A stretch of 64,000 nt of DNA. Origin: Arthrobacter pascens. GTDB taxonomy: Bacteria > Actinomycetota > Actinomycetes > Actinomycetales > Micrococcaceae. The notes beneath the pieces were generated by a model. The model saw nothing but the letters and a program-made list of their open reading frames with translations. It was not told where the DNA came from and ran no database searches. Below, one piece after another: positions 1 through 64,000 of this stretch. Position numbers and translations under genes: made by a program. The stretch is taken from contig NZ_JAFHKT010000151.1 of NCBI RefSeq assembly GCF_017052465.1, forward strand, positions 496,001 through 560,000, given 5' to 3'. Numbering within the stretch: the first letter of the stretch is position 1; each line of letters opens with the position of its first letter.

Positions 1-402
1 AAGTGTCAGAAAGAGCGTATTCCTCTCTCCGCGGCCCGCTCCGACGATCAGTTCTGCATGGCCGAAGGCCCTGGCGTCATTCAAGATGAAGACGGGAACG
101 CCACAAGACCTTTCGAGCTCCGCCGCTATCGGATAGTTCATCCAGTTGCCCGGGATGTTCGGAATAAAGATCGTGGATTTAGTCTGTGTGTTGACAAGCC
201 CCGGCAACGCCAAGCCAACTGCGCGAGTTGTGGGATCCAGGCTTGCCGTGAGGTCCTTCAGAAGGCTGATGAGTGCTTCGCCCCCTTGCCGGGGGGTCGG
301 GACGTCCCCTGCGGCGACGACATTGGTGTCTTCAACCATTGACCACTTGATGCGGGTACCGCCGACGTCAATACCGAGGTATCGGCCAGATTCGGCCATC
401 AT
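1..402 (-). CDS. ROK family sugar kinase, N-terminal part (runs off the left edge)
   Basis: This is the first ~134 residues of a ROK-type sugar kinase; the 3' part lies outside the window. The start is ATG at 402, and the next codon is also ATG. The N terminus reads GRYLGIDVGGTRIKWSMVED, the phosphate-binding DVGGT loop of the actin-like ATPase fold, and NDARAFGHAE later in the fragment is the conserved ROK NDA segment. The ATG overlaps the stop of the upstream oxidoreductase gene (ATGA at 402-399), so the two are translationally coupled. ROK kinases phosphorylate hexoses or act as sugar-binding repressors. No helix-turn-helix precedes the kinase fold, so a kinase is favoured. The sugar cannot be told from this fragment. 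Confidence 0.88.
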   Translation of the reverse strand, partial: MMAESGRYLGIDVGGTRIKWSMVEDTNVVAAGDVPTPRQGGEALISLLKDLTASLDPTTRAVGLALPGLVNTQTKSTIFIPNIPGNWMNYPIAAELERSCGVPVFILNDARAFGHAELIVGAGRGERNTLFLTL

Positions 403-1559
403 GTCCCTTTCGGTAGCGCGCCGGAATTATTCGAGTTGGATGCACTTTGATCTCGGAGTGTCCTCACTGCCGAGCCGCCGAGGTCGGTCAGGCGTACCCT
501 TTGGCCCGTTTCGGCGCCGCGTACAGCGGCTTCCACAATGGCATGCCCGATTCGGGAGGTAGCGGCGCTCAACGGCGAATCCAACGGGCGGCTAGTCCGC
601 AGGTGAGCGACAACGTTTGCCAGCGCAGTCCTGTCCTCAAGGGCAATCTCATCGACCCCAATGCGCTCGGGTGCTGAACCGTTGCCCCTGGTCAGGGTCA
701 CTTCAACGTCGTAATCCCACGAAGTGATACTCCCGGTGGCACCGGTGATCACGAACCCGCAACGCGGGCTCGGCTGAAGACTCCACGGGTCACTGAGGGT
801 TCCCCATCGGGTTTCGAAGACCGAAAGACCCGTAGCGTAGCGGGCGATCACCACGGATTGCTCGTCAACCTCAAGCCCTTCAGGAATGAACCAGTCCGCC
901 GTAACTGATTCGGGAAGGCCGCCATTACGGAACCAGGTGCCTAAAGTGACTCCGTAGCCCAGATAGTCACGAAGGCTTCCGCCGCCCGCATCGCTCGAAT
1001 AGAACCAGCTGGAGGCCTTTTCCTCGGTCGTGGGGGAGGTCTCCACCTTTCCGTGGGAATGGAACAGCGGTCCTCGATTGCCGTCATAGAAATGAACAGC
1101 TTGGACGTCTCCAATGGAACCCTCAGCGATCAGGCGTTTGGCTGTTCTGTGCGATGGGAGCCAGGCCAGGGGCCAGTTCACCGTCAGCAGAGTGCCATTG
1201 GCTTGGCTGCTGGAGATCATTCTGTCAACGGCCTCAAGGGAGTCAGCAAAGGGCTTCTCCAGAATGACATGAATGCCGGCACTGGCCAGCGCTTGGACAA
1301 CATCAGCGTGGGCTGCGGTGGTTGTGCACACAAATGCGATGTCAGGATCTGTGACGGAGATGAGGGCGTCCAGTTCCTTCAAGCTGCCGAAGCTTGGCAC
1401 GTCTAGGTTCAGGCTGAACGCCACGTCGCTGACCCGGGACAGGTCATCCCCGATGAGACCAACCACTGCTGTGTCGGGGTGGTCGATCGCCGTCTGGAGC
1501 TGGTCCCCGATATGCATGTGATCGAAGCCAACACCAATGACCCTCAATGGACTTGTCAC
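399..1559 (-). CDS. Gfo/Idh/MocA family NAD(P)-dependent oxidoreductase
   Basis: About 386 aa. The N-terminal Rossmann segment LRVIGVGFDHMHIGDQ binds the nucleotide, and ILEKPFAD is the EKP motif that marks Gfo/Idh/MocA sugar dehydrogenases. The GTG at 1559 is preferred over the farther upstream ATG at 1655 because AAGGAA lies about 8 nt before it and the upstream extension shows no domain; that ATG also sits inside the promoter. The family oxidises or reduces sugars, inositols and sugar acids with NAD(P). The partner gene is a ROK kinase overlapping by 4 nt, so the pair probably degrades one sugar or polyol. The substrate is unknown. Confidence 0.85.
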   Translation of the reverse strand: MTSPLRVIGVGFDHMHIGDQLQTAIDHPDTAVVGLIGDDLSRVSDVAFSLNLDVPSFGSLKELDALISVTDPDIAFVCTTTAAHADVVQALASAGIHVILEKPFADSLEAVDRMISSSQANGTLLTVNWPLAWLPSHRTAKRLIAEGSIGDVQAVHFYDGNRGPLFHSHGKVETSPTTEEKASSWFYSSDAGGGSLRDYLGYGVTLGTWFRNGGLPESVTADWFIPEGLEVDEQSVVIARYATGLSVFETRWGTLSDPWSLQPSPRCGFVITGATGSITSWDYDVEVTLTRGNGSAPERIGVDEIALEDRTALANVVAHLRTSRPLDSPLSAATSRIGHAIVEAAVRGAETGQRVRLTDLGGSAVRTLRDQSASNSNNSGALPKGT

Positions 1560-1589
1560 TCTCGATTTCCTTACGTACTCGCTATCGAA

Positions 1590-1617
1590 CTCAAATGAGA
1601 TCCTATATCTCAAATGA
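1590..1617 (-). repeat. Direct repeat TCATTTGAG x2 in the leader of the oxidoreductase-kinase pair
   Basis: CTCAAATGA occurs at 1590-1598 and again at 1609-1617, a period of 19 bp (about two helical turns). Related GTATCAAAT and GTATCATTT words lie at the promoter (1641-1649) and at 1612-1620. The repeats sit in the presumed 5' leader, between the promoter and the GTG start. A regulator operator is an inference from this position. Confidence 0.4.
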
Positions 1618-1626
1618 TACCTCTCG

Positions 1627-1655
1627 ATGGTATGTGCGCTATTTGATACTGTCAA
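1627..1655 (-). promoter_or_regulatory. Sigma-70 type promoter for the oxidoreductase-kinase pair
   Basis: On the minus strand there is a perfect -35 TTGACA (1655-1650), a 17-nt spacer and a -10 TACCAT (1632-1627). Transcription would begin near 1620, about 60 nt before the GTG start. Confidence 0.6.
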
Positions 1656-1849
1656 CGGCGCGAGATCGAGAAGGCTGGGCGCGGTGGCACAGGTGTGAGC
1701 CCGTTCGGCAAATGTTAGTCAACGACAGTCCGGCGGGACCGGGAATGCCGCCGGTCGCATGCGCGCAGCGATCAGGCAGTGCGCCGGGCGGGCCGGGCAA
1801 GTCCTGCGCCGCGGGAAGCCTTCGGGCTGAAGCCTGCGCCGCCACCTCT

Positions 1850-2124
1850 CGGCTTGTGGAAGAAGACTTCTCCACGGCCTGGGGGATTCGGACCCTTGCG
1901 GCAGGCCGGCACTACTACCAGCCGATGTCTCACCACAGCGGCTCTGTGTGGCCGCCGACACCATGCTGGCCGCAGAGGGCGCGCGCGACGCGGCAGACCA
2001 CTTCGGGAATGCGCTGCCGGAGCTTTTTGGCGGATTCGCCCGCGCCGAGTTTCCCATGCCCGTGGAGTACCACCATGCGGGATCACCGCAGGCCTGGGCC
2101 GCCGCCGCGAGGATGTCAGCTAAC
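1850..2124 (+). pseudogene. Remnant of an amylo-alpha-1,6-glucosidase (glycogen debranching-type) gene
   Basis: Two adjacent reading frames carry consecutive conserved blocks of the C-terminal part of amylo-alpha-1,6-glucosidase-like proteins. Frame 2 from 1850 encodes STAWGIRTLAAG followed by PMSHHSGSVWP. The match then moves to frame 1 near 1950, encoding DTMLAAEG, then ALPELFGGFAR and AGSPQAWAAAARM. The block order matches the family (GWGIRTLA, YNPMSYHNGSVWP, LPELF, SPQAWA). A 1-nt frameshift splits it, both ends are missing and no start codon or Shine-Dalgarno remains. I see no function left. Family motifs are from memory; the frameshift and both frames are read directly. The stretch 1660-1850 holds nothing I can recognise. 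Confidence 0.6.
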
Positions 2125-2268
2125 CGGCCGATTTCCGACCAGGACCAGCATGGTAGAGGCATCGGCCGGTGGCCGTGAGCTCACCACTGCCTGGGGTGTG
2201 GTTCTTGTCCCGCCGGCTGTCAGCGCGCCCGGCCCTACGATCATCACTGAAGAGTCGGAAGTTTCCCT

Positions 2269-3391
2269 GTGAAGATCACAAGCATCGAGCTCTATCAGGT
2301 AGATCTGCCCTACTCGGGCGGTGTCTATCAGCTCTCCAAAGGCCGGTCCTATGATTCCTTTGACGCATCCATCGTCAAGATCACCAGCGACGACGGAACC
2401 ACGGGCTGGGGCGAAAGCACACTTTTCGGCTCGACTTACATCGCCGCGCACGCACTTGGCACCCGGGCCGGCGTCGCCGAACTGGCCCCTGCGCTCCTGG
2501 GCCGCGACCCGCGCCAGGTCGACCGGATCAATGCCTGACGAACGACACCCTCGTCGGACACAATCACGCCAAAACACCGCTCGACGTCGCGTGCTGGGAC
2601 CTGTTCGGCTAATCGGTCGGACTGCCCGTCTGCGAACTGCTCGGCGGCTCCACCCAATCCCCATGCCCATGATCTCCTCCATCTATGCCGGGGACCCTGA
2701 AGACACGCGCCACCGGGTCGCCGAACACCGGGCCCGGGGCTACCGCGGACACTCCATCAAAATCGGAGCTCTGGACAGCGAAGGAGGACCCGCCCTCGAC
2801 GCCGAACGCATTGCCGCTAGCCTTGCAGACAAGCAGCCCGGCGAATTCTTCCTCGTCGACGCCAACGGCGGGCTGCTGCCCGAGACTGCACTGCGGATGC
2901 TCGCCATGCTCCCGCCGGGACTCGATTTCGTGCTCGAAGCCCCGTGTGCCACGTGGCGGGAAACCCTGTCCCTCAGGCAGCGCTGCCGCTACCCCGTCAT
3001 CCTCGACGAACTCGCCCAACAGGACGAGGACCTCGCCTGGGCAGCCGCCCACGACGTGGCCGACGGCATCGGACTGAAAATCTCCAAAGCAGGTGGGCTA
3101 ACTCCCGGCAGACGCCAACGTGACATTGCCCGTGCCAACGGGTTCACCGTAAGCGTCCAGGACACGGTTGGTTCGGCCATCGCCTTCGCAGCGATCACCC
3201 ACCTCGGAGCGACCGTACCCGAACGACTGCTCCGCTGCGTCCTGAACTGCGAGGACATGGTTTCCCTCAACACTGTGAAGTTCGACCCCATCCACAAAGA
3301 CGGCGGAATCCTCCCGCCCGACGCACCAGGCCTGGGCATCACCGTCAATGAAGACGTCCTCGGCGACCCCGTAGCAGCGTGGGGCGAATAG
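2269..3391 (+). pseudogene. Frameshifted enolase-superfamily (mandelate racemase/muconate lactonizing-like) dehydratase
   Basis: The gene begins normally with MKITSIELYQVDLPYSGGVY but hits TGA at 2536-2538. The match resumes one frame over (TNDTLVGHNHAKTPLDVACW), meets an in-frame TAA at 2610-2612 where family members usually have a lysine (DLFG-stop-SVGLPVCELL), then shifts again near 2660 and runs intact to 3391. The last part keeps the catalytic set: SIKIG, metal ligands in VDANGG, LEAPC and LDEL, and LKISKAGG. The intact gene would be about 370 aa and looks like the cis-3-hydroxyproline dehydratase / proline-betaine epimerase branch. With two frameshifts and one stop it is a pseudogene unless the sequence is wrong. 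Its neighbour upstream is also a remnant. Confidence 0.85.
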
Positions 3392-3404
3392 CCCGTGCCG
3401 CCGC

Positions 3405-4916
3405 CTATTTCCGGGCGGCCCAGGGGTCGGCGATGCCGATGTACTGGGTGGTGGTGTATTCGGCGATGCCTTCGGATCCGCCTTCGCGGCCGAGGCCTGA
3501 CTGTTTGACGCCTCCGAAGGGTGCTGCCGCGTTGGAGATGACGCCGGCGTTGAAGCCCACCATGCCGAATTCGATCTGTTCGGCCACGCGCAGGAGGCGG
3601 TTGAAGTCCCGGCTGTAGAGGTAGGACACCAGGCCGTATTCGCTGGCGTTGGCCAGCCGGACCGCGCCCTCCTCGGTGGCAAAGGTGGTCACGGGCGCCA
3701 CCGGGCCGAAAATTTCCTGGCGGAGGATCTCTGCGCCGTTCGGGACGTTCGCGAGCACGGTGGGGTGGTAGAAGTAACCGGCGCCTTCCACCGGTGAACC
3801 GCCGGTGACGGCGGTGGCGCCGGCGTCGACGGCGGCGCTCACCAGCGCGTGCACGTCGTCGCGGGCGCCGGCGTCGATCAGGGGTCCCACCTGGGTGCCG
3901 GGGTCGGTGCCGCGGCCGGTGATCAGGGCGCCCATGGCGGCGGCGAACTTTTCGGTGAATTCGGCGGCGACGGACTCCTGGACCAGGAAGCGGTTCGCGG
4001 CAGTGCAGGCCTCGCCCATGTTCCGCATCTTGGCGGCCATGGCGCCGTCGACGGCGGCATCCAGGTCGGCGTCCTCGAAGACGATGAACGGGGCGTTGCC
4101 GCCCAGTTCCATGGAGGTCCGCAGCACGTTCTGTGCGGCGTCGGCGATGAGGCGTTTGCCCACCGGGGTGGAGCCGGTGAAGGAGACCTTGCGCAGCCGC
4201 GGGTCCGCCAGCAGCGGGCCGGAAATGCCTGAGGCGCTGCTGGATGAGACGACGTTGAGCACGCCCGCGGGGAGTCCGGCGTCGAGCATGGTCTGGGCGA
4301 AGAGCTGGGCGGTCAGCGGGGTGAGTTTGGCGGGCTTGAGCACCATGGTGCAGCCGGCGGCGACGGCGGGGGCTACTTTGCGGGTGGCCATGGCGAGCGG
4401 GAAGTTCCATGGCGTGATGAGCAGGCACGGTCCCACGGGTTTGTGCTGGACGAGGATCTTGTTCTTGCCCTCGGGGGTGGTGAGGTAGCGGCCGTAGTCG
4501 CGGACGGTTTCCTCGGAGAACCAGCGCAGGAACTCGGCGCCATAGGTCACCTCGCCGCGGGCTTCGGCCAGCGGCTTGCCCATCTCCAGGGTCATCAGCA
4601 GCGCGAAGTCCTCGGCGCGTTCGGTCACGAGGTCGAAGGCGCGGCGCAGGATTTCGGCACGTTCCCGGGGCGCCGTCCGGGCCCAGGAGGCCTGGACCTT
4701 GTCCGCTGCGTCGAGCGCGGCGAGGGCGTCCTCGCTGGTGGCGGAGGCCAGCGTGGCGAGCACCTCCCCGGTGGCGGGGTCGTGGACGTCGAACGTGCCG
4801 CCGTCGGACGCGTCCCGCCACTGCCCGCCGATGAGCAGGCCGGTGGGGACGGAGGCGATCAGCGCGTCCTCGCGCTCAGCGGTGACGGCAGGGGAGATTA
4901 CGGGGGACGTGGTCAT
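3405..4916 (-). CDS. gabD: Succinate-semialdehyde dehydrogenase (NAD(P)+)
   Basis: 503 aa, normal aldehyde dehydrogenase length. ITPWNFP contains the oxyanion Asn171, MELGGN the general base Glu270, and GEACTAANRF the nucleophile Cys304. GAGGAG lies 8 nt before the ATG. It is the last gene of the hpa operon. HpaI releases succinate semialdehyde from homoprotocatechuate catabolism, so oxidation to succinate is the expected job, and the GabD-like sequence agrees. A less specific ALDH is possible. The 120-nt gap to hpaI is filled by tandem repeats, so it may be transcribed less than the upstream genes. Confidence 0.85.
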   Translation of the reverse strand: MTTSPVISPAVTAEREDALIASVPTGLLIGGQWRDASDGGTFDVHDPATGEVLATLASATSEDALAALDAADKVQASWARTAPRERAEILRRAFDLVTERAEDFALLMTLEMGKPLAEARGEVTYGAEFLRWFSEETVRDYGRYLTTPEGKNKILVQHKPVGPCLLITPWNFPLAMATRKVAPAVAAGCTMVLKPAKLTPLTAQLFAQTMLDAGLPAGVLNVVSSSSASGISGPLLADPRLRKVSFTGSTPVGKRLIADAAQNVLRTSMELGGNAPFIVFEDADLDAAVDGAMAAKMRNMGEACTAANRFLVQESVAAEFTEKFAAAMGALITGRGTDPGTQVGPLIDAGARDDVHALVSAAVDAGATAVTGGSPVEGAGYFYHPTVLANVPNGAEILRQEIFGPVAPVTTFATEEGAVRLANASEYGLVSYLYSRDFNRLLRVAEQIEFGMVGFNAGVISNAAAPFGGVKQSGLGREGGSEGIAEYTTTQYIGIADPWAARK

Positions 4917-4956
4917 ACGGGGGTCTCCTCAGGAAAGTATGGGCGGGGCAGTCCGG

Positions 4957-5075
4957 GGTTTCGGCAGGCTCAACCCCCGGGGGCAGGTCAGTAACTGTCA
5001 GCGGTTTCGACAGACTCAACCCCCGGTGGGGGCAGGTCAGTAGCTGTCGGGGGTTTCGACGGGCTCAGCCACCGG
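4957..5075. repeat. Tandem GTTTCGACAGGCTCAACC-type repeats between gabD and hpaI
   Basis: Two imperfect units of about 46-49 bp (4957-5002 and 5003-5051) plus a partial third (5052-5075). Each begins GGTTTCGRCRGRCTCARCC, followed in the full units by CCCGG, GGGGGCAGGTCAGTA and CTGTC. The third unit and part of the second lie inside the hpaI 3' end and encode its last residues. This looks like a REP/MITE-like intergenic repeat. Confidence 0.75.
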
Positions 5076-5858
5076 GTCGTTGGCGATGTATGTGGACGCG
5101 AGGGCTTCGGAGGCCCGGGCAAGGATCGCGACGTCGGCGCCCACGAGCACAAACGAGGCGCCGCCGGCAAGGTACGCCCGTGCGGTGCCCTCGTTGAAGG
5201 CGTTGACGCCGGCAGGTTTGCCGGCCGTCTTCGCCGCGGTGAGGCAGTGTTCGACGGCGGCACGCACTTCGGGGTGTTCCTGCTGTCCCAGCAGGCCCAT
5301 GGACGCGGCGAGATCGGCGGGGCCCAGGAAGATGGCGTCCACTCCATCGACGGCGAGGATGTTCTCCACTGCGGCCACGGCCGCTTCGGATTCGATCTGC
5401 ACTGTCACGCTGACGGTTTCAGCTGCCCGGGCGAGGTAGTCCGGGATGCGGTTCCAGCGCGCGGCGCGGGCCAGTGAGGACCCGACGCCGCGGACGCCGT
5501 GGGGCGGATACCGCGTCGCGGCCACGGCGGCCTCGGCTTCCGCTGCGGAGTTGACCATGGGAACCAGCAGGTTCTGCACGCCAAGATCCAGGTACTGCTT
5601 GAACACCACGGTGTCGTTCACCGGAGGCCGGACCATGGCCTGGACGGGGTAGCCGTTGACGGCCTGGAGCTGGGCGAGGATGGATTCGAGCCCGTTGGGG
5701 CTGTGTTCGGCGTCGATCAGGAGCCAGTCCAAGCCTGCCCCGGCGCAGATTTCGGCCACGAGCGGGCTCCCGGAGCACACCCACATCCCGGCCAGTGGGC
5801 GGTCAGCGGCGGCGAGGGCCTCGCGGAAGGTGGCGTCAGGTTCTAGACGAAGCGGCAT
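5037..5858 (-). CDS. hpaI: 4-hydroxy-2-oxoheptane-1,7-dioate aldolase (HpcH/HpaI family)
   Basis: 273 aa. It is a class II metal-dependent aldolase that splits 4-hydroxy-2-oxoheptanedioate into pyruvate and succinate semialdehyde. Visible family motifs are LLIDAEHSPN (catalytic His), AMVRPP (pyruvate-binding Arg), VQIES (metal Glu) and LGPADLAASMG (metal Asp). The ATG at 5858 lies inside the end of hpaH (16-nt overlap), indicating coupling. The C terminus VAEPVETPDSY is encoded by an intergenic-type tandem repeat, so the original stop was probably lost and replaced. Confidence 0.92.
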   Translation of the reverse strand: MPLRLEPDATFREALAAADRPLAGMWVCSGSPLVAEICAGAGLDWLLIDAEHSPNGLESILAQLQAVNGYPVQAMVRPPVNDTVVFKQYLDLGVQNLLVPMVNSAAEAEAAVAATRYPPHGVRGVGSSLARAARWNRIPDYLARAAETVSVTVQIESEAAVAAVENILAVDGVDAIFLGPADLAASMGLLGQQEHPEVRAAVEHCLTAAKTAGKPAGVNAFNEGTARAYLAGGASFVLVGADVAILARASEALASTYIANDPVAEPVETPDSY

Positions 5859-6628
5859 GTCACAGCTCCCAGCGGTCCGTAGTCGGCGTGGACGGTGTCG
5901 CCCTTGTATACCCAGAGCGGCCGGGTGAAGGAGCCGGCCAGGATGATGTCGCCGGCCTTCATGCTGTCCCCGTGGGCGGCGATCTTGTTGGCCAGCCAGT
6001 GCACGCCGTTGGCAGGGTGGTCCAGGACGCCTGCGGCCACGCCGGTTTCCTCCACGGTCTGGTTCTTGTACAGGATGGCGGAGACCCAGCGGAGGTCGAC
6101 GGCGTCCGGCTTCACCGGGCGGCCGCCCACCACCATGGCGCCCATGGCGGCGTTGTCGGAGATGGTGTCCACGATGGTCCGGCCCTCCATCTCGATCCGC
6201 GAATCCAGGATCTCGAGCGCCGGAACCACGTAGTCGGTGGCGTTCAGGACATCGAAGATGGTGCAGCCGGGGCCCTTGAGACTGTCCTTGAGGACGAACG
6301 CCAGCTCCACCTCCACCCGCGGGTGCGTGTACTTGTCCCATTCCACGGAGCAGCCGGTGTCGAGGACCATGTCATCGAAGATGGCGCCGTAATCCGGTTC
6401 GGTGATGCCGGTGGCGGCCTGCATGGCCTTCGACGTGAGGCCGATCTTGCGCCCCACCAGGGTCCTGCCGGCGTCCTCGTTGCGGCGCCGCCACAACTGC
6501 TGCACCGCATAGGAATCCTCCACCGTCATGTCCGGATAGCGGGCAGTCAGGCGCGGGACGGGGGTGCGGCTGCGGCCGGCCTCCACCAGCTCGTCGGCAA
6601 TGGCCTCAATCGTCTTCGGGTCAAGCAT
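5843..6628 (-). CDS. hpaH: 2-oxo-hept-4-ene-1,7-dioate hydratase (HpaH)
   Basis: About 261 aa, of the 2-keto-4-pentenoate hydratase/FAH-like fold. Motifs are LVGRKIGLTS, PRVEVELAFVL (metal-binding Glu residues) and ILAGSFTRPL near the end. It adds water to 2-oxohept-4-ene-1,7-dioate, the step before HpaI. The ATG at 6628 is chosen because GAGGAG is 7 nt upstream; the longer frame begins only with TTG at 6643. It overlaps hpaI by 16 nt. Confidence 0.9.
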   Translation of the reverse strand: MLDPKTIEAIADELVEAGRSRTPVPRLTARYPDMTVEDSYAVQQLWRRRNEDAGRTLVGRKIGLTSKAMQAATGITEPDYGAIFDDMVLDTGCSVEWDKYTHPRVEVELAFVLKDSLKGPGCTIFDVLNATDYVVPALEILDSRIEMEGRTIVDTISDNAAMGAMVVGGRPVKPDAVDLRWVSAILYKNQTVEETGVAAGVLDHPANGVHWLANKIAAHGDSMKAGDIILAGSFTRPLWVYKGDTVHADYGPLGAVTCRFV

Positions 6629-6717
6629 TCGTACGCTCCTCAATGATGGGACGGGTCGGTTCGCGGGACAGGTGGCCGGGTCCGCACGTTCGGTGCGGGG
6701 CCGGCCGCGCTGCCACG

Positions 6718-7806
6718 CTAGACCTGTGCCCCGAGCTTGAAGCCGGTCTTTTCTCCGGCGGATCCGTCCTCTTCCTTGCGGGTGTAGGAGAAGCCGTCGG
6801 CGCCCACTGTCACGGCCATCTCGGATGCGTCGGTGCGCTCAATGACGGGTTGCGGGTTGCCGTCGAGGTCCAGGACCAGGGAAGCCTCGGTGTACCAGGA
6901 CGGGACCACGGGGTTGCCCCACCAGTCGCGGCGCTGGTTGTCGTGCACGTCCCAGGTCACGGTGGGGTTGTCCGGGTCGCCGGTGTAGTAGTCCTGGGTG
7001 TAGATCTCCACGCGGTGGCCGTCCGGGTCCAGGATGTAGAGGTAGAAGGCGTTGGACACGCCGTGCCGGCCGGGGCCGCGCTCGATCCGGTCCGAGATGC
7101 GCAGGGCGCCCATCTTGTCGCAGATCTGGATGATGTTGTGCTTCTCGTGGGTGGAGAACGCGATGTGGTGCAGGCGCGGGCCGTTGCCGCCGGTCAGGGC
7201 GGTGTCGTGCACGGTCTGCTTGCGGTGCATCCACGCGGCGTAGGTGACGCCGTCGGAGTCCTTGATGTCCTCGGAGACGCGGAAGCCGAGGTCCTCGAGG
7301 TACTTGCGGCCGCGGGGGACATCCGGGGTGACCTGGTTGAAGTGGTCCAGGCGGACCAGCTCACCTGCGGAGTAGAGGTCGTAACGCTGGGTGAGGCGTT
7401 CCACGTGCTCCACGTCGTAGAAGAATTCGTAGGGGAAGCCCAGCGGGTCCTCGACGCGGACCGAGTCGCCCACGCCCTTGGTGAAGCCGTCCTTGCGGCG
7501 TTCGGTGCGGCAGCCCAGTTCCTTGTAGTAGGCCTCGGCAGCATCCACTTCGGCCGGCGACTTCACGCGGTAGGCGAAGGCCGCGGCGGCGGCCACCGGG
7601 CCCTTGCGGAGCACCAGGTTGTGGTGGATGAACTCCTCGAAGGAGCGCAGGTAGATCGCGTTCTCGTCTTCCTCGGTGACGTGCAGGCCCAGCAGGTCCA
7701 CGTAGAACGCGCGGGACTTGGCGAGGTCAGTGACCACCAGTTCCAGGTACGCGCAGCGGACGATGTCCGGGGCAGGGACAGAGGGGGTGGGTACAAAGTT
7801 AGTCAT
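6718..7806 (-). CDS. hpaD: 3,4-dihydroxyphenylacetate (homoprotocatechuate) 2,3-dioxygenase
   Basis: 362 aa, an extradiol ring-cleavage dioxygenase of the vicinal-oxygen-chelate superfamily. The numbering fits the Brevibacterium/Arthrobacter HPCD/MndD enzymes: metal ligands His155 (LDHFNQV), His214 (RLHHIAF) and Glu267 (HRVEIYT), and second-sphere Asn157, Trp192, His200, Arg243, Tyr257 and Arg293 all fall on the expected residues. It opens homoprotocatechuate to 5-carboxymethyl-2-hydroxymuconate semialdehyde. The sequence alone does not say Fe or Mn, since both occur in this subfamily with identical ligands. It lies between hpaE and hpaH in the operon. Confidence 0.96.
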   Translation of the reverse strand: MTNFVPTPSVPAPDIVRCAYLELVVTDLAKSRAFYVDLLGLHVTEEDENAIYLRSFEEFIHHNLVLRKGPVAAAAAFAYRVKSPAEVDAAEAYYKELGCRTERRKDGFTKGVGDSVRVEDPLGFPYEFFYDVEHVERLTQRYDLYSAGELVRLDHFNQVTPDVPRGRKYLEDLGFRVSEDIKDSDGVTYAAWMHRKQTVHDTALTGGNGPRLHHIAFSTHEKHNIIQICDKMGALRISDRIERGPGRHGVSNAFYLYILDPDGHRVEIYTQDYYTGDPDNPTVTWDVHDNQRRDWWGNPVVPSWYTEASLVLDLDGNPQPVIERTDASEMAVTVGADGFSYTRKEEDGSAGEKTGFKLGAQV

Positions 7807-7855
7807 GATGTTCTCTCTTCGTTGAAAGGGGTCGGGTTGGCGCTGGCCTGAAGGC

Positions 7856-9370
7856 CTAGGCGCCGAATTTGGGGGTGTGGACTGAGCCGAGTGTGATGTG
7901 CACGGCCTGCTGGTCGGTGTAGAAATCGATGGAACGGTAGCCGCCCTCGTGGCCCAGGCCGGAGGCCTTGACGCCGCCGAACGGGGTGCGGAGGTCGCGG
8001 ACGTTGTGGCTGTTCAGCCACACCATGCCGGCCTCGACGTTCTGCGAGAAGTTGTGGGCCCGGGTCAGGTTCTGGGTCCAGATGTAGGCCGCCAAGCCGT
8101 ACTTGGTGTTGTTCGCCAAGGCGAGGGCTTCGTCGTCGTTCTCGAACGGCGTGATGGCGACGACCGGGCCGAAGATCTCCTCCTGGAAGATCCGCGCGTC
8201 CGGGGCGACGTCGGCAAACACGGTAGGGGCGATGTAGTTGCCTTCCGGGAGGTGCTCCGGCCGGCCGCCGCCGGCCAGCAGCCGGCCCTCGGACTTGCCG
8301 ATCTCCACGTAGGAGGCCACCTTTTCGTAGTGCTCGGGGTGGACCAGGGCACCCACCTGGGTCTTGGGATCGTGCGGATCGCCGACGACGATGTTCTTCG
8401 CGCGGGCCGCGTACTTCTCACAGAACTCGTCGTAGATGGGGCGTTCCACGAGGATCCGGGAACCTGCGGTGCAGCGCTCGCCGTTGAGCGAGAAGACGCC
8501 GAACAGGGCGGAGTCGATCGCGGCGTCCAGGTCTGCGTCGGCGAACACCACGCACGGCGACTTGCCGCCGAGCTCCATGGACAGGCCCTTGAGGTTGGCG
8601 GCGGCGTTGCGGAAGATCGTCTGGCCCGTGGTGGTCTCGCCGGTGAAGGAGATCAGCGGCACGTCCGGGTGCTTGACCAGGGCGTCGCCGGCCTCCTCGC
8701 CGAGGCCGTTGACCAGGTTGAAGACGCCGTCCGGCAGGCCCGCGTCCTTGAAGATCTGTGCCCACAGCGAGGCCGAGAGCGGGGTGAACTCGGCCGGTTT
8801 GAGGACCACGGTGTTGCCGGTGGCCAGGGCCGGGGCGAGCTTCCAGGACTCCAGCATGAACGGGGTGTTCCACGGCGTGATCAGGCCGGCGACGCCGATC
8901 GGCTTGCGGTTCACGTAGTTGATCTGCGAGCCGGGGACCTTCATGGCGTCGTCGAACTGGGCCACGATCAGGTCCGCGAAGAAGCGGAAGTTCTCCGCCG
9001 CACGCAGGGCCTGGCCCTTCGCCTGGGTGATGGGCAGGCCGGTGTCGAAGGTTTCCAGCTCGGCGAGCCGTTCTTCCTGGGCTTCGACGGCGTCGGCGAT
9101 CTTGTTCAGGACACGGGCACGTTCGCGCGGCTTCATCTTCGGCCACGGACCGTTGGTGAACGCTTCGCGGGCGGCGGCGACGGCGAGGTCGATGTCCTCT
9201 TTCTGCCCGGCGGCCGCAGTGGCGTAGTTGGTGTTGGAGACCGGATCCAGGACATCGAAAGTCTTGCCGCCCACGGAGTCGACGAATTCGCCGTTGATGT
9301 AGTGCTGGATATGGGAGGGCAGGTTCTCGGGGATGTAGTGCGTCTTGGTTGCTTCGGCAGTGAACGTCAT
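7856..9370 (-). CDS. hpaE: 5-carboxymethyl-2-hydroxymuconate semialdehyde dehydrogenase
   Basis: 504 aa aldehyde dehydrogenase. Asn168 lies in ITPWNTP, Glu266 in MELGGK and Cys300 in LNGERCTAGSRI. The LNGERCTAGSR active-site loop and the N terminus (HYINGEFVDS) are typical of HpaE. It oxidises the HpaD ring-cleavage product to 5-carboxymethyl-2-hydroxymuconate. AAGGAAG precedes the ATG. It sits 49 nt upstream of hpaD and 11 nt after the gntR gene. Confidence 0.93.
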   Translation of the reverse strand: MTFTAEATKTHYIPENLPSHIQHYINGEFVDSVGGKTFDVLDPVSNTNYATAAAGQKEDIDLAVAAAREAFTNGPWPKMKPRERARVLNKIADAVEAQEERLAELETFDTGLPITQAKGQALRAAENFRFFADLIVAQFDDAMKVPGSQINYVNRKPIGVAGLITPWNTPFMLESWKLAPALATGNTVVLKPAEFTPLSASLWAQIFKDAGLPDGVFNLVNGLGEEAGDALVKHPDVPLISFTGETTTGQTIFRNAAANLKGLSMELGGKSPCVVFADADLDAAIDSALFGVFSLNGERCTAGSRILVERPIYDEFCEKYAARAKNIVVGDPHDPKTQVGALVHPEHYEKVASYVEIGKSEGRLLAGGGRPEHLPEGNYIAPTVFADVAPDARIFQEEIFGPVVAITPFENDDEALALANNTKYGLAAYIWTQNLTRAHNFSQNVEAGMVWLNSHNVRDLRTPFGGVKASGLGHEGGYRSIDFYTDQQAVHITLGSVHTPKFGA

Positions 9371-9381
9371 CGTTTTCTTCC

Positions 9382-10101
9382 TTACTGCTGTGGGGTCTGT
9401 TGGTCGGTTGCGGCGGCCAGGTAGGCGTCCAGGGTGGCGCTGCGGTGGAGCCGTGCTGCTTTTTCGATGGTGTCGGCGTCGGCGCCGGTTTCAATGAGCC
9501 TGAGGAGGGCTTCGTGTTCGTCCACAGATTGGTGCGCCCGGCCGGGGACGAAGCGGAACGTGGAAGAGCGCAGGGACGCCAGCCGGTTCCAGCCCCGGTG
9601 GACCAGGTCCAGGATGTGCGGGTTGGGGCAGTGCTCGAACAGGACGCTGTGGAAGTCCTGGTTCAGCCGGGTGAAGCGGACAGGATCGAAGTGCTGCAGG
9701 CACTCGCGCATGTCCTCGTTCACCGCACGGGCGCGGGCGATGTCCGCTTCGCCGATCAGCGGTGCGGACAGCGCGGTGGCTGCGCCCTCGACGATGCTCA
9801 GGGTCTGCATCGTGTACAGGTACTCTGTGGGGTCGATGCCGGACACCGTGGCGCCGACGTTCCGCTCGAACTTCACCAGGCCCTCTGCCTCGAGCCGGCG
9901 GATTGCTTCGCGGACCGGGACCACGCTGACGCCCAGGTCCTCGGCGATCTTGGCCAGCACCAGCCGGTAGCCGGGGGAGTAGGTCCCGTCAACGATCCGG
10001 CCCTTTACGGCTGTGTAGGCCTGCTCCGATTTGCTGCCGGCAGTCTTGCTGGCGGTGCTGGTGGCAGCCGCCCTGCCCGCGGCTGTGACAGTCTCAGTCA
10101 T
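9382..10101 (-). CDS. GntR family regulator (FadR/FCD type) of the hpa operon
   Basis: 239 aa. After a disordered Ala/Thr/Ser-rich N terminus, residues ~25-95 form the winged helix with the GntR signature VSVVPVREAIRRLEAEGLV. The C-terminal part is an all-helical FCD ligand-binding domain (SIVEGAA, LNQDFHSVLFE, VDEHEALLRLI). The ATG at 10101 overlaps the preceding stop (ATGA), so the regulator is made from within the operon it probably controls. A GTATAC-centred palindrome of the kind FCD regulators bind lies at the operon promoter (11617-11626). The likely inducer is an aryl acetate or ring-cleavage intermediate; this is inferred. Confidence 0.9.
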   Translation of the reverse strand: MTETVTAAGRAAATSTASKTAGSKSEQAYTAVKGRIVDGTYSPGYRLVLAKIAEDLGVSVVPVREAIRRLEAEGLVKFERNVGATVSGIDPTEYLYTMQTLSIVEGAATALSAPLIGEADIARARAVNEDMRECLQHFDPVRFTRLNQDFHSVLFEHCPNPHILDLVHRGWNRLASLRSSTFRFVPGRAHQSVDEHEALLRLIETGADADTIEKAARLHRSATLDAYLAAATDQQTPQQ

Positions 10102-11591
10102 TGGCCTTGCCTGCTTCCCATGGCTTGCCATTCCAAGTACCTGGTGCGCCACTCGGCGTTCAGCGGGTAGAGCCCGTCCACGCTGTGGCCCTGCTGCACC
10201 ATTTCGGCGATGAAGACTTCCTCGCGCTCCTGGGCGATCGAATCCTCGGCAAGTTCCTCGGCCAGTGCCGGCGGGATCACCAGGATGCCGTCCGAGTCCG
10301 CCACGATGATGTCCCCCGGCTGAACGGTGGTGCCGCCGCAGGCGATGGTGATGTCCGTGTCCCACGGGATGTGCCGGCGCCCCAGCACCGCGGGGTGCGG
10401 GTTGGAATAGTACGTGGGCATGTCCATGGCGGCCACGGCCGCGAAGTCGCGGACCCCGCCGTCGGTGATGATGGCTGCGGCGCCGCGGACCTGGGCACGC
10501 AGGGCCAGGATGTCGCCGATGGTGCCGGTGCCCTTTTCGCCGCGGGCCTCCATCACCAGGATCTCGCCCTCGTTGACGGAATCGATGGCCTTCTTCTGGG
10601 CGTTGAAGCCGCCGCCGTGGGCCTTGAAGAGGTCCTCGCGGTTGGGCACGTAGCGCAGGGTCCGGGCCAGGCCCACGATCCGCTTCTCCGGCCGGGTGGA
10701 AGTCAGGCCGTCGATGCTGACGTTGTTCAGGCCGCGCTTGCGCAGCTGGGAGGACAGGGTTGCTGTGCAGACGCTTTCCAGCTTCGCCTTCAGCTCCGGG
10801 GTCAGGACGGGCCCGACGGCAGCGGCCTCCACAGCGGCGAGCCCCGCCGCTTCGCGCGAACCGTAGGCTTCCTCCCGTTGCAGGTCATCGGTCTTGGGCC
10901 GGGCGCCAAAGTCGCCGAACGGCGTCGTACCTTCCGTCACCTTGGTGGCGAGGCGGCCGGTGCTGAAGTCACCGGCCGTGACCTCAACCTCGACGACGTC
11001 GCCCGGCTTGGCGACGGAGGCGCCGGCCGGTGTGCCGGTCAGGACGATGTCCCCCTCTTCGAGGGTGAGCAGCTGGGACAGGTCGGCGACGAGCCGGGCG
11101 AACGGGAAAAGCAGGTCTTCGGTGGTGTCGTCCTGGACCAGTTCGCCATTGTGCCAGGTGCGGATGCGAAGCGTTGCGGGGTCCACCGTGTCGGCCGGGA
11201 TCAGTCCGGGGCCGACGGGGGTGAACCCGTCGCCGCCCTTGGACCGGAGGTTGGAGCCCTTGTCCGCGTAACGGAGGTCGTAAACGCCGAGGTCGTTGCT
11301 GGCCGTGACCCACTCGACGTGGCTCCAGGCGTCCTCGAGGCCGACCCGCCGGGCAGGTTTGCCGATGATCAGGGCGATTTCGCCTTCATAGCCGAGCAGT
11401 TCGCAGCCGGCTGGCCGCTCCACGGTTGACGGGGCCTCTGCCGAACCGAGCGCCAGGGATGACGACGGCTTCAGGAAGTAGGAGGGCTGCTCCGGCGTGC
11501 GGCCCCGCTGGGCCGCCCGACTGGGGTAGTTGATATGCACCGCGATGACCTTGCGGGCCGCGGCCAGGAGGTGGTCGGTGACCTGTTCCAA
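10098..11591 (-). CDS. Fusion of FAH-family HpaG-like isomerase/decarboxylase with RraA/HMG-aldolase-like domain
   Basis: 497 aa with two enzyme domains. Residues ~1-225 are a fumarylacetoacetate-hydrolase fold: GYEGEIALIIGK (Glu69, Glu71), ASND (Asp100), RSKGGDGF (Lys118) and VLTGTPAG. Residues ~260-495 are RraA-like (HMG/CHA aldolase, oxaloacetate decarboxylase relatives) with the GGVRD signature at 378-382. The start is TTG at 11591, supported by GAGGAG 6 nt upstream. It is the first gene of the hpa operon. HpaG normally isomerises and decarboxylates the HpaE product. No separate hpaF or second hpaG copy is present. The RraA half may supply the decarboxylase step; this is inference. Confidence 0.88.
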   Translation of the reverse strand: MEQVTDHLLAAARKVIAVHINYPSRAAQRGRTPEQPSYFLKPSSSLALGSAEAPSTVERPAGCELLGYEGEIALIIGKPARRVGLEDAWSHVEWVTASNDLGVYDLRYADKGSNLRSKGGDGFTPVGPGLIPADTVDPATLRIRTWHNGELVQDDTTEDLLFPFARLVADLSQLLTLEEGDIVLTGTPAGASVAKPGDVVEVEVTAGDFSTGRLATKVTEGTTPFGDFGARPKTDDLQREEAYGSREAAGLAAVEAAAVGPVLTPELKAKLESVCTATLSSQLRKRGLNNVSIDGLTSTRPEKRIVGLARTLRYVPNREDLFKAHGGGFNAQKKAIDSVNEGEILVMEARGEKGTGTIGDILALRAQVRGAAAIITDGGVRDFAAVAAMDMPTYYSNPHPAVLGRRHIPWDTDITIACGGTTVQPGDIIVADSDGILVIPPALAEELAEDSIAQEREEVFIAEMVQQGHSVDGLYPLNAEWRTRYLEWQAMGSRQGQ

Positions 11592-11604
11592 GAGTTACTC
11601 CTCA

Positions 11605-11626
11605 TCGAGTACGAAATCGTATACGA
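11605..11626 (-). promoter_or_regulatory. Two adjacent GntR-type operators
   Basis: TCGTATACGA (11617-11626) is a perfect 10-bp palindrome. TCGAGTACGA (11605-11614) is a near copy with its start 12 bp away. GTATAC-centred palindromes are typical targets of FCD-type GntR proteins. The pair lies just downstream of the -10 of the hpa promoter and before the TTG start, a repressor position. Confidence 0.6.
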
Positions 11627-11629
11627 AAC

Positions 11630-11658
11630 ACTATGGACCCGGATCGCGGATCCGTCAA
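11630..11658 (-). promoter_or_regulatory. Promoter of the hpa operon
   Basis: Minus strand: -35 TTGACG (11658-11653), 17-nt spacer, -10 CATAGT (11635-11630). Transcription would start at about 11623, inside the palindromic operator. Confidence 0.55.
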
Positions 11659-11726
11659 CACCCTGATTGGGCCCGGAAGTCCACCCATATCCGGCACTTG
11701 TCGTCCCGGTCACATCTGCCGTACAG

Positions 11727-11769
11727 TTGTGATTCACATCCCAGATTTCTATTATCGAACTCCAAGTTC
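11727..11769 (+). promoter_or_regulatory. Promoter and inverted repeat for the MobA-like hydroxylase gene
   Basis: -35 TTGTGA (11727-11732), 17-nt spacer, -10 TATTAT (11750-11755). An inverted repeat GAACT-CCA-AGTTC (11757-11769) covers the expected start site, suggesting a second regulator site that differs from the GTATAC palindrome of the divergent operon. Confidence 0.55.
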
Positions 11770-11825
11770 TAATATCGATCACCCTTTAGGCGATAAACAG
11801 CCACACAGCGAAGTGAGGAAAGCCC

Positions 11826-13739
11826 GTGCAGTTCCACCACCACGGTTACGTATCCGGTGACCCGCGAGTCCAGCCGGCCGCCGGCGTCGGCATCGACCGG
11901 CCCGCGCAGCTTCCCGACGAAGTGGATGTCCTCATTGTGGGCACCGGGCCGGCGGGCATGCTGACGGCCGCGCAGCTGTCCCAGTTCCCCGGCGTCACCA
12001 CCCGGATCGTGGAGCGCCGCCCCGGAAGGCTCGCCATCGGCCAGGCCGACGGCATCCAGGCGCGGAGTGTCGAGACGTTCCAGGCTTTCGGCTTCGCCGA
12101 GCGGATCATCGCCGAGGCCTACCGCATCACCGAGATGGCATTCTGGAAGCCGGACCCCGCGGATCACTCCCGCATCGTCCGCGCCGCCCGCGCCGTCGAC
12201 GACCCCGCCGGCATCAGCGAATTCCCGCACCTCATCGTCAACCAGGCCCGCGTGCTGGATTACTTCGCCGAGTTCATGGCGAACTCGCCCGCCCGGATGT
12301 CACCTGACTACGGCTTTGAATTCCGCAGCCTCGAGGTCACCGGGGAGCGGGAGTTCCCCGTCACCGTGACGCTGCTCCACACGGCGGGCCCCGACGAAGG
12401 CCGGGAACGCACCGTCCGGGCCAAGTACGTCGTCGGTGCGGACGGCGCCCGGAGCAAGGTGCGCGATGCCATCGGCTGCACGCTCGCCGGCGACCAGGCC
12501 AACCATGCCTGGGGCGTCATGGATGTCCTTGCTTCCACCGACTTCCCGGACATCCGCCTGAAATGCGCGATCCAGTCCGGGCAAGGCGGCAGCATCCTGC
12601 TGATCCCGCGCGAAGGCGGCCACCTCTTCCGCATGTACGTCGACCTCGGCGAGGTCGCCGCGGACGACCACGGGGCCGTCCGCAAGACCACCATCGAACA
12701 GATCATTGCCAAGGCCAACGCGATCCTCCACCCCTACACGCTCGACGTGCGCAACGTCGCCTGGCACAGTGTGTACGAGGTGGGCCACCGGCTCACCGAC
12801 CGGTTCGACGACGTCCTTCCGGACGAGCTCGGCACGCGCACGCCGCGCGTGTTCATCACCGGCGACGCCTGCCACACGCACAGCGCCAAGGCCGGGCAGG
12901 GCATGAACGTCTCCATGCAGGACGGCTTCAACCTGGGCTGGAAGCTGGGCCACGTGCTCGAGGGCCGCAGCCCGGAGAGCCTGCTCTCCACCTACTCGGC
13001 CGAGCGCCAGGTCGTCGCGAAGAACCTCATCGACTTCGACAAAGAGTGGTCCACGCTCATGGCGAAGAAGCCCGAGGAATTCGACAGCCCCTCGGAACTC
13101 GAGGACTTCTACGTCAGCACGGCCGAATTCCCGGCAGGCTTCATGACCCAGTACGCCCCGTCCATGCTCATTGGCGAGCCGGCGCATCAGGACCTGGCCT
13201 CCGGGTTCACCATCGGCAAGCGCTTCAAGTCCGCTCCGGTCGTGCGGGTCTGCGACACCAACCCGTTGCACCTGGGCCACCAGGCGAAGGCGGACGGCCG
13301 GTGGCGCATCTACGTGTTCGCGGACGCGGCAGCGCCCGCCCTGGGAAACAATAGCGCCACATCGCCGGCCACGGACTTCGCCGAGTGGCTGGCGAACGCG
13401 CCGGATTCGCCGCTGGCCGCTACGCCGTCGGCCGCCGACCGCGACGCCTGGTTCGACGTGAAGGTCATCTACCAGCAGGACCACACGGGCATCGACATCG
13501 GCACGGTCCCGGCAGTGTTCAAACCGGAAGTCGGCCCGTTCAAGCTCACCTACCTGGAGAACGTCTACGGCACCGATCCAGCGGCGGACATCTTCGAACT
13601 GCGCGGCATCGACCGCGGCGGTGCCGTCGTCGTCGTGCGGCCGGACCAGTACGTCGCGAACGTCCTGCCCCTGACGGCGACGGCCGAGCTCGCCGCATTC
13701 TTCGCGCCCCTCCTGCCGGACCGGCTTCGGACCGCTTAA
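11826..13739 (+). CDS. FAD-dependent aromatic hydroxylase (3-hydroxybenzoate 4-monooxygenase/MobA-like)
   Basis: 637 aa, the size of phenol hydroxylase-type flavoproteins with a thioredoxin-like C-terminal domain. The FAD motif is VDVLIVGTGPAGMLTAAQL (~33-51), the DG motif is YVVGADGARSKVRD, and the GD motif is RVFITGDACHTHSAKAGQG. ELRGIDRGGAVVVVRPDQYV near the end is the C-terminal domain. The MQFH start, EFPHLIVNQARV and overall pattern match MobA of Comamonas as I remember it. The start is GTG, with GAGGAAAG upstream. Beside the hpa operon, a role in hydroxylating a hydroxyphenylacetate to homoprotocatechuate is plausible; 3-hydroxybenzoate is the other candidate. Confidence 0.85.
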   Translation: MQFHHHGYVSGDPRVQPAAGVGIDRPAQLPDEVDVLIVGTGPAGMLTAAQLSQFPGVTTRIVERRPGRLAIGQADGIQARSVETFQAFGFAERIIAEAYRITEMAFWKPDPADHSRIVRAARAVDDPAGISEFPHLIVNQARVLDYFAEFMANSPARMSPDYGFEFRSLEVTGEREFPVTVTLLHTAGPDEGRERTVRAKYVVGADGARSKVRDAIGCTLAGDQANHAWGVMDVLASTDFPDIRLKCAIQSGQGGSILLIPREGGHLFRMYVDLGEVAADDHGAVRKTTIEQIIAKANAILHPYTLDVRNVAWHSVYEVGHRLTDRFDDVLPDELGTRTPRVFITGDACHTHSAKAGQGMNVSMQDGFNLGWKLGHVLEGRSPESLLSTYSAERQVVAKNLIDFDKEWSTLMAKKPEEFDSPSELEDFYVSTAEFPAGFMTQYAPSMLIGEPAHQDLASGFTIGKRFKSAPVVRVCDTNPLHLGHQAKADGRWRIYVFADAAAPALGNNSATSPATDFAEWLANAPDSPLAATPSAADRDAWFDVKVIYQQDHTGIDIGTVPAVFKPEVGPFKLTYLENVYGTDPAADIFELRGIDRGGAVVVVRPDQYVANVLPLTATAELAAFFAPLLPDRLRTA

Positions 13740-13767
13740 GCGGCAGCGCTGAAACAAAGGAGTTTTA

Positions 13768-15165
13768 ATGACACAGTCCCACACCACAGGTGCGCCCCCG
13801 CACCGCCAGCGCATGAGCCAGGATGACCGCCGCGTCGTCGCCGGCACCATGGTCGGCACCACGATTGAGTGGTACGACTTCTTCATCTTCGCGCAGGCAG
13901 CGGGAATCGTCTTCGCCAACCTCTACTTCAAACCCCTGGACACCGACAGCCCCGGACTTGCCCAGCTCGTCTCCTGGGCCACCATCGGTGTCAGCTTCTT
14001 CTTCCGGCCTTTGGGCGCGGTGATCGCCGGGCGCCTGGGCGACCGGGTCGGCCGGAAGGCCATGCTCGTTTTCACCCTGGTGATGATGGGGGCGTCAACG
14101 GCCCTGATCGGGTTGCTGCCCACCTACGCCCAGATCGGAGTCTGGGCCCCGATCCTGCTCATGGTCCTGCGTATCCTGCAGGGATTCTCCGCAGGTGGTG
14201 AATGGGGCGGCGCCGCCCTGATGGCAGTGGAACATGCGCCGGTAAACAAGCGGGGCTTCTGGGGCGCCTATCCGCAGATCGGCGTCCCGGTGGGGATGAT
14301 CCTGGCGACGCTGGTGCTGTTTCTGCTCCGGCTCTCCATGTCCCCGGAGCAATTCCTGGAATGGGGCTGGAGGATACCGTTCCTGCTGTCCGTCGCCCTC
14401 ATCGTGCTGGGCTACTTCATCCGGGCCGCCGTGTCGGAAAGCCCGGTCTTCAAGGAGATGGTGGAGCGCAAGCGCGAGTCGGCCACGCCGCTCACGCAGC
14501 TGCTGCGGACGAACAAGCTGCAGGTGATCCTCGCCGCGGTCATCTTCATCGGCAACAACGCCGCCGGTTACCTCGTGATCGCCTTCCTGTCCTCCTACGC
14601 CCAGAAGACCCTGAAGATGGAAGCATCCCCGGTGCTGCTGGCCACGCTGCTCGCCTCCTTCGGGTGGCTCGTATTCACCCTGTACGGCGGCGCCCTCTCG
14701 GACAGGATCGGCAGGGTCAGGACCTTCCAGATCGGTTACCTGCTCATATTCGCCTGGATGATCCCGATGTTCCTGCTGATCGACACCCGCAACATCTGGG
14801 CCTACGGCGCGGCGATCTTCATCCTCACCATCGGACTGGGCCTCTCCTACGGACCGATGTCAGCCATGTACGCGGAGATGTTTCCCGCCAGCGTCCGCTA
14901 CTCGGGAATCGGAATCGGCTATGCGCTCGGCTCCATTCTCGGCGGTGCGTTCGCCCCGCTCCTCGCCGAAGCACTGTTCAAGGAGACCGGCTGGTCAGGC
15001 TCCATTGGCCTCTACATCATGGGGCTCTGCGTGGTCTCATTCATCGGAGTTACTTTGGTGAAGGAAACGAAGGGCGTCTCCCTGGCAGCAGATACGGAAT
15101 CAGATGCTCAAGCAGATGCTCAAGCAGGTACGGGGGAGCAGGCTGCGCCGGCAGTGACGCACTGA
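13768..15165 (+). CDS. MFS transporter, metabolite:H+ symporter (MHS) family
   Basis: 465 aa with about 12 membrane segments. TIEWYDFFIFAQAAGIVF is the TM1 signature of the MHS family (KgtP/ProP/ShiA relatives), and GRLGDRVGRKAML is the MFS loop 2-3 motif; GFSAGGEWGGAALM follows in TM4. The C-terminal tail is hydrophilic. AAGGAG lies 6 nt before the ATG, 28 nt after the hydroxylase stop, so the two are co-transcribed. It probably takes up the aromatic acid substrate of the hydroxylase/hpa pathway by proton symport. Confidence 0.87.
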   Translation: MTQSHTTGAPPHRQRMSQDDRRVVAGTMVGTTIEWYDFFIFAQAAGIVFANLYFKPLDTDSPGLAQLVSWATIGVSFFFRPLGAVIAGRLGDRVGRKAMLVFTLVMMGASTALIGLLPTYAQIGVWAPILLMVLRILQGFSAGGEWGGAALMAVEHAPVNKRGFWGAYPQIGVPVGMILATLVLFLLRLSMSPEQFLEWGWRIPFLLSVALIVLGYFIRAAVSESPVFKEMVERKRESATPLTQLLRTNKLQVILAAVIFIGNNAAGYLVIAFLSSYAQKTLKMEASPVLLATLLASFGWLVFTLYGGALSDRIGRVRTFQIGYLLIFAWMIPMFLLIDTRNIWAYGAAIFILTIGLGLSYGPMSAMYAEMFPASVRYSGIGIGYALGSILGGAFAPLLAEALFKETGWSGSIGLYIMGLCVVSFIGVTLVKETKGVSLAADTESDAQADAQAGTGEQAAPAVTH

Positions 15166-15196
15166 CGTCGCCTTTCTCTTAAAAGTCCCGACAACA

Positions 15197-15237
15197 GAAA
15201 GGATGCCGGCGCCCCTCACGGGCGCCGGCATCCTTTC
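15197..15237. terminator. Bidirectional terminator between the MFS and GH16 genes
   Basis: Perfect 18-bp arms (15197-15214 and 15220-15237) with a 5-nt loop. The arms start GAAAGG and end CCTTTC, so each strand has a short T-rich 3' side. It sits between convergent genes. Confidence 0.8.
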
Positions 15238-15260
15238 TCGTGCCTTGGTTCGGTGCTGGC

Positions 15261-16316
15261 CTACTTGTAGACGCGGACCCAATCGACCTGCATCTGCGAG
15301 GGGGCAGCGGCAGTGCCGTTGGGGAACCAGTCCAGCTGCAGCGTCTGCTGCATGGCGCCGGAGGGCTGGTGCGCCGGGTTCGTGTCGGTGAAGGTCTTCA
15401 CACCGTCGACGTAGCCGGTGATGCCGGCGGGAGTCCATTCGACCGCGTAGTTGTGCCACTGCGTGGTGTCAACGGCGTAGCTGGACTGCGTCTGGAAGCT
15501 CGAGCCGCTGCACTCGTAGTGCAGGAAGAACTTGATCTTGGAGGTCTTGCCGGAACCTTCGGCGTAGTCGATCTCATCGCAGGTGGCGGACGGCTTGGTG
15601 GGCCAGAGGATCAGCACCGGGTGGTACTGCGGGTCCCGCGCATTGGTCTTCATGCGGGTTTCCCAGCGTCCGTACTTCTGCCGTGCGAACTTTGCGGACA
15701 TGCCGCCGGTGGTGCCGGCCGCGTCACCCTTTACTGTGGCTACGCCGTTGGCCACAGACCAGGCGTCAGGGCTGCGTTTGCCTTTACCGGCGTGGCCCGG
15801 TCCGCTGTAGACGCCCCACTTGGTGGAGTCGGGAGCACCGGTGTTGGAGAACTCGTCACCGGCAACGACGGAGCCCCAGCCGAGCGTGGTCGCCGCTTGC
15901 TTGCCGCTGACGGGAGTGGGCGCAGCTGCGATGTTGGCTGCGGGCACGGCCTTGGCCTGCGGGGCCACAGGGGCCTTTGCCGGTGCGGGCACGGCCTTGG
16001 CCTGCGGGGCCACGGCGGCCGGGGCAACTGCCGGCTTCGGTGCGCTTGCTGCCGACAATTGCGGCTTCACGGCGGGCTTGGTGGTTGCCTTGGCGGCGGC
16101 AGCCTTCGTGGTTGCCTTCGGTGCCGGCGCGGCCGGTGTGGCGGCCTTCGGCGCGGGGGCGGCTGCCGTGCCCGTGGCGGCCGGTGCAGCCTGGGCGGAC
16201 AGTCCCTTGTCCGCGGTGTCAGGGGCCGATGCGCCGACCCCTGTGGGGGCGAGGCTGCATCCGGTCAGGGACAGCGCGCCAACGGTAAGTACTGTGGCTA
16301 GTTTCTTGTTGAACAA
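15261..16316 (-). CDS. Secreted GH16-family glycan hydrolase, lipoprotein
   Basis: About 351 aa. TTG at 16316 gives a clean lipoprotein signal (KKLATVLTVGALSLTGC) with the Cys for lipidation; GGAGGGG lies 5 nt upstream. Residues ~25-150 are a low-complexity Ala/Pro/Lys linker with a repeated APQAKAVPAPAK-like unit, probably wall-spanning. The C-terminal ~200 residues are a GH16 jelly roll with the catalytic motif EIDYAE (nucleophile, helper and acid/base), GRWETRMKT before it and QLDWFPNG/MQVDWVRVYK at the end. Such enzymes cut beta-glucans or related polymers; the substrate is not clear. It stands alone with a long leader. Confidence 0.85.
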   Translation of the reverse strand: MFNKKLATVLTVGALSLTGCSLAPTGVGASAPDTADKGLSAQAAPAATGTAAAPAPKAATPAAPAPKATTKAAAAKATTKPAVKPQLSAASAPKPAVAPAAVAPQAKAVPAPAKAPVAPQAKAVPAANIAAAPTPVSGKQAATTLGWGSVVAGDEFSNTGAPDSTKWGVYSGPGHAGKGKRSPDAWSVANGVATVKGDAAGTTGGMSAKFARQKYGRWETRMKTNARDPQYHPVLILWPTKPSATCDEIDYAEGSGKTSKIKFFLHYECSGSSFQTQSSYAVDTTQWHNYAVEWTPAGITGYVDGVKTFTDTNPAHQPSGAMQQTLQLDWFPNGTAAAPSQMQVDWVRVYK

Positions 16317-16519
16317 AAAAACCCCTCCGGGGCGTAGACAGGCGCACGCGGCAGACACATCGAGGTGCTGACGCATGCCTGAAGATTTGGTTCAGTCCCC
16401 CCGAGGGGACCCGAGCAGCCTCGTGCTGCTCGTCGCATCCGGCCCCAACGATCGGGCGTCCGGTGCCCGATTTTCGGGCCAGGCCTGAGGCCAGTCAGCA
16501 ACGTTACTAACTCGTTATA
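16317..16519 (-). ncRNA. Long structured 5' leader of the GH16 gene (possible cis-regulatory RNA)
   Basis: A -10-like TATAAC (16519-16514, minus) precedes ~190 nt of non-coding leader. Read 5'-3' on the minus strand it folds into several perfect hairpins: CCCGA-AAA-TCGGG, GGGC-N7-GCCC, AGCAGC-N5-GCTGCT and GTCCCC-TCGG-GGGGAC. The leader ends CCCCGGAGGGG followed by seven T, which puts the Shine-Dalgarno in a small hairpin before a U tract. c-di-AMP riboswitches often precede wall hydrolases in actinobacteria, but I cannot match the conserved core, so the class is open. Confidence 0.4.
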
Positions 16520-16670
16520 CGGCCCGCAAACCGGGACTGGACTGGCCAATCCGGCGCCGCGCGGCACCGCAGCGCCGTCGAACCACCCCGTGACCTGCAC
16601 AAACATCCGGCCTGCGGCGCACCGACATCCTGTCCGATGTGTGATTAAGGTCGCATTATTCGGACAGCAA

Positions 16671-16703
16671 GAAGCCGCCGTCGCGTTCTGCGACGGCGGC
16701 TTC
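16671..16703 (-). terminator. Hairpin downstream of the aldehyde dehydrogenase gene
   Basis: Perfect 14-bp arms (GAAGCCGCCGTCGC, 16671-16684 and 16690-16703) around a 5-nt loop, 41 nt after the ALDH stop on the minus strand. The T tract is poor, as is usual in high-GC actinobacteria. The stretch 16520-16670 upstream of the GH16 leader holds nothing else I recognise. Confidence 0.6.
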
Positions 16704-16743
16704 CGGTATTCGTGTGTCCCTCTGTGCCTGGTCGGGGGGACCC

Positions 16744-18153
16744 TTAGCCGTTAATGACCTGCGGGACGCCAAGCGCTTTGAGGCCTTCGACGCCGAACTC
16801 CAGGCCGTAGCCGGACTGCTTGGCGCCGCCGAAGGGGACTCGGGGGTCCACGGCACCGTGTTTGTTGATCCAGACGGTACCGGCCTGGATGCGGGCGGCG
16901 ACAGTGCGGGCTTCGGGGAGGTTGGCGGACCAGACGGAGGCGCCGAGTCCGACGTCGAGCGCGTTGGCCTTGGCCACTGCCTCATCCACGGTGCTGTAGC
17001 GGATGATCGGCAGGGCCGGGCCGAACTGTTCCTCGGCGACCAGCGGGTTGTCGTTGTCGATGTCGGCCACGAGCGTGGCGGGGTAGAAGTGGCCGGGCTG
17101 GTCCGGGTCGGGGTTGCCGCCGATCAGGATGCGGGCGCCGGAGTCACGGGCTGCTTCGACGAGCCCGGCCACGATGTCGTACTGGGCCCTGTTCTGCAGC
17201 GGGCCCAGGACGTTGTTCTCGTCGAGGCCCACGCCCATGGGCATGGCCTTCGCCACGGCCGTGAGCTCTTCGCAGACGGCGTCGTAAATGTCGTCATGGA
17301 CGTAGAGGCGCTTGAGCGCGGCGCAGGTTTGGCCGGTGTTGATGAAGGCGCCCCAGAAGAGGTCCTGGGCGATGGCCTGGGGGTCGGCGTCGGGCAGGAC
17401 GATGCCGGCGTCGTTGCCGCCGAGTTCGAGGGTGAGGCGTTTGACGGTGTTGGCGGAGGATTTGATGATCTCCCGGCCGGCGTCGGTGGAGCCGGTGAAC
17501 ATGACTTTGCCGATCGCGGGGTGTTCGGCGAGGCGGGCGCCGACCTTGCGGTCTCCGGAGACGACGGTGAGCAGGCCCTCGGGGAGTTCTTCGTTGAGGA
17601 CCTTGGCCAGGGCCAGGACGGAGAGCGGGGTCATCTTGGAGGGTTTGACCACGACGGCGTTGCCCATCCTCAGGGCCGGGGCGATCTGCCAGATGGTGAT
17701 CATCATGGGCCAGTTCCAGGGGCCGATGGCGCCGACGACGCCGATGGGGCGGTAGTGCAGTTCGGCGTAGGTTTCGCCGTCGTCCACGACGGTTTCCGGT
17801 TCCAGGGGCGTGGTGGCGGCGGCGCGGAGCCAGGCGGCGCAGGCGCCGACTTCGAAGCGGGCGTTGGGTCCGTTGAGGGGTTTGCCCTGCTCGCGGGAGA
17901 GCAGCCGGGCGAGTTCTTCTGCGGAGCGTTCGACGGCGTCGGCTGCTTTGAGCAGCGCGGCGGACCGGGCGTCGTGGCCCAGGGCCGCCCAGGCCGGCTG
18001 TGCCGCCTGCGCGGCGGCGACCGCTTTTTCGAGGTCGTCAAGGGTGTGGACGGGTGCTTCGCCGACGGCGGTGCCGGTGGCGGGGTCCAGGATGGTCCGG
18101 GTTTCGCCGGCGTCCGGGGTGATCGAGGCCAGCAGGGCGTCGTAAGTTTCCAA
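16744..18153 (-). CDS. Aldehyde dehydrogenase, probably of an amine-degradation pathway
   Basis: About 469 aa. IGPWNWP holds the oxyanion Asn, LELGGND the base Glu and NTGQTCAALKRL the nucleophile Cys; PFGGAKQSGYGLEFG is at the C terminus. TTG at 18153 has GGAG 6 nt upstream and is preferred to the GTG at 18192. The gene lies next to a TetR regulator and divergent from a cupin, flavin amine oxidase and permease, so it likely oxidises the aldehyde made by the amine oxidase. The aldehyde (for example 4-aminobutanal) is not determined. Confidence 0.85.
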   Translation of the reverse strand: METYDALLASITPDAGETRTILDPATGTAVGEAPVHTLDDLEKAVAAAQAAQPAWAALGHDARSAALLKAADAVERSAEELARLLSREQGKPLNGPNARFEVGACAAWLRAAATTPLEPETVVDDGETYAELHYRPIGVVGAIGPWNWPMMITIWQIAPALRMGNAVVVKPSKMTPLSVLALAKVLNEELPEGLLTVVSGDRKVGARLAEHPAIGKVMFTGSTDAGREIIKSSANTVKRLTLELGGNDAGIVLPDADPQAIAQDLFWGAFINTGQTCAALKRLYVHDDIYDAVCEELTAVAKAMPMGVGLDENNVLGPLQNRAQYDIVAGLVEAARDSGARILIGGNPDPDQPGHFYPATLVADIDNDNPLVAEEQFGPALPIIRYSTVDEAVAKANALDVGLGASVWSANLPEARTVAARIQAGTVWINKHGAVDPRVPFGGAKQSGYGLEFGVEGLKALGVPQVING

Positions 18154-18324
18154 GGGATACTCCACTTCGAGTAGGCGATGCGCACCGGCCACCGTGGCCT
18201 GAGGCTATGTCTCGAGTCTGCCCGGCCCGACGCGGTGCGTCTTGTGTATCCGCGAACGGCTCTTGACCCCAAGCGAACAGCTGCCCCAGGGGAGCTGCCG
18301 CGGGGCGGCTGTCTGTGCCGGCGC

Positions 18325-18918
18325 CTAGGCCTGCCCGCCGGCTCCGGTCCGCAGCAGCAGAACGCCGTGAACTTCCTCAAGCGACGCCGCGATGAGGGCA
18401 CGGTCCACTCCCGCGAGGTACTGCAGAACCAGGCCGTCCAGGGATGCAAACAGCGTCCGGGCCACCACCTGCACGTTATCGGTCAGCCCGGCCGCCGCCA
18501 GGCCTCCGGCCAGCGCGCTGACGTAGTTCTCGTAGAGGGCGGAAACCGCGTCCGCGAGCTCGGGCCGGCGGCGCGCCTCCAAAATCATTTCGTACTGGAA
18601 GACCTGCAGTTCCGGTTCGGCCAGCAGCAACTCGAGCAGTGACTCCGTGAAGGAATGGCCCAGGCCCGCGGCTTCACGGAGCCTGGACGCACTGATGGAC
18701 TGCTCGGCAGCCCAGTCCAAAGCCGCCGCGATGAGGGCATCGCGTGAGCCGAAGTGGTGCGCCACCAGCGTGTTGTTCACGCCTGCGGCTTCAGCGACTG
18801 AGCGGTAAGTGAGGCCACGCAGGCCCTTTGCGGCCACAACGGCGACGGCGGCGCGGAGCAGTGCTTCCTTTCCGGTCCCGTATTTCGACAGCGGGGCGGG
18901 AGCGTCGGATGACTTCAT
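18325..18918 (-). CDS. TetR family regulator of the cupin/amine oxidase cluster
   Basis: 197 aa. The N-terminal HTH spans ~15-65 (GLTYRSVAEAAGVNNTLVAHHFGSRDAL split around the recognition helix), and the C-terminal two thirds is the helical ligand/dimer domain (QYEMILEARRRPELADAV). A 7-2-7 palindrome sits 52 nt upstream in the divergent region (18971-18986) and is the likely operator for both directions. The ligand may be the amine or aldehyde handled by the neighbouring genes. Confidence 0.85.
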   Translation of the reverse strand: MKSSDAPAPLSKYGTGKEALLRAAVAVVAAKGLRGLTYRSVAEAAGVNNTLVAHHFGSRDALIAAALDWAAEQSISASRLREAAGLGHSFTESLLELLLAEPELQVFQYEMILEARRRPELADAVSALYENYVSALAGGLAAAGLTDNVQVVARTLFASLDGLVLQYLAGVDRALIAASLEEVHGVLLLRTGAGGQA

Positions 18919-18959
18919 ACGCCGAGTCTAGCCAGTGGTTCCGGCCTTCCCGGACGGTA

Positions 18960-18988
18960 TTGACATAAAACTAAGCAGTTGCTTAGAT
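18960..18988 (+). promoter_or_regulatory. Promoter with embedded TetR operator for the cupin-amine oxidase genes
   Basis: -35 TTGACA (18960-18965), 17-nt spacer, weak -10 TTAGAT (18983-18988). The perfect inverted repeat CTAAGCA-GT-TGCTTAG (18971-18986) fills the spacer and overlaps the -10, so a bound TetR protein would block polymerase. Confidence 0.6.
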
Positions 18989-19099
18989 CTCCTTCGGAGG
19001 TGATGCAGCTCACTGTTCCTGCATTTCGAACCGCCACCTCCGTTGGATACCCGAACCCTGCCCGGCCAGCGCGCCGGTGCCCTCACACCTGGAGCCAAT

Positions 19100-19444
19100 G
19101 TGTCAGAAACCTCTGCTTTCACCACTGCGTCCGCCCTCGATCCGGACAAGAATGAACCCTTCGAGCTCGGCAGCGTGCAGTGGGTTCGCCGCTTCGGGGA
19201 GGGCGGCCGCTCCGCGCTCGCCTGCGGATACTGGCACGTCACGCCCGCGGAGGCGCCGGAGCCGTTCGACCTGGTGATCCACGCCGATGAGACCATCTCC
19301 ATCGTCGAAGGACACCTGCGGATCGAAGTGGAGGGCGGGGGCACCTACGATCTCACTGCAGGCGGCGCTGCCTCCTTCAACAAGGGCGCCCGCATCCGAT
19401 GGGCAGTCCTCGCGCCCACTGTCGAATTCTTTGTGTACTCCTAG
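19100..19444 (+). CDS. Small cupin-fold protein (Cupin_3/DUF861-like)
   Basis: 114 aa from GTG at 19100, where GGAG lies 5 nt upstream; a TTG at 19043 lacks any such site. The core has GGRSALACGYWHVTPAEAP, then FDLVIHADETISIVEGHLRI and GGTYDLTAGGAASF, a single beta-barrel related to ureidoglycine aminohydrolase-type cupins. It sits 9 nt before the flavin amine oxidase gene. The function is unknown; a metal- or substrate-sensing or hydrolytic helper in amine breakdown is possible. Confidence 0.75.
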   Translation: MSETSAFTTASALDPDKNEPFELGSVQWVRRFGEGGRSALACGYWHVTPAEAPEPFDLVIHADETISIVEGHLRIEVEGGGTYDLTAGGAASFNKGARIRWAVLAPTVEFFVYS

Positions 19445-19453
19445 GCGGCCGCG

Positions 19454-20836
19454 ATGGAACACGAACTCTACGACGTCGTCGTGGTGGGGGCCGGCTTCGC
19501 CGGACTCACCGCCGCCCGCGAACTCAGCCGGCAGGGCCTGGCCGTCCATATCGTCGAGGCGCGCGACCGGATCGGCGGGCGGACCTGGCTGGACCGCCGG
19601 CTGGGCCGGGACCTCGAAATCGGCGGTACGTGGGTGCACTGGACCCAGCCGTATGTCTGGGCCGAGCTGAAGCGCTACGGACTGGACACCACCCCCAGCC
19701 CCGAGCCGGAGCGGGCGTTCTGGTGGGCGGGCGGCCGCCTTCACGAGGGCGGTCCGGATGAGCTGCTCGAGCTTATCGGCCAGACGAACGGGGAGCTCGT
19801 CCAGGACTCCCGCAAGTACTTTCCGGAGCCTTTCCGTCCGCTGGCCCGCGACGACTTCAAAGCCATCGACGATGTGTCGGTCCAGGACCGGATCCGTGAA
19901 CAGTTCCCCGCCGGCGCGCACCGGGACATCCTCGAATCCTTCTGGGCGCTGAACTTCAACGGACCGCTGGAGAACGCGGCGCTGACGCAGGCCCTGCGCT
20001 GGGTTGCGCTGACCAACGGCGACTGGGCGGTGAACTTTGAAGCCTGCGCCACGTACAAGATCGTCGGCGGCACGGCCGCCCTGGCTGCGGCAATCCTCGC
20101 GGACTCGACGGCCAGTATCGAACACGGCTTCACCGTGGAAGCCATCTCGGACGACACCGCCTCCGTTGCCGTCCGCAGTGCAGACGGGCGGACCGTCCGC
20201 GGCAGGACGGCGATTGTCACCGTTCCGCTCCCCGCCCTCAAGGCGGTAGCTTTTGAGCCGCTGCTGCCGGCAGCCAAAGCCGAAGGCGCCAGCCTGGGCC
20301 AGGTCTCCCAGGGCGCCAAGGTCTGGTTCCGGCTGCGCGGCGAACATGCGCCCTTCGTGGCGCTGGGCGGAGTCGACTGGCCCCTGAATTTCTTTCAGGT
20401 GGAATACACGCTCGACGGCGACACGATCGCCGTCGGCTTCGGTCCTGACGCCTCAAAGATCGACGTTGAGGACCCGGCCGCCGTCCAGGCGCAGCTAGCG
20501 CGCCTGGTGCCGGAGGCCGAGGTGCTTGCCGTGGCCAGCCACAACTGGGTGGATGACCCGCTGTCCGGTGAAACCTGGCCCATGCACCGCACGGGCTATC
20601 TTTCGACGTACCTTCCCGCCATGCAGGCGGCCCACGGGCGGGTGCTGTTTGCCGGCTCCGATATCGCCAACGGCTGGGGAGGATTCATTGACGGTGCAAT
20701 CGAGAGCGGCATGGAAGCTGCCAATGACGCTGCGTCCATGCTGGCAACCGGCCGGATGGCAGCCGGCTGTATGGCAGACGCGCAAGATGGCAGACGGGCG
20801 GTCCAGGGCGTGACTGCGCTCAGGAACAATAACTGA
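19454..20836 (+). CDS. Flavin-dependent monoamine/polyamine oxidase
   Basis: 460 aa. The N terminus has the dinucleotide motif VVVGAGFAGLTAARELS and EARDRIGGRTW, and GGTWVHWTQPYVWAEL is the usual active-site region. The C terminus has VLFAGSDIANGWGGFIDGAIESG, which closes the FAD site. It oxidises a primary amine with O2 to aldehyde, ammonia and peroxide. Putrescine oxidases and tyramine/phenethylamine-type MAOs of actinobacteria share these features, so the amine is not fixed. It is probably co-transcribed with the cupin and the permease. Confidence 0.88.
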   Translation: MEHELYDVVVVGAGFAGLTAARELSRQGLAVHIVEARDRIGGRTWLDRRLGRDLEIGGTWVHWTQPYVWAELKRYGLDTTPSPEPERAFWWAGGRLHEGGPDELLELIGQTNGELVQDSRKYFPEPFRPLARDDFKAIDDVSVQDRIREQFPAGAHRDILESFWALNFNGPLENAALTQALRWVALTNGDWAVNFEACATYKIVGGTAALAAAILADSTASIEHGFTVEAISDDTASVAVRSADGRTVRGRTAIVTVPLPALKAVAFEPLLPAAKAEGASLGQVSQGAKVWFRLRGEHAPFVALGGVDWPLNFFQVEYTLDGDTIAVGFGPDASKIDVEDPAAVQAQLARLVPEAEVLAVASHNWVDDPLSGETWPMHRTGYLSTYLPAMQAAHGRVLFAGSDIANGWGGFIDGAIESGMEAANDAASMLATGRMAAGCMADAQDGRRAVQGVTALRNNN

Positions 20837-20993
20837 TCGCTGCACGACAAGGCACAGCCGGACTTCGGTGCCATTCTGGAATTCACGGCGCAGCCCACAT
20901 GCGCAGCCCCACACTTCGAAGCAGCCCGCAGATATCTGGGCAACGTCGCCCACGAACACTTCCCCAGCACTCATGACCGTTAAGAAGGATGCA

Positions 20994-22469
20994 ATGAGTA
21001 TTTCGAATCCCGAATCCCGGACCGCAGAATCCAGTCCACGCCAGGAACACTCCACTGCACTGCGCGCAGGCAGCATCGGCGTCCTGGGCATCCTGTTCTT
21101 TGTCCTGTCCGCGCAGGCTCCGCTGACCGGAATCGTCGGAGCGGCACCGCTCGCGGCCGCGCTCGGCAACGGTGCCGGCGCCCCGGGCGCCTATCTCGTT
21201 GTTGGCATCGTCATTGTGATCTTCGCCGTCGGCTTTGTGGCCATGAGCCGTAAGGTGCAGACCAACGGCGCCTTTTACGCCTATGTCACGGCTGCGTTCG
21301 GACGCAAGACCGGCGCCGGCGCGGCATGGCTTGCGCTGCTGGCCTACAGCACCGTGCAGGCGGCGATGTACGGACTGTACGGGGCAGCCTTCTCCGGGCT
21401 GCTGGCATCCGCCGGGATAGCTGTTCCCTGGTGGCTGCCCGCACTCGTGACCATGGCGGGCGTCCAGGTCCTGGGCTCCATGAACATCGAGCTTGGTGCC
21501 CGTGTGCTGGCGGTGTTGGTGGGCCTGGAAGTGGCCATTCTCCTGATGTTCGGCTTCTCCGTCCTTTTCCGCGGCGGAGGACCCGAAGGGCTGGACCTCG
21601 CCGCCTCGTTCGCGCCGGAGGCCATCGCCAGCGGCGCTCCGGGCGTTGCCATCATGTTCGCCGTGGCTTCCATGTTCGGCTTTGAATCCACCGCCATCTA
21701 CTCGGCCGAAGCCAAGGACCCGCACCGGACCGTCGCCCGGGCCACCTATCTGTCCGTTGGCATCATCGCCGTCTTCTTCTCGTTCATCACCTGGATGCTG
21801 GTCAGCTTCTACGGCCCCTCACACGTCGTCGATGCCGCAGGGGCAGCCCTCGAATCTGGCGATGCCACGTCGTTCGTGATCGGCCCGATCGTGGAGATGT
21901 TCGGACCATGGGCCGGTGTCACCGCCGGAGTCCTGCTGGTGACGTCCCTGCTGGCCGGCATCATCGCGTTCCACAACGGCATCAACCGCTACCTTCACTC
22001 GCTGGCGCTGCGTGGCTCCATGCCCGCCGTCGTGGCCCGGACCAACCGGCACCGCGCCCCCGCGGTGGCGGCCTGGATCCAGACGGCGGTGGCCGTGCTT
22101 CTCGTAGCCCCGTTTGCGCTGCTGGGACTGGATCCGGTGCTGACGCTGTTCTCCTGGTTCAGCGGTCTTGCCGTCGCGGCGCTGCTGGTGCTGTACATGC
22201 TGTGCTCGCTCGCCGTCGTCGGCTATTTCCGCCGGGAGCGGGTGGCCGGACAGCACTGGCAGACGCTCATCGCCCCGGCGCTCGCCTCCGTGCTGCTGGC
22301 GTGGGTCCTCTACCTGGTGGTCAGCAACTTCACCTCACTCATCGGCGGAAGTGCCGAAACGGCCGTGGGGCTGCTGGCGGCCGTCCCCGTGGTTTTCCTG
22401 GCCGGAGTGCTGGTGGAGATCCGGGTGGAGAAGCGCGTCCGGATCCTAGAGCCTGAGCTCGCCGGGTAA
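20994..22469 (+). CDS. APC-family amino acid/amine permease
   Basis: About 491 aa with ~12 membrane segments from ATG at 20994 (AAGGA 4 nt upstream). ILFFVLSAQAPLTGIVGAAP is TM1 with the broken helix typical of APC transporters, MFGFESTAIYSAEAKDP is the conserved TM6 segment, and GINRYLHSLALRGSMP follows TM8. It lies 157 nt after the amine oxidase and is the likely importer of its amine. It ends with a 24-nt tail-to-tail overlap with the AmiS/UreI-like gene. Confidence 0.85.
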   Translation: MSISNPESRTAESSPRQEHSTALRAGSIGVLGILFFVLSAQAPLTGIVGAAPLAAALGNGAGAPGAYLVVGIVIVIFAVGFVAMSRKVQTNGAFYAYVTAAFGRKTGAGAAWLALLAYSTVQAAMYGLYGAAFSGLLASAGIAVPWWLPALVTMAGVQVLGSMNIELGARVLAVLVGLEVAILLMFGFSVLFRGGGPEGLDLAASFAPEAIASGAPGVAIMFAVASMFGFESTAIYSAEAKDPHRTVARATYLSVGIIAVFFSFITWMLVSFYGPSHVVDAAGAALESGDATSFVIGPIVEMFGPWAGVTAGVLLVTSLLAGIIAFHNGINRYLHSLALRGSMPAVVARTNRHRAPAVAAWIQTAVAVLLVAPFALLGLDPVLTLFSWFSGLAVAALLVLYMLCSLAVVGYFRRERVAGQHWQTLIAPALASVLLAWVLYLVVSNFTSLIGGSAETAVGLLAAVPVVFLAGVLVEIRVEKRVRILEPELAG

Positions 22470-23105
22470 CGGACTTTCGACGACGGCGGGGCGGGCGGCG
22501 GTTTGGTGCCGCCCGCGCCAGGCGAGGCCGCCGGCCAGCAGCAACAGCGCCAGCAGCGACACGGCCGCTCCCGCGGCAATCTCCGGTTCGCCGGGCCACC
22601 GGCCGCTCAGTCCCATAAATGCAGGCACCGTGGCAGAGGCCTGGCTGGTGAGGACGAGGGACCATCCGATGAGCGGCGCGAGGCGCTCCATGCCCAGCGC
22701 CAGCTGAAGGAAGAACAGCAGCCACAGGTAAGCCCAGCACAGCCACAGGACGGCCAGGAACGGATCTTCGCCGGACCATGCCGCAGCGAGCAGGAGTCCG
22801 CACGCACCCACCAGGCCGCAGAACCAGCCGAGCCCCCTCGATCCGAGTGCCAGCAGGGAGTCCAGCCCCACATAGACGTACGTTAGCCCGAAGAGGAACA
22901 TCCCGGCGGCCCCGAGGAGCAGTCGCGGGCCGACGCCGTCAACGCCCGGAGAGCTGGCACCCAAATACGTGACACCAAGGACCAGCTGGGTGCCGCCGAT
23001 GACCAGGCTGAACACGGCGGCATCCCGGCGGGGGAGGAGATCCAGCGCCGCGAGGCCGTTGAGCAGGAGCGCGGCTCCGGAGAGAAGCAGGCAAATGTGG
23101 GCCAT
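22446..23105 (-). CDS. AmiS/UreI family urea or short-chain amide channel
   Basis: 219 aa with six or seven hydrophobic segments. LLLSGAALLLNGLAAL at the N terminus, LGVTYLGASS, FLFGLTYVYVGLDSLL, and WCWAYLWLLFFLQLALG-like residues in the second half are family features. Such proteins are channels for urea or amides. There is no urease or amidase next to it here; the urease genes are 38 kb away. Divergent to gdhA, so nitrogen control of both is plausible. Confidence 0.82.
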   Translation of the reverse strand: MAHICLLLSGAALLLNGLAALDLLPRRDAAVFSLVIGGTQLVLGVTYLGASSPGVDGVGPRLLLGAAGMFLFGLTYVYVGLDSLLALGSRGLGWFCGLVGACGLLLAAAWSGEDPFLAVLWLCWAYLWLLFFLQLALGMERLAPLIGWSLVLTSQASATVPAFMGLSGRWPGEPEIAAGAAVSLLALLLLAGGLAWRGRHQTAARPAVVESPLPGELRL

Positions 23106-23302
23106 CAGAAGTCCCCCGCCGAACCGGGAACCGGAATCGCAATTTTCGTTTCATGGAAATTAAATGTCACAATACGGAGGTTAGTGGAAAGCTGATTAGC
23201 CATGCGCGGCCGGCGCAGTCACAATTGGGTATGTTGAAGTTTCAAGAAAAGGACGCCGGTTCTGACATATGCCGGAGACTTCCCGCGCCCGGTTCGACGT
23301 AA

Positions 23303-25605
<2,303 letters not shown>

Positions 25606-25651
25606 GGATGTTCCTGACGCCGGTCGGCCATCTGTATGTTGTCCCCCAAGG

Positions 25652-25669
25652 CTGTGTCCTGGGACACAG
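25652..25669. promoter_or_regulatory. Perfect palindrome upstream of the AraC gene
   Basis: CTGTGTCC-TG-GGACACAG, arms of 8 bp, 47 nt upstream of the AraC ATG. It could be an operator for autoregulation or for another dimeric regulator. The protein that binds it is not known. Confidence 0.45.
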
Positions 25670-25703
25670 TCATTTCAGGTTAGCGCCGAACTTCCGTGGT
25701 GTC

Positions 25704-25733
25704 ATCTTTTTTCGACAGTTGTGGAAAAAAGAT
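25704..25733. promoter_or_regulatory. TetR-type operator, copy A (shared motif with 26393-26414)
   Basis: Inverted repeat with 10-bp arms ATCTTTTTTC (25704-25713) and GAAAAAAGAT (25724-25733). The core reads CCACAACTGTCG on the minus strand and matches CTACAACTATAG at the amine oxidase promoter in 9 of 12 bases, with flanking A/T runs in both. It overlaps the TetR stop codon and lies upstream of the AraC gene. Confidence 0.5.
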
Positions 25734-26329
25734 CAGCTGCCGGCTGCGAGCAAGGTCAGGAAGGCGTCCAGTTGGTGAGCCAGGCCCGGATCGGCCTTGC
25801 CCTCGAGTGCGAGGGCAGCGGCAATCTGCGCGCCGAGCAGCATGTTCAGCAGGTGGCCGGCGACGGCTGAGTCGTCGACGGCGGCGCTGACGGTTCCGTC
25901 CGCCCTGGCCTCGGCCAGGTATCCCAGGATGGAGGCATGCCACTGCTCCATGGACTCGCGGTGGATGGCGGCCTTCACGGGATCGTTGATGGCCTTTTGC
26001 CAGAACGGAACGACAATCCGCGCTTCATTGACGCGCTCGGAATCCAGCGGCAGCACCTCAATGCAAAACGCCTTCAGTGCCGGAATCCCGGCCTTGCCCG
26101 CGGTCACTTCCCTGATGCGCTCGTTCGTCCTGTTGAAGACATGGCCGAAGGCGAACGTGAGCAGGGTGTCCTTGGTGGGAAAGTAGGGCTTGAGGGCACC
26201 GTTGGCAAAGCCCGCTTCGGTCGCAATTTCCCGCATCGTGGCACCCTCGATGCCGAGCCGCGCGATGATCCGCCACGTGGCGTCCACCAGCTCCAGCCGG
26301 CGCTCGTCGTGATCAACAATCTTTGGCAT
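25733..26329 (-). CDS. TetR family regulator of the copper amine oxidase
   Basis: 198 aa from ATG at 26329, with GGGAG 7 nt upstream; the longer frame to 26362 starts without one. The HTH is at ~10-55 ([21 protein letters not shown]), followed by the helical core ([34 protein letters not shown]). It is divergent from the amine oxidase gene. Related operator-like sites on both sides of this gene suggest that it controls the amine oxidase and perhaps the AraC regulator. BetI-like repressors have a similar layout. Confidence 0.85.
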
Positions 26330-26367
26330 GCAGCCGCTCCCCCGGAAATATTCTTGGCGCAAGACCC

Positions 26368-26414
26368 TTGTGACACATCTTACGTACGGTTATTCTCTAC
26401 AACTATAGAAAATA
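26368..26414 (+). promoter_or_regulatory. Promoter and TetR operator copy B for the copper amine oxidase
   Basis: -35 TTGTGA (26368-26373), 17-nt spacer, -10 TATTCT (26391-26396). The imperfect palindrome TTCTCTACAACTATAGAAAA (26393-26412) overlaps the -10 and start site, the position of a repressor site. Confidence 0.6.
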
Positions 26415-26452
26415 AAAATACGACCCGCCAGGGTCCCGGACAGAAGGCCGCC

Positions 26453-28369
26453 ATGACGACCTCGCTCACAGATGTAGCCACCCCATACCGTTTGGCAACG
26501 GGCGCAGAAATCACCGATGTGCAGGGCATTCTTCGTGCAGCCGGCCTCTTGGGCCCGGAGAAGCGCATCGCCTACCTCGGCCTGCTGGACCCGCCGCGCG
26601 GCGCAAGCGCCGAAACCGAGGACCGGCGGTTCCGGATCTTCATCCACGACGTATCGGGCGCGGCAGCCTCGGACGTCACGGTGTCCGTTTCGGCGCGCGA
26701 GGTGATCTCCGCCGTCGAACTCGACACTGCCGCCACGGGCGAGCTTCCCGTCCTGGAGGAGGAATTCGAAGTCGTCGAGCGGCTCCTGGCCTCCGATGAG
26801 AGGTGGCTGAAGGCGCTCGCCTCACGGAACCTGGACGTCAGCAAGGTCCGCGTGGCCCCGCTGTCGGCCGGCGTCTTCGAGTACCCGGAGGAGAAGGGCC
26901 GCCGGATCCTCCGGGGCCTGGCCTTTGTGCAGGAGTTTCCAGAGGACAGCGCCTGGGCGCACCCGGTGGACGGGCTCGTGGCCTACGTCGACGTCGTCAG
27001 CAAGGAAGTGACCCAGGTCGTGGATACCGGAATCTTCCCGGTCCCGGCCGAACACGGCAACTACACGGACCCCGAGCTGACCGGCCCGCCGCGCACCACC
27101 CAGAAGCCCATCAGCATCACCCAGCCGGAGGGGCCCAGCTTCACCGTCACCGGCGGAAACCACGTCGAATGGGAGAAATGGAGCCTGGACGTCGGCTTCG
27201 ATGTCCGCGAAGGCGTGGTGCTGCACAACATCGCCTTCCGGGACGGGGACCGGCTCCGTCCCATCATCAACCGGGCCTCCATTGCCGAAATGGTGGTTCC
27301 CTACGGCGATCCTTCCCCGATCCGGTCCTGGCAGAACTACTTCGACACGGGCGAGTACCTCGTGGGCCAGTACGCAAACTCCCTGGAGCTCGGGTGCGAC
27401 TGCCTCGGCGAGATCACCTACCTCAGCCCCGTCATCAGCGACGCCTTCGGCAACCCCCGCGAGATCCGCAACGGCATCTGCATGCACGAGGAGGACTGGG
27501 GCATCCTCGCCAAGCACAGCGATCTCTGGTCCGGCATCAACTACACACGCCGGAACCGGCGCCTGGTGATCTCCTTCTTCACAACGATCGGCAATTACGA
27601 CTACGGCTTCTACTGGTACCTGTACCTCGACGGCACCATCGAATTCGAGGCCAAGGCCACCGGCGTCGTCTTCACCAGCGCCTTTCCGGAAGGCGGCTCC
27701 GCCAACATCTCCCAGCTCGCGCCCGGGCTGGGAGCACCCTTCCACCAGCACCTGTTCAGTGCGCGGCTGGACATGGCCATTGATGGCTTCACCAACAGGG
27801 TCGAGGAAGAGGACGTGGTCCGCCAGCCGATGGGCGAAGGGAACGAGCGCGGCAACGCCTTCTCCCGCAGGCGGACGGTCCTTGCCTGGGAATCCGAAGC
27901 GGTCCGCGAGGCCGACGCGCGCAGCGGCCGCACCTGGATCATCTCCAACCCCGAATCCCGCAACCGGCTGGGGGAGCCAGTGGGCTACAAGCTGCACGCC
28001 CACAACCAGCCCACGCTCCTGGCTGATCCGGATTCCTCCATTGCGCGCAGGGCCGCTTTCGCCACCAAAGACCTGTGGGTGACCCGGTTCGCGGACGACG
28101 AGCGGTACCCGACCGGGGACTTCGTCAACCAGCACTCCGGCGGCGCCGGTCTGCCGTCCTACATCGCCCAAGACCGCGACATCGACGGCCAGGACATCGT
28201 GGTCTGGCACACCTTCGGGCTCACGCACTTCCCCCGCGTTGAGGACTGGCCCATCATGCCCGTGGACACCGTGGGCTTCAAACTCCGCCCCGAAGGGTTC
28301 TTCGACCGCAGCCCCGTGCTGGATGTTCCCGCGTCGGCCCAGCCGTCCGGCGGCCACTGCCATGGCTGA
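26453..28369 (+). CDS. Copper-containing primary-amine (phenylethylamine/tyramine) oxidase
   Basis: 638 aa, the length of Arthrobacter globiformis phenylethylamine oxidase (AGAO). Key residues fall on AGAO numbers: Tyr382 in GNYDYG, which becomes the TPQ cofactor; catalytic base Asp298 and gate Tyr296 in NYFDTGEY; copper ligands His431, His433 and His592. The ATG at 26453 is chosen because it gives this match; an open frame extends far upstream without sense. It oxidises arylethylamines to aldehydes with release of ammonia and peroxide. The adjacent TetR and AraC regulators probably control it. Confidence 0.95.
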
Positions 28370-28381
28370 GCCGCTTCTGCA

Positions 28382-28861
28382 GTGGCGTTTCCGGGGATGA
28401 GCCCGCCAGCCGTGCCGGGCAGCACACTCCACTCCCGTGCCTGTGCCGTGGTGACGGCCGCGTCCTGCCTCGCTCACGTGTGGCTTGCGGCCGGAAACCA
28501 TCATGCGGCCTGGCTCAACGGGCTGATGCTCGCCATGGTTGCGGTCTGCCTGCCGTGCGCCCTGCACCTTTGGCGTAGCAGCAATGTTGCCGCCCTCCGC
28601 CGGATCATGGCCTCCGGAGTCGGCATGGCGGCGGTCCACACGTTCCTGCTGCTGGCATCAGGCCGGTCAGCCCACAGCCACGCTGCGGGCGGGCCGGCGG
28701 CAGGTGGGCCGGACAGTTCCGCTGCCGCCACGCTGCTGGTGATCATCGCCTTGGAATTGACGACGGCGCTCCTCGCCTCTGCGCTGGTGGCCCGGTTACG
28801 TACGCGTGGCTGGCGCGAACTGGCACGTAATGACCTCAAATTTGAGATTTGCGGGCATTAG
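28382..28861 (+). CDS. Small membrane protein of unknown function
   Basis: 159 aa from GTG at 28382, or ATG at 28397; neither has a good Shine-Dalgarno. It starts 13 nt after the amine oxidase stop. Three to four hydrophobic stretches are visible (~25-65, 74-92 and 115-138). A His/Gly-rich loop, SGRSAHSHAAGGPAAGG, lies between the second and third, and the C terminus is basic. I do not recognise the family. The position suggests co-transcription with the amine oxidase; a role in copper supply or amine uptake would be a guess. Confidence 0.55.
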   Translation: MAFPGMSPPAVPGSTLHSRACAVVTAASCLAHVWLAAGNHHAAWLNGLMLAMVAVCLPCALHLWRSSNVAALRRIMASGVGMAAVHTFLLLASGRSAHSHAAGGPAAGGPDSSAAATLLVIIALELTTALLASALVARLRTRGWRELARNDLKFEICGH

Positions 28862-28889
28862 CTGCACGTTGGCGCTTCAAGCTTCGCGC

Positions 28890-29309
28890 TTAGGTGCCGA
28901 ACAGGCCGATGACGAGGGCCATGACCAGATAGGTCACGAGCTCATGGGCGCAATTCAGCGCGGTGAGCCCAGCGGGCCGGCCCTCGAACGCGTCGTGCGT
29001 GATGAAGCGGGCGGCGGTGAATCCGGCCCAGAGTATGACGGCGGTGATCACCGAGTTGGCCAGGAAGCTGCCCCCGTAGAATTCCTGGGCGATGGCTACC
29101 GAACCGGCTAGGACGAGGGCGCTGACGAAGCTGACAACGAGCGTGATGAGGATCGGCTTGATGGCATCCTTTCCTTCGCCGCTCGGCGTGACCTTGGCCG
29201 TGCGCATCCAGTAGTTGCCGAAGACCTTGGGGGTGTACCAGACCGACCCCACGACCATGGTGGACAGCGTTGCCACCAAAACCGCCCAGATGTTGATTTC
29301 AGGAACCAT
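28890..29309 (-). CDS. DUF1761 membrane protein
   Basis: 139 aa with four membrane segments. INIWAVLVATLSTMVVGSVWYTPKVFG-type N terminus, then an internal FYGGSFLANS and ALNCAHELVTYLVMALVIGL near the end, fit DUF1761. Function is unknown in the family. It is convergent with the preceding small membrane protein and 60 nt upstream of the flavin reductase gene on the same strand. Confidence 0.78.
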   Translation of the reverse strand: MVPEINIWAVLVATLSTMVVGSVWYTPKVFGNYWMRTAKVTPSGEGKDAIKPILITLVVSFVSALVLAGSVAIAQEFYGGSFLANSVITAVILWAGFTAARFITHDAFEGRPAGLTALNCAHELVTYLVMALVIGLFGT

Positions 29310-29370
29310 GTTCTACTCCTCAACAGTGCTCGTTGACCGGCTTCGATACCCAGGGTTCAATCGTCCATCT

Positions 29371-29928
29371 TCAGGGCGCCAAATGGCGGTAGCCGGAGCC
29401 GAAGTGGACCAGCGGGTCGGGGGCGTCTGCCGGGGAAGCGCCGCTACCCATGGCGAGTACCTCGCCCACCACGATCAGGTGCGTGGCGGCCGGATGGACG
29501 GAGACAGTGCGCATCTCGAAGTAGGCGAGGGCGCCGTCGAGGATCGCCGAACCGGTTGCCGGGCCGCGCCGGAACGGGACCTGGGCGAGCAGCCCCTGCA
29601 GCGGTGTCCCCGGGCTGGCCAGCCAGTTCGCCGCGCCCTGGTGCCTGCCGGACAGCAGGCTTAGCGCCCAGGTGCCCGCTTCCTCAACAGCCTCGCCGAT
29701 GCGTGATTCCGCGTACAGACTGACCAGCATCGTCGGCGGGTCGTAGGAGACGGAGAGAAATCCGGTGACCGTGGCCGCGTAGTCGCGGTTGCGCAGCGAA
29801 GTGGAAACGACAGCCACTCCGGCCGTGATGTCGGCGCTCAGCCGGCGGTACAGATCGATGTCTGCGTCCGACTGCACACCGGCCAGACGGTGGGCGTCCA
29901 GGCTTCCGGGTGTCTCCATACGGGACAT
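29371..29928 (-). CDS. Flavin reductase-like (FMN-binding split barrel) protein
   Basis: About 185 aa from ATG at 29928; ATG at 29919 is also possible. TAGVAVVSTSLRNRDYAATVTGF-type start, then SYDPPTMLVSL, and RIGEAVEEAGTWALSLLS are the split-barrel flavin reductase pattern of HpaC/DszD-like proteins. These reduce FMN/FAD with NAD(P)H for a monooxygenase. No two-component monooxygenase lies nearby, so the partner is elsewhere. Separated from the pst genes by a divergent promoter region. Confidence 0.8.
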   Translation of the reverse strand: MSRMETPGSLDAHRLAGVQSDADIDLYRRLSADITAGVAVVSTSLRNRDYAATVTGFLSVSYDPPTMLVSLYAESRIGEAVEEAGTWALSLLSGRHQGAANWLASPGTPLQGLLAQVPFRRGPATGSAILDGALAYFEMRTVSVHPAATHLIVVGEVLAMGSGASPADAPDPLVHFGSGYRHLAP

Positions 29929-30011
29929 CGTGCCACACGGACGCCGCCCTACGACTGTGGCGCAGCTAACGCAATGGGGACCCAGCATATGTAAGGCAAT
30001 ATGCCGCCGTC

Positions 30012-30055
30012 GTTAATCTTCCGTTCACCTTGGACCCCATTACCCGTTACCTCTG
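30012..30055 (+). promoter_or_regulatory. PHO box upstream of pstS
   Basis: Direct repeats with an 11-nt period: GTTAATCTTCC (30012-30022) and GTTCACCTTGG (30023-30033), then two weaker units ending at 30055 (CGTTACCTCTG). GTTCACC-like 11-mers are the actinobacterial PhoP binding sites. The box lies ~100 nt upstream of the pstS start and predicts induction at low phosphate. Confidence 0.65.
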
Positions 30056-30152
30056 GCCCATACCTTGAATGAAGTTCGACAACGTACGCATCCCCAACAT
30101 CTGGACGTCTCCGGTCCGGATCGCATCAGAAACCCTGGAAGGGGTACACCCA

Positions 30153-31271
30153 GTGAAGGCACTCCGCTTCGGCCGCCACGCGGCAATCGCAGTTATCGCC
30201 GCTGGCGCACTCGCGCTCACCGCCTGTGGTTCCGACAACGCCACGAACTCCCCGGCCGGCACCCAGTCCGCCGCCGGCACCAAAGTCACCGGAACCCTGA
30301 CGGGCATCGGCTCCTCCGCACAGGGCGCAGCCATGGACGTATGGAAGACCAACTTCGCCGCCGCAAACCAGGGTGCCACCGTGCAGTACTCCCCGGACGG
30401 TTCCGGCGCGGGCCGCAAGGCCATCCTTGACGGCTCCGCCCAGTTCGCCGGTTCCGACGCTTACCTGAAGGACGAGGAACTCACCACGTCCAAGAAGGTC
30501 TGCGGCCCCGAGGGCGCCATCGACATCCCGGTCTACATCTCGCCGATCGCCATCGCGTTCAACGTGCCGGAAGTGACTGACCTCAAGCTGGACGCCACCA
30601 CCGCAGCCAAGATCTTCCGTGGCGAGATCGCCAAGTGGAACGACCCCGCTATCGCCGCCCTGAACCCGGACGCCAAGCTTCCGGACCTCAAGGTCACCCC
30701 GGTCAGCCGTTCCGACGACTCCGGCACCACGAAGAACTTCACCGAGTATCTCGCTGCTGCGGCCCCCGAGGTCTGGAAGGACAAGGCCGACGGCGTGTGG
30801 CCCGCCTCCCTCAAGGGCGAGAACGCCAAGGGCACCTCTGGTGTTGTCAAGACCGTCACCGACACCCCGGGTGCCGTGACCTACGCAGATGACTCCGCGG
30901 TCGGCGGCAAGCTGGGCACCGCCCAGATCAAGGTCGGATCCGAGTTCGTCAAGATCTCCCCGGAAGCCGCCTCCAAGGCCGTCGACGCCGGCAAGTCCGT
31001 CACGGGCCGCGCCGAAAACGACAGCGCCATCGACCTGGACCGCACCACCACCGAGTCGGGCGCCTACCCGGTGGTCCTGGTCTCCTACCACGTCGTCTGC
31101 AGCGCCTACGACAAGCAGGAAACCGTTGACCTGGTCAAGGCCTTCGAGAAGTACGTCGTCTCCGAAGAGGGCCAGAAGGCCGCCGCTGAGTCCGCAAAGT
31201 CGGCTCCGCTGTCCGCCGCCCTGACCGAAAAGGCCACCAAGGCCATCGAGTCCATCAAGGTCAAGTCGTAA
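30153..31271 (+). CDS. pstS: Phosphate ABC transporter substrate-binding lipoprotein
   Basis: 372 aa from GTG at 30153, with GGAAGGGG 8 nt upstream; the frame opens earlier at 30069 but that part is not a signal peptide. The signal has the lipobox LALTAC at ~19-24. Mature features are GSSAQGAAMDVWKTNF, DGSGAGRKAI (phosphate loop), and RSDDSGTTKNFTEYL. It binds phosphate outside the cell for PstCAB. A PHO box lies upstream. A long hairpin separates it from pstC, which usually keeps the binding protein more abundant. Confidence 0.95.
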   Translation: MKALRFGRHAAIAVIAAGALALTACGSDNATNSPAGTQSAAGTKVTGTLTGIGSSAQGAAMDVWKTNFAAANQGATVQYSPDGSGAGRKAILDGSAQFAGSDAYLKDEELTTSKKVCGPEGAIDIPVYISPIAIAFNVPEVTDLKLDATTAAKIFRGEIAKWNDPAIAALNPDAKLPDLKVTPVSRSDDSGTTKNFTEYLAAAAPEVWKDKADGVWPASLKGENAKGTSGVVKTVTDTPGAVTYADDSAVGGKLGTAQIKVGSEFVKISPEAASKAVDAGKSVTGRAENDSAIDLDRTTTESGAYPVVLVSYHVVCSAYDKQETVDLVKAFEKYVVSEEGQKAAAESAKSAPLSAALTEKATKAIESIKVKS

Positions 31272-31290
31272 GGTTTGAATTGAGCGCCGC

Positions 31291-31326
31291 AGTTCCCCGT
31301 TCTGCCGCAAGGCAGGGCGGGGAACT
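31291..31326 (+). terminator. Intercistronic hairpin pstS-pstC
   Basis: 16-bp arms with two G-T pairs (31291-31306 and 31311-31326) closed by a GCAA loop. A partial terminator or mRNA stabiliser between pstS and pstC is the likely role. Confidence 0.55.
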
Positions 31327-31392
31327 TAGCCGTGTAAAGCGCAGACTCTCCACGTTCCGCACCACAGCAACATCAACACCGAAGGGCCGGGT

Positions 31393-32325
31393 ATGACCGC
31401 CACCTCCCTGACAAGTTCCCGAGGCGCCGGACGCGCCGGGGACAAAGTCTTTTCCGGAGCAACCCTGGCAGCGGGGTGCCTGATCCTTGCCGTGCTGTTC
31501 GGCGTTGCACTCTTCCTCGTCATCCAGGCCATTCCGGCATTCACCGCCCCGGCAGCGGACATCCAGGGCGGCGAGGGCTTCTTCGCCTACATCTGGCCCA
31601 TCGTCATCGGCACCCTGATCGCCGCCATCATCGCCCTGGTCATCGCCACGCCGGTGGCCATCGGCGTCGCCCTGTTCATCTCCCACTACGCGCCGCGCAG
31701 GCTGGCCTCAGGCCTCGGCTACGTGATCGACCTCCTCGCCGCCATCCCGTCGGTCATTTATGGCGCGTGGGGCGCCGCATTCCTGGCCCACCAGATTTCG
31801 CCCGCGTACGGCTGGCTGGCCGAGAACATGGCCTGGCTGCCCATCTTTCAGGGACCGGCCTCCGCCACCGGCAAGACCATCCTGACCGCCGGAATCGTCC
31901 TCTCCGTCATGGTGCTGCCGATCATCACCTCCCTGTCCCGCGAGATCTTCCTGCAGACCCCCAAACTGCACGAAGAGGCCGCGCTTGCCCTGGGCGCCAC
32001 CCGGTGGGAAATGATCAAGATGTCCGTCCTGCCGTTCGCGCGCCCGGGCATTATCAGCGCAATCATGCTGGGCCTTGGCCGCGCACTCGGCGAGACCATG
32101 GCTGTTGCCTTGGTGCTCTCCTCCGGAGCCCTCACCGCCAGCCTGATCCAGTCCGGCAACCAGACCATCGCCGCCGAAATCGCGCTCAACTTCCCGGAAG
32201 CGAGCGGCCTGAAGGTGAGCACCCTGATCGCCGCGGGCCTGATCTTGTTCGTGATCACCCTCGCCGTGAACATGGTTGCCCGGTGGATCATCAGCCGGCA
32301 CAAAGAATTCTCGGGAGCAAACTAA
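31393..32325 (+). CDS. pstC: Phosphate ABC transporter permease PstC
   Basis: 310 aa with six membrane segments. VMVLPIITSLSREIFLQTP followed by EEAALALGATRWEMIKMSVLP is the EAA-type loop that docks on PstB. The N terminus is cytoplasmic and short. The stop TAA is directly followed by the pstA ATG, so the two permeases are coupled. Confidence 0.93.
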   Translation: MTATSLTSSRGAGRAGDKVFSGATLAAGCLILAVLFGVALFLVIQAIPAFTAPAADIQGGEGFFAYIWPIVIGTLIAAIIALVIATPVAIGVALFISHYAPRRLASGLGYVIDLLAAIPSVIYGAWGAAFLAHQISPAYGWLAENMAWLPIFQGPASATGKTILTAGIVLSVMVLPIITSLSREIFLQTPKLHEEAALALGATRWEMIKMSVLPFARPGIISAIMLGLGRALGETMAVALVLSSGALTASLIQSGNQTIAAEIALNFPEASGLKVSTLIAAGLILFVITLAVNMVARWIISRHKEFSGAN

Positions 32326-33435
32326 ATGACCTCCACTCTGACCCCGGTCCGCAAGCGGTCCGCACTCACCAAGGGCCAACTGCCCAAGTACGCCCCGTAC
32401 GTCGTCCTGGCCGTGGCGCTGGTCCTCGGCGCCGCCATTCTGGCACTGATCGGCTTCAACGCCTTTGGCTGGGGAGTGGTCTCCGCCATCCTCTTCGCTG
32501 CCGGCCTGGTGGGCTGGAGCGCTGCCGTCGAAGGCTCACGCAAGGCCAAGGACAAACTGGCCACCTGCCTCGTGGTGGGATCCTTCCTCATCGCGCTGCT
32601 GCCGCTGATCTCCGTCATCTGGACCGTCATGGTTAACGGCATCCCGGGCCTCATTACGCCGGGGTTCCTCGGCAAGTCCATGAACGGCGTCACCGGCGTC
32701 TACGACAACAGGGCTGCCGAAGAGGGCGGGCCCGTTCTGGGCGGCATCTACCACGCGCTGCTCGGCACGGTGGAGATCACCCTGCTCGCCACGGTCATCT
32801 CGGTGCCCGTCGGCCTGCTGACGGCCATCTACCTGGTGGAATACGGCAACGACCGCCCGGTGGCCCGCGCCATCACCTTCTTCGTGGACGTTATGACCGG
32901 CATCCCGTCCATCGTGGCCGGTCTGTTTGCCGCCGCCTTCTTCTTCGCCGTGGTGGGCCCGGGCACCAAGACCGGCGCCGTGGCCGCCGTCGCGCTTTCC
33001 GTGCTGATGATCCCGGTGGTGGTCCGCTCCAGCGAGGAAATGCTGAAGATCGTTCCCAACGAACTCCGCGAGGCCTCCTACGCCCTGGGCGTCCGCAAGT
33101 GGCGGACCATCCTCAAGGTGGTCATTCCGACGGCGATCTCAGGCATCGCTTCCGGCGTCACCCTCGCGATCGCCCGCGTGATCGGCGAGACCGCGCCCAT
33201 TCTGGTCACCGCCGGTTTTGCCACCAGCATCAACACCAACGTGTTCGGCGGCTGGATGGCATCGCTGCCGACCTTCATCTATACGCAGATCCTGAACCCC
33301 ACGTCGCCGTCCAATCCGGACCCGTCCTCGCAGCGGGCCTGGGGCGCAGCGCTGGTGCTCATCGTCCTGGTGATGCTGCTGAACCTCGGTGCGCGCCTGA
33401 TCGCCAGGGTCTTCGCCCCGAAGGCCGGACGCTAG
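32326..33435 (+). CDS. pstA: Phosphate ABC transporter permease PstA
   Basis: 369 aa with two extra N-terminal hydrophobic segments (~25-65) compared with the E. coli type, then six core segments. RSSEEMLKIVPNELREASYA and LGVRKWRTILKVVIP form the coupling loop. DVMTGIPSIVAGLFA is the family membrane motif. It pairs with PstC to form the channel. Confidence 0.93.
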   Translation: MTSTLTPVRKRSALTKGQLPKYAPYVVLAVALVLGAAILALIGFNAFGWGVVSAILFAAGLVGWSAAVEGSRKAKDKLATCLVVGSFLIALLPLISVIWTVMVNGIPGLITPGFLGKSMNGVTGVYDNRAAEEGGPVLGGIYHALLGTVEITLLATVISVPVGLLTAIYLVEYGNDRPVARAITFFVDVMTGIPSIVAGLFAAAFFFAVVGPGTKTGAVAAVALSVLMIPVVVRSSEEMLKIVPNELREASYALGVRKWRTILKVVIPTAISGIASGVTLAIARVIGETAPILVTAGFATSINTNVFGGWMASLPTFIYTQILNPTSPSNPDPSSQRAWGAALVLIVLVMLLNLGARLIARVFAPKAGR

Positions 33436-33528
33436 GCGCCGGCCCCGGGCGCGGCCCGCTCCCCGGACGTTTCGGATCGAACGGCCGGGATCTAGACTTC
33501 AATCCATACCAGCAAGTTAAGGAACATC

Positions 33529-34308
33529 ATGTCCAAGCGCATCGACGTCAAAGACCTGAACGTCTACTACGGCAATTTCCTGGCCGTCGAGGATGTCAGC
33601 ATCAACATCGAAGCCAAGTCCGTCACGGCGTTCATCGGCCCCTCCGGCTGTGGCAAGTCCACCTTCCTGCGGACCCTCAACCGCATGCATGAGGTTCTGC
33701 CGGGCGCCCGCGTCGAAGGCGAAGTCCTGCTCGACGGTGACAATCTCTATGGCCCCGGCGTGGACCCGGTCACCGTGCGCTCCCAGATCGGCATGGTGTT
33801 CCAGCGGCCCAACCCGTTCCCCACCATGTCCATCCGCGACAACGTGCTGGCCGGCGTGAAGCTGAACAACCAGAAGATCTCCAAGGGCGAAGCCGATGCC
33901 CTGGTGGAACGGTCCCTGCAGGGCGCCAACCTCTGGAACGAGGTCAAAGACCGGCTGGAGAAGCCGGGTTCCGGCCTGTCCGGCGGCCAGCAGCAGCGCC
34001 TGTGCATCGCCCGTGCCATCGCCGTGGAACCCCAGGTGATCCTCATGGACGAGCCCTGCTCCGCCCTGGACCCGATCTCCACCCTGGCCGTTGAGGACCT
34101 CATCAACGAGCTCAAGGACCAGTACACCGTGGTCATCGTGACCCACAACATGCAGCAGGCGGCGCGTGTTTCGGACAGGACGGCGTTCTTCAACATCGCC
34201 GGCACGGGCAAGCCGGGCAAGCTCATCGAGTTCGCCGAAACCAGCACCATCTTCAACAATCCGAGCAACAAAGCCACGGAAGACTACGTCTCCGGCCGCT
34301 TCGGATAG
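33529..34308 (+). CDS. pstB: Phosphate ABC transporter ATP-binding protein PstB
   Basis: 259 aa. Walker [11 protein letters not shown]-loop [10 protein letters not shown], signature LSGGQQQR, Walker B VILMDEP and the H-loop VTHNMQQA are all present. [16 protein letters not shown] is typical of PstB. 93 nt after pstA; a strong terminator follows the gene. Confidence 0.96.
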
Positions 34309-34326
34309 TCCCAGCCACCGGCGATT

Positions 34327-34371
34327 GCTCCGTAACTGCCTTGATAGGGCAGTTACGGAGCGCGCTTGTTT
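34327..34371. terminator. Terminator between pstB and the Pit transporter gene
   Basis: Perfect 14-bp arms GCTCCGTAACTGCC (34327-34340 and 34348-34361), 7-nt loop, then GCGCTTGTTT. It lies between convergent genes. Confidence 0.8.
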
Positions 34372-34381
34372 AAACCCGGAT

Positions 34382-35398
34382 TCAGCTCCTGGCCAGCGGG
34401 GAGAGCGCCAGTGCGAGCACGAAGGCTCCCGCGGCGGTGGCGGCAGGCGTCAGGACCCACAGCGACAGGATCCTGGCCACGAGCTTGCGGTGGGTTCCGG
34501 ACACGTGCTGGTTCTCGCCCGCTCCAAGCACCCCGGACGTGACGGTGTGCGTGGTGGAAATCGGCCAGTGCAGGCCGATCGCACCGATGAAGAGAAGGGC
34601 CGCACTCAAGGCCTGCGCAACCACTCCGCGCAGGGGGTCAACCCGGATGAGCCGGTATGCCATGGTGTGTGAAATGCGCCAGCCGCCGCACAGCGTTCCC
34701 ACCGTGATCATGACGGCCGAGAGAATGGCCACCCACAGGGGGACGGAGCCGCCGTCGGTGTACCCCGCCGCCAGGACGGCCAGCAGGAGGACCGCACCGA
34801 TGCGCTGGCCGTCCTGGAGTCCGTGGCCGAAGGCGACAGCGCCGGCAGTGATCGACTGCGCAGCCCGGAAACGCCGGTTGATCTCATTCGGCTGGGCGTA
34901 GCGGGCGGCCCACGTCACGGGGTAGACGAGCAGGTACGCGCCGATGAACGCGATGACAGGGGAGAGCACCAGGGGAAGGACCACCTGGAACAGCAGAGAC
35001 TGGTCGACTCCGCCCACGGCGTTCCCGCCCACCAGGACGCTGGCAGTACCCGCTCCGGCGAGGCCGCCCACCAGCGCGTGCGTGGAGGATGAGGGGATGC
35101 CCCGCCACCACAGGATCAGGCCCCAGATGCAGGCACTGGCCAGGCCGGCCACGAGGATCGTGAGCCCGCTGTCCCCGACGGGCAGTGTCACCCAGTTCTG
35201 GCTGACCGCCACGGCGAATCCGGAGCTGAGGAGCGCGCCGGTGAAGTTGAAGATGGCCGCCAGCAGCACGGCCACGGTGGGCGTCAGGGCGCGGGTCCGG
35301 ACAGCGAGGGCTACAGAGTTGGAGACGTCCCTGAACCCGTTGATAAAGGCGAACGCCGCGGCAAGAACCACCACCAGCGCGAAAATGAGGGGTGTCAC
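34382..35398 (-). CDS. PiT-family inorganic phosphate transporter
   Basis: About 338 aa from GTG at 35398, which begins one nt after the DUF47 stop. FINGFRDVSNSVALAVRTRAL (split here as FINGFRDVSN and VALAVRTRAL) and SSSTHALVGGLAGAG are PiT motifs; a second GxxxTH element, HWPISTTHTVTSGVLGAG, lies in the C-terminal half. It moves phosphate by cation symport at low affinity. The DUF47 partner upstream is a usual regulator or accessory. Near the high-affinity pst genes. Confidence 0.9.
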   Translation of the reverse strand: MTPLIFALVVVLAAAFAFINGFRDVSNSVALAVRTRALTPTVAVLLAAIFNFTGALLSSGFAVAVSQNWVTLPVGDSGLTILVAGLASACIWGLILWWRGIPSSSTHALVGGLAGAGTASVLVGGNAVGGVDQSLLFQVVLPLVLSPVIAFIGAYLLVYPVTWAARYAQPNEINRRFRAAQSITAGAVAFGHGLQDGQRIGAVLLLAVLAAGYTDGGSVPLWVAILSAVMITVGTLCGGWRISHTMAYRLIRVDPLRGVVAQALSAALLFIGAIGLHWPISTTHTVTSGVLGAGENQHVSGTHRKLVARILSLWVLTPAATAAGAFVLALALSPLARS

Positions 35399-35399
35399 C

Positions 35400-36017
35400 T
35401 CATGATTCCTTGACGATGATGCTGCCCACCTGGGTGGCGATGCGGCGCATTTCCTTGGTGACGTCCACGAGTTGGTTGGCAACGTCCCGGTTCCGGGCGT
35501 ACTGCGTCGCCTTCATTTCCTTGAGCATGTCCGCGACCCAGATCCGGTGCGTCCGTTCGGCCCGCTTGGCCAGGCGCACAGTCTCGATCCAGTAGTCCTC
35601 AAGGTCGTCGAGGTTGTTCAGCCGCCGCATGGCATCGGCCGTGAGCTCGGCCTGGCGGCTGATGATTTCCAGCTGGTCCGCCGCCCGTTTTGGCAGCCTG
35701 TCCAGCTTGTACAGCGCCACCAACTCGGCGGCGGCGTCCAGCTTCTCGATCGCCTGATTAAGGCAGAGCGACAGCCCGTACATGTCCTCGCGGGGGAGGG
35801 GATTGACGAAGCTGGTCCGCATGTGGGTCAGCAGGGCGAAGTGCAGTTCGCCGGACTTCGCCTCGTGGTTGTGCATGTCCTCCACGAGCCGGTCATGTTC
35901 GGAGGCAGGCGCGCCCAGGATTTCCGCCATGGTGGCGCTGGCGAGAACGATCTGGCGGGCCAGCTGCGACAGCAGGTTCAGCCCCGCGGGCTCCTGGGGA
36001 AAAAGGCGCAGCTTCAT
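35400..36017 (-). CDS. DUF47 (PhoU-like) accessory protein of the Pit transporter
   Basis: 205 aa, almost wholly helical. MKLRLFPQEP at the start, then VEDMHNHEAKSGE, PLPREDMYGLSLCLNQAIEK and a C-terminal VTKEMRRIATQVGS are typical of DUF47 proteins, which have a PhoU-like helical fold. The pair DUF47-pit is common; DUF47 is thought to control the transporter. Translation is coupled to the next gene. Confidence 0.88.
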   Translation of the reverse strand: MKLRLFPQEPAGLNLLSQLARQIVLASATMAEILGAPASEHDRLVEDMHNHEAKSGELHFALLTHMRTSFVNPLPREDMYGLSLCLNQAIEKLDAAAELVALYKLDRLPKRAADQLEIISRQAELTADAMRRLNNLDDLEDYWIETVRLAKRAERTHRIWVADMLKEMKATQYARNRDVANQLVDVTKEMRRIATQVGSIIVKES

Positions 36018-36128
36018 TCGTACCGGTCTCCGGAGATCGTCAGGACTGGGAAGGGCGGTCCACGTGACTTGACGTGGGGCCCGGCAACTAGTCAGTACTT
36101 TACCGGCCCGCGTCTCCGGGCATGAAAA

Positions 36129-36214
36129 TGGTGCCGAACCGGATACGCCTCTCGGCGGTAGGCCGCTCTAGGCGGCTAAATGTTGAAGCCCGGGGGTTTC
36201 GCGGTTCGGCACCA
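36129..36214. repeat. Long inverted repeat between the hypothetical gene and DUF47
   Basis: 13-bp perfect arms TGGTGCCGAACCG (36129-36141 and 36202-36214) enclose 60 nt with smaller GC hairpins. It is downstream of the gene ending at 36273 and 112 nt upstream of the DUF47 start on the same strand, so it may end transcription or be a structured element. The rest of 36018-36272 shows nothing I recognise. Confidence 0.5.
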
Positions 36215-36272
36215 GTTTCAGTGTTCTACTTTGGCTGGACCAAGTCAACATTGACAGATCCGGCCCGATAGG

Positions 36273-36941
36273 TCAGTCCAGCTCGCCCAGCCGCCAGGCG
36301 TTGGCGGCGTGTTCGAGGTCCTCGGCGGTCTTCACCAGCAGGTGCGAGTTGCGCGTCAGCTTGCGTGCGTGGACCTCGTTGCTGTGATCGGCGCCGTCGG
36401 CGAGCGTGGCCTGTCCGAGCGCCACAACGCGGCAGAAGGCGGCCGAACGCTCGAGCGCGACGTCGAAGTCGCCGTCGAACGCTCCGGACAAAATGGCGTC
36501 CGCCATGGTCTTCATTTCGTCGGCCCCGGGCGGTTCTGCGGCTCCGGCCACGACATTGGAAACCTGTGCCGTGTCCTTGCCTGCCTTGAAGTACACGGAG
36601 ATGCGCTCGGGGTCCTGGACTGTTGCAGCGCGGAGGGCGTAGAGCCGCCACAGGGCGCCCGGCAGTGAGCGCGCCGGGCTTTCGGCCCACATCTCCGCGA
36701 TGGCCTCGAGGCCCTGCTCGTCGGCGAGTTTGACGAGGCGTTTGGTGACGACGGGGTCGTCGCTGTCGCGTCCGTGGCGCACCAGCGCCTGGGCGGCCAG
36801 GTGTGCCGCTTCTGAGACCCGTGCCGGGTCAGCACCGCCCGCGAAGGGCTCAAAGTCAATGGGCGCAAAAGGCTTCGGTTTGTGGTGCCGTTCCGCCCCG
36901 CCCGGACCGCTGGTTCCTGCGTTGTCGCTCATGCTCCCCAC
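36273..36941 (-). CDS. Conserved hypothetical protein, all-helical
   Basis: 222 aa from GTG at 36941 (AGGAG 4 nt upstream); ATG at 36932 is an alternative. The first ~35 residues are polar and disordered, and the rest is helical with Ala/Asp/Arg-rich segments (EAAHLAAQALVRHGR, SLPGALWRLYALRAA, ERSAAFCRVVALGQATLADG, KLTRNSHLLVKTAEDLEHAA). No signal peptide, membrane segment or catalytic motif is visible. I do not recognise the family. Confidence 0.7.
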   Translation of the reverse strand: MGSMSDNAGTSGPGGAERHHKPKPFAPIDFEPFAGGADPARVSEAAHLAAQALVRHGRDSDDPVVTKRLVKLADEQGLEAIAEMWAESPARSLPGALWRLYALRAATVQDPERISVYFKAGKDTAQVSNVVAGAAEPPGADEMKTMADAILSGAFDGDFDVALERSAAFCRVVALGQATLADGADHSNEVHARKLTRNSHLLVKTAEDLEHAANAWRLGELD

Positions 36942-37156
36942 GCTACTCCTGTGACGTGCGGTAATCGAGCACAGGGATTTGGCGCTCTGGCGGGCCAGCC
37001 AGCCCCTTTTCGGGACCAGGAATCAAGCGGACGACGGCGGCAGCGCGCCACGTAAGTCACATGCCGCCGTCTGGGGTACAGTATTAAACGTCCAGAAATG
37101 GACTGGAACTGACGTGTGTCTTTGACGTTTTTACGTGTGCGGTGCGCAGTCGGTTT

Positions 37157-37229
37157 GGGCCTTTAGCTCAGTTGGTAGAGCATCGGACTTTTAATCCGTG
37201 GGTCGTGGGTTCGAGCCCCACAGGGCCCA
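37157..37229 (+). tRNA. tRNA-Lys (anticodon UUU)
   Basis: 73 nt. Acceptor arm GGGCCTT pairs with AGGGCCC and the discriminator is A. The anticodon loop CTTTTAA between CGGA and TCCG gives UUU (Lys). The T arm is GTGGG-TTCGAGC-CCCAC. CCA is not encoded. A terminator follows 20 nt later. Confidence 0.97.
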
Positions 37230-37249
37230 CTCTTTTAGCGAAGAGTGGA

Positions 37250-37290
37250 AAGTCCCCGGCTTCCTGGCAACAGGAGGCCGGGGACTTTTT
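37250..37290 (+). terminator. Terminator after tRNA-Lys
   Basis: AAGTCCCCGGC-TTCCTG pairs with CAGGA-GGCCGGGGACTT around a GCAA loop (37250-37287), followed by T residues to 37290. Strong intrinsic terminator. Confidence 0.85.
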
Positions 37291-37360
37291 GTTTGCCGAC
37301 GTGGCGCCTTGGGCGCGTGGTCTGTTCGTGGTTGCACGGCGGTTCGCGCAGAATAGCCCC

Positions 37361-38371
37361 ATGACAAAAAGCAATGCGCGGCTGCCGCGGCTTGAGGATG
37401 TGGCGGAACGCGCCGGGGTGTCGCACCAGACAGTCTCCCGCGTGATCAACAACCACCCCAACGTCAGCAAGGCCACGCGGGAGAGGGTCGAAGCCGCGAT
37501 CGCCGAACTAGGGTACCGCCGCAATGCGGTGGCGCGGAGTCTGGTCACGCGGCGCTCCCAGACCATTGGCGTCCTTGCCAGCGAGCTCTCCCAATACGGT
37601 CCGGCCAACACACTGCTGGGCGTGGAGCAGGCGGCCCGGGATGCCGGCTACTTCGTCAGCATCGCTGCCCTGAAGTCGGTGAGCCGCGAAGCGATTTTCG
37701 ACGCTCTAAGGCACTTTCTGGACCAGGCCGTCGACGGCATCGTGGTCAGCGTGCCCCACTCTGAAACCCTGCTTGCCCTCACGGAACTGAAGCCCGGTGT
37801 TCCCGTGGTGGCTGTGGGCTCGCTCGGGAATGACGCTGTGAGCGGCGCGATGGTGGACCAGCACCGCGGGGCGGAGCTCGCCGTTCGACACCTGATAGAT
37901 CAGGGGCACCGCAGGATCGGACATGTCGCCGGACCCCAGGACTGGATCGACGGCACCGCGAGGGCCGAGGGCTGGAGTGAAACACTGCGCGCCGCCGGCC
38001 TGGACGACGATCTGCTCGTCGAGGGCGATTGGAGCGCCGGCAGCGGTTATGAGATCGGCAGGAAGCTCGCCGAGGAACGGTCCGCCACGGCAATTTTCGT
38101 GGGCAACGACCAGATGGCGCTCGGCCTGCTGCGCGCCTTCCATGAAGCCGGAGTCCGCGTTCCCGACGACGTCTCCGTGGTGGGCTTCGACGACCAGCCT
38201 GAATCGGGCTACTTCACCCCGCCCCTCACGACCGTCCGCCAGGACTTCGAGGAACTCGGCCGGCGCTGCATGGATCTCATGCTCGCCGCCGTCGGGGACG
38301 GAGAAGGCGCTCGGACAACGGTTGTCGAGCCAAAGCTCGTGGTGCGGGCCAGCACCTCGGCCCCCGCCTGA
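37361..38371 (+). CDS. LacI family regulator (first of a tandem pair)
   Basis: 336 aa from ATG at 37361. The N-terminal HTH reads LEDVAERAGVSHQTVSRVIN with the hinge ARSLVTRRS, followed by a periplasmic-binding-like sugar domain (SVVGFDDQPESGYFTPPLTT at the end). It closely resembles the next gene, including its recognition helix, so the two are likely paralogues that bind similar sites. I see no GTTAGCG operator in front of this copy. It may control the arabinose genes downstream. Confidence 0.9.
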   Translation: MTKSNARLPRLEDVAERAGVSHQTVSRVINNHPNVSKATRERVEAAIAELGYRRNAVARSLVTRRSQTIGVLASELSQYGPANTLLGVEQAARDAGYFVSIAALKSVSREAIFDALRHFLDQAVDGIVVSVPHSETLLALTELKPGVPVVAVGSLGNDAVSGAMVDQHRGAELAVRHLIDQGHRRIGHVAGPQDWIDGTARAEGWSETLRAAGLDDDLLVEGDWSAGSGYEIGRKLAEERSATAIFVGNDQMALGLLRAFHEAGVRVPDDVSVVGFDDQPESGYFTPPLTTVRQDFEELGRRCMDLMLAAVGDGEGARTTVVEPKLVVRASTSAPA

Positions 38372-38460
38372 ACCTTCGCCTGCCCGGGTGCCCGCCCGAG
38401 TGCCCGCCTGCGCCCGCCGGATTACAGCAGCCTGATTGAGCCACAGCTGATAAGCTGATT

Positions 38461-38472
38461 GTTAGCGCTAAC
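38461..38472 (+). promoter_or_regulatory. LacI operator GTTAGCGCTAAC upstream of the second LacI gene
   Basis: A perfect 12-bp palindrome 12 nt before the ATG. Related sites occur at 45845-45856, 45981-45992, 51244-51255 and 52076-52087. Autoregulation is expected. Confidence 0.75.
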
Positions 38473-38484
38473 GTGAGGAGGGAC

Positions 38485-39507
38485 ATGCCAATATCTGAGA
38501 TCAGGCGTCCTCCGGTCATGGAGGACGTGGCGAAGCTTGCCGGTGTTTCACACCAGACTGTCTCGCGGGTCCTCAATGCACACCCGAACGTCAGCCCCTT
38601 GACCCGCGAACGCGTCGAAAAGGCCATCGCGGAGCTGGGCTACCGCCGGAACACCGCAGCGCGCAGCCTGGTGACGCGCCAGTCCCAGACGATCGGCGTC
38701 CTGGGAAGCGACATGTCCCACTACGGCCCGGCCAACACGCTCCTCGGCGTGCAGCAGGCAGCACGTGACAAGGGCTACTTCGTCAGCGTAGCCAGCCTCG
38801 GTGAAGTCACGCCGACGGCGATAAAGGACGGCCTCGAATACTTCATGATGCAGTCGGTGGATGGCATCGTGGTGATTGTGCCGCACGAGGCCATGTTCGA
38901 ATCCCTGAGCACCATCAGCATGGCCATCCCGCTGGTTGCCGTGGGATTCGGCGTCGACGAGCGGCTGAGTGTCGCCGCGGTGAACCAGCGGATGGGTGCC
39001 AGCCTCGCAGTGCAGCATCTGGTGGATCTTGGCCACACCGCCATCGCCCACGTCGCCGGCCCGCCGGACTGGATCGACGCCGCCGCCCGCGTTGACGGCT
39101 GGCGCCGTACTCTCGCCCAGGCGGGACTGGACGATTCCATGCTGATCCAGGGTGACTGGAGCGCCGAAAGCGGATACCGTGCCGGGCTGGAACTCGCCGC
39201 CGCCGGCAGGGCCACCGCGCTGTTCGCTGCCAACGACCAGATGGCGCTCGGGGCCCTGCGCGCCTTCAGCGAAGCCGGCCTGCGCGTCCCGCAGGACGTC
39301 AGCCTCGTCGGGTACGACGACCAGCCCGAGGCCGCTTACCTTGTGCCGCCCCTGACCACCGTCAACCAGGGATTCCAGGAACTCGGGGCCCGATGCATGC
39401 AAATGCTTCTGTTCGACATGGCCAACGGCCATTCGGGTGCCTCCTCGGTGGTCAATCCGAGGCTCGTGGTTCGCTCTTCAACTGCGGCGCCGAACGCCGG
39501 CCGCTGA
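38485..39507 (+). CDS. LacI family regulator, probable arabinose-regulon repressor
   Basis: 340 aa from ATG at 38485 with AGGAGG just upstream; the GTG at 38473 abuts the operator and is less likely. HTH: MEDVAKLAGVSHQTVSRVLN; sugar domain with GVLGSDMSHYGPANTLLGVQ-type start and DVSLVGYDDQPEAAY. The perfect operator in its leader, repeated at the transporter, GH51 and araB promoters, makes it the best candidate for the regulator of the arabinose block. Which of the two tandem regulators binds the sites is not shown. Confidence 0.9.
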   Translation: MPISEIRRPPVMEDVAKLAGVSHQTVSRVLNAHPNVSPLTRERVEKAIAELGYRRNTAARSLVTRQSQTIGVLGSDMSHYGPANTLLGVQQAARDKGYFVSVASLGEVTPTAIKDGLEYFMMQSVDGIVVIVPHEAMFESLSTISMAIPLVAVGFGVDERLSVAAVNQRMGASLAVQHLVDLGHTAIAHVAGPPDWIDAAARVDGWRRTLAQAGLDDSMLIQGDWSAESGYRAGLELAAAGRATALFAANDQMALGALRAFSEAGLRVPQDVSLVGYDDQPEAAYLVPPLTTVNQGFQELGARCMQMLLFDMANGHSGASSVVNPRLVVRSSTAAPNAGR

Positions 39508-39516
39508 CCCGGGTTA

Positions 39517-39556
39517 GCCCGCCTGAAGACGGCCGCCTTGCCCGCCTGAAGACGGC
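39517..39556. repeat. 17-bp direct repeat, two copies
   Basis: GCCCGCCTGAAGACGGC occurs at 39517-39533 and 39540-39556, period 23 bp, in the gap between convergent genes. Function unknown. Confidence 0.6.
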
Positions 39557-39561
39557 ACAGG

Positions 39562-39596
39562 CAGGGCCCGGCAGCGGGGAAGCTTACCGGGCCCTG
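39562..39596. terminator. Terminator between the LacI and GH43 genes
   Basis: 10-bp perfect arms CAGGGCCCGG and CCGGGCCCTG (39562-39571 and 39587-39596) with a 15-nt loop, between convergent genes. No clear T tract. Confidence 0.6.
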
Positions 39597-39623
39597 ACGG
39601 GAAAAGCTGACGAAGCCGTGGGT

Positions 39624-41075
39624 TTACGAACTCAGGAAGAACGTGGCCGCAGCCCTGTCGTTCTTGCCGGCCTTGGCCACAGCCAGGACGCCCTGCCGCA
39701 GCAGCAGATAGCAGCCCGGAAGATCGACCGACTCGAAGGACGCTCCTGCCGGATCCGACAGGCCGCCCCGCTGGATGAACGCCGACGACGAACCCTCCGT
39801 GGCGGCGATCGCGACGGTAGAACCCTGGATCCGAAGGTAGCGGCCCTTGGCCAGGACCGGCTCGATGACCACGGAATTCTTCTTGGCGTAGCCCGTGGCG
39901 ATGCGGAACTGGGATGCCCCCAGCGCGGGGGAGGAAGCGGCGGAGACGGTGGTGCCGTCATGGGCCAGGTACGTGCCCGGGGCGGCGGCAGGTTCCAGCC
40001 GCACCGGAAGCTCACCGTCCCCCACGGGAACACCGAAGTTCGGGGTGCCGTCCGCGTTCCAGTGCAGCCGCTGGACGCGGGCGTGCCGGTTGGGGTCATA
40101 GAGCGGGTCTCCGACGATGGTGCGGTAGGACCGGGCGTGGTAGACCAGCACGTCGTTGCCCGCTTCATCCACCGTGAAGGAGTTGTGCCCCGGGCCGTAC
40201 TGCTTTGACCCCTCGGACGTGACAAAGACGGGGGTGGGCGTCTTCGTCCACGATGCCGGGTTGAGCAAGTCGGCGCCTGCATCGGCCGTGAGGAGTCCCA
40301 TGCAGTAGTTGGCGTCTGTTGCGCTGGCCGAGAAGGTCACGAAGATGCGGCCGTTCCGCGTGATCACGGCGGCACCTTCGTTGACCTTGAACCCGCGGGT
40401 CTCCCAGTCCATCGTCGGAACGGCAATGCGGACCGGGGCGCTGGAAAGTGTGGACGGTGAGGACATTGAGGCAATGTAGAGGCTGGAGTTCACCCCGGTG
40501 TCGCTCTGCGCCCAGATCAGGTACCGGCTGCCGGCGTGCTCGAAGGTGGTGGCGTCCAGGGAGAACGTGTCGGCATGGGTGTGCACCCGGACAGGCGGTT
40601 CCCAGACGGCCGTGGCCGGGTCCGCGGCCGCCGTCGAAATGACGTAGATCCGCACCCGGAAGACATCGTTGCTGTCGCCGGCGGCGAAGTAGATGTGCCA
40701 CTTGCCGTCAAAGTGGTGCAGCTCAGGTGCCCAGATGTGGCCTCCCATTGTTCCGGAGGAGGGGCGCGTCCAGACCACTGCTTCCGGGGCGCCGCCCAGC
40801 CCCGAGATCGTGGCGGAGGAGCGCACCACGATCCGGTCGTATTCGGGAACAGAACCGGTGAAGTAGTACTTGCCGTCCGTGTGTTTCATGAGCCACGGGT
40901 CGGCACGCTGCGGAACGACGGGGTTGATGACCGGCGTCGAGCCGGAGGCGGCGGCAGGCTGTGCCGCCACCAGGGATCCTGCGCCGGCGGCTGCCAGTAT
41001 TGCTGTAGCGGCTGCGGCGGTTCCGGAGCCGAGGAACGAGCGGCGCGAAAACTGCGGGTTGAGGGGGACATTCAT
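39624..41075 (-). CDS. Secreted GH43 exo-alpha-arabinofuranosidase with C-terminal AbfB/CBM42-like domain
   Basis: 483 aa. A Tat signal is present (RRSFLGSG and a hydrophobic Ala-rich stretch, cleavage after ~residue 43). The five-bladed propeller holds RADPWLMKH (catalytic base Asp), HIWAPELHHFDGKWHIYFA and VNEGAAVI (acid Glu). The last ~140 residues resemble an arabinose-binding AbfB (CBM42) trefoil (YLAHDGTTVSAA, YLRIQGSTVAIA, YLLLRQGVLAVA). It would remove arabinose from arabinan or arabino-oligosaccharides outside the cell. It is the last gene of the transporter operon. Confidence 0.87.
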   Translation of the reverse strand: MNVPLNPQFSRRSFLGSGTAAAATAILAAAGAGSLVAAQPAAASGSTPVINPVVPQRADPWLMKHTDGKYYFTGSVPEYDRIVVRSSATISGLGGAPEAVVWTRPSSGTMGGHIWAPELHHFDGKWHIYFAAGDSNDVFRVRIYVISTAAADPATAVWEPPVRVHTHADTFSLDATTFEHAGSRYLIWAQSDTGVNSSLYIASMSSPSTLSSAPVRIAVPTMDWETRGFKVNEGAAVITRNGRIFVTFSASATDANYCMGLLTADAGADLLNPASWTKTPTPVFVTSEGSKQYGPGHNSFTVDEAGNDVLVYHARSYRTIVGDPLYDPNRHARVQRLHWNADGTPNFGVPVGDGELPVRLEPAAAPGTYLAHDGTTVSAASSPALGASQFRIATGYAKKNSVVIEPVLAKGRYLRIQGSTVAIAATEGSSSAFIQRGGLSDPAGASFESVDLPGCYLLLRQGVLAVAKAGKNDRAAATFFLSS

Positions 41076-41129
41076 GCTGAAGGCGTCCTTTCGACGGGCG
41101 GGAGGCAGAGAGACAGATAAAGCAGGGAA

Positions 41130-42146
41130 TCAGCGTGTTTTCCTGGCGAAGAGCCGCTGCAGCAGGATGAAGACCAGCAGGAGGCCGCCGATGACGATCT
41201 TCGTCCACCAGGAGCTCAGGGTTCCGTCGTAGGCGATGAAGGTCTGGACGATGCCCAGCACCAGCACGCCGACGACCGAACCCAGGACGTAGCCCGTGCC
41301 GCCGGTCAGCAGCGTTCCGCCGATGACCACCGCCGCGATGGCGTCGAGTTCCATGCCCTGGGCGGCGAGGCTGTAGCCGGAGAGGCTGTAGAAGGAGAAC
41401 AGGATGCCGGCGACGGCTGAGCAGAGGCCGCTCAGCGCGTAGACGAGGATCTTGGTGCTCTTCACCGGCAGGCCCATCAGCATGGCGGAGTGTTCGTTGC
41501 CGCCGATGGCATAGACAGTGCGGCCGAAGCGCGTGTGGTGCAGGACGAAGAAGGCAATGGCCACGATTCCAAGGGCCAGGAGGACACCCGGCGAGACGAA
41601 GAGGTCGCCAGGGAGCGGGATCTGGGCCTGCGCCATGCCGGTGAAGAACCCTTCGGTTACGGGGATCGAGTCAAGACTGATGACGTAGCAGAGGCCGCGG
41701 GCGAGAAACATGCCCGCCAGGGTGACGATGAACGGCTGGATGTCGAAGTACTGGATGATCAGCCCCATGAGCAGGCCCAGCCCGCCGCCGATCAGCAGCA
41801 CCAGGACGATGATGGCCCCGGCGTTCCAGCCCTGCTGGAGAAGCGTCGCGCTGACCATCATGGACAGTGCGACGACGGCCCCGACGGAGAGGTCGATGCC
41901 TCCGGTCAGGATCACGAAGGTCATGCCGACGGCGAGCACGATCAGGAACGTGTTGTCGATGAAGAGGTTCAGGAACACCTGGCCGGAGAGGAAGCTCGGG
42001 TACATTCCGGACCCCACGGCAAACATGGCGATGAAGAGACCCACGGTCGCAAGCGTTGGCGCGTAGCGTGCGCCTCCGCGCAGCCGGTTGCGCGCCGGTG
42101 ACGGCTTTTTGACGGTCAGGGGCGTCAGTGTGGTCAGGGGGGACAT
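41130..42146 (-). CDS. yjfF: Furanose ABC transporter permease (YjfF-like)
   Basis: 338 aa with ~8-10 membrane segments, of the branched RbsC-type permease class. VILTGGIDLSVGAVVALSMM is the family signature and GGTLLTGGTGYVLGSVVGVL the second one. Its ATG shares one nt with the stop of the preceding permease (TAATG), so the two are coupled. Together with the next gene it would form the heterodimeric channel for furanose sugars. Confidence 0.88.
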   Translation of the reverse strand: MSPLTTLTPLTVKKPSPARNRLRGGARYAPTLATVGLFIAMFAVGSGMYPSFLSGQVFLNLFIDNTFLIVLAVGMTFVILTGGIDLSVGAVVALSMMVSATLLQQGWNAGAIIVLVLLIGGGLGLLMGLIIQYFDIQPFIVTLAGMFLARGLCYVISLDSIPVTEGFFTGMAQAQIPLPGDLFVSPGVLLALGIVAIAFFVLHHTRFGRTVYAIGGNEHSAMLMGLPVKSTKILVYALSGLCSAVAGILFSFYSLSGYSLAAQGMELDAIAAVVIGGTLLTGGTGYVLGSVVGVLVLGIVQTFIAYDGTLSSWWTKIVIGGLLLVFILLQRLFARKTR

Positions 42147-43177
42147 TAGATTGCGACCTTTTCCTTTGCGGCGGGCTTGGGGGCTGCCTTGAGGCTGCTG
42201 AGCAGGTTCCGCGCCTTGGGTGCCTGCAGGAGGCAGACCGTAATAACCACCAGGGCCTTGAACACCAGGGTCACCTCCGGCGGGATCCCGAGCGTGTAGA
42301 CCGTGGTGGTCAGCGTCTGGATGATGAAGGCCCCGACGACGGTCCCCACCAGGGTGTACCGTCCACCGGCCAGCGACGTGCCGCCGATGACGACGGCGAG
42401 GATGGCGTCCATTTCGATGTAGAGTCCGGCGTTGTTGGCATCGGCTGCCGTGACGTTGGAACTGATCATGAGGCCGGCGATGGCGGCGCAGACGGCGCTG
42501 AAGACGTAGACGATCCAGATGATGTTGCGTGAACGGAGGCCCGCGAGGCGGCTGGCGACGGGGTTGATGCCCACGGCTTCGATCAGCGTGCCCAGTGCGG
42601 TGCGCCGGGTGAGGACTGCCGCCAGGATGAAGACGGCTGCGGTGATCAGGATGGAGATCGGAAGGGTGAGCAGGTATCCGGCGCCGATCGACTTGTAGGG
42701 GTCGTTGGAGACGGAGATGATCTGACCGCCGGTGATGAGCTGGGCGATGCCGCGCCCTGCGGTCATGAGCACCAGGGTGGCAATGATCGGCTGCACGCCG
42801 ATGGTCGAGACCAGGAAGCCGTTCCAGATGCCCAGGGCAAGGCCGGCGATGACGGCGATGAGAACCGCCGTCGCGGCCGTCACCGGGGAGCCGGGTTCCG
42901 GCGAGGCAGCGATGTAGGCGCAGGAGGCCGCCCCGGCGATGGCCACCACGGCGCCCACCGAGAGGTCAATGCCCCGGGTGGCGATCACCAGGGTCATGCC
43001 GAGCGCGATGAGGATCGTGGGGGCACCATTGCGCATGATGTCGATGAGGCTGCCGTACAAGTGCCCGTCCTGCATCCTGAGGCTCAGGAAGTCCGGCCTG
43101 AAGACCTGGTTCAGCAGCAGCAGTGCTGCGAGGGCGATCACCGGCCACGCAAGGCGGTGTTTCAGAAGTGATTTCAC
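42146..43177 (-). CDS. ytfT: Furanose ABC transporter permease (YtfT-like)
   Basis: 343 aa, RbsC-type permease. LVIATRGIDLSVGAVVAIAG is the signature, and GGTSLAGGRYTLVGTVVGAF the later glycine-rich loop. The ATG overlaps the ATPase stop by 4 nt (ATGA). Partner of the YjfF-like permease. Confidence 0.88.
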   Translation of the reverse strand: MKSLLKHRLAWPVIALAALLLLNQVFRPDFLSLRMQDGHLYGSLIDIMRNGAPTILIALGMTLVIATRGIDLSVGAVVAIAGAASCAYIAASPEPGSPVTAATAVLIAVIAGLALGIWNGFLVSTIGVQPIIATLVLMTAGRGIAQLITGGQIISVSNDPYKSIGAGYLLTLPISILITAAVFILAAVLTRRTALGTLIEAVGINPVASRLAGLRSRNIIWIVYVFSAVCAAIAGLMISSNVTAADANNAGLYIEMDAILAVVIGGTSLAGGRYTLVGTVVGAFIIQTLTTTVYTLGIPPEVTLVFKALVVITVCLLQAPKARNLLSSLKAAPKPAAKEKVAI

Positions 43178-44700
43178 TGGGCGCCTCCGGCGATGACCGT
43201 CATGACGTCTTCCACGGAGACGTCGTCGTTGTTGATGTCCGCGACCATTGCCCTGTCCTTGATGACGGCGATGCGGTCGCTCACGCGCAGGACTTCCTCG
43301 AGCTCGGAGGAGATGAAGAGGATGGACATCCCGTCGGCCGCGAGCTGGCTGACGAGTTTCTGGATCTGGGTCTTGGCTCCGATGTCGATTCCGCGGGTGG
43401 GCTCGTCGAGGATCAGGAGTTCGGGATGGGTGACCAGCCAGCGGGCGAGAAGCACCTTCTGCTGGTTGCCGCCGCTGAGGTTCCGGATGAGTGCGTCGGG
43501 GTTGGCCGGGCGGACGTCGAGGGCTTGAATGTATTCCGCCACGAGCTCGTCCTGGACGCGGCGGGGAATGCGGCGTGCCCAGCCCTTGCTGGCCTGCATT
43601 GCCAGTACCAGGTTGTCGCGGACGGAGAGGTCTCCGATGAGACCTTCCTCTTTGCGGTCCTCCGAGCAGAACCCGATGCGCAGATCGATGGCCGTGCGCG
43701 GGGAACGAATCCTTTGGCTGGCACCCTTGATGGCCATGGATCCTTCATCGGCCTTGTCGGCGCCGAAAATGAGCCGGGCGATCTCGGTGCGGCCCGCTCC
43801 CAACAGGCCCGCAAGTCCAACGACCTCGCCCGGGTAGACGGACAGGTCCACATGTGAAACGGATCCTTTCCTGCCAAGTCCGCGGGTCTCAAGGAAAGGC
43901 GTCACCCCGGAGTCCGTCCTGGCCCGTGTCCGTGCCGGCGCCTGGTCCAGCTCGGCCAGCGCTTCCATTTCCCTGCCGATCATCTTGGAGATGAGGCCCA
44001 TGCGGGAAAGGTCGCGGGTCATGTATTCGCCCACGAGCTTTCCGTTGCGGAGCACTGTCATGCGGTCGGAGATGTCGTAGACCTGTTCGAGGAAGTGGGA
44101 GACGAACAGGATGGCCACTCCGCGGTCACGGAGGTCACGGATGACACGGAACAGCTGGTTGACTTCGTCGGCGTCGAGGCTCGATGTTGGTTCATCCAGG
44201 ATGAGGACCTTGGCGTTGATCTCCACTGACCTGGCGATGGCGATGAGCTGCTGGACCGCGATGGAATGCGAGGACAGCAGGGATCCGGGGTCAACCTGAT
44301 CCAGGTGCAGCTCTGCGAGGACTTCCCGGGTCCGGGACCGGACGCCCTTCCAGTCAATGGAGCCGCGGCGGCGCGGCTCACGCCCCAGCAGGACGTTTTC
44401 TTCAACGGTCAGGTTGGGGCAGAGGTTGACCTCCTGGTAGACGGTGCTGATGCCCGCCGCCTGTGATGCGGCGGGCGTCGAGAACTGCTTGTGCTCGCCG
44501 AGCACCGTGACCGTGCCGGAGTCAATGCTGTACACGCCCGTCAGCGCCTTGATCAGGGTGGACTTGCCCGCACCGTTCTCTCCCATGAGGGCATGCACTT
44601 CACCGGGGAAGAGCCGGAAGTTCACTCCGTCGAGCGCCTTAACTCCTGGAAATCCAATAGCTATGTCGGTCATCTCGACGACCGGAACCATTTCGTTCAT
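43174..44700 (-). CDS. ytfR: Furanose ABC transporter ATP-binding protein, double cassette (YtfR-like)
   Basis: 508 aa from ATG at 44700; the open frame extends upstream but has no domain there. Two ABC domains: Walker A GENGAGKST, Walker B VLILDEP in the first; LSGGNQQKVLLARWL and LLILDEPTRGIDIGAKTQI in the second. The second Walker A is degenerate (GLLGAGRTE), as usual for sugar ATPases of the RbsA/YtfR class. It energises uptake by the two permeases. A hairpin lies between it and the binding-protein gene. Confidence 0.9.
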   Translation of the reverse strand: MNEMVPVVEMTDIAIGFPGVKALDGVNFRLFPGEVHALMGENGAGKSTLIKALTGVYSIDSGTVTVLGEHKQFSTPAASQAAGISTVYQEVNLCPNLTVEENVLLGREPRRRGSIDWKGVRSRTREVLAELHLDQVDPGSLLSSHSIAVQQLIAIARSVEINAKVLILDEPTSSLDADEVNQLFRVIRDLRDRGVAILFVSHFLEQVYDISDRMTVLRNGKLVGEYMTRDLSRMGLISKMIGREMEALAELDQAPARTRARTDSGVTPFLETRGLGRKGSVSHVDLSVYPGEVVGLAGLLGAGRTEIARLIFGADKADEGSMAIKGASQRIRSPRTAIDLRIGFCSEDRKEEGLIGDLSVRDNLVLAMQASKGWARRIPRRVQDELVAEYIQALDVRPANPDALIRNLSGGNQQKVLLARWLVTHPELLILDEPTRGIDIGAKTQIQKLVSQLAADGMSILFISSELEEVLRVSDRIAVIKDRAMVADINNDDVSVEDVMTVIAGGAQ

Positions 44701-44725
44701 GCTCGTATCTTTTCTGTGCTGGTGT

Positions 44726-44759
44726 GCCGTGCGGCGGCGATGATCCGCCGCCGCACGGC
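44726..44759 (-). terminator. Intercistronic hairpin between the binding protein and ATPase genes
   Basis: 14-bp perfect arms GCCGTGCGGCGGCG (44726-44739 and 44746-44759) with a 6-nt loop, 20 nt after the binding-protein stop. Very stable; probably attenuates read-through or protects the 5' mRNA. Confidence 0.65.
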
Positions 44760-44779
44760 CGTTCAGGGGGCGCCAGGAC

Positions 44780-45754
44780 TCAGTACGGGCGGCTGGCAAG
44801 AACCTGCTTTGCCTGCTCCTGCGTGAACGTGGTTTCCTCGGTGACGACCCGTTCCGGGACGGACTCGCCGGCGATGACCTTCTTGGCAAGGTCCATGAGC
44901 TGGTCGCCGAGCATCGGGCTGCATTCGACGATGTAGTTGATCTTTCCGTTGCTCAGGGCTGTCATGCCGTCCTTGACCGCATCAATGGTGACGATCTTGA
45001 TGTCCTTGCCGGGAACTTTGCCGGCAGCCTCGATGGCCTCGATGGCGCCCAGGCCCTCGTCGTCATTGTGCGCGAAGACTACGTCGATGTCGGGGTTGTT
45101 CTTGAGGAAGGCCTCCATGACCTGCTTGCCGCCGCTGCGGGTGAAGTCACCACTCTGTGAGGCGATGATCTTCAGCTTCGGATTGGCCTTGATGGCCTCC
45201 TCGAACCCTTCCTTCCTGTCATTCGCAGGCGCGGACCCGGTGGTGCCCTGAATCTCGACGATGTTCACAGTGTCCGTCGCGGACTTGGATTCATCGACGA
45301 GCCAGGTCCCTGCCTTTTTGCCTTCTTCAACGAAGTCGGAACCGAGGAAGGTCTTGTAGAGGGTCTTGTCGGTGGAATCCACCGCCCGGTCGGTGAGGAT
45401 GACGGGAATCTTCGCGGTCTTGGCTTCCTTCAGGACGGTGTCCCAGCCGGACTCCACCACGGGCGAGAAGGCGATGACGTCCACCTTCTGCTGGATGTAG
45501 GAACGGATGGCTTTGATTTGGTTCTCTTGCTTCTGCTGGGCATCCGAGAACTTCAGGTCGATTCCGGCCTTCTTGGCGGACTCCTGTACAGACTTGGTGT
45601 TGGCCGTGCGCCAGCCGCTTTCGGCGCCAACCTGCGCGAAGCCCATGGTGATCTTGTCAGTGCCCGCGTTGCCGGCAGCACTGCCGGTTCCGCCGCAGGC
45701 CGTCAGGGTGAGCATCGAAGCGGCGGCAACCGCAATTAGGGATTTCTTAAACAC
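44780..45754 (-). CDS. ytfQ: Furanose (YtfQ-like) ABC transporter substrate-binding lipoprotein
   Basis: 324 aa. Signal with lipobox LTLTAC. MGFAQVGAESGWRTAN, QQKQENQIKAIRSYIQQ, and QSGDFTRSGGKQVMEAF are close to E. coli YtfQ, which binds galactofuranose. In this arabinan cluster the ligand is more likely arabinofuranose or arabino-oligosaccharides. Its promoter carries a LacI operator of the arabinose regulon (45845-45856). Confidence 0.9.
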   Translation of the reverse strand: MFKKSLIAVAAASMLTLTACGGTGSAAGNAGTDKITMGFAQVGAESGWRTANTKSVQESAKKAGIDLKFSDAQQKQENQIKAIRSYIQQKVDVIAFSPVVESGWDTVLKEAKTAKIPVILTDRAVDSTDKTLYKTFLGSDFVEEGKKAGTWLVDESKSATDTVNIVEIQGTTGSAPANDRKEGFEEAIKANPKLKIIASQSGDFTRSGGKQVMEAFLKNNPDIDVVFAHNDDEGLGAIEAIEAAGKVPGKDIKIVTIDAVKDGMTALSNGKINYIVECSPMLGDQLMDLAKKVIAGESVPERVVTEETTFTQEQAKQVLASRPY

Positions 45755-45841
45755 AACATCCTCCCGGAAGCGTAGTTACATGCAGGCGGGAGACTTGGAA
45801 CACCGCCATTGCTGCAAGTGAGCTGAAGCGCTCTGCGACTC

Positions 45842-45871
45842 ATTGTGAACGCTAACAAAGAAAGCCGTCAA
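45842..45871 (-). promoter_or_regulatory. Promoter with embedded LacI operator for the furanose transporter operon
   Basis: Minus strand: -35 TTGACG (45871-45866), 18-nt spacer, -10 CACAAT (45847-45842). The operator GTTAGCGTTCAC (45856-45845) spans the spacer end and most of the -10. The araB promoter has the same -35, spacing, operator and -10. Confidence 0.7.
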
Positions 45872-45931
45872 GTGGCTGGTGTCACAATTTCGCAGCTTGG
45901 AAAGAATGCACGTCCTCCTCCGCCGATGCCC

Positions 45932-45992
45932 TTTACAACTCTGTAAACATGTTCAATACTCATTCCCGACGCGCCATTTTGTTAGCGTTAAC
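45932..45992 (+). promoter_or_regulatory. Promoter and LacI operator of the GH51 arabinofuranosidase gene
   Basis: -35 TTTACA (45932-45937), 17-nt spacer, -10 AATACT (45955-45960). The operator GTTAGCGTTAAC (45981-45992) lies downstream of the start site, a roadblock position. The -35 is also part of an inverted repeat TTTACA-ACTC-TGTAAA. The divergent gap 45755-46124 thus holds two operators 136 bp apart. Confidence 0.6.
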
Positions 45993-46124
45993 AGCTTTTA
46001 TATTACCCACTCACCGGCGGCCATGCCCGAGGACGGTATCGCAGCATGCAGCCGTCGGCGGCCGCACTGCTGAGCTGCGCCGGCGGACCGGCGGGCTGCT
46101 CAATGGAGAAAGGCAACCTCATCC

Positions 46125-48668
46125 ATGCCATCAAAATCACCAAGCCGCACACAGCGGGCCTGCACCATGGCGCTTGCCGGATCACTGGCAGCAGCGGTGC
46201 TGTCACTGGCCCCGGCGCTGGACGCCTCCGCGGAGTCCGCAACGAACCGGACCATCAACGTCAATGCCGCGGGGACCGGGGCTTCGATCGATCCGACCAT
46301 GTACGGGGCCTTTTACGAGGACATCAACCAGGGAGCCGACGGCGGCATCTACGCGGAACTTGTCCAGAACAGGTCTTTTGAATTCAACTCAGGGGACAAC
46401 CAGACCTACACCCCGCTGACGGCCTGGGACATACTGAAGCGGGGCAGCGACGGAACAGCCGCCGTCGTCAATGACAACAACCGTCTGAATGAAAACAACC
46501 GGAACTACCTGCAGATCGACGCCACCAGCGCCGGTGCGGGAAGCGGCGCCGGCGTTGGCGTCCGCAACAGCGGCTGGAACGCAGGGCAGAAACTCGAGGC
46601 GCACAAGAAATACAACTATTCGGTCTGGGCGCGCACGTCCAACCCCGCAGGAACCAGCCTTGCCGTAACGCTGGAGACGCCGGAAGGCGGGCGCCTGGAC
46701 ATCGCTACGATCAAGATCAAGGGCGACCGTTGGGCCAAGTACCAGGTGACCCTCTCGCCGAAGTCCTCCACGGGGGCGGGCCGGCTTGCGACGGTAGTCC
46801 AGGGAACCGGCACGGTCCGGCTCGATATGGTCTCCCTCTTCCCCGAGGACACGTGGAACGGCAGGGAAAACGGCCTCCGCAAGGACCTCGCCGAGAAAAT
46901 CGCCGACCTGAACCCCGGATTCCTGCGCTTCCCCGGCGGCTGCATCGTCAACACGGGAAGCTATGACACCTATTCGGCCCCCAACTACACCCGCGCCCGC
47001 ACGTACCAGTGGAAAGACACCATCGGGCCGGTGGAACAGCGCCCGGCGAACCGTAATTTCTGGGGCTACAACCAGACCTACGGCCTGGGGTACATGGAGT
47101 ACTTCCAGTGGGCCGAGGACATGGGCGCCATCCCGGTGCCCGTGGTGCCGGTGGGCGTGACCGGCTGCGGCGACAACAAGTCCGCCCCGGACCAGGCAAC
47201 CCTTGACCGCTACATCCAGGACACGCTGGATCTGATCGAGTTCGCGAACGGTGACGCCAGCACCGAGTGGGGCGCCAAGCGCATCGCCTACGGGCATCCG
47301 GAGCCCTACAGCCTGGACCGCATCGGCCTGGGCAACGAGGAATACAAGCCGGAGTTCAAGCAGTACTTCACCCAGTTCTACAACGCCGTCCGCAAGGCCC
47401 ATCCCGAGATCAAGATTATCGGAAACACCGGCCCGTTCAGCCAGGGCCCCGAATTCGACGACCTCGCCAAGTTCAACGCTGACACGGGCGTGGACCTCGT
47501 CGACGAGCACTATTACAACGAACCGTCCTGGTTCCTGAACAACAACCACCGCTACGACTCCTACGACCGCAACAGCTACAAGGTCTTCCTCGGGGAGTAC
47601 GCCTCCCGCGGGAACAAGCCCGCCAACGCCCTGGCCGAGGCCTCCTACATGACCGGCCTCGAACGGAACGCGGATGTGGTCAAGATGGCGTCCTACGCGC
47701 CGCTCATCGCGAACGAGGCAAACACCCAGTGGAGCCCGGACATGATGTTCTTCAACGGAACGTCGGTCCGGACCACCCCCAATTACGAGGTCCAGAAGCT
47801 GTTCATGAACAATGTCGGCACCCAGGTGGTGCCGAGCACGCAGGAGAACCCGGCCTCAACCGTCCAGCCGATAGCGGGCAAAATCGGACTGTCCACCTGG
47901 GCAACATCCGCCCGCTATGACGACGTGAAGGTGACTGGAAACGACGGCGCAACCCTGTTCAGCGACGACTTCTCGGGAACTGCTGCCGCGTGGACCGGGA
48001 ACGGCACCGGGTCCTGGTCTATCCAGGACGGGGCCTACGTCCAGTCAAGCACCACGGCGCAGAACACGATGGTGACCACCGGCGACACCAACTGGAGCAA
48101 CTACACGCTCAGCACCAAGGCGACAAAGCTGGCCGGCTCCGAAGGGTTCCTCGTCTCCTTCGGCGTCAAGGACACCGGCAACTACTTCTGGTGGAACCTC
48201 GGCGGCTGGAACAATACGAAGTCTGTCGTGGAAAAAGCCGTCAACGGCGGCAAGACCACTGTCGTAGAAAAGAACACGGTGATCCAGACCGGACGTCAAT
48301 ACGACATCCGGATCGAGGTCACCGGGCGCACGGCGAAGCTCTTCCTGGACAACGTCCTCTGGGGCACAGTGGACGATACCCAGGCAGATCCCGTCTACTC
48401 CGTGGTCACGAAGGATGCACAGTCGGGCGACACCATCGTCAAGGTGGTCAACACCTCGGCCGAGCGGACTCCGGTGGACATCAAGGTCACTGGTGCGGCC
48501 AACCTCAGCCCCACGGCGGCGGTGACAACCCTGACTGAGACGGCCGATGGCCAGAACCTCACACCTTCCACCAGCACGTTCAACGGTGCGGGGACTGCTT
48601 TCAGCTACGCTTTCGAGCCCAAGTCCGTGACCTTCATCCGGCTGGCCGACGCGAGCAAAGGCAAGTAG
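46125..48668 (+). CDS. Secreted GH51 alpha-L-arabinofuranosidase
   Basis: 847 aa. Signal peptide ~1-36 (ALAGSLAAAVLSLAP, then ALDASA). The catalytic part has GAFYEDINQGADGGIYAEL, LRFPGGCIVNTG, acid/base Glu405 in GLGNEEY and nucleophile Glu491 in FLGEYASRG. Residues ~130-235 look like a carbohydrate-binding module, and ~570-760 is a beta-sandwich insert (LFSDDFSGTAAAWTGNG, WSNYTLSTKATKL) before the C-terminal beta domain. It releases arabinofuranose from arabinan/arabinoxylan side chains outside the cell. Confidence 0.92.
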   Translation: MPSKSPSRTQRACTMALAGSLAAAVLSLAPALDASAESATNRTINVNAAGTGASIDPTMYGAFYEDINQGADGGIYAELVQNRSFEFNSGDNQTYTPLTAWDILKRGSDGTAAVVNDNNRLNENNRNYLQIDATSAGAGSGAGVGVRNSGWNAGQKLEAHKKYNYSVWARTSNPAGTSLAVTLETPEGGRLDIATIKIKGDRWAKYQVTLSPKSSTGAGRLATVVQGTGTVRLDMVSLFPEDTWNGRENGLRKDLAEKIADLNPGFLRFPGGCIVNTGSYDTYSAPNYTRARTYQWKDTIGPVEQRPANRNFWGYNQTYGLGYMEYFQWAEDMGAIPVPVVPVGVTGCGDNKSAPDQATLDRYIQDTLDLIEFANGDASTEWGAKRIAYGHPEPYSLDRIGLGNEEYKPEFKQYFTQFYNAVRKAHPEIKIIGNTGPFSQGPEFDDLAKFNADTGVDLVDEHYYNEPSWFLNNNHRYDSYDRNSYKVFLGEYASRGNKPANALAEASYMTGLERNADVVKMASYAPLIANEANTQWSPDMMFFNGTSVRTTPNYEVQKLFMNNVGTQVVPSTQENPASTVQPIAGKIGLSTWATSARYDDVKVTGNDGATLFSDDFSGTAAAWTGNGTGSWSIQDGAYVQSSTTAQNTMVTTGDTNWSNYTLSTKATKLAGSEGFLVSFGVKDTGNYFWWNLGGWNNTKSVVEKAVNGGKTTVVEKNTVIQTGRQYDIRIEVTGRTAKLFLDNVLWGTVDDTQADPVYSVVTKDAQSGDTIVKVVNTSAERTPVDIKVTGAANLSPTAAVTTLTETADGQNLTPSTSTFNGAGTAFSYAFEPKSVTFIRLADASKGK

Positions 48669-48699
48669 GCGGCACACCAAAGCTTTGGCTTTGACCGGG

Positions 48700-48736
48700 A
48701 AGGCCCGGCTGGATCGCACAGCCGGGCCTTTCCCTT
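48700..48736 (+). terminator. Terminator after the GH51 gene
   Basis: AAGGCCCGGCT pairs with AGCCGGGCCTT (48700-48710 and 48720-48730), 9-nt loop, followed by TCCCTT. Confidence 0.75.
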
Positions 48737-48787
48737 GATGACCCACACCAATCGCGGCCGTCCGGCCGCCGTACCGAAAGTGTCTCC

Positions 48788-51028
48788 ATGCTCACTACAC
48801 CCTCAAAGGACCGCACCGGTCCGGCGCTGATGACGGCAGCCGCACTGGTGCTCGGCGGACTTGCGGCCGGAGCACCGGCCCAGGCCGCCGTTGACGACGG
48901 CCTCGTCCTCAAATACAACCTGACCGAACAGACCGGGGCGGTCGCAGAAGACAGTTCCGGCAACGGCCGCAACGGCGTCATCAGCGGCGACGCCAGCAGC
49001 CTGGGCGGCGAAGGCCTGCAGCTCGGCGGCGCCAATGCCCATGTCCGCCTTCCCAACGACGTCATGCGGGGCCTGGACTCCATCACCGTTTCCACGGACG
49101 TGAAGCTCGCTGCGGACCAGGCCACCCCCTATTTCATTTGGGGGATGGGCAACACAACCAACGGCACCGGCAACGGCTACCTCTTCACCACCGGCAACTC
49201 GTACCGGACCTCCATCGCGACCGGCAACTGGTCGACCGAGCAGACTACAAGCGCCCGACGGGACCTGGCACGCGCCGCCTGGAAAACCATCACCTACACA
49301 CTCAGCGGCGGCACAGCCATCCTCTACGAGGACGGCACTGAAGTAGCCCGCAAGAGCGGCGTCACCGTCACCCCGGGCAGCATCGGGGGAGGAACGACGA
49401 CGGCGAACTACCTCGGGCGGTCCGTGTACAGCGGCGACAAGTACCTGAAGGGGCAGGTCCGGGACTTCCGCATCTACAACCGGGCCCTCTCTGCGGCCGA
49501 AGTGCGCGAGCTCGGCTACGTCTCCCCGGAAGAGCGCGTCGCCCTTGACCTGAAGGACCTGTCACTCGGAGACACCAGCGCCGTCACTGCCGACGTGAAG
49601 CTGCCTCTCACGGGACCCAACGGGTCGGCCTACACCTGGTCGTCGTCCAACGAAGCTGCCGTCTCCTCCACAGGCATCGTGACGCGCCCCGCCTACGGAA
49701 CCGGAAACGCCAACGTGACGCTGACGGCCACCGCCACGTCAGGCGAAGCATCAGCTTCCAAGACGTTCACTGTGACGGTCGTCGAGGACATCAGTGATGA
49801 CCAGAAAGTCAGTGAGGCTTCTGCAGCCCTGAACGTGTGGGACGCCGAGGGAATCCGGGGCAATATCACGCTGCCGGCAACTGGCCTTCACGGAACCACA
49901 GTGGACTGGACGTCGAGCAACGACTCCATAATCACCGCCACCGGCGAGGTCTCGCGGCCGGCCTACGGCAGCGCACCGGTCAAGCTCAACCTGCACGCAA
50001 CCGTGACCGCCGGAAAGGCAAAGGCCAAGAAGAGGTTCTTCGTGACTGTTCTTCCGCTGCCCAAGGCCGAGGCCAGGGAAGGCTACGCCTTCGCCTACTT
50101 CACCGGCAATGATCTCGCGGGCGAGAACATCTTCATGGCCGCCAGCCGCGGCAACGACGCACTCAAGTGGGACGAACTGAATGGCGGAAAACCCGTCCTC
50201 AGCTCCAAGCTGGGCACCAAGGGCCTGCGCGACCCGTTCATCATCCGCTCGCCGGAAGGCGACAAGTTCTACATGATCGCCACCGACCTCTCCATCGGCA
50301 GTGGAACCTCGTGGGATTCCTCCCAGCGCCAGGGCAGCCACTACGTGGAGGTGTGGGAGTCAACGGACCTCGTGAACTGGTCCGCGCAACGCCACGTCAA
50401 GGTCTCCCCGGACACGGCCGGGAACACCTGGGCGCCGGAAGCCCACTACGACGCGAAAATCGGCGCCTACGTGGTCTACTGGGCCTCCAAGATCTACGCC
50501 GACAGCGACCCCAACCACGCCGGCGGCATGCACAACAAGATGATGTATTCCACCACCCGCGACTTCAGGACCTTCAGCGAGGCCAAGGTCTGGAACGACC
50601 CGGGTGACTCCGTCATCGACTCCACTGTCATCAAGGAAGGCGACACCTACTACCGCTTTACGAAGGACGAGGCCCGAGTCTCCGGGTGCCTCGACATCAT
50701 GCAGGAGAAATCCAAGGACCTGCTGGCCGTCGATCTGCCTGCGGCCAACCCGCGCAGCTGGTCCCTGATGGCCAACTGCATCGGCAAGAATGCCGGGACC
50801 GGCGGCGTTGAGGGGCCAACCGTCTTCAAATCCAACACCGAAGAGAAGTACTACCTCTTCGTGGACGAGTTTGGCGGCCGGGGCTATATCCCGCTGGAAA
50901 GCACCAGCCTGGAGAACCCCAACTGGAAGCTTTCGAGCAACTACGAGCTCCCGCGCGCGCCGCGCCACGGCACCGTCCTGCCCGTGACTAAAGCGGAGCT
51001 GGAACGCCTCCGCAGCCAGCTGGGCTAA
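48788..51028 (+). CDS. Secreted multidomain GH43-like arabinanase (LamG, two Ig-like domains, GH43 propeller)
   Basis: 746 aa. Signal peptide ~1-33 ending PAQA. Residues ~38-240 are a LamG/concanavalin-type domain (RDFRIYNRALSAAEVRELGY at its end). ~245-332 and ~337-428 are two bacterial Ig-like repeats (YTWSSSNEAAVSSTGIVTRP and VDWTSSNDSIITATGEVSRP). ~430-746 is a GH43-type propeller with LRDPFIIRS (base Asp), WAPEAHYDAKIGAYVVYWAS and GGVEGPTVFK (acid Glu). It probably cuts arabinan chains. The bond and mode of action are not certain. It lies between GH51 and araB. Confidence 0.82.
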   Translation: MLTTPSKDRTGPALMTAAALVLGGLAAGAPAQAAVDDGLVLKYNLTEQTGAVAEDSSGNGRNGVISGDASSLGGEGLQLGGANAHVRLPNDVMRGLDSITVSTDVKLAADQATPYFIWGMGNTTNGTGNGYLFTTGNSYRTSIATGNWSTEQTTSARRDLARAAWKTITYTLSGGTAILYEDGTEVARKSGVTVTPGSIGGGTTTANYLGRSVYSGDKYLKGQVRDFRIYNRALSAAEVRELGYVSPEERVALDLKDLSLGDTSAVTADVKLPLTGPNGSAYTWSSSNEAAVSSTGIVTRPAYGTGNANVTLTATATSGEASASKTFTVTVVEDISDDQKVSEASAALNVWDAEGIRGNITLPATGLHGTTVDWTSSNDSIITATGEVSRPAYGSAPVKLNLHATVTAGKAKAKKRFFVTVLPLPKAEAREGYAFAYFTGNDLAGENIFMAASRGNDALKWDELNGGKPVLSSKLGTKGLRDPFIIRSPEGDKFYMIATDLSIGSGTSWDSSQRQGSHYVEVWESTDLVNWSAQRHVKVSPDTAGNTWAPEAHYDAKIGAYVVYWASKIYADSDPNHAGGMHNKMMYSTTRDFRTFSEAKVWNDPGDSVIDSTVIKEGDTYYRFTKDEARVSGCLDIMQEKSKDLLAVDLPAANPRSWSLMANCIGKNAGTGGVEGPTVFKSNTEEKYYLFVDEFGGRGYIPLESTSLENPNWKLSSNYELPRAPRHGTVLPVTKAELERLRSQLG

Positions 51029-51122
51029 GGCGCCGCCGGAAAATACCGGAAATAACCGACCCCCGCAGGGACGGGGGGTCCGGGCAGGGGCTCCGGACGC
51101 GCGGGCTCCGTACAGGGGTTCC

Positions 51123-51161
51123 GGGACGGGGGTTCCGCCAACCTGGCGGAGCCCCCGTCCC
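51123..51161 (+). terminator. Terminator after the LamG-GH43 gene
   Basis: 17-bp arms with one G-T pair (51123-51139 and 51145-51161), loop AACCT, in the 297-nt gap before araB. No long T tract follows. Confidence 0.7.
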
Positions 51162-51228
51162 CTTGCCGCGGCGCGGTGGTGGCCAGGAAGGCGCAGAAGG
51201 CGCCGGCCAAACTGGCCATCAGCAATGC

Positions 51229-51258
51229 TTGACGCAGACATATGTTAGCGTTCACAAT
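51229..51258 (+). promoter_or_regulatory. araBDA promoter with embedded LacI operator
   Basis: -35 TTGACG (51229-51234), 18-nt spacer, -10 CACAAT (51253-51258); operator GTTAGCGTTCAC (51244-51255) overlaps the -10. This is the same architecture as the transporter promoter at 45842-45871. Confidence 0.72.
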
Positions 51259-51325
51259 CGAAGAGAATCTTTTACATTTCGACACCGGGCACAGGGGCCA
51301 GCACCTCCCGGATGGAGGTTTCAGC

Positions 51326-53095
51326 ATGCAATCCAGTGAGGATGCCGGGTTCAACCCCGGCAGTGAAAATTACGTCATCGGGGTGGACTACGGAACCCTG
51401 TCGGGTCGGGCCGTGGTGGTGCGGGTCCGCGACGGCAAGGAACTTGGCAGCGGTGTGTTTGATTATCCGCATGCAGTCGTCACCGAAGCGCTTCCGGCGG
51501 ATGTGGCGGGCGTAGCGGATGGAGCCGCCCCCCGCCTTCCCGGGGACTGGGCGCTTCAAGTGCCGAATGACTACCGGGACGTGCTCCGGAACGCGGTGCC
51601 GGCGGCGATCGCTGATGCGGGCATTGACCCGGCTGCGGTGGTGGGCATCGCCACGGACTTCACGGCCTGCACGATGGTGCCGGTGAAGGCCGACGGCACG
51701 CCGCTGAACGAGGTGCCAGGTTTCGCCAACCGGCCCCACGCGTACGTCAAGCTGTGGCGCCACCACGCGGCGCAAGCGCAGGCGGACCGCATCAACGCCC
51801 TTGCCGCAGAACTGGGAGAAACGTGGCTGCCGCGCTACGGCGGCCTCATCTCCTCCGAGTGGGAGTTCGCCAAGGGGCTCCAGCTGCTGGAAGAGGACCC
51901 CGAGGCCTACGCGGAGATGGACCACTGGGTGGAGGCAGCCGACTGGATCGTCTGGCAGCTGTGCGGCAACTACGTCCGCAACGCCTGCACCGCTGGATAC
52001 AAGGGGATCTACCAGGACGGACGGTACCCGTCCCAGGAGTTCCTGACCGCCCTTAATCCGCGGTTCAGCAATTTTGTTAGCGCTAAACTTCAATACACCA
52101 TCGGCCGCCTGGGCGACGCTGCGGGGTACCTTACTGCCGAGGCTGCGGCCTGGACCGGGCTGCCCGAGGGGATCGCCGTCGCCGTCGGCAACGTCGACGC
52201 CCACGTGACCGCCCCCGCCGCTAACGCCGTGGAGCCGGGCCAGCTCGTGGCCATCATGGGCACCTCCACCTGCCATGTCATGAACGGGGATGTGCTGCGC
52301 GAGGTGCCCGGCATGTGCGGCGTGGTCGACGGCGGCATCGTCGACGGGCTCTGGGGCTACGAAGCCGGCCAGTCCGGCGTGGGCGACATCTTCGGCTGGT
52401 TCACCAAGTATGGAGTTCCGCCGGAATACCACCAGGCGGCCGCGGCGGCCGGACAGGGCATCCACGAATACCTGACCGACCTCGCCGCCGGCCAGGCGAT
52501 CGGCGAGCACGGCCTGATCGCGCTGGACTGGCACTCGGGCAACCGCTCGGTCCTCGTGGACCATGAGCTGTCCGGAGTGGTGGTGGGCCAGACCCTGGCC
52601 ACCCGCCCTGAGGACATCTACCGGGCGCTGCTGGAGGCCACGGCGTTCGGAACCCGCACCATCGTTGACGCCTTCCGCGACTCCGGTGTGCCGGTCAAGG
52701 AATTCATCGTTGCCGGCGGGCTGCTGAAAAACAAGCTGCTGATGCAGATCTACGCCGACATCACCGGCCTGCAGCTCTCCACGATCGGCTCCACCCAGGG
52801 CCCGGCCCTTGGCTCGGCGATCCACGCTGCCGTCGCGGCAGGGAACTACCCGGACATCCGTGCGGCCGCCGCGGCCATGTCCTCCGCCCCCGGAGCCGTC
52901 TACACCCCGATCCCGGACAACGTCGCCGCGTACGAGGAACTCTTCCGGGAATACCGCACACTGCACGACTACTTCGGCCGCGGAACCAACGAGGTCATGC
53001 ACCGGCTCAAGGCGATCCAGCGCGGTGCGGCGATTCAGCGCACTGCCGGCCGCAGCGCTGATGCGTCCCTGCTGTCGGAAGAGGTGCCCGCATGA
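51326..53095 (+). CDS. araB: L-ribulokinase
   Basis: 589 aa from ATG at 51326 with GGAGG 7 nt upstream; an ATG at 51242 lies inside the promoter. FGGY kinase fold: VIGVDYGTLSGRAVVVRV (phosphate loop), GIATDFTACTMVPVKADGTP, MGTSTCHVMNG and FIVAGGLLKNKLLMQIYAD. It phosphorylates L-ribulose with ATP. The stop overlaps the araD start (ATGA). A LacI-type operator sequence occurs inside the gene (52076-52087). Confidence 0.95.
   Translation: MQSSEDAGFNPGSENYVIGVDYGTLSGRAVVVRVRDGKELGSGVFDYPHAVVTEALPADVAGVADGAAPRLPGDWALQVPNDYRDVLRNAVPAAIADAGIDPAAVVGIATDFTACTMVPVKADGTPLNEVPGFANRPHAYVKLWRHHAAQAQADRINALAAELGETWLPRYGGLISSEWEFAKGLQLLEEDPEAYAEMDHWVEAADWIVWQLCGNYVRNACTAGYKGIYQDGRYPSQEFLTALNPRFSNFVSAKLQYTIGRLGDAAGYLTAEAAAWTGLPEGIAVAVGNVDAHVTAPAANAVEPGQLVAIMGTSTCHVMNGDVLREVPGMCGVVDGGIVDGLWGYEAGQSGVGDIFGWFTKYGVPPEYHQAAAAAGQGIHEYLTDLAAGQAIGEHGLIALDWHSGNRSVLVDHELSGVVVGQTLATRPEDIYRALLEATAFGTRTIVDAFRDSGVPVKEFIVAGGLLKNKLLMQIYADITGLQLSTIGSTQGPALGSAIHAAVAAGNYPDIRAAAAAMSSAPGAVYTPIPDNVAAYEELFREYRTLHDYFGRGTNEVMHRLKAIQRGAAIQRTAGRSADASLLSEEVPA
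52076..52087. promoter_or_regulatory. Intragenic LacI operator-like site in araB
   Basis: GTTAGCGCTAAA, 11 of 12 bases of the perfect operator at 38461, within the codons for FVSAKL. It lies ~830 bp downstream of the araB promoter operator. An auxiliary looping site is possible. Confidence 0.45.
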
Positions 53096-53802
53096 GCGCC
53101 CTCCTGGAAACCATTGACCGGGTGCGCCGGGATGTCTGCGCGCTGCATGCGGAGCTGACGCGCTACGAACTGGTGGTTTGGACCGCCGGCAACGTCTCCG
53201 CCCGCGTCCCGGGTTATGACCTGATGGTCATCAAGCCCTCGGGCGTCTCCTATGATGACCTGACCCCGGACCTCATGGTGGTCACGGATCTCTACGGCAC
53301 CCCGGTCAGCTCGCTCAGCGCCGATGCGGACGGTGCCGCCGCGGAATGGGAAAACCCGGCCTTGTCGCCCTCCTCGGACACGGCCGCCCACGCCTACGTG
53401 TACCGGCACATGCCTGACGTGGGCGGCGTGGTGCACACCCACTCCACGTATGCCACGGCCTGGGCGGCGCGCGGGGAAGCCATCCCGTGCGTGCTGACCA
53501 TGATGGGCGATGAATTCGGCGGCACCATCCCTGTGGGCCCGTTCGCCCTGATCGGCGACGACTCGATTGGCCGCGGCATCGTGGAAACCCTGCAGGAATC
53601 CCATTCGCCGGCCGTCCTGATGCAGAATCACGGCCCCTTCACCATCGGCAAAGACGCCCGCTCCGCCGTCAAGGCAGCTGTTATGTGCGAGGAAGTGGCC
53701 CGCACCGTCCACATCTCGCGGCAGTTGGGAGAGCCGCTGCCCATCGATCCGGCTCTGATCGAATCCCTCTACGACCGCTACCAGAACGTCTACGGCCGCT
53801 AG
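53092..53802 (+). CDS. araD: L-ribulose-5-phosphate 4-epimerase
   Basis: 236 aa class II aldolase fold. VVWTAGNVSARVPGYDLMVI, IKPSGVSYDDL, and the zinc histidines in GVVHTHSTYATAWAARG are present, with MQNHGPFTIG in the last third. It converts L-ribulose-5-phosphate to D-xylulose-5-phosphate. ATGA overlap with araB. Confidence 0.94.
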   Translation: MSALLETIDRVRRDVCALHAELTRYELVVWTAGNVSARVPGYDLMVIKPSGVSYDDLTPDLMVVTDLYGTPVSSLSADADGAAAEWENPALSPSSDTAAHAYVYRHMPDVGGVVHTHSTYATAWAARGEAIPCVLTMMGDEFGGTIPVGPFALIGDDSIGRGIVETLQESHSPAVLMQNHGPFTIGKDARSAVKAAVMCEEVARTVHISRQLGEPLPIDPALIESLYDRYQNVYGR

Positions 53803-53862
53803 GCCCAGCAACCCGGCCGCAAGGCCCCGTCCCTCCCACCCCAGACTTTCGCAGGAGAACCC

Positions 53863-55383
53863 ATGTCCAACGCCAACAACACCTCGCTCGAGCCCTATGA
53901 GGTCTGGTTCCTCACCGGCAGCCAGCACCTTTACGGGGAGGACGTCCTGAAGCAGGTCGCCGCCCAGTCCCAGGAGATTGCCGCCGCCCTCAACGCCTCC
54001 TCTGAGGTTCCGGTGAAGCTGGTCTGGAAGCCCGTGCTGACAGATTCCGACGCGATCCGCCGCACCGCGCTGGAAGCCAACTCCGATGATTCCGTCATCG
54101 GTGTGACGGCATGGATGCACACCTTCAGCCCTGCCAAGATGTGGATCCAGGGCCTGGACCTGCTCCGGAAGCCGCTGCTGCACCTGCACACCCAGGCCAA
54201 CGTGGAACTGCCCTGGGCGGACATCGACTTCGACTTCATGAACCTCAACCAGGCCGCCCACGGCGACCGCGAATTCGGCTACATCCAGTCCCGGCTCGGC
54301 GTTCCGCGCAAGACCGTGGTGGGGCACGTGTCCAATCCGGAGGTCGCCCGCCAGGTCGGAGCCTGGCAGCGGGCGTCCGCCGGCTGGGCCGCCGTCCGCA
54401 CCCTCAAGCTGACCCGCTTCGGGGACAACATGCGCAACGTCGCCGTCACCGAAGGAGACAAGACCGAAGCGGAACTGCGCTTCGGCGTCTCGGTCAACAC
54501 CTGGTCGGTCAACGAGCTCGCCGATGCGGTGCACGGCGCCGCGGAGTCCGACGTCGACGCCCTGGTGGCGGAGTACGAGCGCCTCTACGAGGTGGTTCCC
54601 GAGCTGAAGGCGGGCGGTGCCCGCCACGAGTCGCTGCGCTACAGCGCACGGATCGAGCTGGGCCTGCGCAGCTTCCTCGAAGCCAACGGTTCCGCCGCCT
54701 TCACCACGTCCTTCGAGGACCTCGGCGCCCTGCGCCAGCTGCCCGGCATGGCCGTGCAGCGGCTGATGGCCGACGGCTACGGCTTCGGCGCCGAAGGGGA
54801 CTGGAAGACGGCCATCCTGGTCCGCGCCGCCAAGGTCATGGGCGCCGGCCTGCCCGGCGGCGCCTCACTCATGGAGGACTACACCTACCACCTCACTCCC
54901 GGCCAGGAGAAGATCCTCGGAGCACACATGCTCGAGGTCTGCCCCTCCCTGACGGCCACCAAGCCGCGCGTCGAAATCCACCCGCTGGGCATCGGCGGCA
55001 AGGAAGACCCCGTCCGCATGGTGTTCGACACCGACGCCGGCCCCGGCGTCGTCGTCGCCCTCTCCGACATGCGCGACCGCTTCCGCCTCGTGGCGAACGC
55101 CGTCGATGTCGTGGACCTCGACGAGCCACTGCCAAACCTGCCCGTGGCACGTGCCCTCTGGTCACCCAAACCGGACTTCGCCACCTCCGCAGCCGCATGG
55201 CTCACCGCCGGAGCGGCGCACCACACCGTCCTCTCCACCCAGGTCGGCATGGACGTGTTCGAGGATTTCGCCGAAATCGCCCAGACCGAACTCCTCACGA
55301 TCGACGACGGCACCACCATCAAACAGTTCAAGAAGGAATTGAACTGGAACGCCGCATATTACAAGCTGGCCGGCGGGCTGTGA
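53863..55383 (+). CDS. araA: L-arabinose isomerase
   Basis: 506 aa. [13 protein letters not shown] at the N terminus is the family start, followed by [20 protein letters not shown] and [31 protein letters not shown] and MEDYTYHL hold the metal-binding acids and histidine. It interconverts L-arabinose and L-ribulose. AGGAG lies upstream of the ATG. The stop overlaps the mutarotase GTG start. Confidence 0.96.
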
Positions 55384-56276
55384 CCGAGTACAGGATCAGT
55401 GCGGGGGAGTACACCGCCACCATTACTGCCCGCGGGGCTGCCTTGCGGGAGCTGCGCCACCGGGAACGGGACCTGATCGTCCCGTTCCCGGAAGGCGGAC
55501 CCATTCCTGACTACCGGGGCATCATCGCGGCCCCCTGGCCAAACCGGATCGCCGACGGCAAGTACACGTTCCGCGGCGCCGACTACCGCGTGCCCGTCAA
55601 CGAAGTGGAGCGGGACTGTGCCCTGCACGGCCTCGTCTTCCCCCTCGACTGGACCCTGCAGGAGCATTCCGGGTCCGCCGTGGTCCTCGCCTGCTCCGTT
55701 GGCCCGGTTCCCGGGTATCCGTTCCTGCTCAGGGTCACCGCCTCCTACCGCTTGGAAGCTGACGGCCTGCATGCGGGCGTAACGGCGACCAACTTCAGCG
55801 CCGACACCGCGCCGTACGGCGTGTGCCCGCACCCGTACCTGGTCGCCGGACCGGCCCCGCTGGATGAGTGGACGCTGGAGGTTCCGGCCGGCGAGTTCCT
55901 GGACGTGACCCCGGACCGGCTGCTTCCCCTTGCCGTACGGGCCGTGGACGGGCACGAGTTCGACTTCCGCGCGCCGCGCAGCATCGGTGCCACCAAGATC
56001 GACCACGCCTTCACCGGCATCACGTTCAGCGACGCCGGCCGCGCGCAACTCGTGGCCCGGGACCCGGGCGGGACCGGGGTCGGCATGGCCTGGGACCGGA
56101 CCTGCCAGTGGCTCCAGATCCATACGGCCGACAAGCAGCCCCCGGCACCGAACAGGCTGGGGCTCGCGGTGGAACCCATGACCTGCCCTCCTGACGCCTT
56201 CAACAGCGGCGCGGACCTGATCCGGCTGGAGCCCGGCGCCACGCACGAAGCATCCTGGAGCATCTTCGCCGCGTGA
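55380..56276 (+). CDS. Aldose 1-epimerase (mutarotase) family protein
   Basis: 298 aa from GTG at 55380, which overlaps the araA stop (GTGA). The galactose-mutarotase-like beta-sandwich shows [38 protein letters not shown] (catalytic His) and [13 protein letters not shown] (catalytic Glu). It would speed anomer exchange of arabinose, helping the isomerase and transporter. Last gene of the araBDA operon. Confidence 0.88.
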
Positions 56277-56291
56277 CGGCGCAGCTGGCTC

Positions 56292-57440
56292 TCAGGGGGC
56301 CGGGCGCGCGACCAGGACTACCTTGACCTCCTGGGTGTCCGCGCCCCTGCGGAATTCAACGGTCACGGTCTGCCCGGGGCTCCGGGTTCGCAGTGCTGCC
56401 AGCAGGTCCTCCGGCGAGGTGAGCTTGTCGCCGTCGAGCCTGATGAGCACGTCACCGGCGCGGATGCCGGCTTTCGCGGCCGGGCCGCCCTCCTGGACGG
56501 AGAGCGCCAGCGCCCCGAGGGTGTCCGGCAGGCCGAGTTCGCTGGCTATGGGCTGGGTGATTTCGGCCAGGCCCAGGCCGATGAATGCGTGATCGGCCGT
56601 GCCGTCCTCGCGGAGCTGGTCTGCGACCTTCACCGCGGTGGCGGCCGGGATGGCGAAGCCAAGGGCTACCGCGCCGGACTGGGGCGGGATGTATGCCTCG
56701 CTGATGCCGATCACTTCGCCGCGGCTGTTCACGACGGCGCCGCCGGAGTTGCCGGGGCTGATCGCCGCATCGGTCTGGATCAGGTCAACGAGGGACTGGC
56801 TGCTTGAGGCCGATCCGGGGATCTCCCGGTGGAGGCCCGAGATGATGCCCGCCGTCGCGGTGTTTGCGAATCCCAGCGGTGAGCCGATGACGACGGCCAG
56901 TTCTCCGATCCGCGGCAGGGCGGGCTGGAACTTGGCCGCCGGCAGGCCGGTCCTCTGTGCCTCCACGAGCGCCAGGTCCGCGATCGGGTCGGTGGCCCGC
57001 ACGGTTGCTGCCACCCGCTGGCCATCGGCAAAGCCCACTTCGACGTCGCGGCTGCCGCGAACCACGTGCTCGTTCGTCAGGATCAGTCCGTCCTCGGAAT
57101 ACACGACCCCGCTTCCCAGTCCGCCGCGGCCAGTGAAGATTGTCACCACGGACGGCTGGACGTTGCTGACGATCGCGGGGATGTCCGCAGCTCCCAACGG
57201 AGTTCCCTGCCCGGGCTGTTGCTGCCCCTGCCCCGGTGTCTGGCCGGTAGTTGCACGGCTGCCAGCCGTGCTGCCCGGAGACGGCGAGGCAATTGACGGC
57301 TCCGTACTCGGCTCCGGACTCTGTCCAGGACCCTGCCCCGGGCCCGTGCAGCCGGAGGCGATGGCGGCGAGAACTGCGGCTCCGATCAGGACCCTGACGG
57401 TACGGGACCTTGGGCCTCGTGCTGATTGCCGGGAGCACAT
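56292..57440 (-). CDS. HtrA/DegP-like serine protease with PDZ domain, lipoprotein
   Basis: 382 aa from ATG at 57440 (AAGGAGG 7 nt upstream). Lipobox AIASGC, then a Pro/Gly/Gln-rich linker (~25-85). The trypsin-like domain has His in LTNEHVV, Asp in DPIADLAL and Ser in SPGNSGGAVVN; a PDZ domain follows (~285-380, AGIRAGDVLIRLDGDKL). It would degrade or refold damaged envelope proteins. Convergent with the ara operon by 15 nt. Confidence 0.9.
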   Translation of the reverse strand: MCSRQSARGPRSRTVRVLIGAAVLAAIASGCTGPGQGPGQSPEPSTEPSIASPSPGSTAGSRATTGQTPGQGQQQPGQGTPLGAADIPAIVSNVQPSVVTIFTGRGGLGSGVVYSEDGLILTNEHVVRGSRDVEVGFADGQRVAATVRATDPIADLALVEAQRTGLPAAKFQPALPRIGELAVVIGSPLGFANTATAGIISGLHREIPGSASSSQSLVDLIQTDAAISPGNSGGAVVNSRGEVIGISEAYIPPQSGAVALGFAIPAATAVKVADQLREDGTADHAFIGLGLAEITQPIASELGLPDTLGALALSVQEGGPAAKAGIRAGDVLIRLDGDKLTSPEDLLAALRTRSPGQTVTVEFRRGADTQEVKVVLVARPAP

Positions 57441-57542
57441 CGACGTTCCTCCTTGCACGCGTGGGTGGAAGCTGATTAAACGCTAGTCCCGGGCGGCAGT
57501 GGCGGCCAGAGCCGATTCATGGCTATGTGCGCCGAGCCCCTG

Positions 57543-57584
57543 GACGGTGCGGAAAAGACGGTGCGGAAAAGACGGTTCGGAAAA
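57543..57584. repeat. 14-bp minisatellite, three units
   Basis: GACGGTGCGGAAAA at 57543-57556 and 57557-57570, then GACGGTTCGGAAAA at 57571-57584 (one change). Lies between hemA and the protease start. Confidence 0.85.
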
Positions 57585-57600
57585 CCGGTGCCACGCGCGC

Positions 57601-58974
57601 CTAACTCGCTTGCGCCGCCCCCTCATCGGCGGTGTGCACAGGGGCTTGTCCAGCTTCCGCTTCTACGTTCAGCCCGTAGAGGGCTTCGAGGGCTGCGGTG
57701 TAGTCGGCCTGCCGGCCGGACGCCGCGAGTTCCCGTGCCCGGGCGGTGGGCACATGCATGAGCTGCCGGACTACCCGCCGCAAGGCGAACTCCACGGCTT
57801 CGGCGGTGGCGGTGCAGCCATGCTGGTTCTTGACCCGCGCCACCTCGCTGGCCAGAACCCGCTGCATGTGTCCGCGCAGGGCCACAATCGCGGGGTCCAC
57901 GAGGCGGGCCTGCTGGTCTTCCTCGAACCGCATCGCCGCCTCCCGGACCAGGTCGGCGGCCTCCTGGACAACGGCAGAGTGCTCAGGCGGTGAGGCGAGC
58001 CGCACGTCGTCCAAGGTGATGAGTTCAATGCAAGGCAGGTCACCGGTCTCTGGCTCGAAGTCGCGGCCAAGGGCAAGGTCGACGACGATGAGGCGTTCCT
58101 GCGCGGCCCGCCGGAAGTGCCTGAAGTCGTCAGCTCCGAGCCGGGTTCCGCGGCCGCTGCAGCCGATCACGACGTCGGCGCCCCGGACCGCCGCCGGCAG
58201 CTCGGAGCGCCTCAGCGCAGCAGCGCCCCGGGCCGTGGCGAAGGGCTCGGCGCGTCCGGACCATGAAAAGACGGAGACGTTGTCACACTGCCCGGCTGCA
58301 AGGAGTGCCAGGGTGGATCCGGCGTAGGCGCCAGTGCCGATGACAACCACCGACAACCCGGCCAATCCAAAGCGCCCCAGCTTCGCCGCGGCCAGGTCCA
58401 GGGCAACGGAGACCATCGAGCGCCCCGCGTCGCCCAGCGCGGTCAAGGATCCGACGTCGCGTGCGGCGCGTGAGGCGGCCTGGAACAGGCGGATCAGGGG
58501 GCCGCTGGCCGCGCCCGTTTCCTGCGCCGCTGACAGGGCCCGCCGCAGCTGGCCCGCAATTTCCCGTTCGCCGACCACCGCCGAATCCAGCCCGGCGCCC
58601 ACGGCAAAGAGGTGTGCCGGCACTGCCTGGCCGGCCAAAAAGTCCAGGGACCCGCTGAGCTCATCGTCGGGGACACCGGAGCAGTTGCTGATCATCGACA
58701 GCACGCGGCTCCGGGCAACGAACGGCTCCGTGCCGGCCTCGATCTCAAAGTAGACCTCGAAGCGGTTGCATGTCGACAGCAGCACAGACCCGGATATGCC
58801 GGGGGAAGCCGCCAGGGCCGCGGACGTGATCCGGCGCGGGCCCGAACCCAGCCGCGCAAGGAAATCCAGTCCGGCTCCGTGGTGGGCGGCGACCAGGGCG
58901 AACAGCTGGCCGCCCGGGGCCGAACCGGCGGCGTACCCCTCCGGTCCCGCCGGCATCTCAAGACCTTCTGGCAC
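57601..58974 (-). CDS. hemA: Glutamyl-tRNA reductase
   Basis: 457 aa from GTG at 58974; ATG at 58956 has AGAAGG 7 nt upstream and is also good. LSTCNRFEVYFE carries the catalytic Cys, VVGEREIAGQLRRAL binds the tRNA/NADPH region and VVVIGTGAYAGSTLALL the nucleotide. HMQRVLASEVARVKNQH leads into the dimerisation domain. It makes glutamate-1-semialdehyde for haem synthesis. It is isolated from other hem genes here. Confidence 0.94.
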   Translation of the reverse strand: MPEGLEMPAGPEGYAAGSAPGGQLFALVAAHHGAGLDFLARLGSGPRRITSAALAASPGISGSVLLSTCNRFEVYFEIEAGTEPFVARSRVLSMISNCSGVPDDELSGSLDFLAGQAVPAHLFAVGAGLDSAVVGEREIAGQLRRALSAAQETGAASGPLIRLFQAASRAARDVGSLTALGDAGRSMVSVALDLAAAKLGRFGLAGLSVVVIGTGAYAGSTLALLAAGQCDNVSVFSWSGRAEPFATARGAAALRRSELPAAVRGADVVIGCSGRGTRLGADDFRHFRRAAQERLIVVDLALGRDFEPETGDLPCIELITLDDVRLASPPEHSAVVQEAADLVREAAMRFEEDQQARLVDPAIVALRGHMQRVLASEVARVKNQHGCTATAEAVEFALRRVVRQLMHVPTARARELAASGRQADYTAALEALYGLNVEAEAGQAPVHTADEGAAQAS

Positions 58975-59181
58975 TGCATCCCCCTGTTCCTTGGCTTCCT
59001 CCGGGAACGACCTCCGCTACGTGGAGCCCGGCCCCCTGTGGCCAGGCGCCGTTGCCTGGCCACAGAGCTTGGCCCTGGGGACAGCGTGGGCCCACCACCT
59101 TGGGAAATTCCTGCGGGCGGGGCGCTGCGTGCCGCTTTCTGCAACGATGTATCCAGATGTAGCCGTGAGAAGGAGCCGTGG

Positions 59182-60186
59182 ATGGCCGTGACGATGAATG
59201 ACGTTGCCCGTCTGGCAGGGGTGTCCCTGAAAACCGTGTCCAACGTCCTCAACGACTATGAGTTCATCAGGCCGGCCACGAAGCAGAAGGTGCTGGATGC
59301 CATTGACGAACTCGGCTACGAGGCCAACCTGACAGCCCGAAGCCTGCGTTCCGGCAAGTCGCGGATGCTCGGTCTGGTTCTGTCCGACCTCTCGGCCCCG
59401 TACTACGCGGAGCTGGCCTCGCGCCTCATGTCCGTTGCCTCCGCCCGCGGTTACCGCGTGCTCGTGGAGCAGTCCGCGGCCCTCGAGGAGAACGAGCTCA
59501 GCGCATTGCATGGGCCCTTCCGCCAGCTGACCGACGGGCTCCTGTTCACGCCCCTGAGGCTGGATCCGGACACCGTGGCGGGCCGGATCGGAAGCAAGCC
59601 GCTCGTGATGTTAGGCGAGCACATCCAGGACCCACGGTTCGATACCGTCACGATGAAGAACGTCCGGGCGGCCCAGGCGATGACTGCCCACCTGCTGGCG
59701 GGAGGTCGGCGTCGGATAGCAGTGATCGGGGCATCGGCAGGGGACAGCACCGGAAGCCCGGGGCTGCGGCTGACCGGCTATCGGCGGGCGCTCGACGAGG
59801 CTGGCGTGGGGTTCGAACCCGCACTCATCGTGCCGTCCGAGTGGCGCCGGGACGCCGGGGCATCCGCGGTGGAGGCGCTGCTGGACCGCGCAGTGCCGTT
59901 CGACGCCGTCTTCGGATTGAACGATGCCCTCGCACTGGGCGCCATGCATGAACTTCTCATCCGCGGCGTCAAGGTTCCGCAAGACGTTGCCGTGGCAGGC
60001 TTCGACGATATTGATGAGGCCCGCTTCGCCTCCCCTTCGCTGACCACCGTGGCACCGGGCATGCAGGAGATCGCTGAACGCTCTGTTGGGCTCCTGATCG
60101 ACCGGATCGAAGGCAAGGAGAAATCCGACGACGGCGTGCACGTCGAAGCGGGGTTCGAACTGAGGATCCGATCCTCGGCACCGTAG
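59182..60186 (+). CDS. LacI family regulator
   Basis: 334 aa from ATG at 59182 (AAGGAG 6 nt upstream). HTH MNDVARLAGVSLKTVSNVLN and hinge ARSLRSGKS; the sugar domain ends with VAVAGFDDIDEARFASPS. The recognition helix (VSLKTVSNV) differs from the tandem pair at 37-39 kb, so it should bind other sites. Its targets are unknown; the next gene is a cysteine hydrolase. Confidence 0.88.
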   Translation: MAVTMNDVARLAGVSLKTVSNVLNDYEFIRPATKQKVLDAIDELGYEANLTARSLRSGKSRMLGLVLSDLSAPYYAELASRLMSVASARGYRVLVEQSAALEENELSALHGPFRQLTDGLLFTPLRLDPDTVAGRIGSKPLVMLGEHIQDPRFDTVTMKNVRAAQAMTAHLLAGGRRRIAVIGASAGDSTGSPGLRLTGYRRALDEAGVGFEPALIVPSEWRRDAGASAVEALLDRAVPFDAVFGLNDALALGAMHELLIRGVKVPQDVAVAGFDDIDEARFASPSLTTVAPGMQEIAERSVGLLIDRIEGKEKSDDGVHVEAGFELRIRSSAP

Positions 60187-60272
60187 TGGACGCCCAATGA
60201 GTTATTCCGGCATCGTCGTGGGTACCTGAAACCTGTGGCTTCCGTCGGCCGGGACAACGGAAAGGATCCGCA

Positions 60273-60827
60273 ATGATCGCCCTGCTGGTCATCGATATGC
60301 AGAATGCCTACTTCGAGGATCCTGCGCTGGCTCCGCGGCAGGACACCCTGGTCCGGGCCTGCAACCGCCTCATCGCCGAATCGGCCGCAAGCGGCGCCAA
60401 GATACTGCTGGTGGGAACCGAACACGAGCGGGACAAGTCCACCTGGTCACTGAACATGCTGGATGACGACCAGGGGTTCATCTTCCGCGGTTCGGCTCAG
60501 GCTGACTTCGTGCCCGGGCTGCAGACCGACGGGCTGCCCCGCCTGATCAAGACGCGCGACAGCGCCTTCACCGGGACAGACCTGCTGTCGCGGCTGCGGA
60601 ACTGGGAGGTTGGGGAGATAGTGCTGGCCGGCGTCGCCACCCACAACTGCATTGCCCAGACGGCGGCCGACGCCTTCGCGCACAACGTCCGCGTCGTCTA
60701 CGCCGAGGAGGCCATGGCATCCGGGGACGAGCGGGCCGCGGCGGACATGTTGCGCATTCTGTCCGATGAATATCGCCAGCCGGTGCTGTCCACGGACGCC
60801 ATCGCAAAACGCCTGAAGGGCATGTAG
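60273..60827 (+). CDS. Cysteine hydrolase of the isochorismatase superfamily
   Basis: 184 aa. Catalytic triad: Asp in [11 protein letters not shown], Lys in LIKTRDSAF and Cys in [16 protein letters not shown]. Members split amide bonds in nicotinamide, biuret, ureidoacrylate or carbamoylsarcosine. The substrate here is open; the urease operon starts 104 nt further on and could use released urea or ammonia. Confidence 0.85.
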
Positions 60828-60930
60828 CCAGGAAATCTTGCCGAAACGTCCGCGGATTACGCTGGTCACACACCGCCGCGCGGGTGCTGCGGCACACTGC
60901 GGTGGTGTCCGTCATCGAAGGGATCCCGGA

Positions 60931-61233
60931 ATGCATCTGATGCCCCGCGAGCAGGAAAAGCTCATGATCGTGGTTGCAGCCGACCTCGCACGCCGCCGGC
61001 AGGCGCGCGGGCTCAAGCTGAACTTTCCGGAGGCTGTGGCCATCATCAGCTACGAACTGATCGAAGGGGCACGGGACGGGCGGACGGTTGCCGAGCTCAT
61101 GAGCTACGGCACCACGCTCCTCAGCCGCGACGACGTCATGGAAGGCGTCCCCGAGATGATTCACGATGTCCAGATCGAGGCGACCTTCCCCGACGGCACC
61201 AAGCTCGTCACCGTCCACGATCCCATCCGATAG
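60931..61233 (+). CDS. ureA: Urease gamma subunit
   Basis: 100 aa. [20 protein letters not shown] start and [21 protein letters not shown] are diagnostic of UreA, and [12 protein letters not shown] is the end. It is the small structural subunit. Nine nt before ureB. Confidence 0.95.
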
Positions 61234-61242
61234 GGAGGCGCC

Positions 61243-61586
61243 ATGATTCCGGGAGAGTATGTCCTGCGGACCGAACCACTGACCGTCAACGCGGGACGCG
61301 AGGCGATCGACGTCGTCGTCGTTAATACAGGTGACCGCCCCGTCCAGGTGGGTTCGCACTACCATTTCGCCGAGGCGAACGCTGCGCTGAAGTTCGACCG
61401 CCAGGCCGCCTTCGGCCGCCGGCTCGACATCCCCGCGGGCACCGCCGCCCGGTTTGAGCCCGGAGACGGCAGGACAGTGCGGCTCATCGAGTTAGCGGGC
61501 AGCCGTGAGGTGTTCGGGCTGAGCAACGGGGTCAACGGCAGTCTCGGCCCGGCACGGTCCGCACAGGAAAACGCAGGGGGAGCGCA

Positions 61587-61590
<4 letters not shown>
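61243..61590 (+). CDS. ureB: Urease beta subunit
   Basis: 115 aa from ATG at 61243 (GGGAGG upstream). MIPGEYVLR start, [20 protein letters not shown] and [21 protein letters not shown] are UreB motifs. The GTGA overlap couples it to ureC. Confidence 0.95.
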
Positions 61591-63332
<1,742 letters not shown>

Positions 63333-63355
63333 GTTCCCCGACCCCCGGAGCCCAC

Positions 63356-63841
63356 GTGATCATCGAGAAAATCCTCGGCAACCTGCACGACCTTCCCGCC
63401 GCGGAGGCCGCCGCCTTCGCCGGGCTGCACCAGGAAAAAGTGGTGCTGCCCAGCGCCCAGCTGGTCAAACGCATCCAGCGCGTCACCACGGACCACGGCA
63501 AGGACATCGGCATCCGGCTGCCGTCCGGTTCCGGGGATCTCCGCGACGGCGACATCCTGTATGTCGCGGAAACCAACATGATCGTGGTGTCCGTGCTGCC
63601 CACCGACGTCCTGGTGGTGGCGCCCCGCTCCATCCACGAAATGGGCGTGGTGGCGCACTCACTCGGCAACCGGCACCTGCAGGCCCAGTTCTTCGACGCT
63701 GCCTCCGAGTACGGGGCTGACGTCATGGTGTGCCAGTACGACCACACCGTGGAGGACTACCTCAAACACGCCGGAGTGCCCTACGACCGCCAGGAACGCG
63801 TGATGCCGGTTCCTTTCCGCCATGCCGAACACAGCCACTAG
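63356..63841 (+). CDS. ureE: Urease accessory protein UreE (nickel chaperone)
   Basis: 161 aa from GTG at 63356 (GGAG upstream). N-terminal beta domain (MIIEKILGNL) and a C-terminal ferredoxin-like part with GNRHLQAQF, YDHTVEDYL and the nickel-binding HAEHSH tail. It hands nickel to the urease complex. Confidence 0.93.
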   Translation: MIIEKILGNLHDLPAAEAAAFAGLHQEKVVLPSAQLVKRIQRVTTDHGKDIGIRLPSGSGDLRDGDILYVAETNMIVVSVLPTDVLVVAPRSIHEMGVVAHSLGNRHLQAQFFDAASEYGADVMVCQYDHTVEDYLKHAGVPYDRQERVMPVPFRHAEHSH

Positions 63842-64000
63842 TTCCGGCGCGGGAGCGCCAGCGGGTGAAGGGGGCCGTGCCCGTCCCCAGGCGCTCCCAA
63901 TCCTCGCAAGCTCGGATCGGGGCCCTCGCGCCAGTGGGCCCCTCGCGCGGCCCGCCACGCCGCGGCCCCCTTCACCCGCCGCCGCTGCGGCAGGGGGCTA
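63822..64000 (+). CDS. ureF: Probable urease accessory protein UreF, N-terminal fragment (runs off the right edge)
   Basis: From ATG at 63822 the frame stays open to the window end (~59 codons), overlapping ureE by 20 nt. The encoded start (MPNTATSSGAGAPAG) is Pro/Ala/Gly/Arg-rich and not yet recognisable. In most urease operons ureF follows ureE, and UreF often has a variable N terminus, so the call rests on position. A 17-bp inverted repeat lies inside. Confidence 0.5.
   Translation, partial: MPNTATSSGAGAPAGEGGRARPQALPILASSDRGPRASGPLARPATPRPPSPAAAAAGG
63861..63979. repeat. Inverted repeat inside the presumed ureF start
   Basis: Perfect 17-bp arms GCGGGTGAAGGGGGCCG (63861-63877) and its complement (63963-63979), separated by 85 nt. 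The loop has two GGGCCCTCGCGC-like copies. Confidence 0.7.

What the first reader, a model, noticed from the sequence alone, without database searches (positions are those of the whole stretch)
10098..11591. FAH-RraA fusion enzyme at the head of the hpa operon, with no hpaF
One 497-aa protein joins an HpaG-like FAH domain (EGE, ND and SKGGDGF motifs) to an RraA/HMG-aldolase-like domain with GGVRD at 378-382. The operon has hpaD, E, H, I and gabD but neither the isomerase hpaF nor a second HpaG domain. RraA relatives decarboxylate oxaloacetate, so the RraA half could do the decarboxylation and the FAH half the isomerisation. Motifs and gene set are seen; the split of labour is inference.
Basis: partly seen in the sequence, partly recalled or inferred. 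Interest (0 to 1): 0.75.

Follow-up and report, generated by a model that had tools for sequence, protein, structure and literature searches.

The report
FAH-RraA fusion enzyme in homoprotocatechuate operon
In Arthrobacter-type bacteria one two-part enzyme appears to do the middle steps of breaking down a tyrosine-derived aromatic acid, steps that other bacteria do with separate isomerase and decarboxylase proteins; which part does which step is not yet tested.

Summary
On the minus strand, 10098-11591 encodes a 497-aa fusion of a FAH domain (14-215) and an RraA-like domain (276-438), first gene of fusion-gntR-hpaE-hpaD-hpaH-hpaI-gabD, with no hpaF or second HpaG domain. NCBIfam already lists it (NF009399/PRK12764) without a function. 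In 394 genomes of the class, fusion and HpaE pass their cut-offs in the same 31; HpaF (PF02962) is found in 1 of those 31, unlinked. An HpaF profile finds 0 of 114 fusion loci but 13 of 16 hpa operons from other phyla, where RraA-like genes are absent (0 of 16). Downstream genes vary (hpaH+hpaI, or one DHDPS-family aldolase), so the fusion most likely carries CHM to OHED, the HpaF plus HpaG steps. Both catalytic sites are conserved. More likely FAH decarboxylates and RraA isomerises. No activity has been measured. A real, lineage-wide, functionally unproven variant of a known pathway.

The parts
10098..11591 (-). FAH-RraA fusion gene, 497 aa, TTG start
   Evidence: NF009399/PRK12764 891.8 bits over cut-off 444
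10947..11552 (-). FAH domain (residues 14-215); metal triad E69, E71, D100 and K118
   Evidence: PF01557 162.4 bits; residues
10278..10766 (-). RraA / class II aldolase-like domain (residues 276-438); D360-X20-R381-D382
   Evidence: PF03737 109.2 bits; NF006093 241.5 bits; residues; fold like 5x15 and 3noj
9382..10365 (-). GntR/FCD regulator; longest ORF given, real start probably near 10098
   Evidence: PF00392, PF07729; found beside most fusions
7856..9370 (-). hpaE, CHMS dehydrogenase
   Evidence: TIGR02299 668.7 bits over cut-off
6718..7806 (-). hpaD, homoprotocatechuate 2,3-dioxygenase
   Evidence: TIGR02295 446.1 bits over cut-off
5843..6643 (-). hpaH, OHED hydratase
   Evidence: TIGR02312 375.9 bits over cut-off
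5037..5831 (-). hpaI-like aldolase (ORF runs from 6341; match starts at residue 171)
   Evidence: PF03328; TIGR02311 310.6 bits, under cut-off
3405..4916 (-). gabD-like succinate-semialdehyde dehydrogenase
   Evidence: PF00171; TIGR01780 549.8 bits, under cut-off
11826..13739 (+). divergent PheA/TfdB-type FAD monooxygenase, candidate 4-HPA hydroxylase (inference)
   Evidence: PF01494, PF07976; NF006144 1063.7 bits
13768..15165 (+). MFS transporter, probable uptake (inference)
   Evidence: PF00083; TIGR00883 395.1 bits, under cut-off 443

Best explanation
The fusion is a replacement for HpaF plus HpaG in these actinobacterial operons. It takes the HpaE product (CHM) to 2-oxohept-3-ene-1,7-dioate (OHED), which HpaH+HpaI, or a DHDPS-family aldolase in sister operons, then hydrates and cleaves. 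Most likely split (inference): the FAH half, with the metal triad E69/E71/D100 and K118, decarboxylates OPET as the HpaG C-terminal half is thought to do. The RraA half binds the same 2-oxo/enol acid head at its D360-X20-R381-D382 metal site and moves protons along it, doing CHM to OPET and/or HHDD to OHED, the jobs of HpaF and the HpaG N-half. Shown: gene content, linkage, no detectable HpaF, conserved sites, predicted folds. Inferred: every reaction and the split.
For: Fusion and HpaE over cut-off in the same 31 of 394 genomes. HpaF (PF02962) in 1 of these 31, an unlinked 40-bit hit in G208; 17 of 31 have neither PF02962 nor PF01361. HpaF profile: 0 of 114 fusion loci; 7 of 8 reference operons, those seven having built it. 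Among 16 operons of other phyla HpaF is in 13 (six of them not in the profile) and an RraA-like gene in 0. Thirteen of those 16 (all but E. coli, Azotobacter, Pseudomonas) hold one FAH in the cluster (one of them a second FAH about 5 kb further on), so there FAH presumably decarboxylates without RraA. FAH half matches the 1GTT C-half at 118.6 bits and the N-half at 52.9; it keeps E/E/D/K as HpaG-C does, while the three HpaG-N-like rows lack both glutamates. D360, R381, D382 in 112 of 112 fusion rows, E69/E71 in 111 (L067 is cut). Downstream modules vary while fusion and hpaE stay together; five genomes with no hpaH/hpaI nearby have an adjacent pair elsewhere. RraA-fold HMG/CHA aldolase exchanges pyruvate methyl protons (PMC5065237, passages). 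Arthrobacter Rue61a grows on 4-HPA and homoprotocatechuate (PMC3534580, passages; whether it has the fusion was not checked).
Against: No activity is known for either half. The profile preference TIGR02303 over TIGR02305 is not specific: four other FAH proteins of this genome show it too. Three Deinococcus operons have one FAH, no HpaF and no RraA in the stretch (PF02962 also silent on their plasmid records, but no control rang in that call, 102), so the HpaF step may be spontaneous or supplied elsewhere; CHM is reported to isomerise by itself (PMC12718150). The N=isomerase, C=decarboxylase assignment of HpcE was itself not validated experimentally. The fusion is under the cut-offs of TIGR02303, TIGR02305 and of the aldolase families. 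A 2010 genome paper places hpaF elsewhere in C. aurimucosum, as cauri_0890 (PMC2830990), not testable here. The homoprotocatechuate cluster described for Rhodococcus ruber lists a 4-oxalocrotonate tautomerase (PMC6498646, passages), so clusters of other make-up are annotated in Actinobacteria. This genome itself has one unlinked PF01361 protein.
Confidence: 0.52

Rival explanations
1. One reading: the RraA half decarboxylates OPET and the FAH half does the isomerisation(s).
For: RraA-fold HMG/CHA aldolase decarboxylates oxaloacetate (PMC5065237); FlDet, an RraA-like protein, is a dehydratase/decarboxylase of a 2-oxo acid (PMC8563752); D-X20-R-D intact in 112 of 112 rows.
Against: The FAH half keeps the metal site of the decarboxylase half of HpaG, not the glutamate-free site of the isomerase half; RraA-less operons presumably decarboxylate without it; FAH relatives also decarboxylate oxaloacetate (recalled).
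Confidence: 0.2
2. The FAH half does all the chemistry that needs an enzyme; CHM isomerises by itself and the RraA half is a scaffold or accessory domain, as the HpaG N-half may be.
For: CHM isomerises spontaneously and OPETD needs HHDDI as partner for high activity (PMC12718150); Deinococcus operons with one FAH and no HpaF or RraA in the stretch; a related R. erythropolis BG43 fusion keeps the FAH site but has lost the D-X20-R-D stretch.
Against: The RraA site D360/R381/D382 is invariant in 112 of 112 rows, unlikely for a mere scaffold.
Confidence: 0.16
3. Bypass: the FAH half hydrates the tricarboxylate and the RraA half, as a class II aldolase, cleaves it to pyruvate and formylsuccinate, which loses CO2 to give succinic semialdehyde.
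For: RraA-fold CHA aldolase cleaves a tricarboxylic 4-hydroxy-2-oxo acid (PMC5065237); FAH-like folds include hydratases (one search lists HpcG and MhpD); some fusion operons lack hpaH and hpaI nearby.
Against: Where neither hpaH/hpaI nor the DHDPS gene is linked, five of five uncut loci have the pair elsewhere in the genome; other loci carry a DHDPS-family gene whose best model is 'HpaI-NOT-DapA', under cut-off. A bypass would need neither.
Confidence: 0.05
4. Another FAH protein or tautomerase elsewhere supplies CHM isomerase, and the RraA half does something unrelated such as oxaloacetate decarboxylation.
For: The genome has other FAH proteins and one unlinked PF01361 protein; cauri_0890 was called hpaF in C. 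aurimucosum.
Against: PF01361 has no match in 17 of 31 fusion genomes; fusion and HpaE occur in the same 31 genomes.
Confidence: 0.07

Closest known systems
NF009399 / PRK12764 'fumarylacetoacetate hydrolase family protein' (NCBIfam)
   Same: The same full-length two-domain protein, 891.8 bits over cut-off 444.
   Different: Only a general name; no reaction or pathway is stated in the model line.
HpaG/HpcE of E. coli (1GTT), bifunctional isomerase/decarboxylase
   Same: Two-domain enzyme beside hpaE/hpaD; the FAH half resembles its C-half and keeps its metal ligands.
   Different: The second domain is RraA-like instead of a second FAH; HpaF is missing from the operon.
HpaF, CHM isomerase (PF02962, 4-OT superfamily)
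   Same: The pathway step that has no other owner in the fusion operons.
   Different: No sequence match; different fold class (recalled).
HMG/CHA aldolase LigK type (3NOJ) and RraA-like NF006093/PRK08245
   Same: RraA half has the fold (3noj Z 21.6, 202 aligned, 2.7 A; 5x15 Z 25.9, 197 aligned, 2.0 A) and D-X20-R-D; it passes the NF006093 cut-off.
   Different: Under the aldolase cut-offs (TIGR02798 77.8 of 304.5; NF006731 84 of 179); fused to FAH; an aldolase is already supplied by HpaI or a DHDPS-family protein.
hpaGLEDHI-gabD2 cluster of Corynebacterium aurimucosum (PMC2830990, passages)
   Same: Gene letters fit this operon, with amine oxidase and padA beside it.
   Different: Described in 2010 as plain HpaG with hpaF elsewhere; no fusion is mentioned in the passages I read, and I did not see its sequence.
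FlDet, RraA-like KDGR dehydratase/decarboxylase (PMC8563752, passages)
   Same: Precedent for a catabolic RraA-like enzyme other than an aldolase.
   Different: Alginate/sugar-acid pathway; about 27 kDa protein, not fused.

Membership tests
NF009399/PRK12764 | full-length match over curated cut-off | tested here: met
   891.8 bits against 444, residues 2-490
HpaG bifunctional isomerase/decarboxylase | two FAH domains | tested here: not met
   one FAH, one RraA-like
HpaG bifunctional isomerase/decarboxylase | TIGR02303 (C-half) cut-off | tested here: not met
   140.9 of 276.4 bits; four other FAH proteins of the genome score 117-182
HpaG bifunctional isomerase/decarboxylase | C-half metal triad E/E/D and K | tested here: met
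   E69, E71, D100, K118 as in Ec_HpaG_C
HpaG bifunctional isomerase/decarboxylase | OPET decarboxylase and HHDD isomerase activity | not testable with these tools
   needs enzyme assay
HpaG N-half (HHDD isomerase) | TIGR02305 cut-off and site without the two glutamates | tested here: not met
   87.4 of 228.65 bits; both glutamates present
HpaF / CHMI | PF02962 or HpaF-profile match in gene or operon | tested here: not met
HMG/CHA aldolase | D-X20-R-D metal/pyruvate motif (motif name recalled) | tested here: met
   D360, R381, D382 in 112 of 112 rows; same spacing in the 3NOJ alignment
HMG/CHA aldolase | family cut-off (TIGR02798, NF006731) | tested here: not met
   77.8 of 304.5; 84 of 179
HMG/CHA aldolase | aldol cleavage of HMG or CHA | not testable with these tools
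   needs enzyme assay
RraA RNase E regulator | TIGR01935 / NF006875 cut-off | tested here: not met
   48.3 of 123.8; 49 of 136
RraA-like NF006093/PRK08245 | curated cut-off | tested here: met
   241.5 of 208 bits over residues 263-491

The most novel reading that the evidence does not exclude
The RraA half is a true CHM (and perhaps HHDD) isomerase: an RraA-fold metalloenzyme that has replaced the 4-OT-type isomerase HpaF in this actinobacterial homoprotocatechuate pathway, fused to its decarboxylase so that the unstable tri-acid is handed over within one protein.
Probability: 0.38. Interest if true: 0.65.

Novelty: new variant of a known kind. Interest (0 to 1): 0.5.

Why it matters
The known homoprotocatechuate pathway runs through HpaF and HpaG, but in these Arthrobacter-type operons neither is found in its usual form. 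The fusion could fill both gaps with one protein. It would also make the open question of which HpaG half decarboxylates directly testable, because here the two halves have different folds and different metal sites. And it would support a catabolic role for RraA-like proteins that are often annotated as RNase regulators.

Tried and rejected
Rejected: a DNA or frame artefact (one open frame, conserved in 112 rows); a hidden hpaF in the operon (profile search of six frames in 114 fusion loci; best non-reference row E = 0.2); split FAH plus RraA gene pairs as forerunners (six stand-alone RraA neighbourhoods L068-L073 and four stand-alone FAH ones L074-L076, L213: no partner by tblastn at E<=1e-6; only part of the stand-alone hits were looked at); RraA neighbours on four plasmids as a clue to function: mixed neighbourhoods, nothing learned; HpaE-like genes under cut-off in eight regions L214-L221: none has the fusion, and those with recognisable neighbours (six of eight) look like catechol-type meta operons (that name is inference).

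The profile argument TIGR02303 > TIGR02305 was dropped as evidence after the control. The FAH tree puts fusion halves with Slun_FAH and the R. erythropolis fusion (99/99) but does not resolve kinship with the HpaG halves (deep fork open), so it is not used for the split. The structure model (pLDDT 86, pTM 0.50) shows two folded domains but not their arrangement. The 50 rows shown by Foldseek were all FAH-type.

They overlap the 31 class loci (L132 is the G002 contig by its length), so the 112 rows are not independent; the 31 class loci come from 30 genomes besides the window's (G208 twice). The class genomes are a sample of 394. Ten of 80 named loci show neither hpaH/hpaI nor the DHDPS gene; five of these are cut by contig ends (L134, L141, L143, L158, L161) and the other five were followed genome-wide. 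Two named loci show hpaH only (L139, cut; L151). Several loci are short, so 'absent' there means absent from the DNA fetched. Part of the output was cut.

Literature: no paper on the fusion was found with hpaG+RraA (0 papers) or FAH+RraA+fusion (0 papers), nor seen in the listings (20 of 32 listed; 17; 9; 13; 12; 12 of 93; 10 of 24). Only open-licence PMC is held. Read: PMC12718150 (abstract, sections 2 part 1, 7, 8, 10); passages only of PMC3534580, PMC7356986, PMC2830990, PMC6498646, PMC5065237, PMC8563752, PMC2991359.

Full report
What is there. The stretch 10098-11591 is coding on the minus strand: 497 aa from a TTG with a ribosome-binding site. Residues 14-215 are a FAH domain and 276-438 an RraA-like domain. 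The fusion is a known NCBIfam entry, NF009399/PRK12764, 891.8 bits. It is the first gene of a unit that goes on with a GntR/FCD regulator, hpaE, hpaD, hpaH, an hpaI-like gene and a gabD-like gene. A PheA/TfdB-type FAD monooxygenase and an MFS transporter are divergent from it.

Is anything missing? PF02962 (HpaF) has no match in the whole genome at E<=10. Across 394 genomes of the class, the fusion passes its cut-off in 31 and HpaE passes its cut-off in 31; I compared the lists by eye and they are the same 31 genomes. PF02962 matches 27 of the 394 but only one of the 31, G208, with a 40-bit unlinked hit. PF01361 tautomerases are in 14 of the 31, this genome included, so 17 of 31 have neither. 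A profile from seven HpaF proteins finds none in 114 fusion-bearing loci (window, 111 fetched loci, two plasmids) and finds 7 of the 8 reference operons, the seven that built it. In a wider set of 16 non-actinobacterial hpa operons, HpaF is in 13, six of them not used to build the profile; the three without are Deinococcus. PF02962 was also silent on those three plasmid records, but no control rang in that call and other replicons were not searched. None of the 16 stretches has an RraA-like gene.

Operon variety. In the 31 fetched class loci, 22 carry hpaH and hpaI and 9 carry instead a DHDPS-family gene; in the 80 named loci (Arthrobacter, Pseudarthrobacter, Paenarthrobacter, Amycolatopsis, Cryobacterium, Leifsonia and others) the numbers are 46 with both, 2 with hpaH only, 22 with the DHDPS-family gene, 10 with none in reach. 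The DHDPS gene lies between the fusion and hpaE, after gntR where that is there, in the loci I looked at (part of that output was cut). Six of six tested hit PF00701, and three of three score 325-337 bits to TIGR02313 'HpaI-NOT-DapA', under its cut-off 396.7. The five loci with nothing in reach that were not cut by a contig end all have an adjacent hpaH-hpaI pair elsewhere, hpaI under its cut-off. Of seven DHDPS-type genomes in the same calls, five have no HpaH at E<=1e-20, one (L192) has an hpaH-hpaI pair, one (L164) only weaker matches; of the eight in the class sample (G019, G183, G208, G233, G291, G330, G336, G368), five have none at E<=1e-30. So the downstream end is exchangeable and the fusion with hpaE is not: its product is most simply OHED. 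Members of the genus live on these compounds: Arthrobacter Rue61a grows on 4-HPA and homoprotocatechuate (PMC3534580, passages), and A. arilaitensis uses tyrosine (PMC2991359, passages); I did not check these two strains for the fusion.

Which half does what. The FAH half matches the C-half of E. coli HpcE better than the N-half (118.6 against 52.9 bits) and shares its E/E/D/K site, while the HpaG-N-like proteins of E. coli, Azotobacter and P. aeruginosa lack both glutamates. In HpcE the C-half is assigned as decarboxylase and the N-half as isomerase, though without experimental proof (PMC12718150); in A. baumannii both proteins together, helped by CHMI, give the best decarboxylation. In alphaproteobacterial and Deinococcus operons one metal-bearing FAH in the cluster presumably does the decarboxylation, with no RraA. 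By subtraction the RraA half is more likely to stand for HpaF or HpaG-N than for the decarboxylase. Chemistry allows it: RraA-fold HMG/CHA aldolase exchanges the methyl protons of pyruvate (PMC5065237).

Controls that cut against my reading. Four other FAH proteins of this genome also prefer the HpaG-C profile, so profile scores do not show OPET decarboxylase. The Deinococcus operons without HpaF show that its absence alone proves little. CHM can isomerise by itself. The 2010 report that C. aurimucosum has hpaF elsewhere could not be checked, and the homoprotocatechuate cluster described for R. ruber lists a 4-oxalocrotonate tautomerase.

Both sites look alive. E69 and E71 are present in 111 of 112 rows (the exception is cut by a contig end), D100, K118, D360, R381, D382 in 112 of 112; rows overlap in part. 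The predicted structure has both domains well folded, with FAH nearest 2dfu (Z 28.2, 209 aligned, 2.0 A) and RraA nearest 5x15 (Z 25.9, 197 aligned, 2.0 A), with 3noj, the HMG/CHA aldolase, at Z 21.6 (202 aligned, 2.7 A).

Verdict. Observation confirmed; pathway role likely (about 0.8 for CHM to OHED as a whole, a judgement); split of labour open, with FAH as decarboxylase and RraA as isomerase ahead of the reverse. It is a lineage-wide, already catalogued but functionally unexplained variant of HpaG/HpaF.

Noticed in passing
11826-13739 (+): PheA/TfdB-type FAD monooxygenase found near many fusion operons; PF03241 HpaB has no match in 25 of 31 fusion genomes (this genome has one, unlinked), so this may be the 4-HPA hydroxylase of the group.
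   Followed up: partly
L200 7983-9194 (Rhodococcus erythropolis BG43 pRLCBG43): A related FAH-RraA fusion of 403 aa in another aromatic cluster; its RraA half has lost the D-X20-R-D stretch in the alignment while the FAH metal residues are there.
   Followed up: partly
L213, L074, L075, L076: Compact cluster aldehyde dehydrogenase - dioxygenase - FAH in Streptomyces and others; its FAH (about 42% identical) is, of the rows compared, the closest stand-alone relative of the fusion's FAH half.
   Followed up: partly
L202, L230, L231 and L206, L232, L237: Deinococcus hpa plasmids come in two kinds: FAH + hpaF without hpaH/hpaI annotated nearby, and FAH + hpaH + hpaI without hpaF.
   Followed up: partly
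L044, L051, L053, L062-L065, L164 and others: Fusion operons in which one DHDPS-family gene takes the place of hpaH and hpaI; it may be a combined hydratase-aldolase.
   Followed up: partly
L198 (pTC2) and L199 (Rhodococcus plasmid): The fusion operon sits on plasmids within about 10 kb of amine oxidase genes (and of a phenylacetaldehyde dehydrogenase on pTC2), suggesting tyramine catabolism.
   Followed up: no
15261-16376 (-), 16744-18192 (-), 18325-18918 (-): GH16-type glucanase-like gene, an aldehyde dehydrogenase and a TetR regulator beyond the transporter.
   Followed up: no
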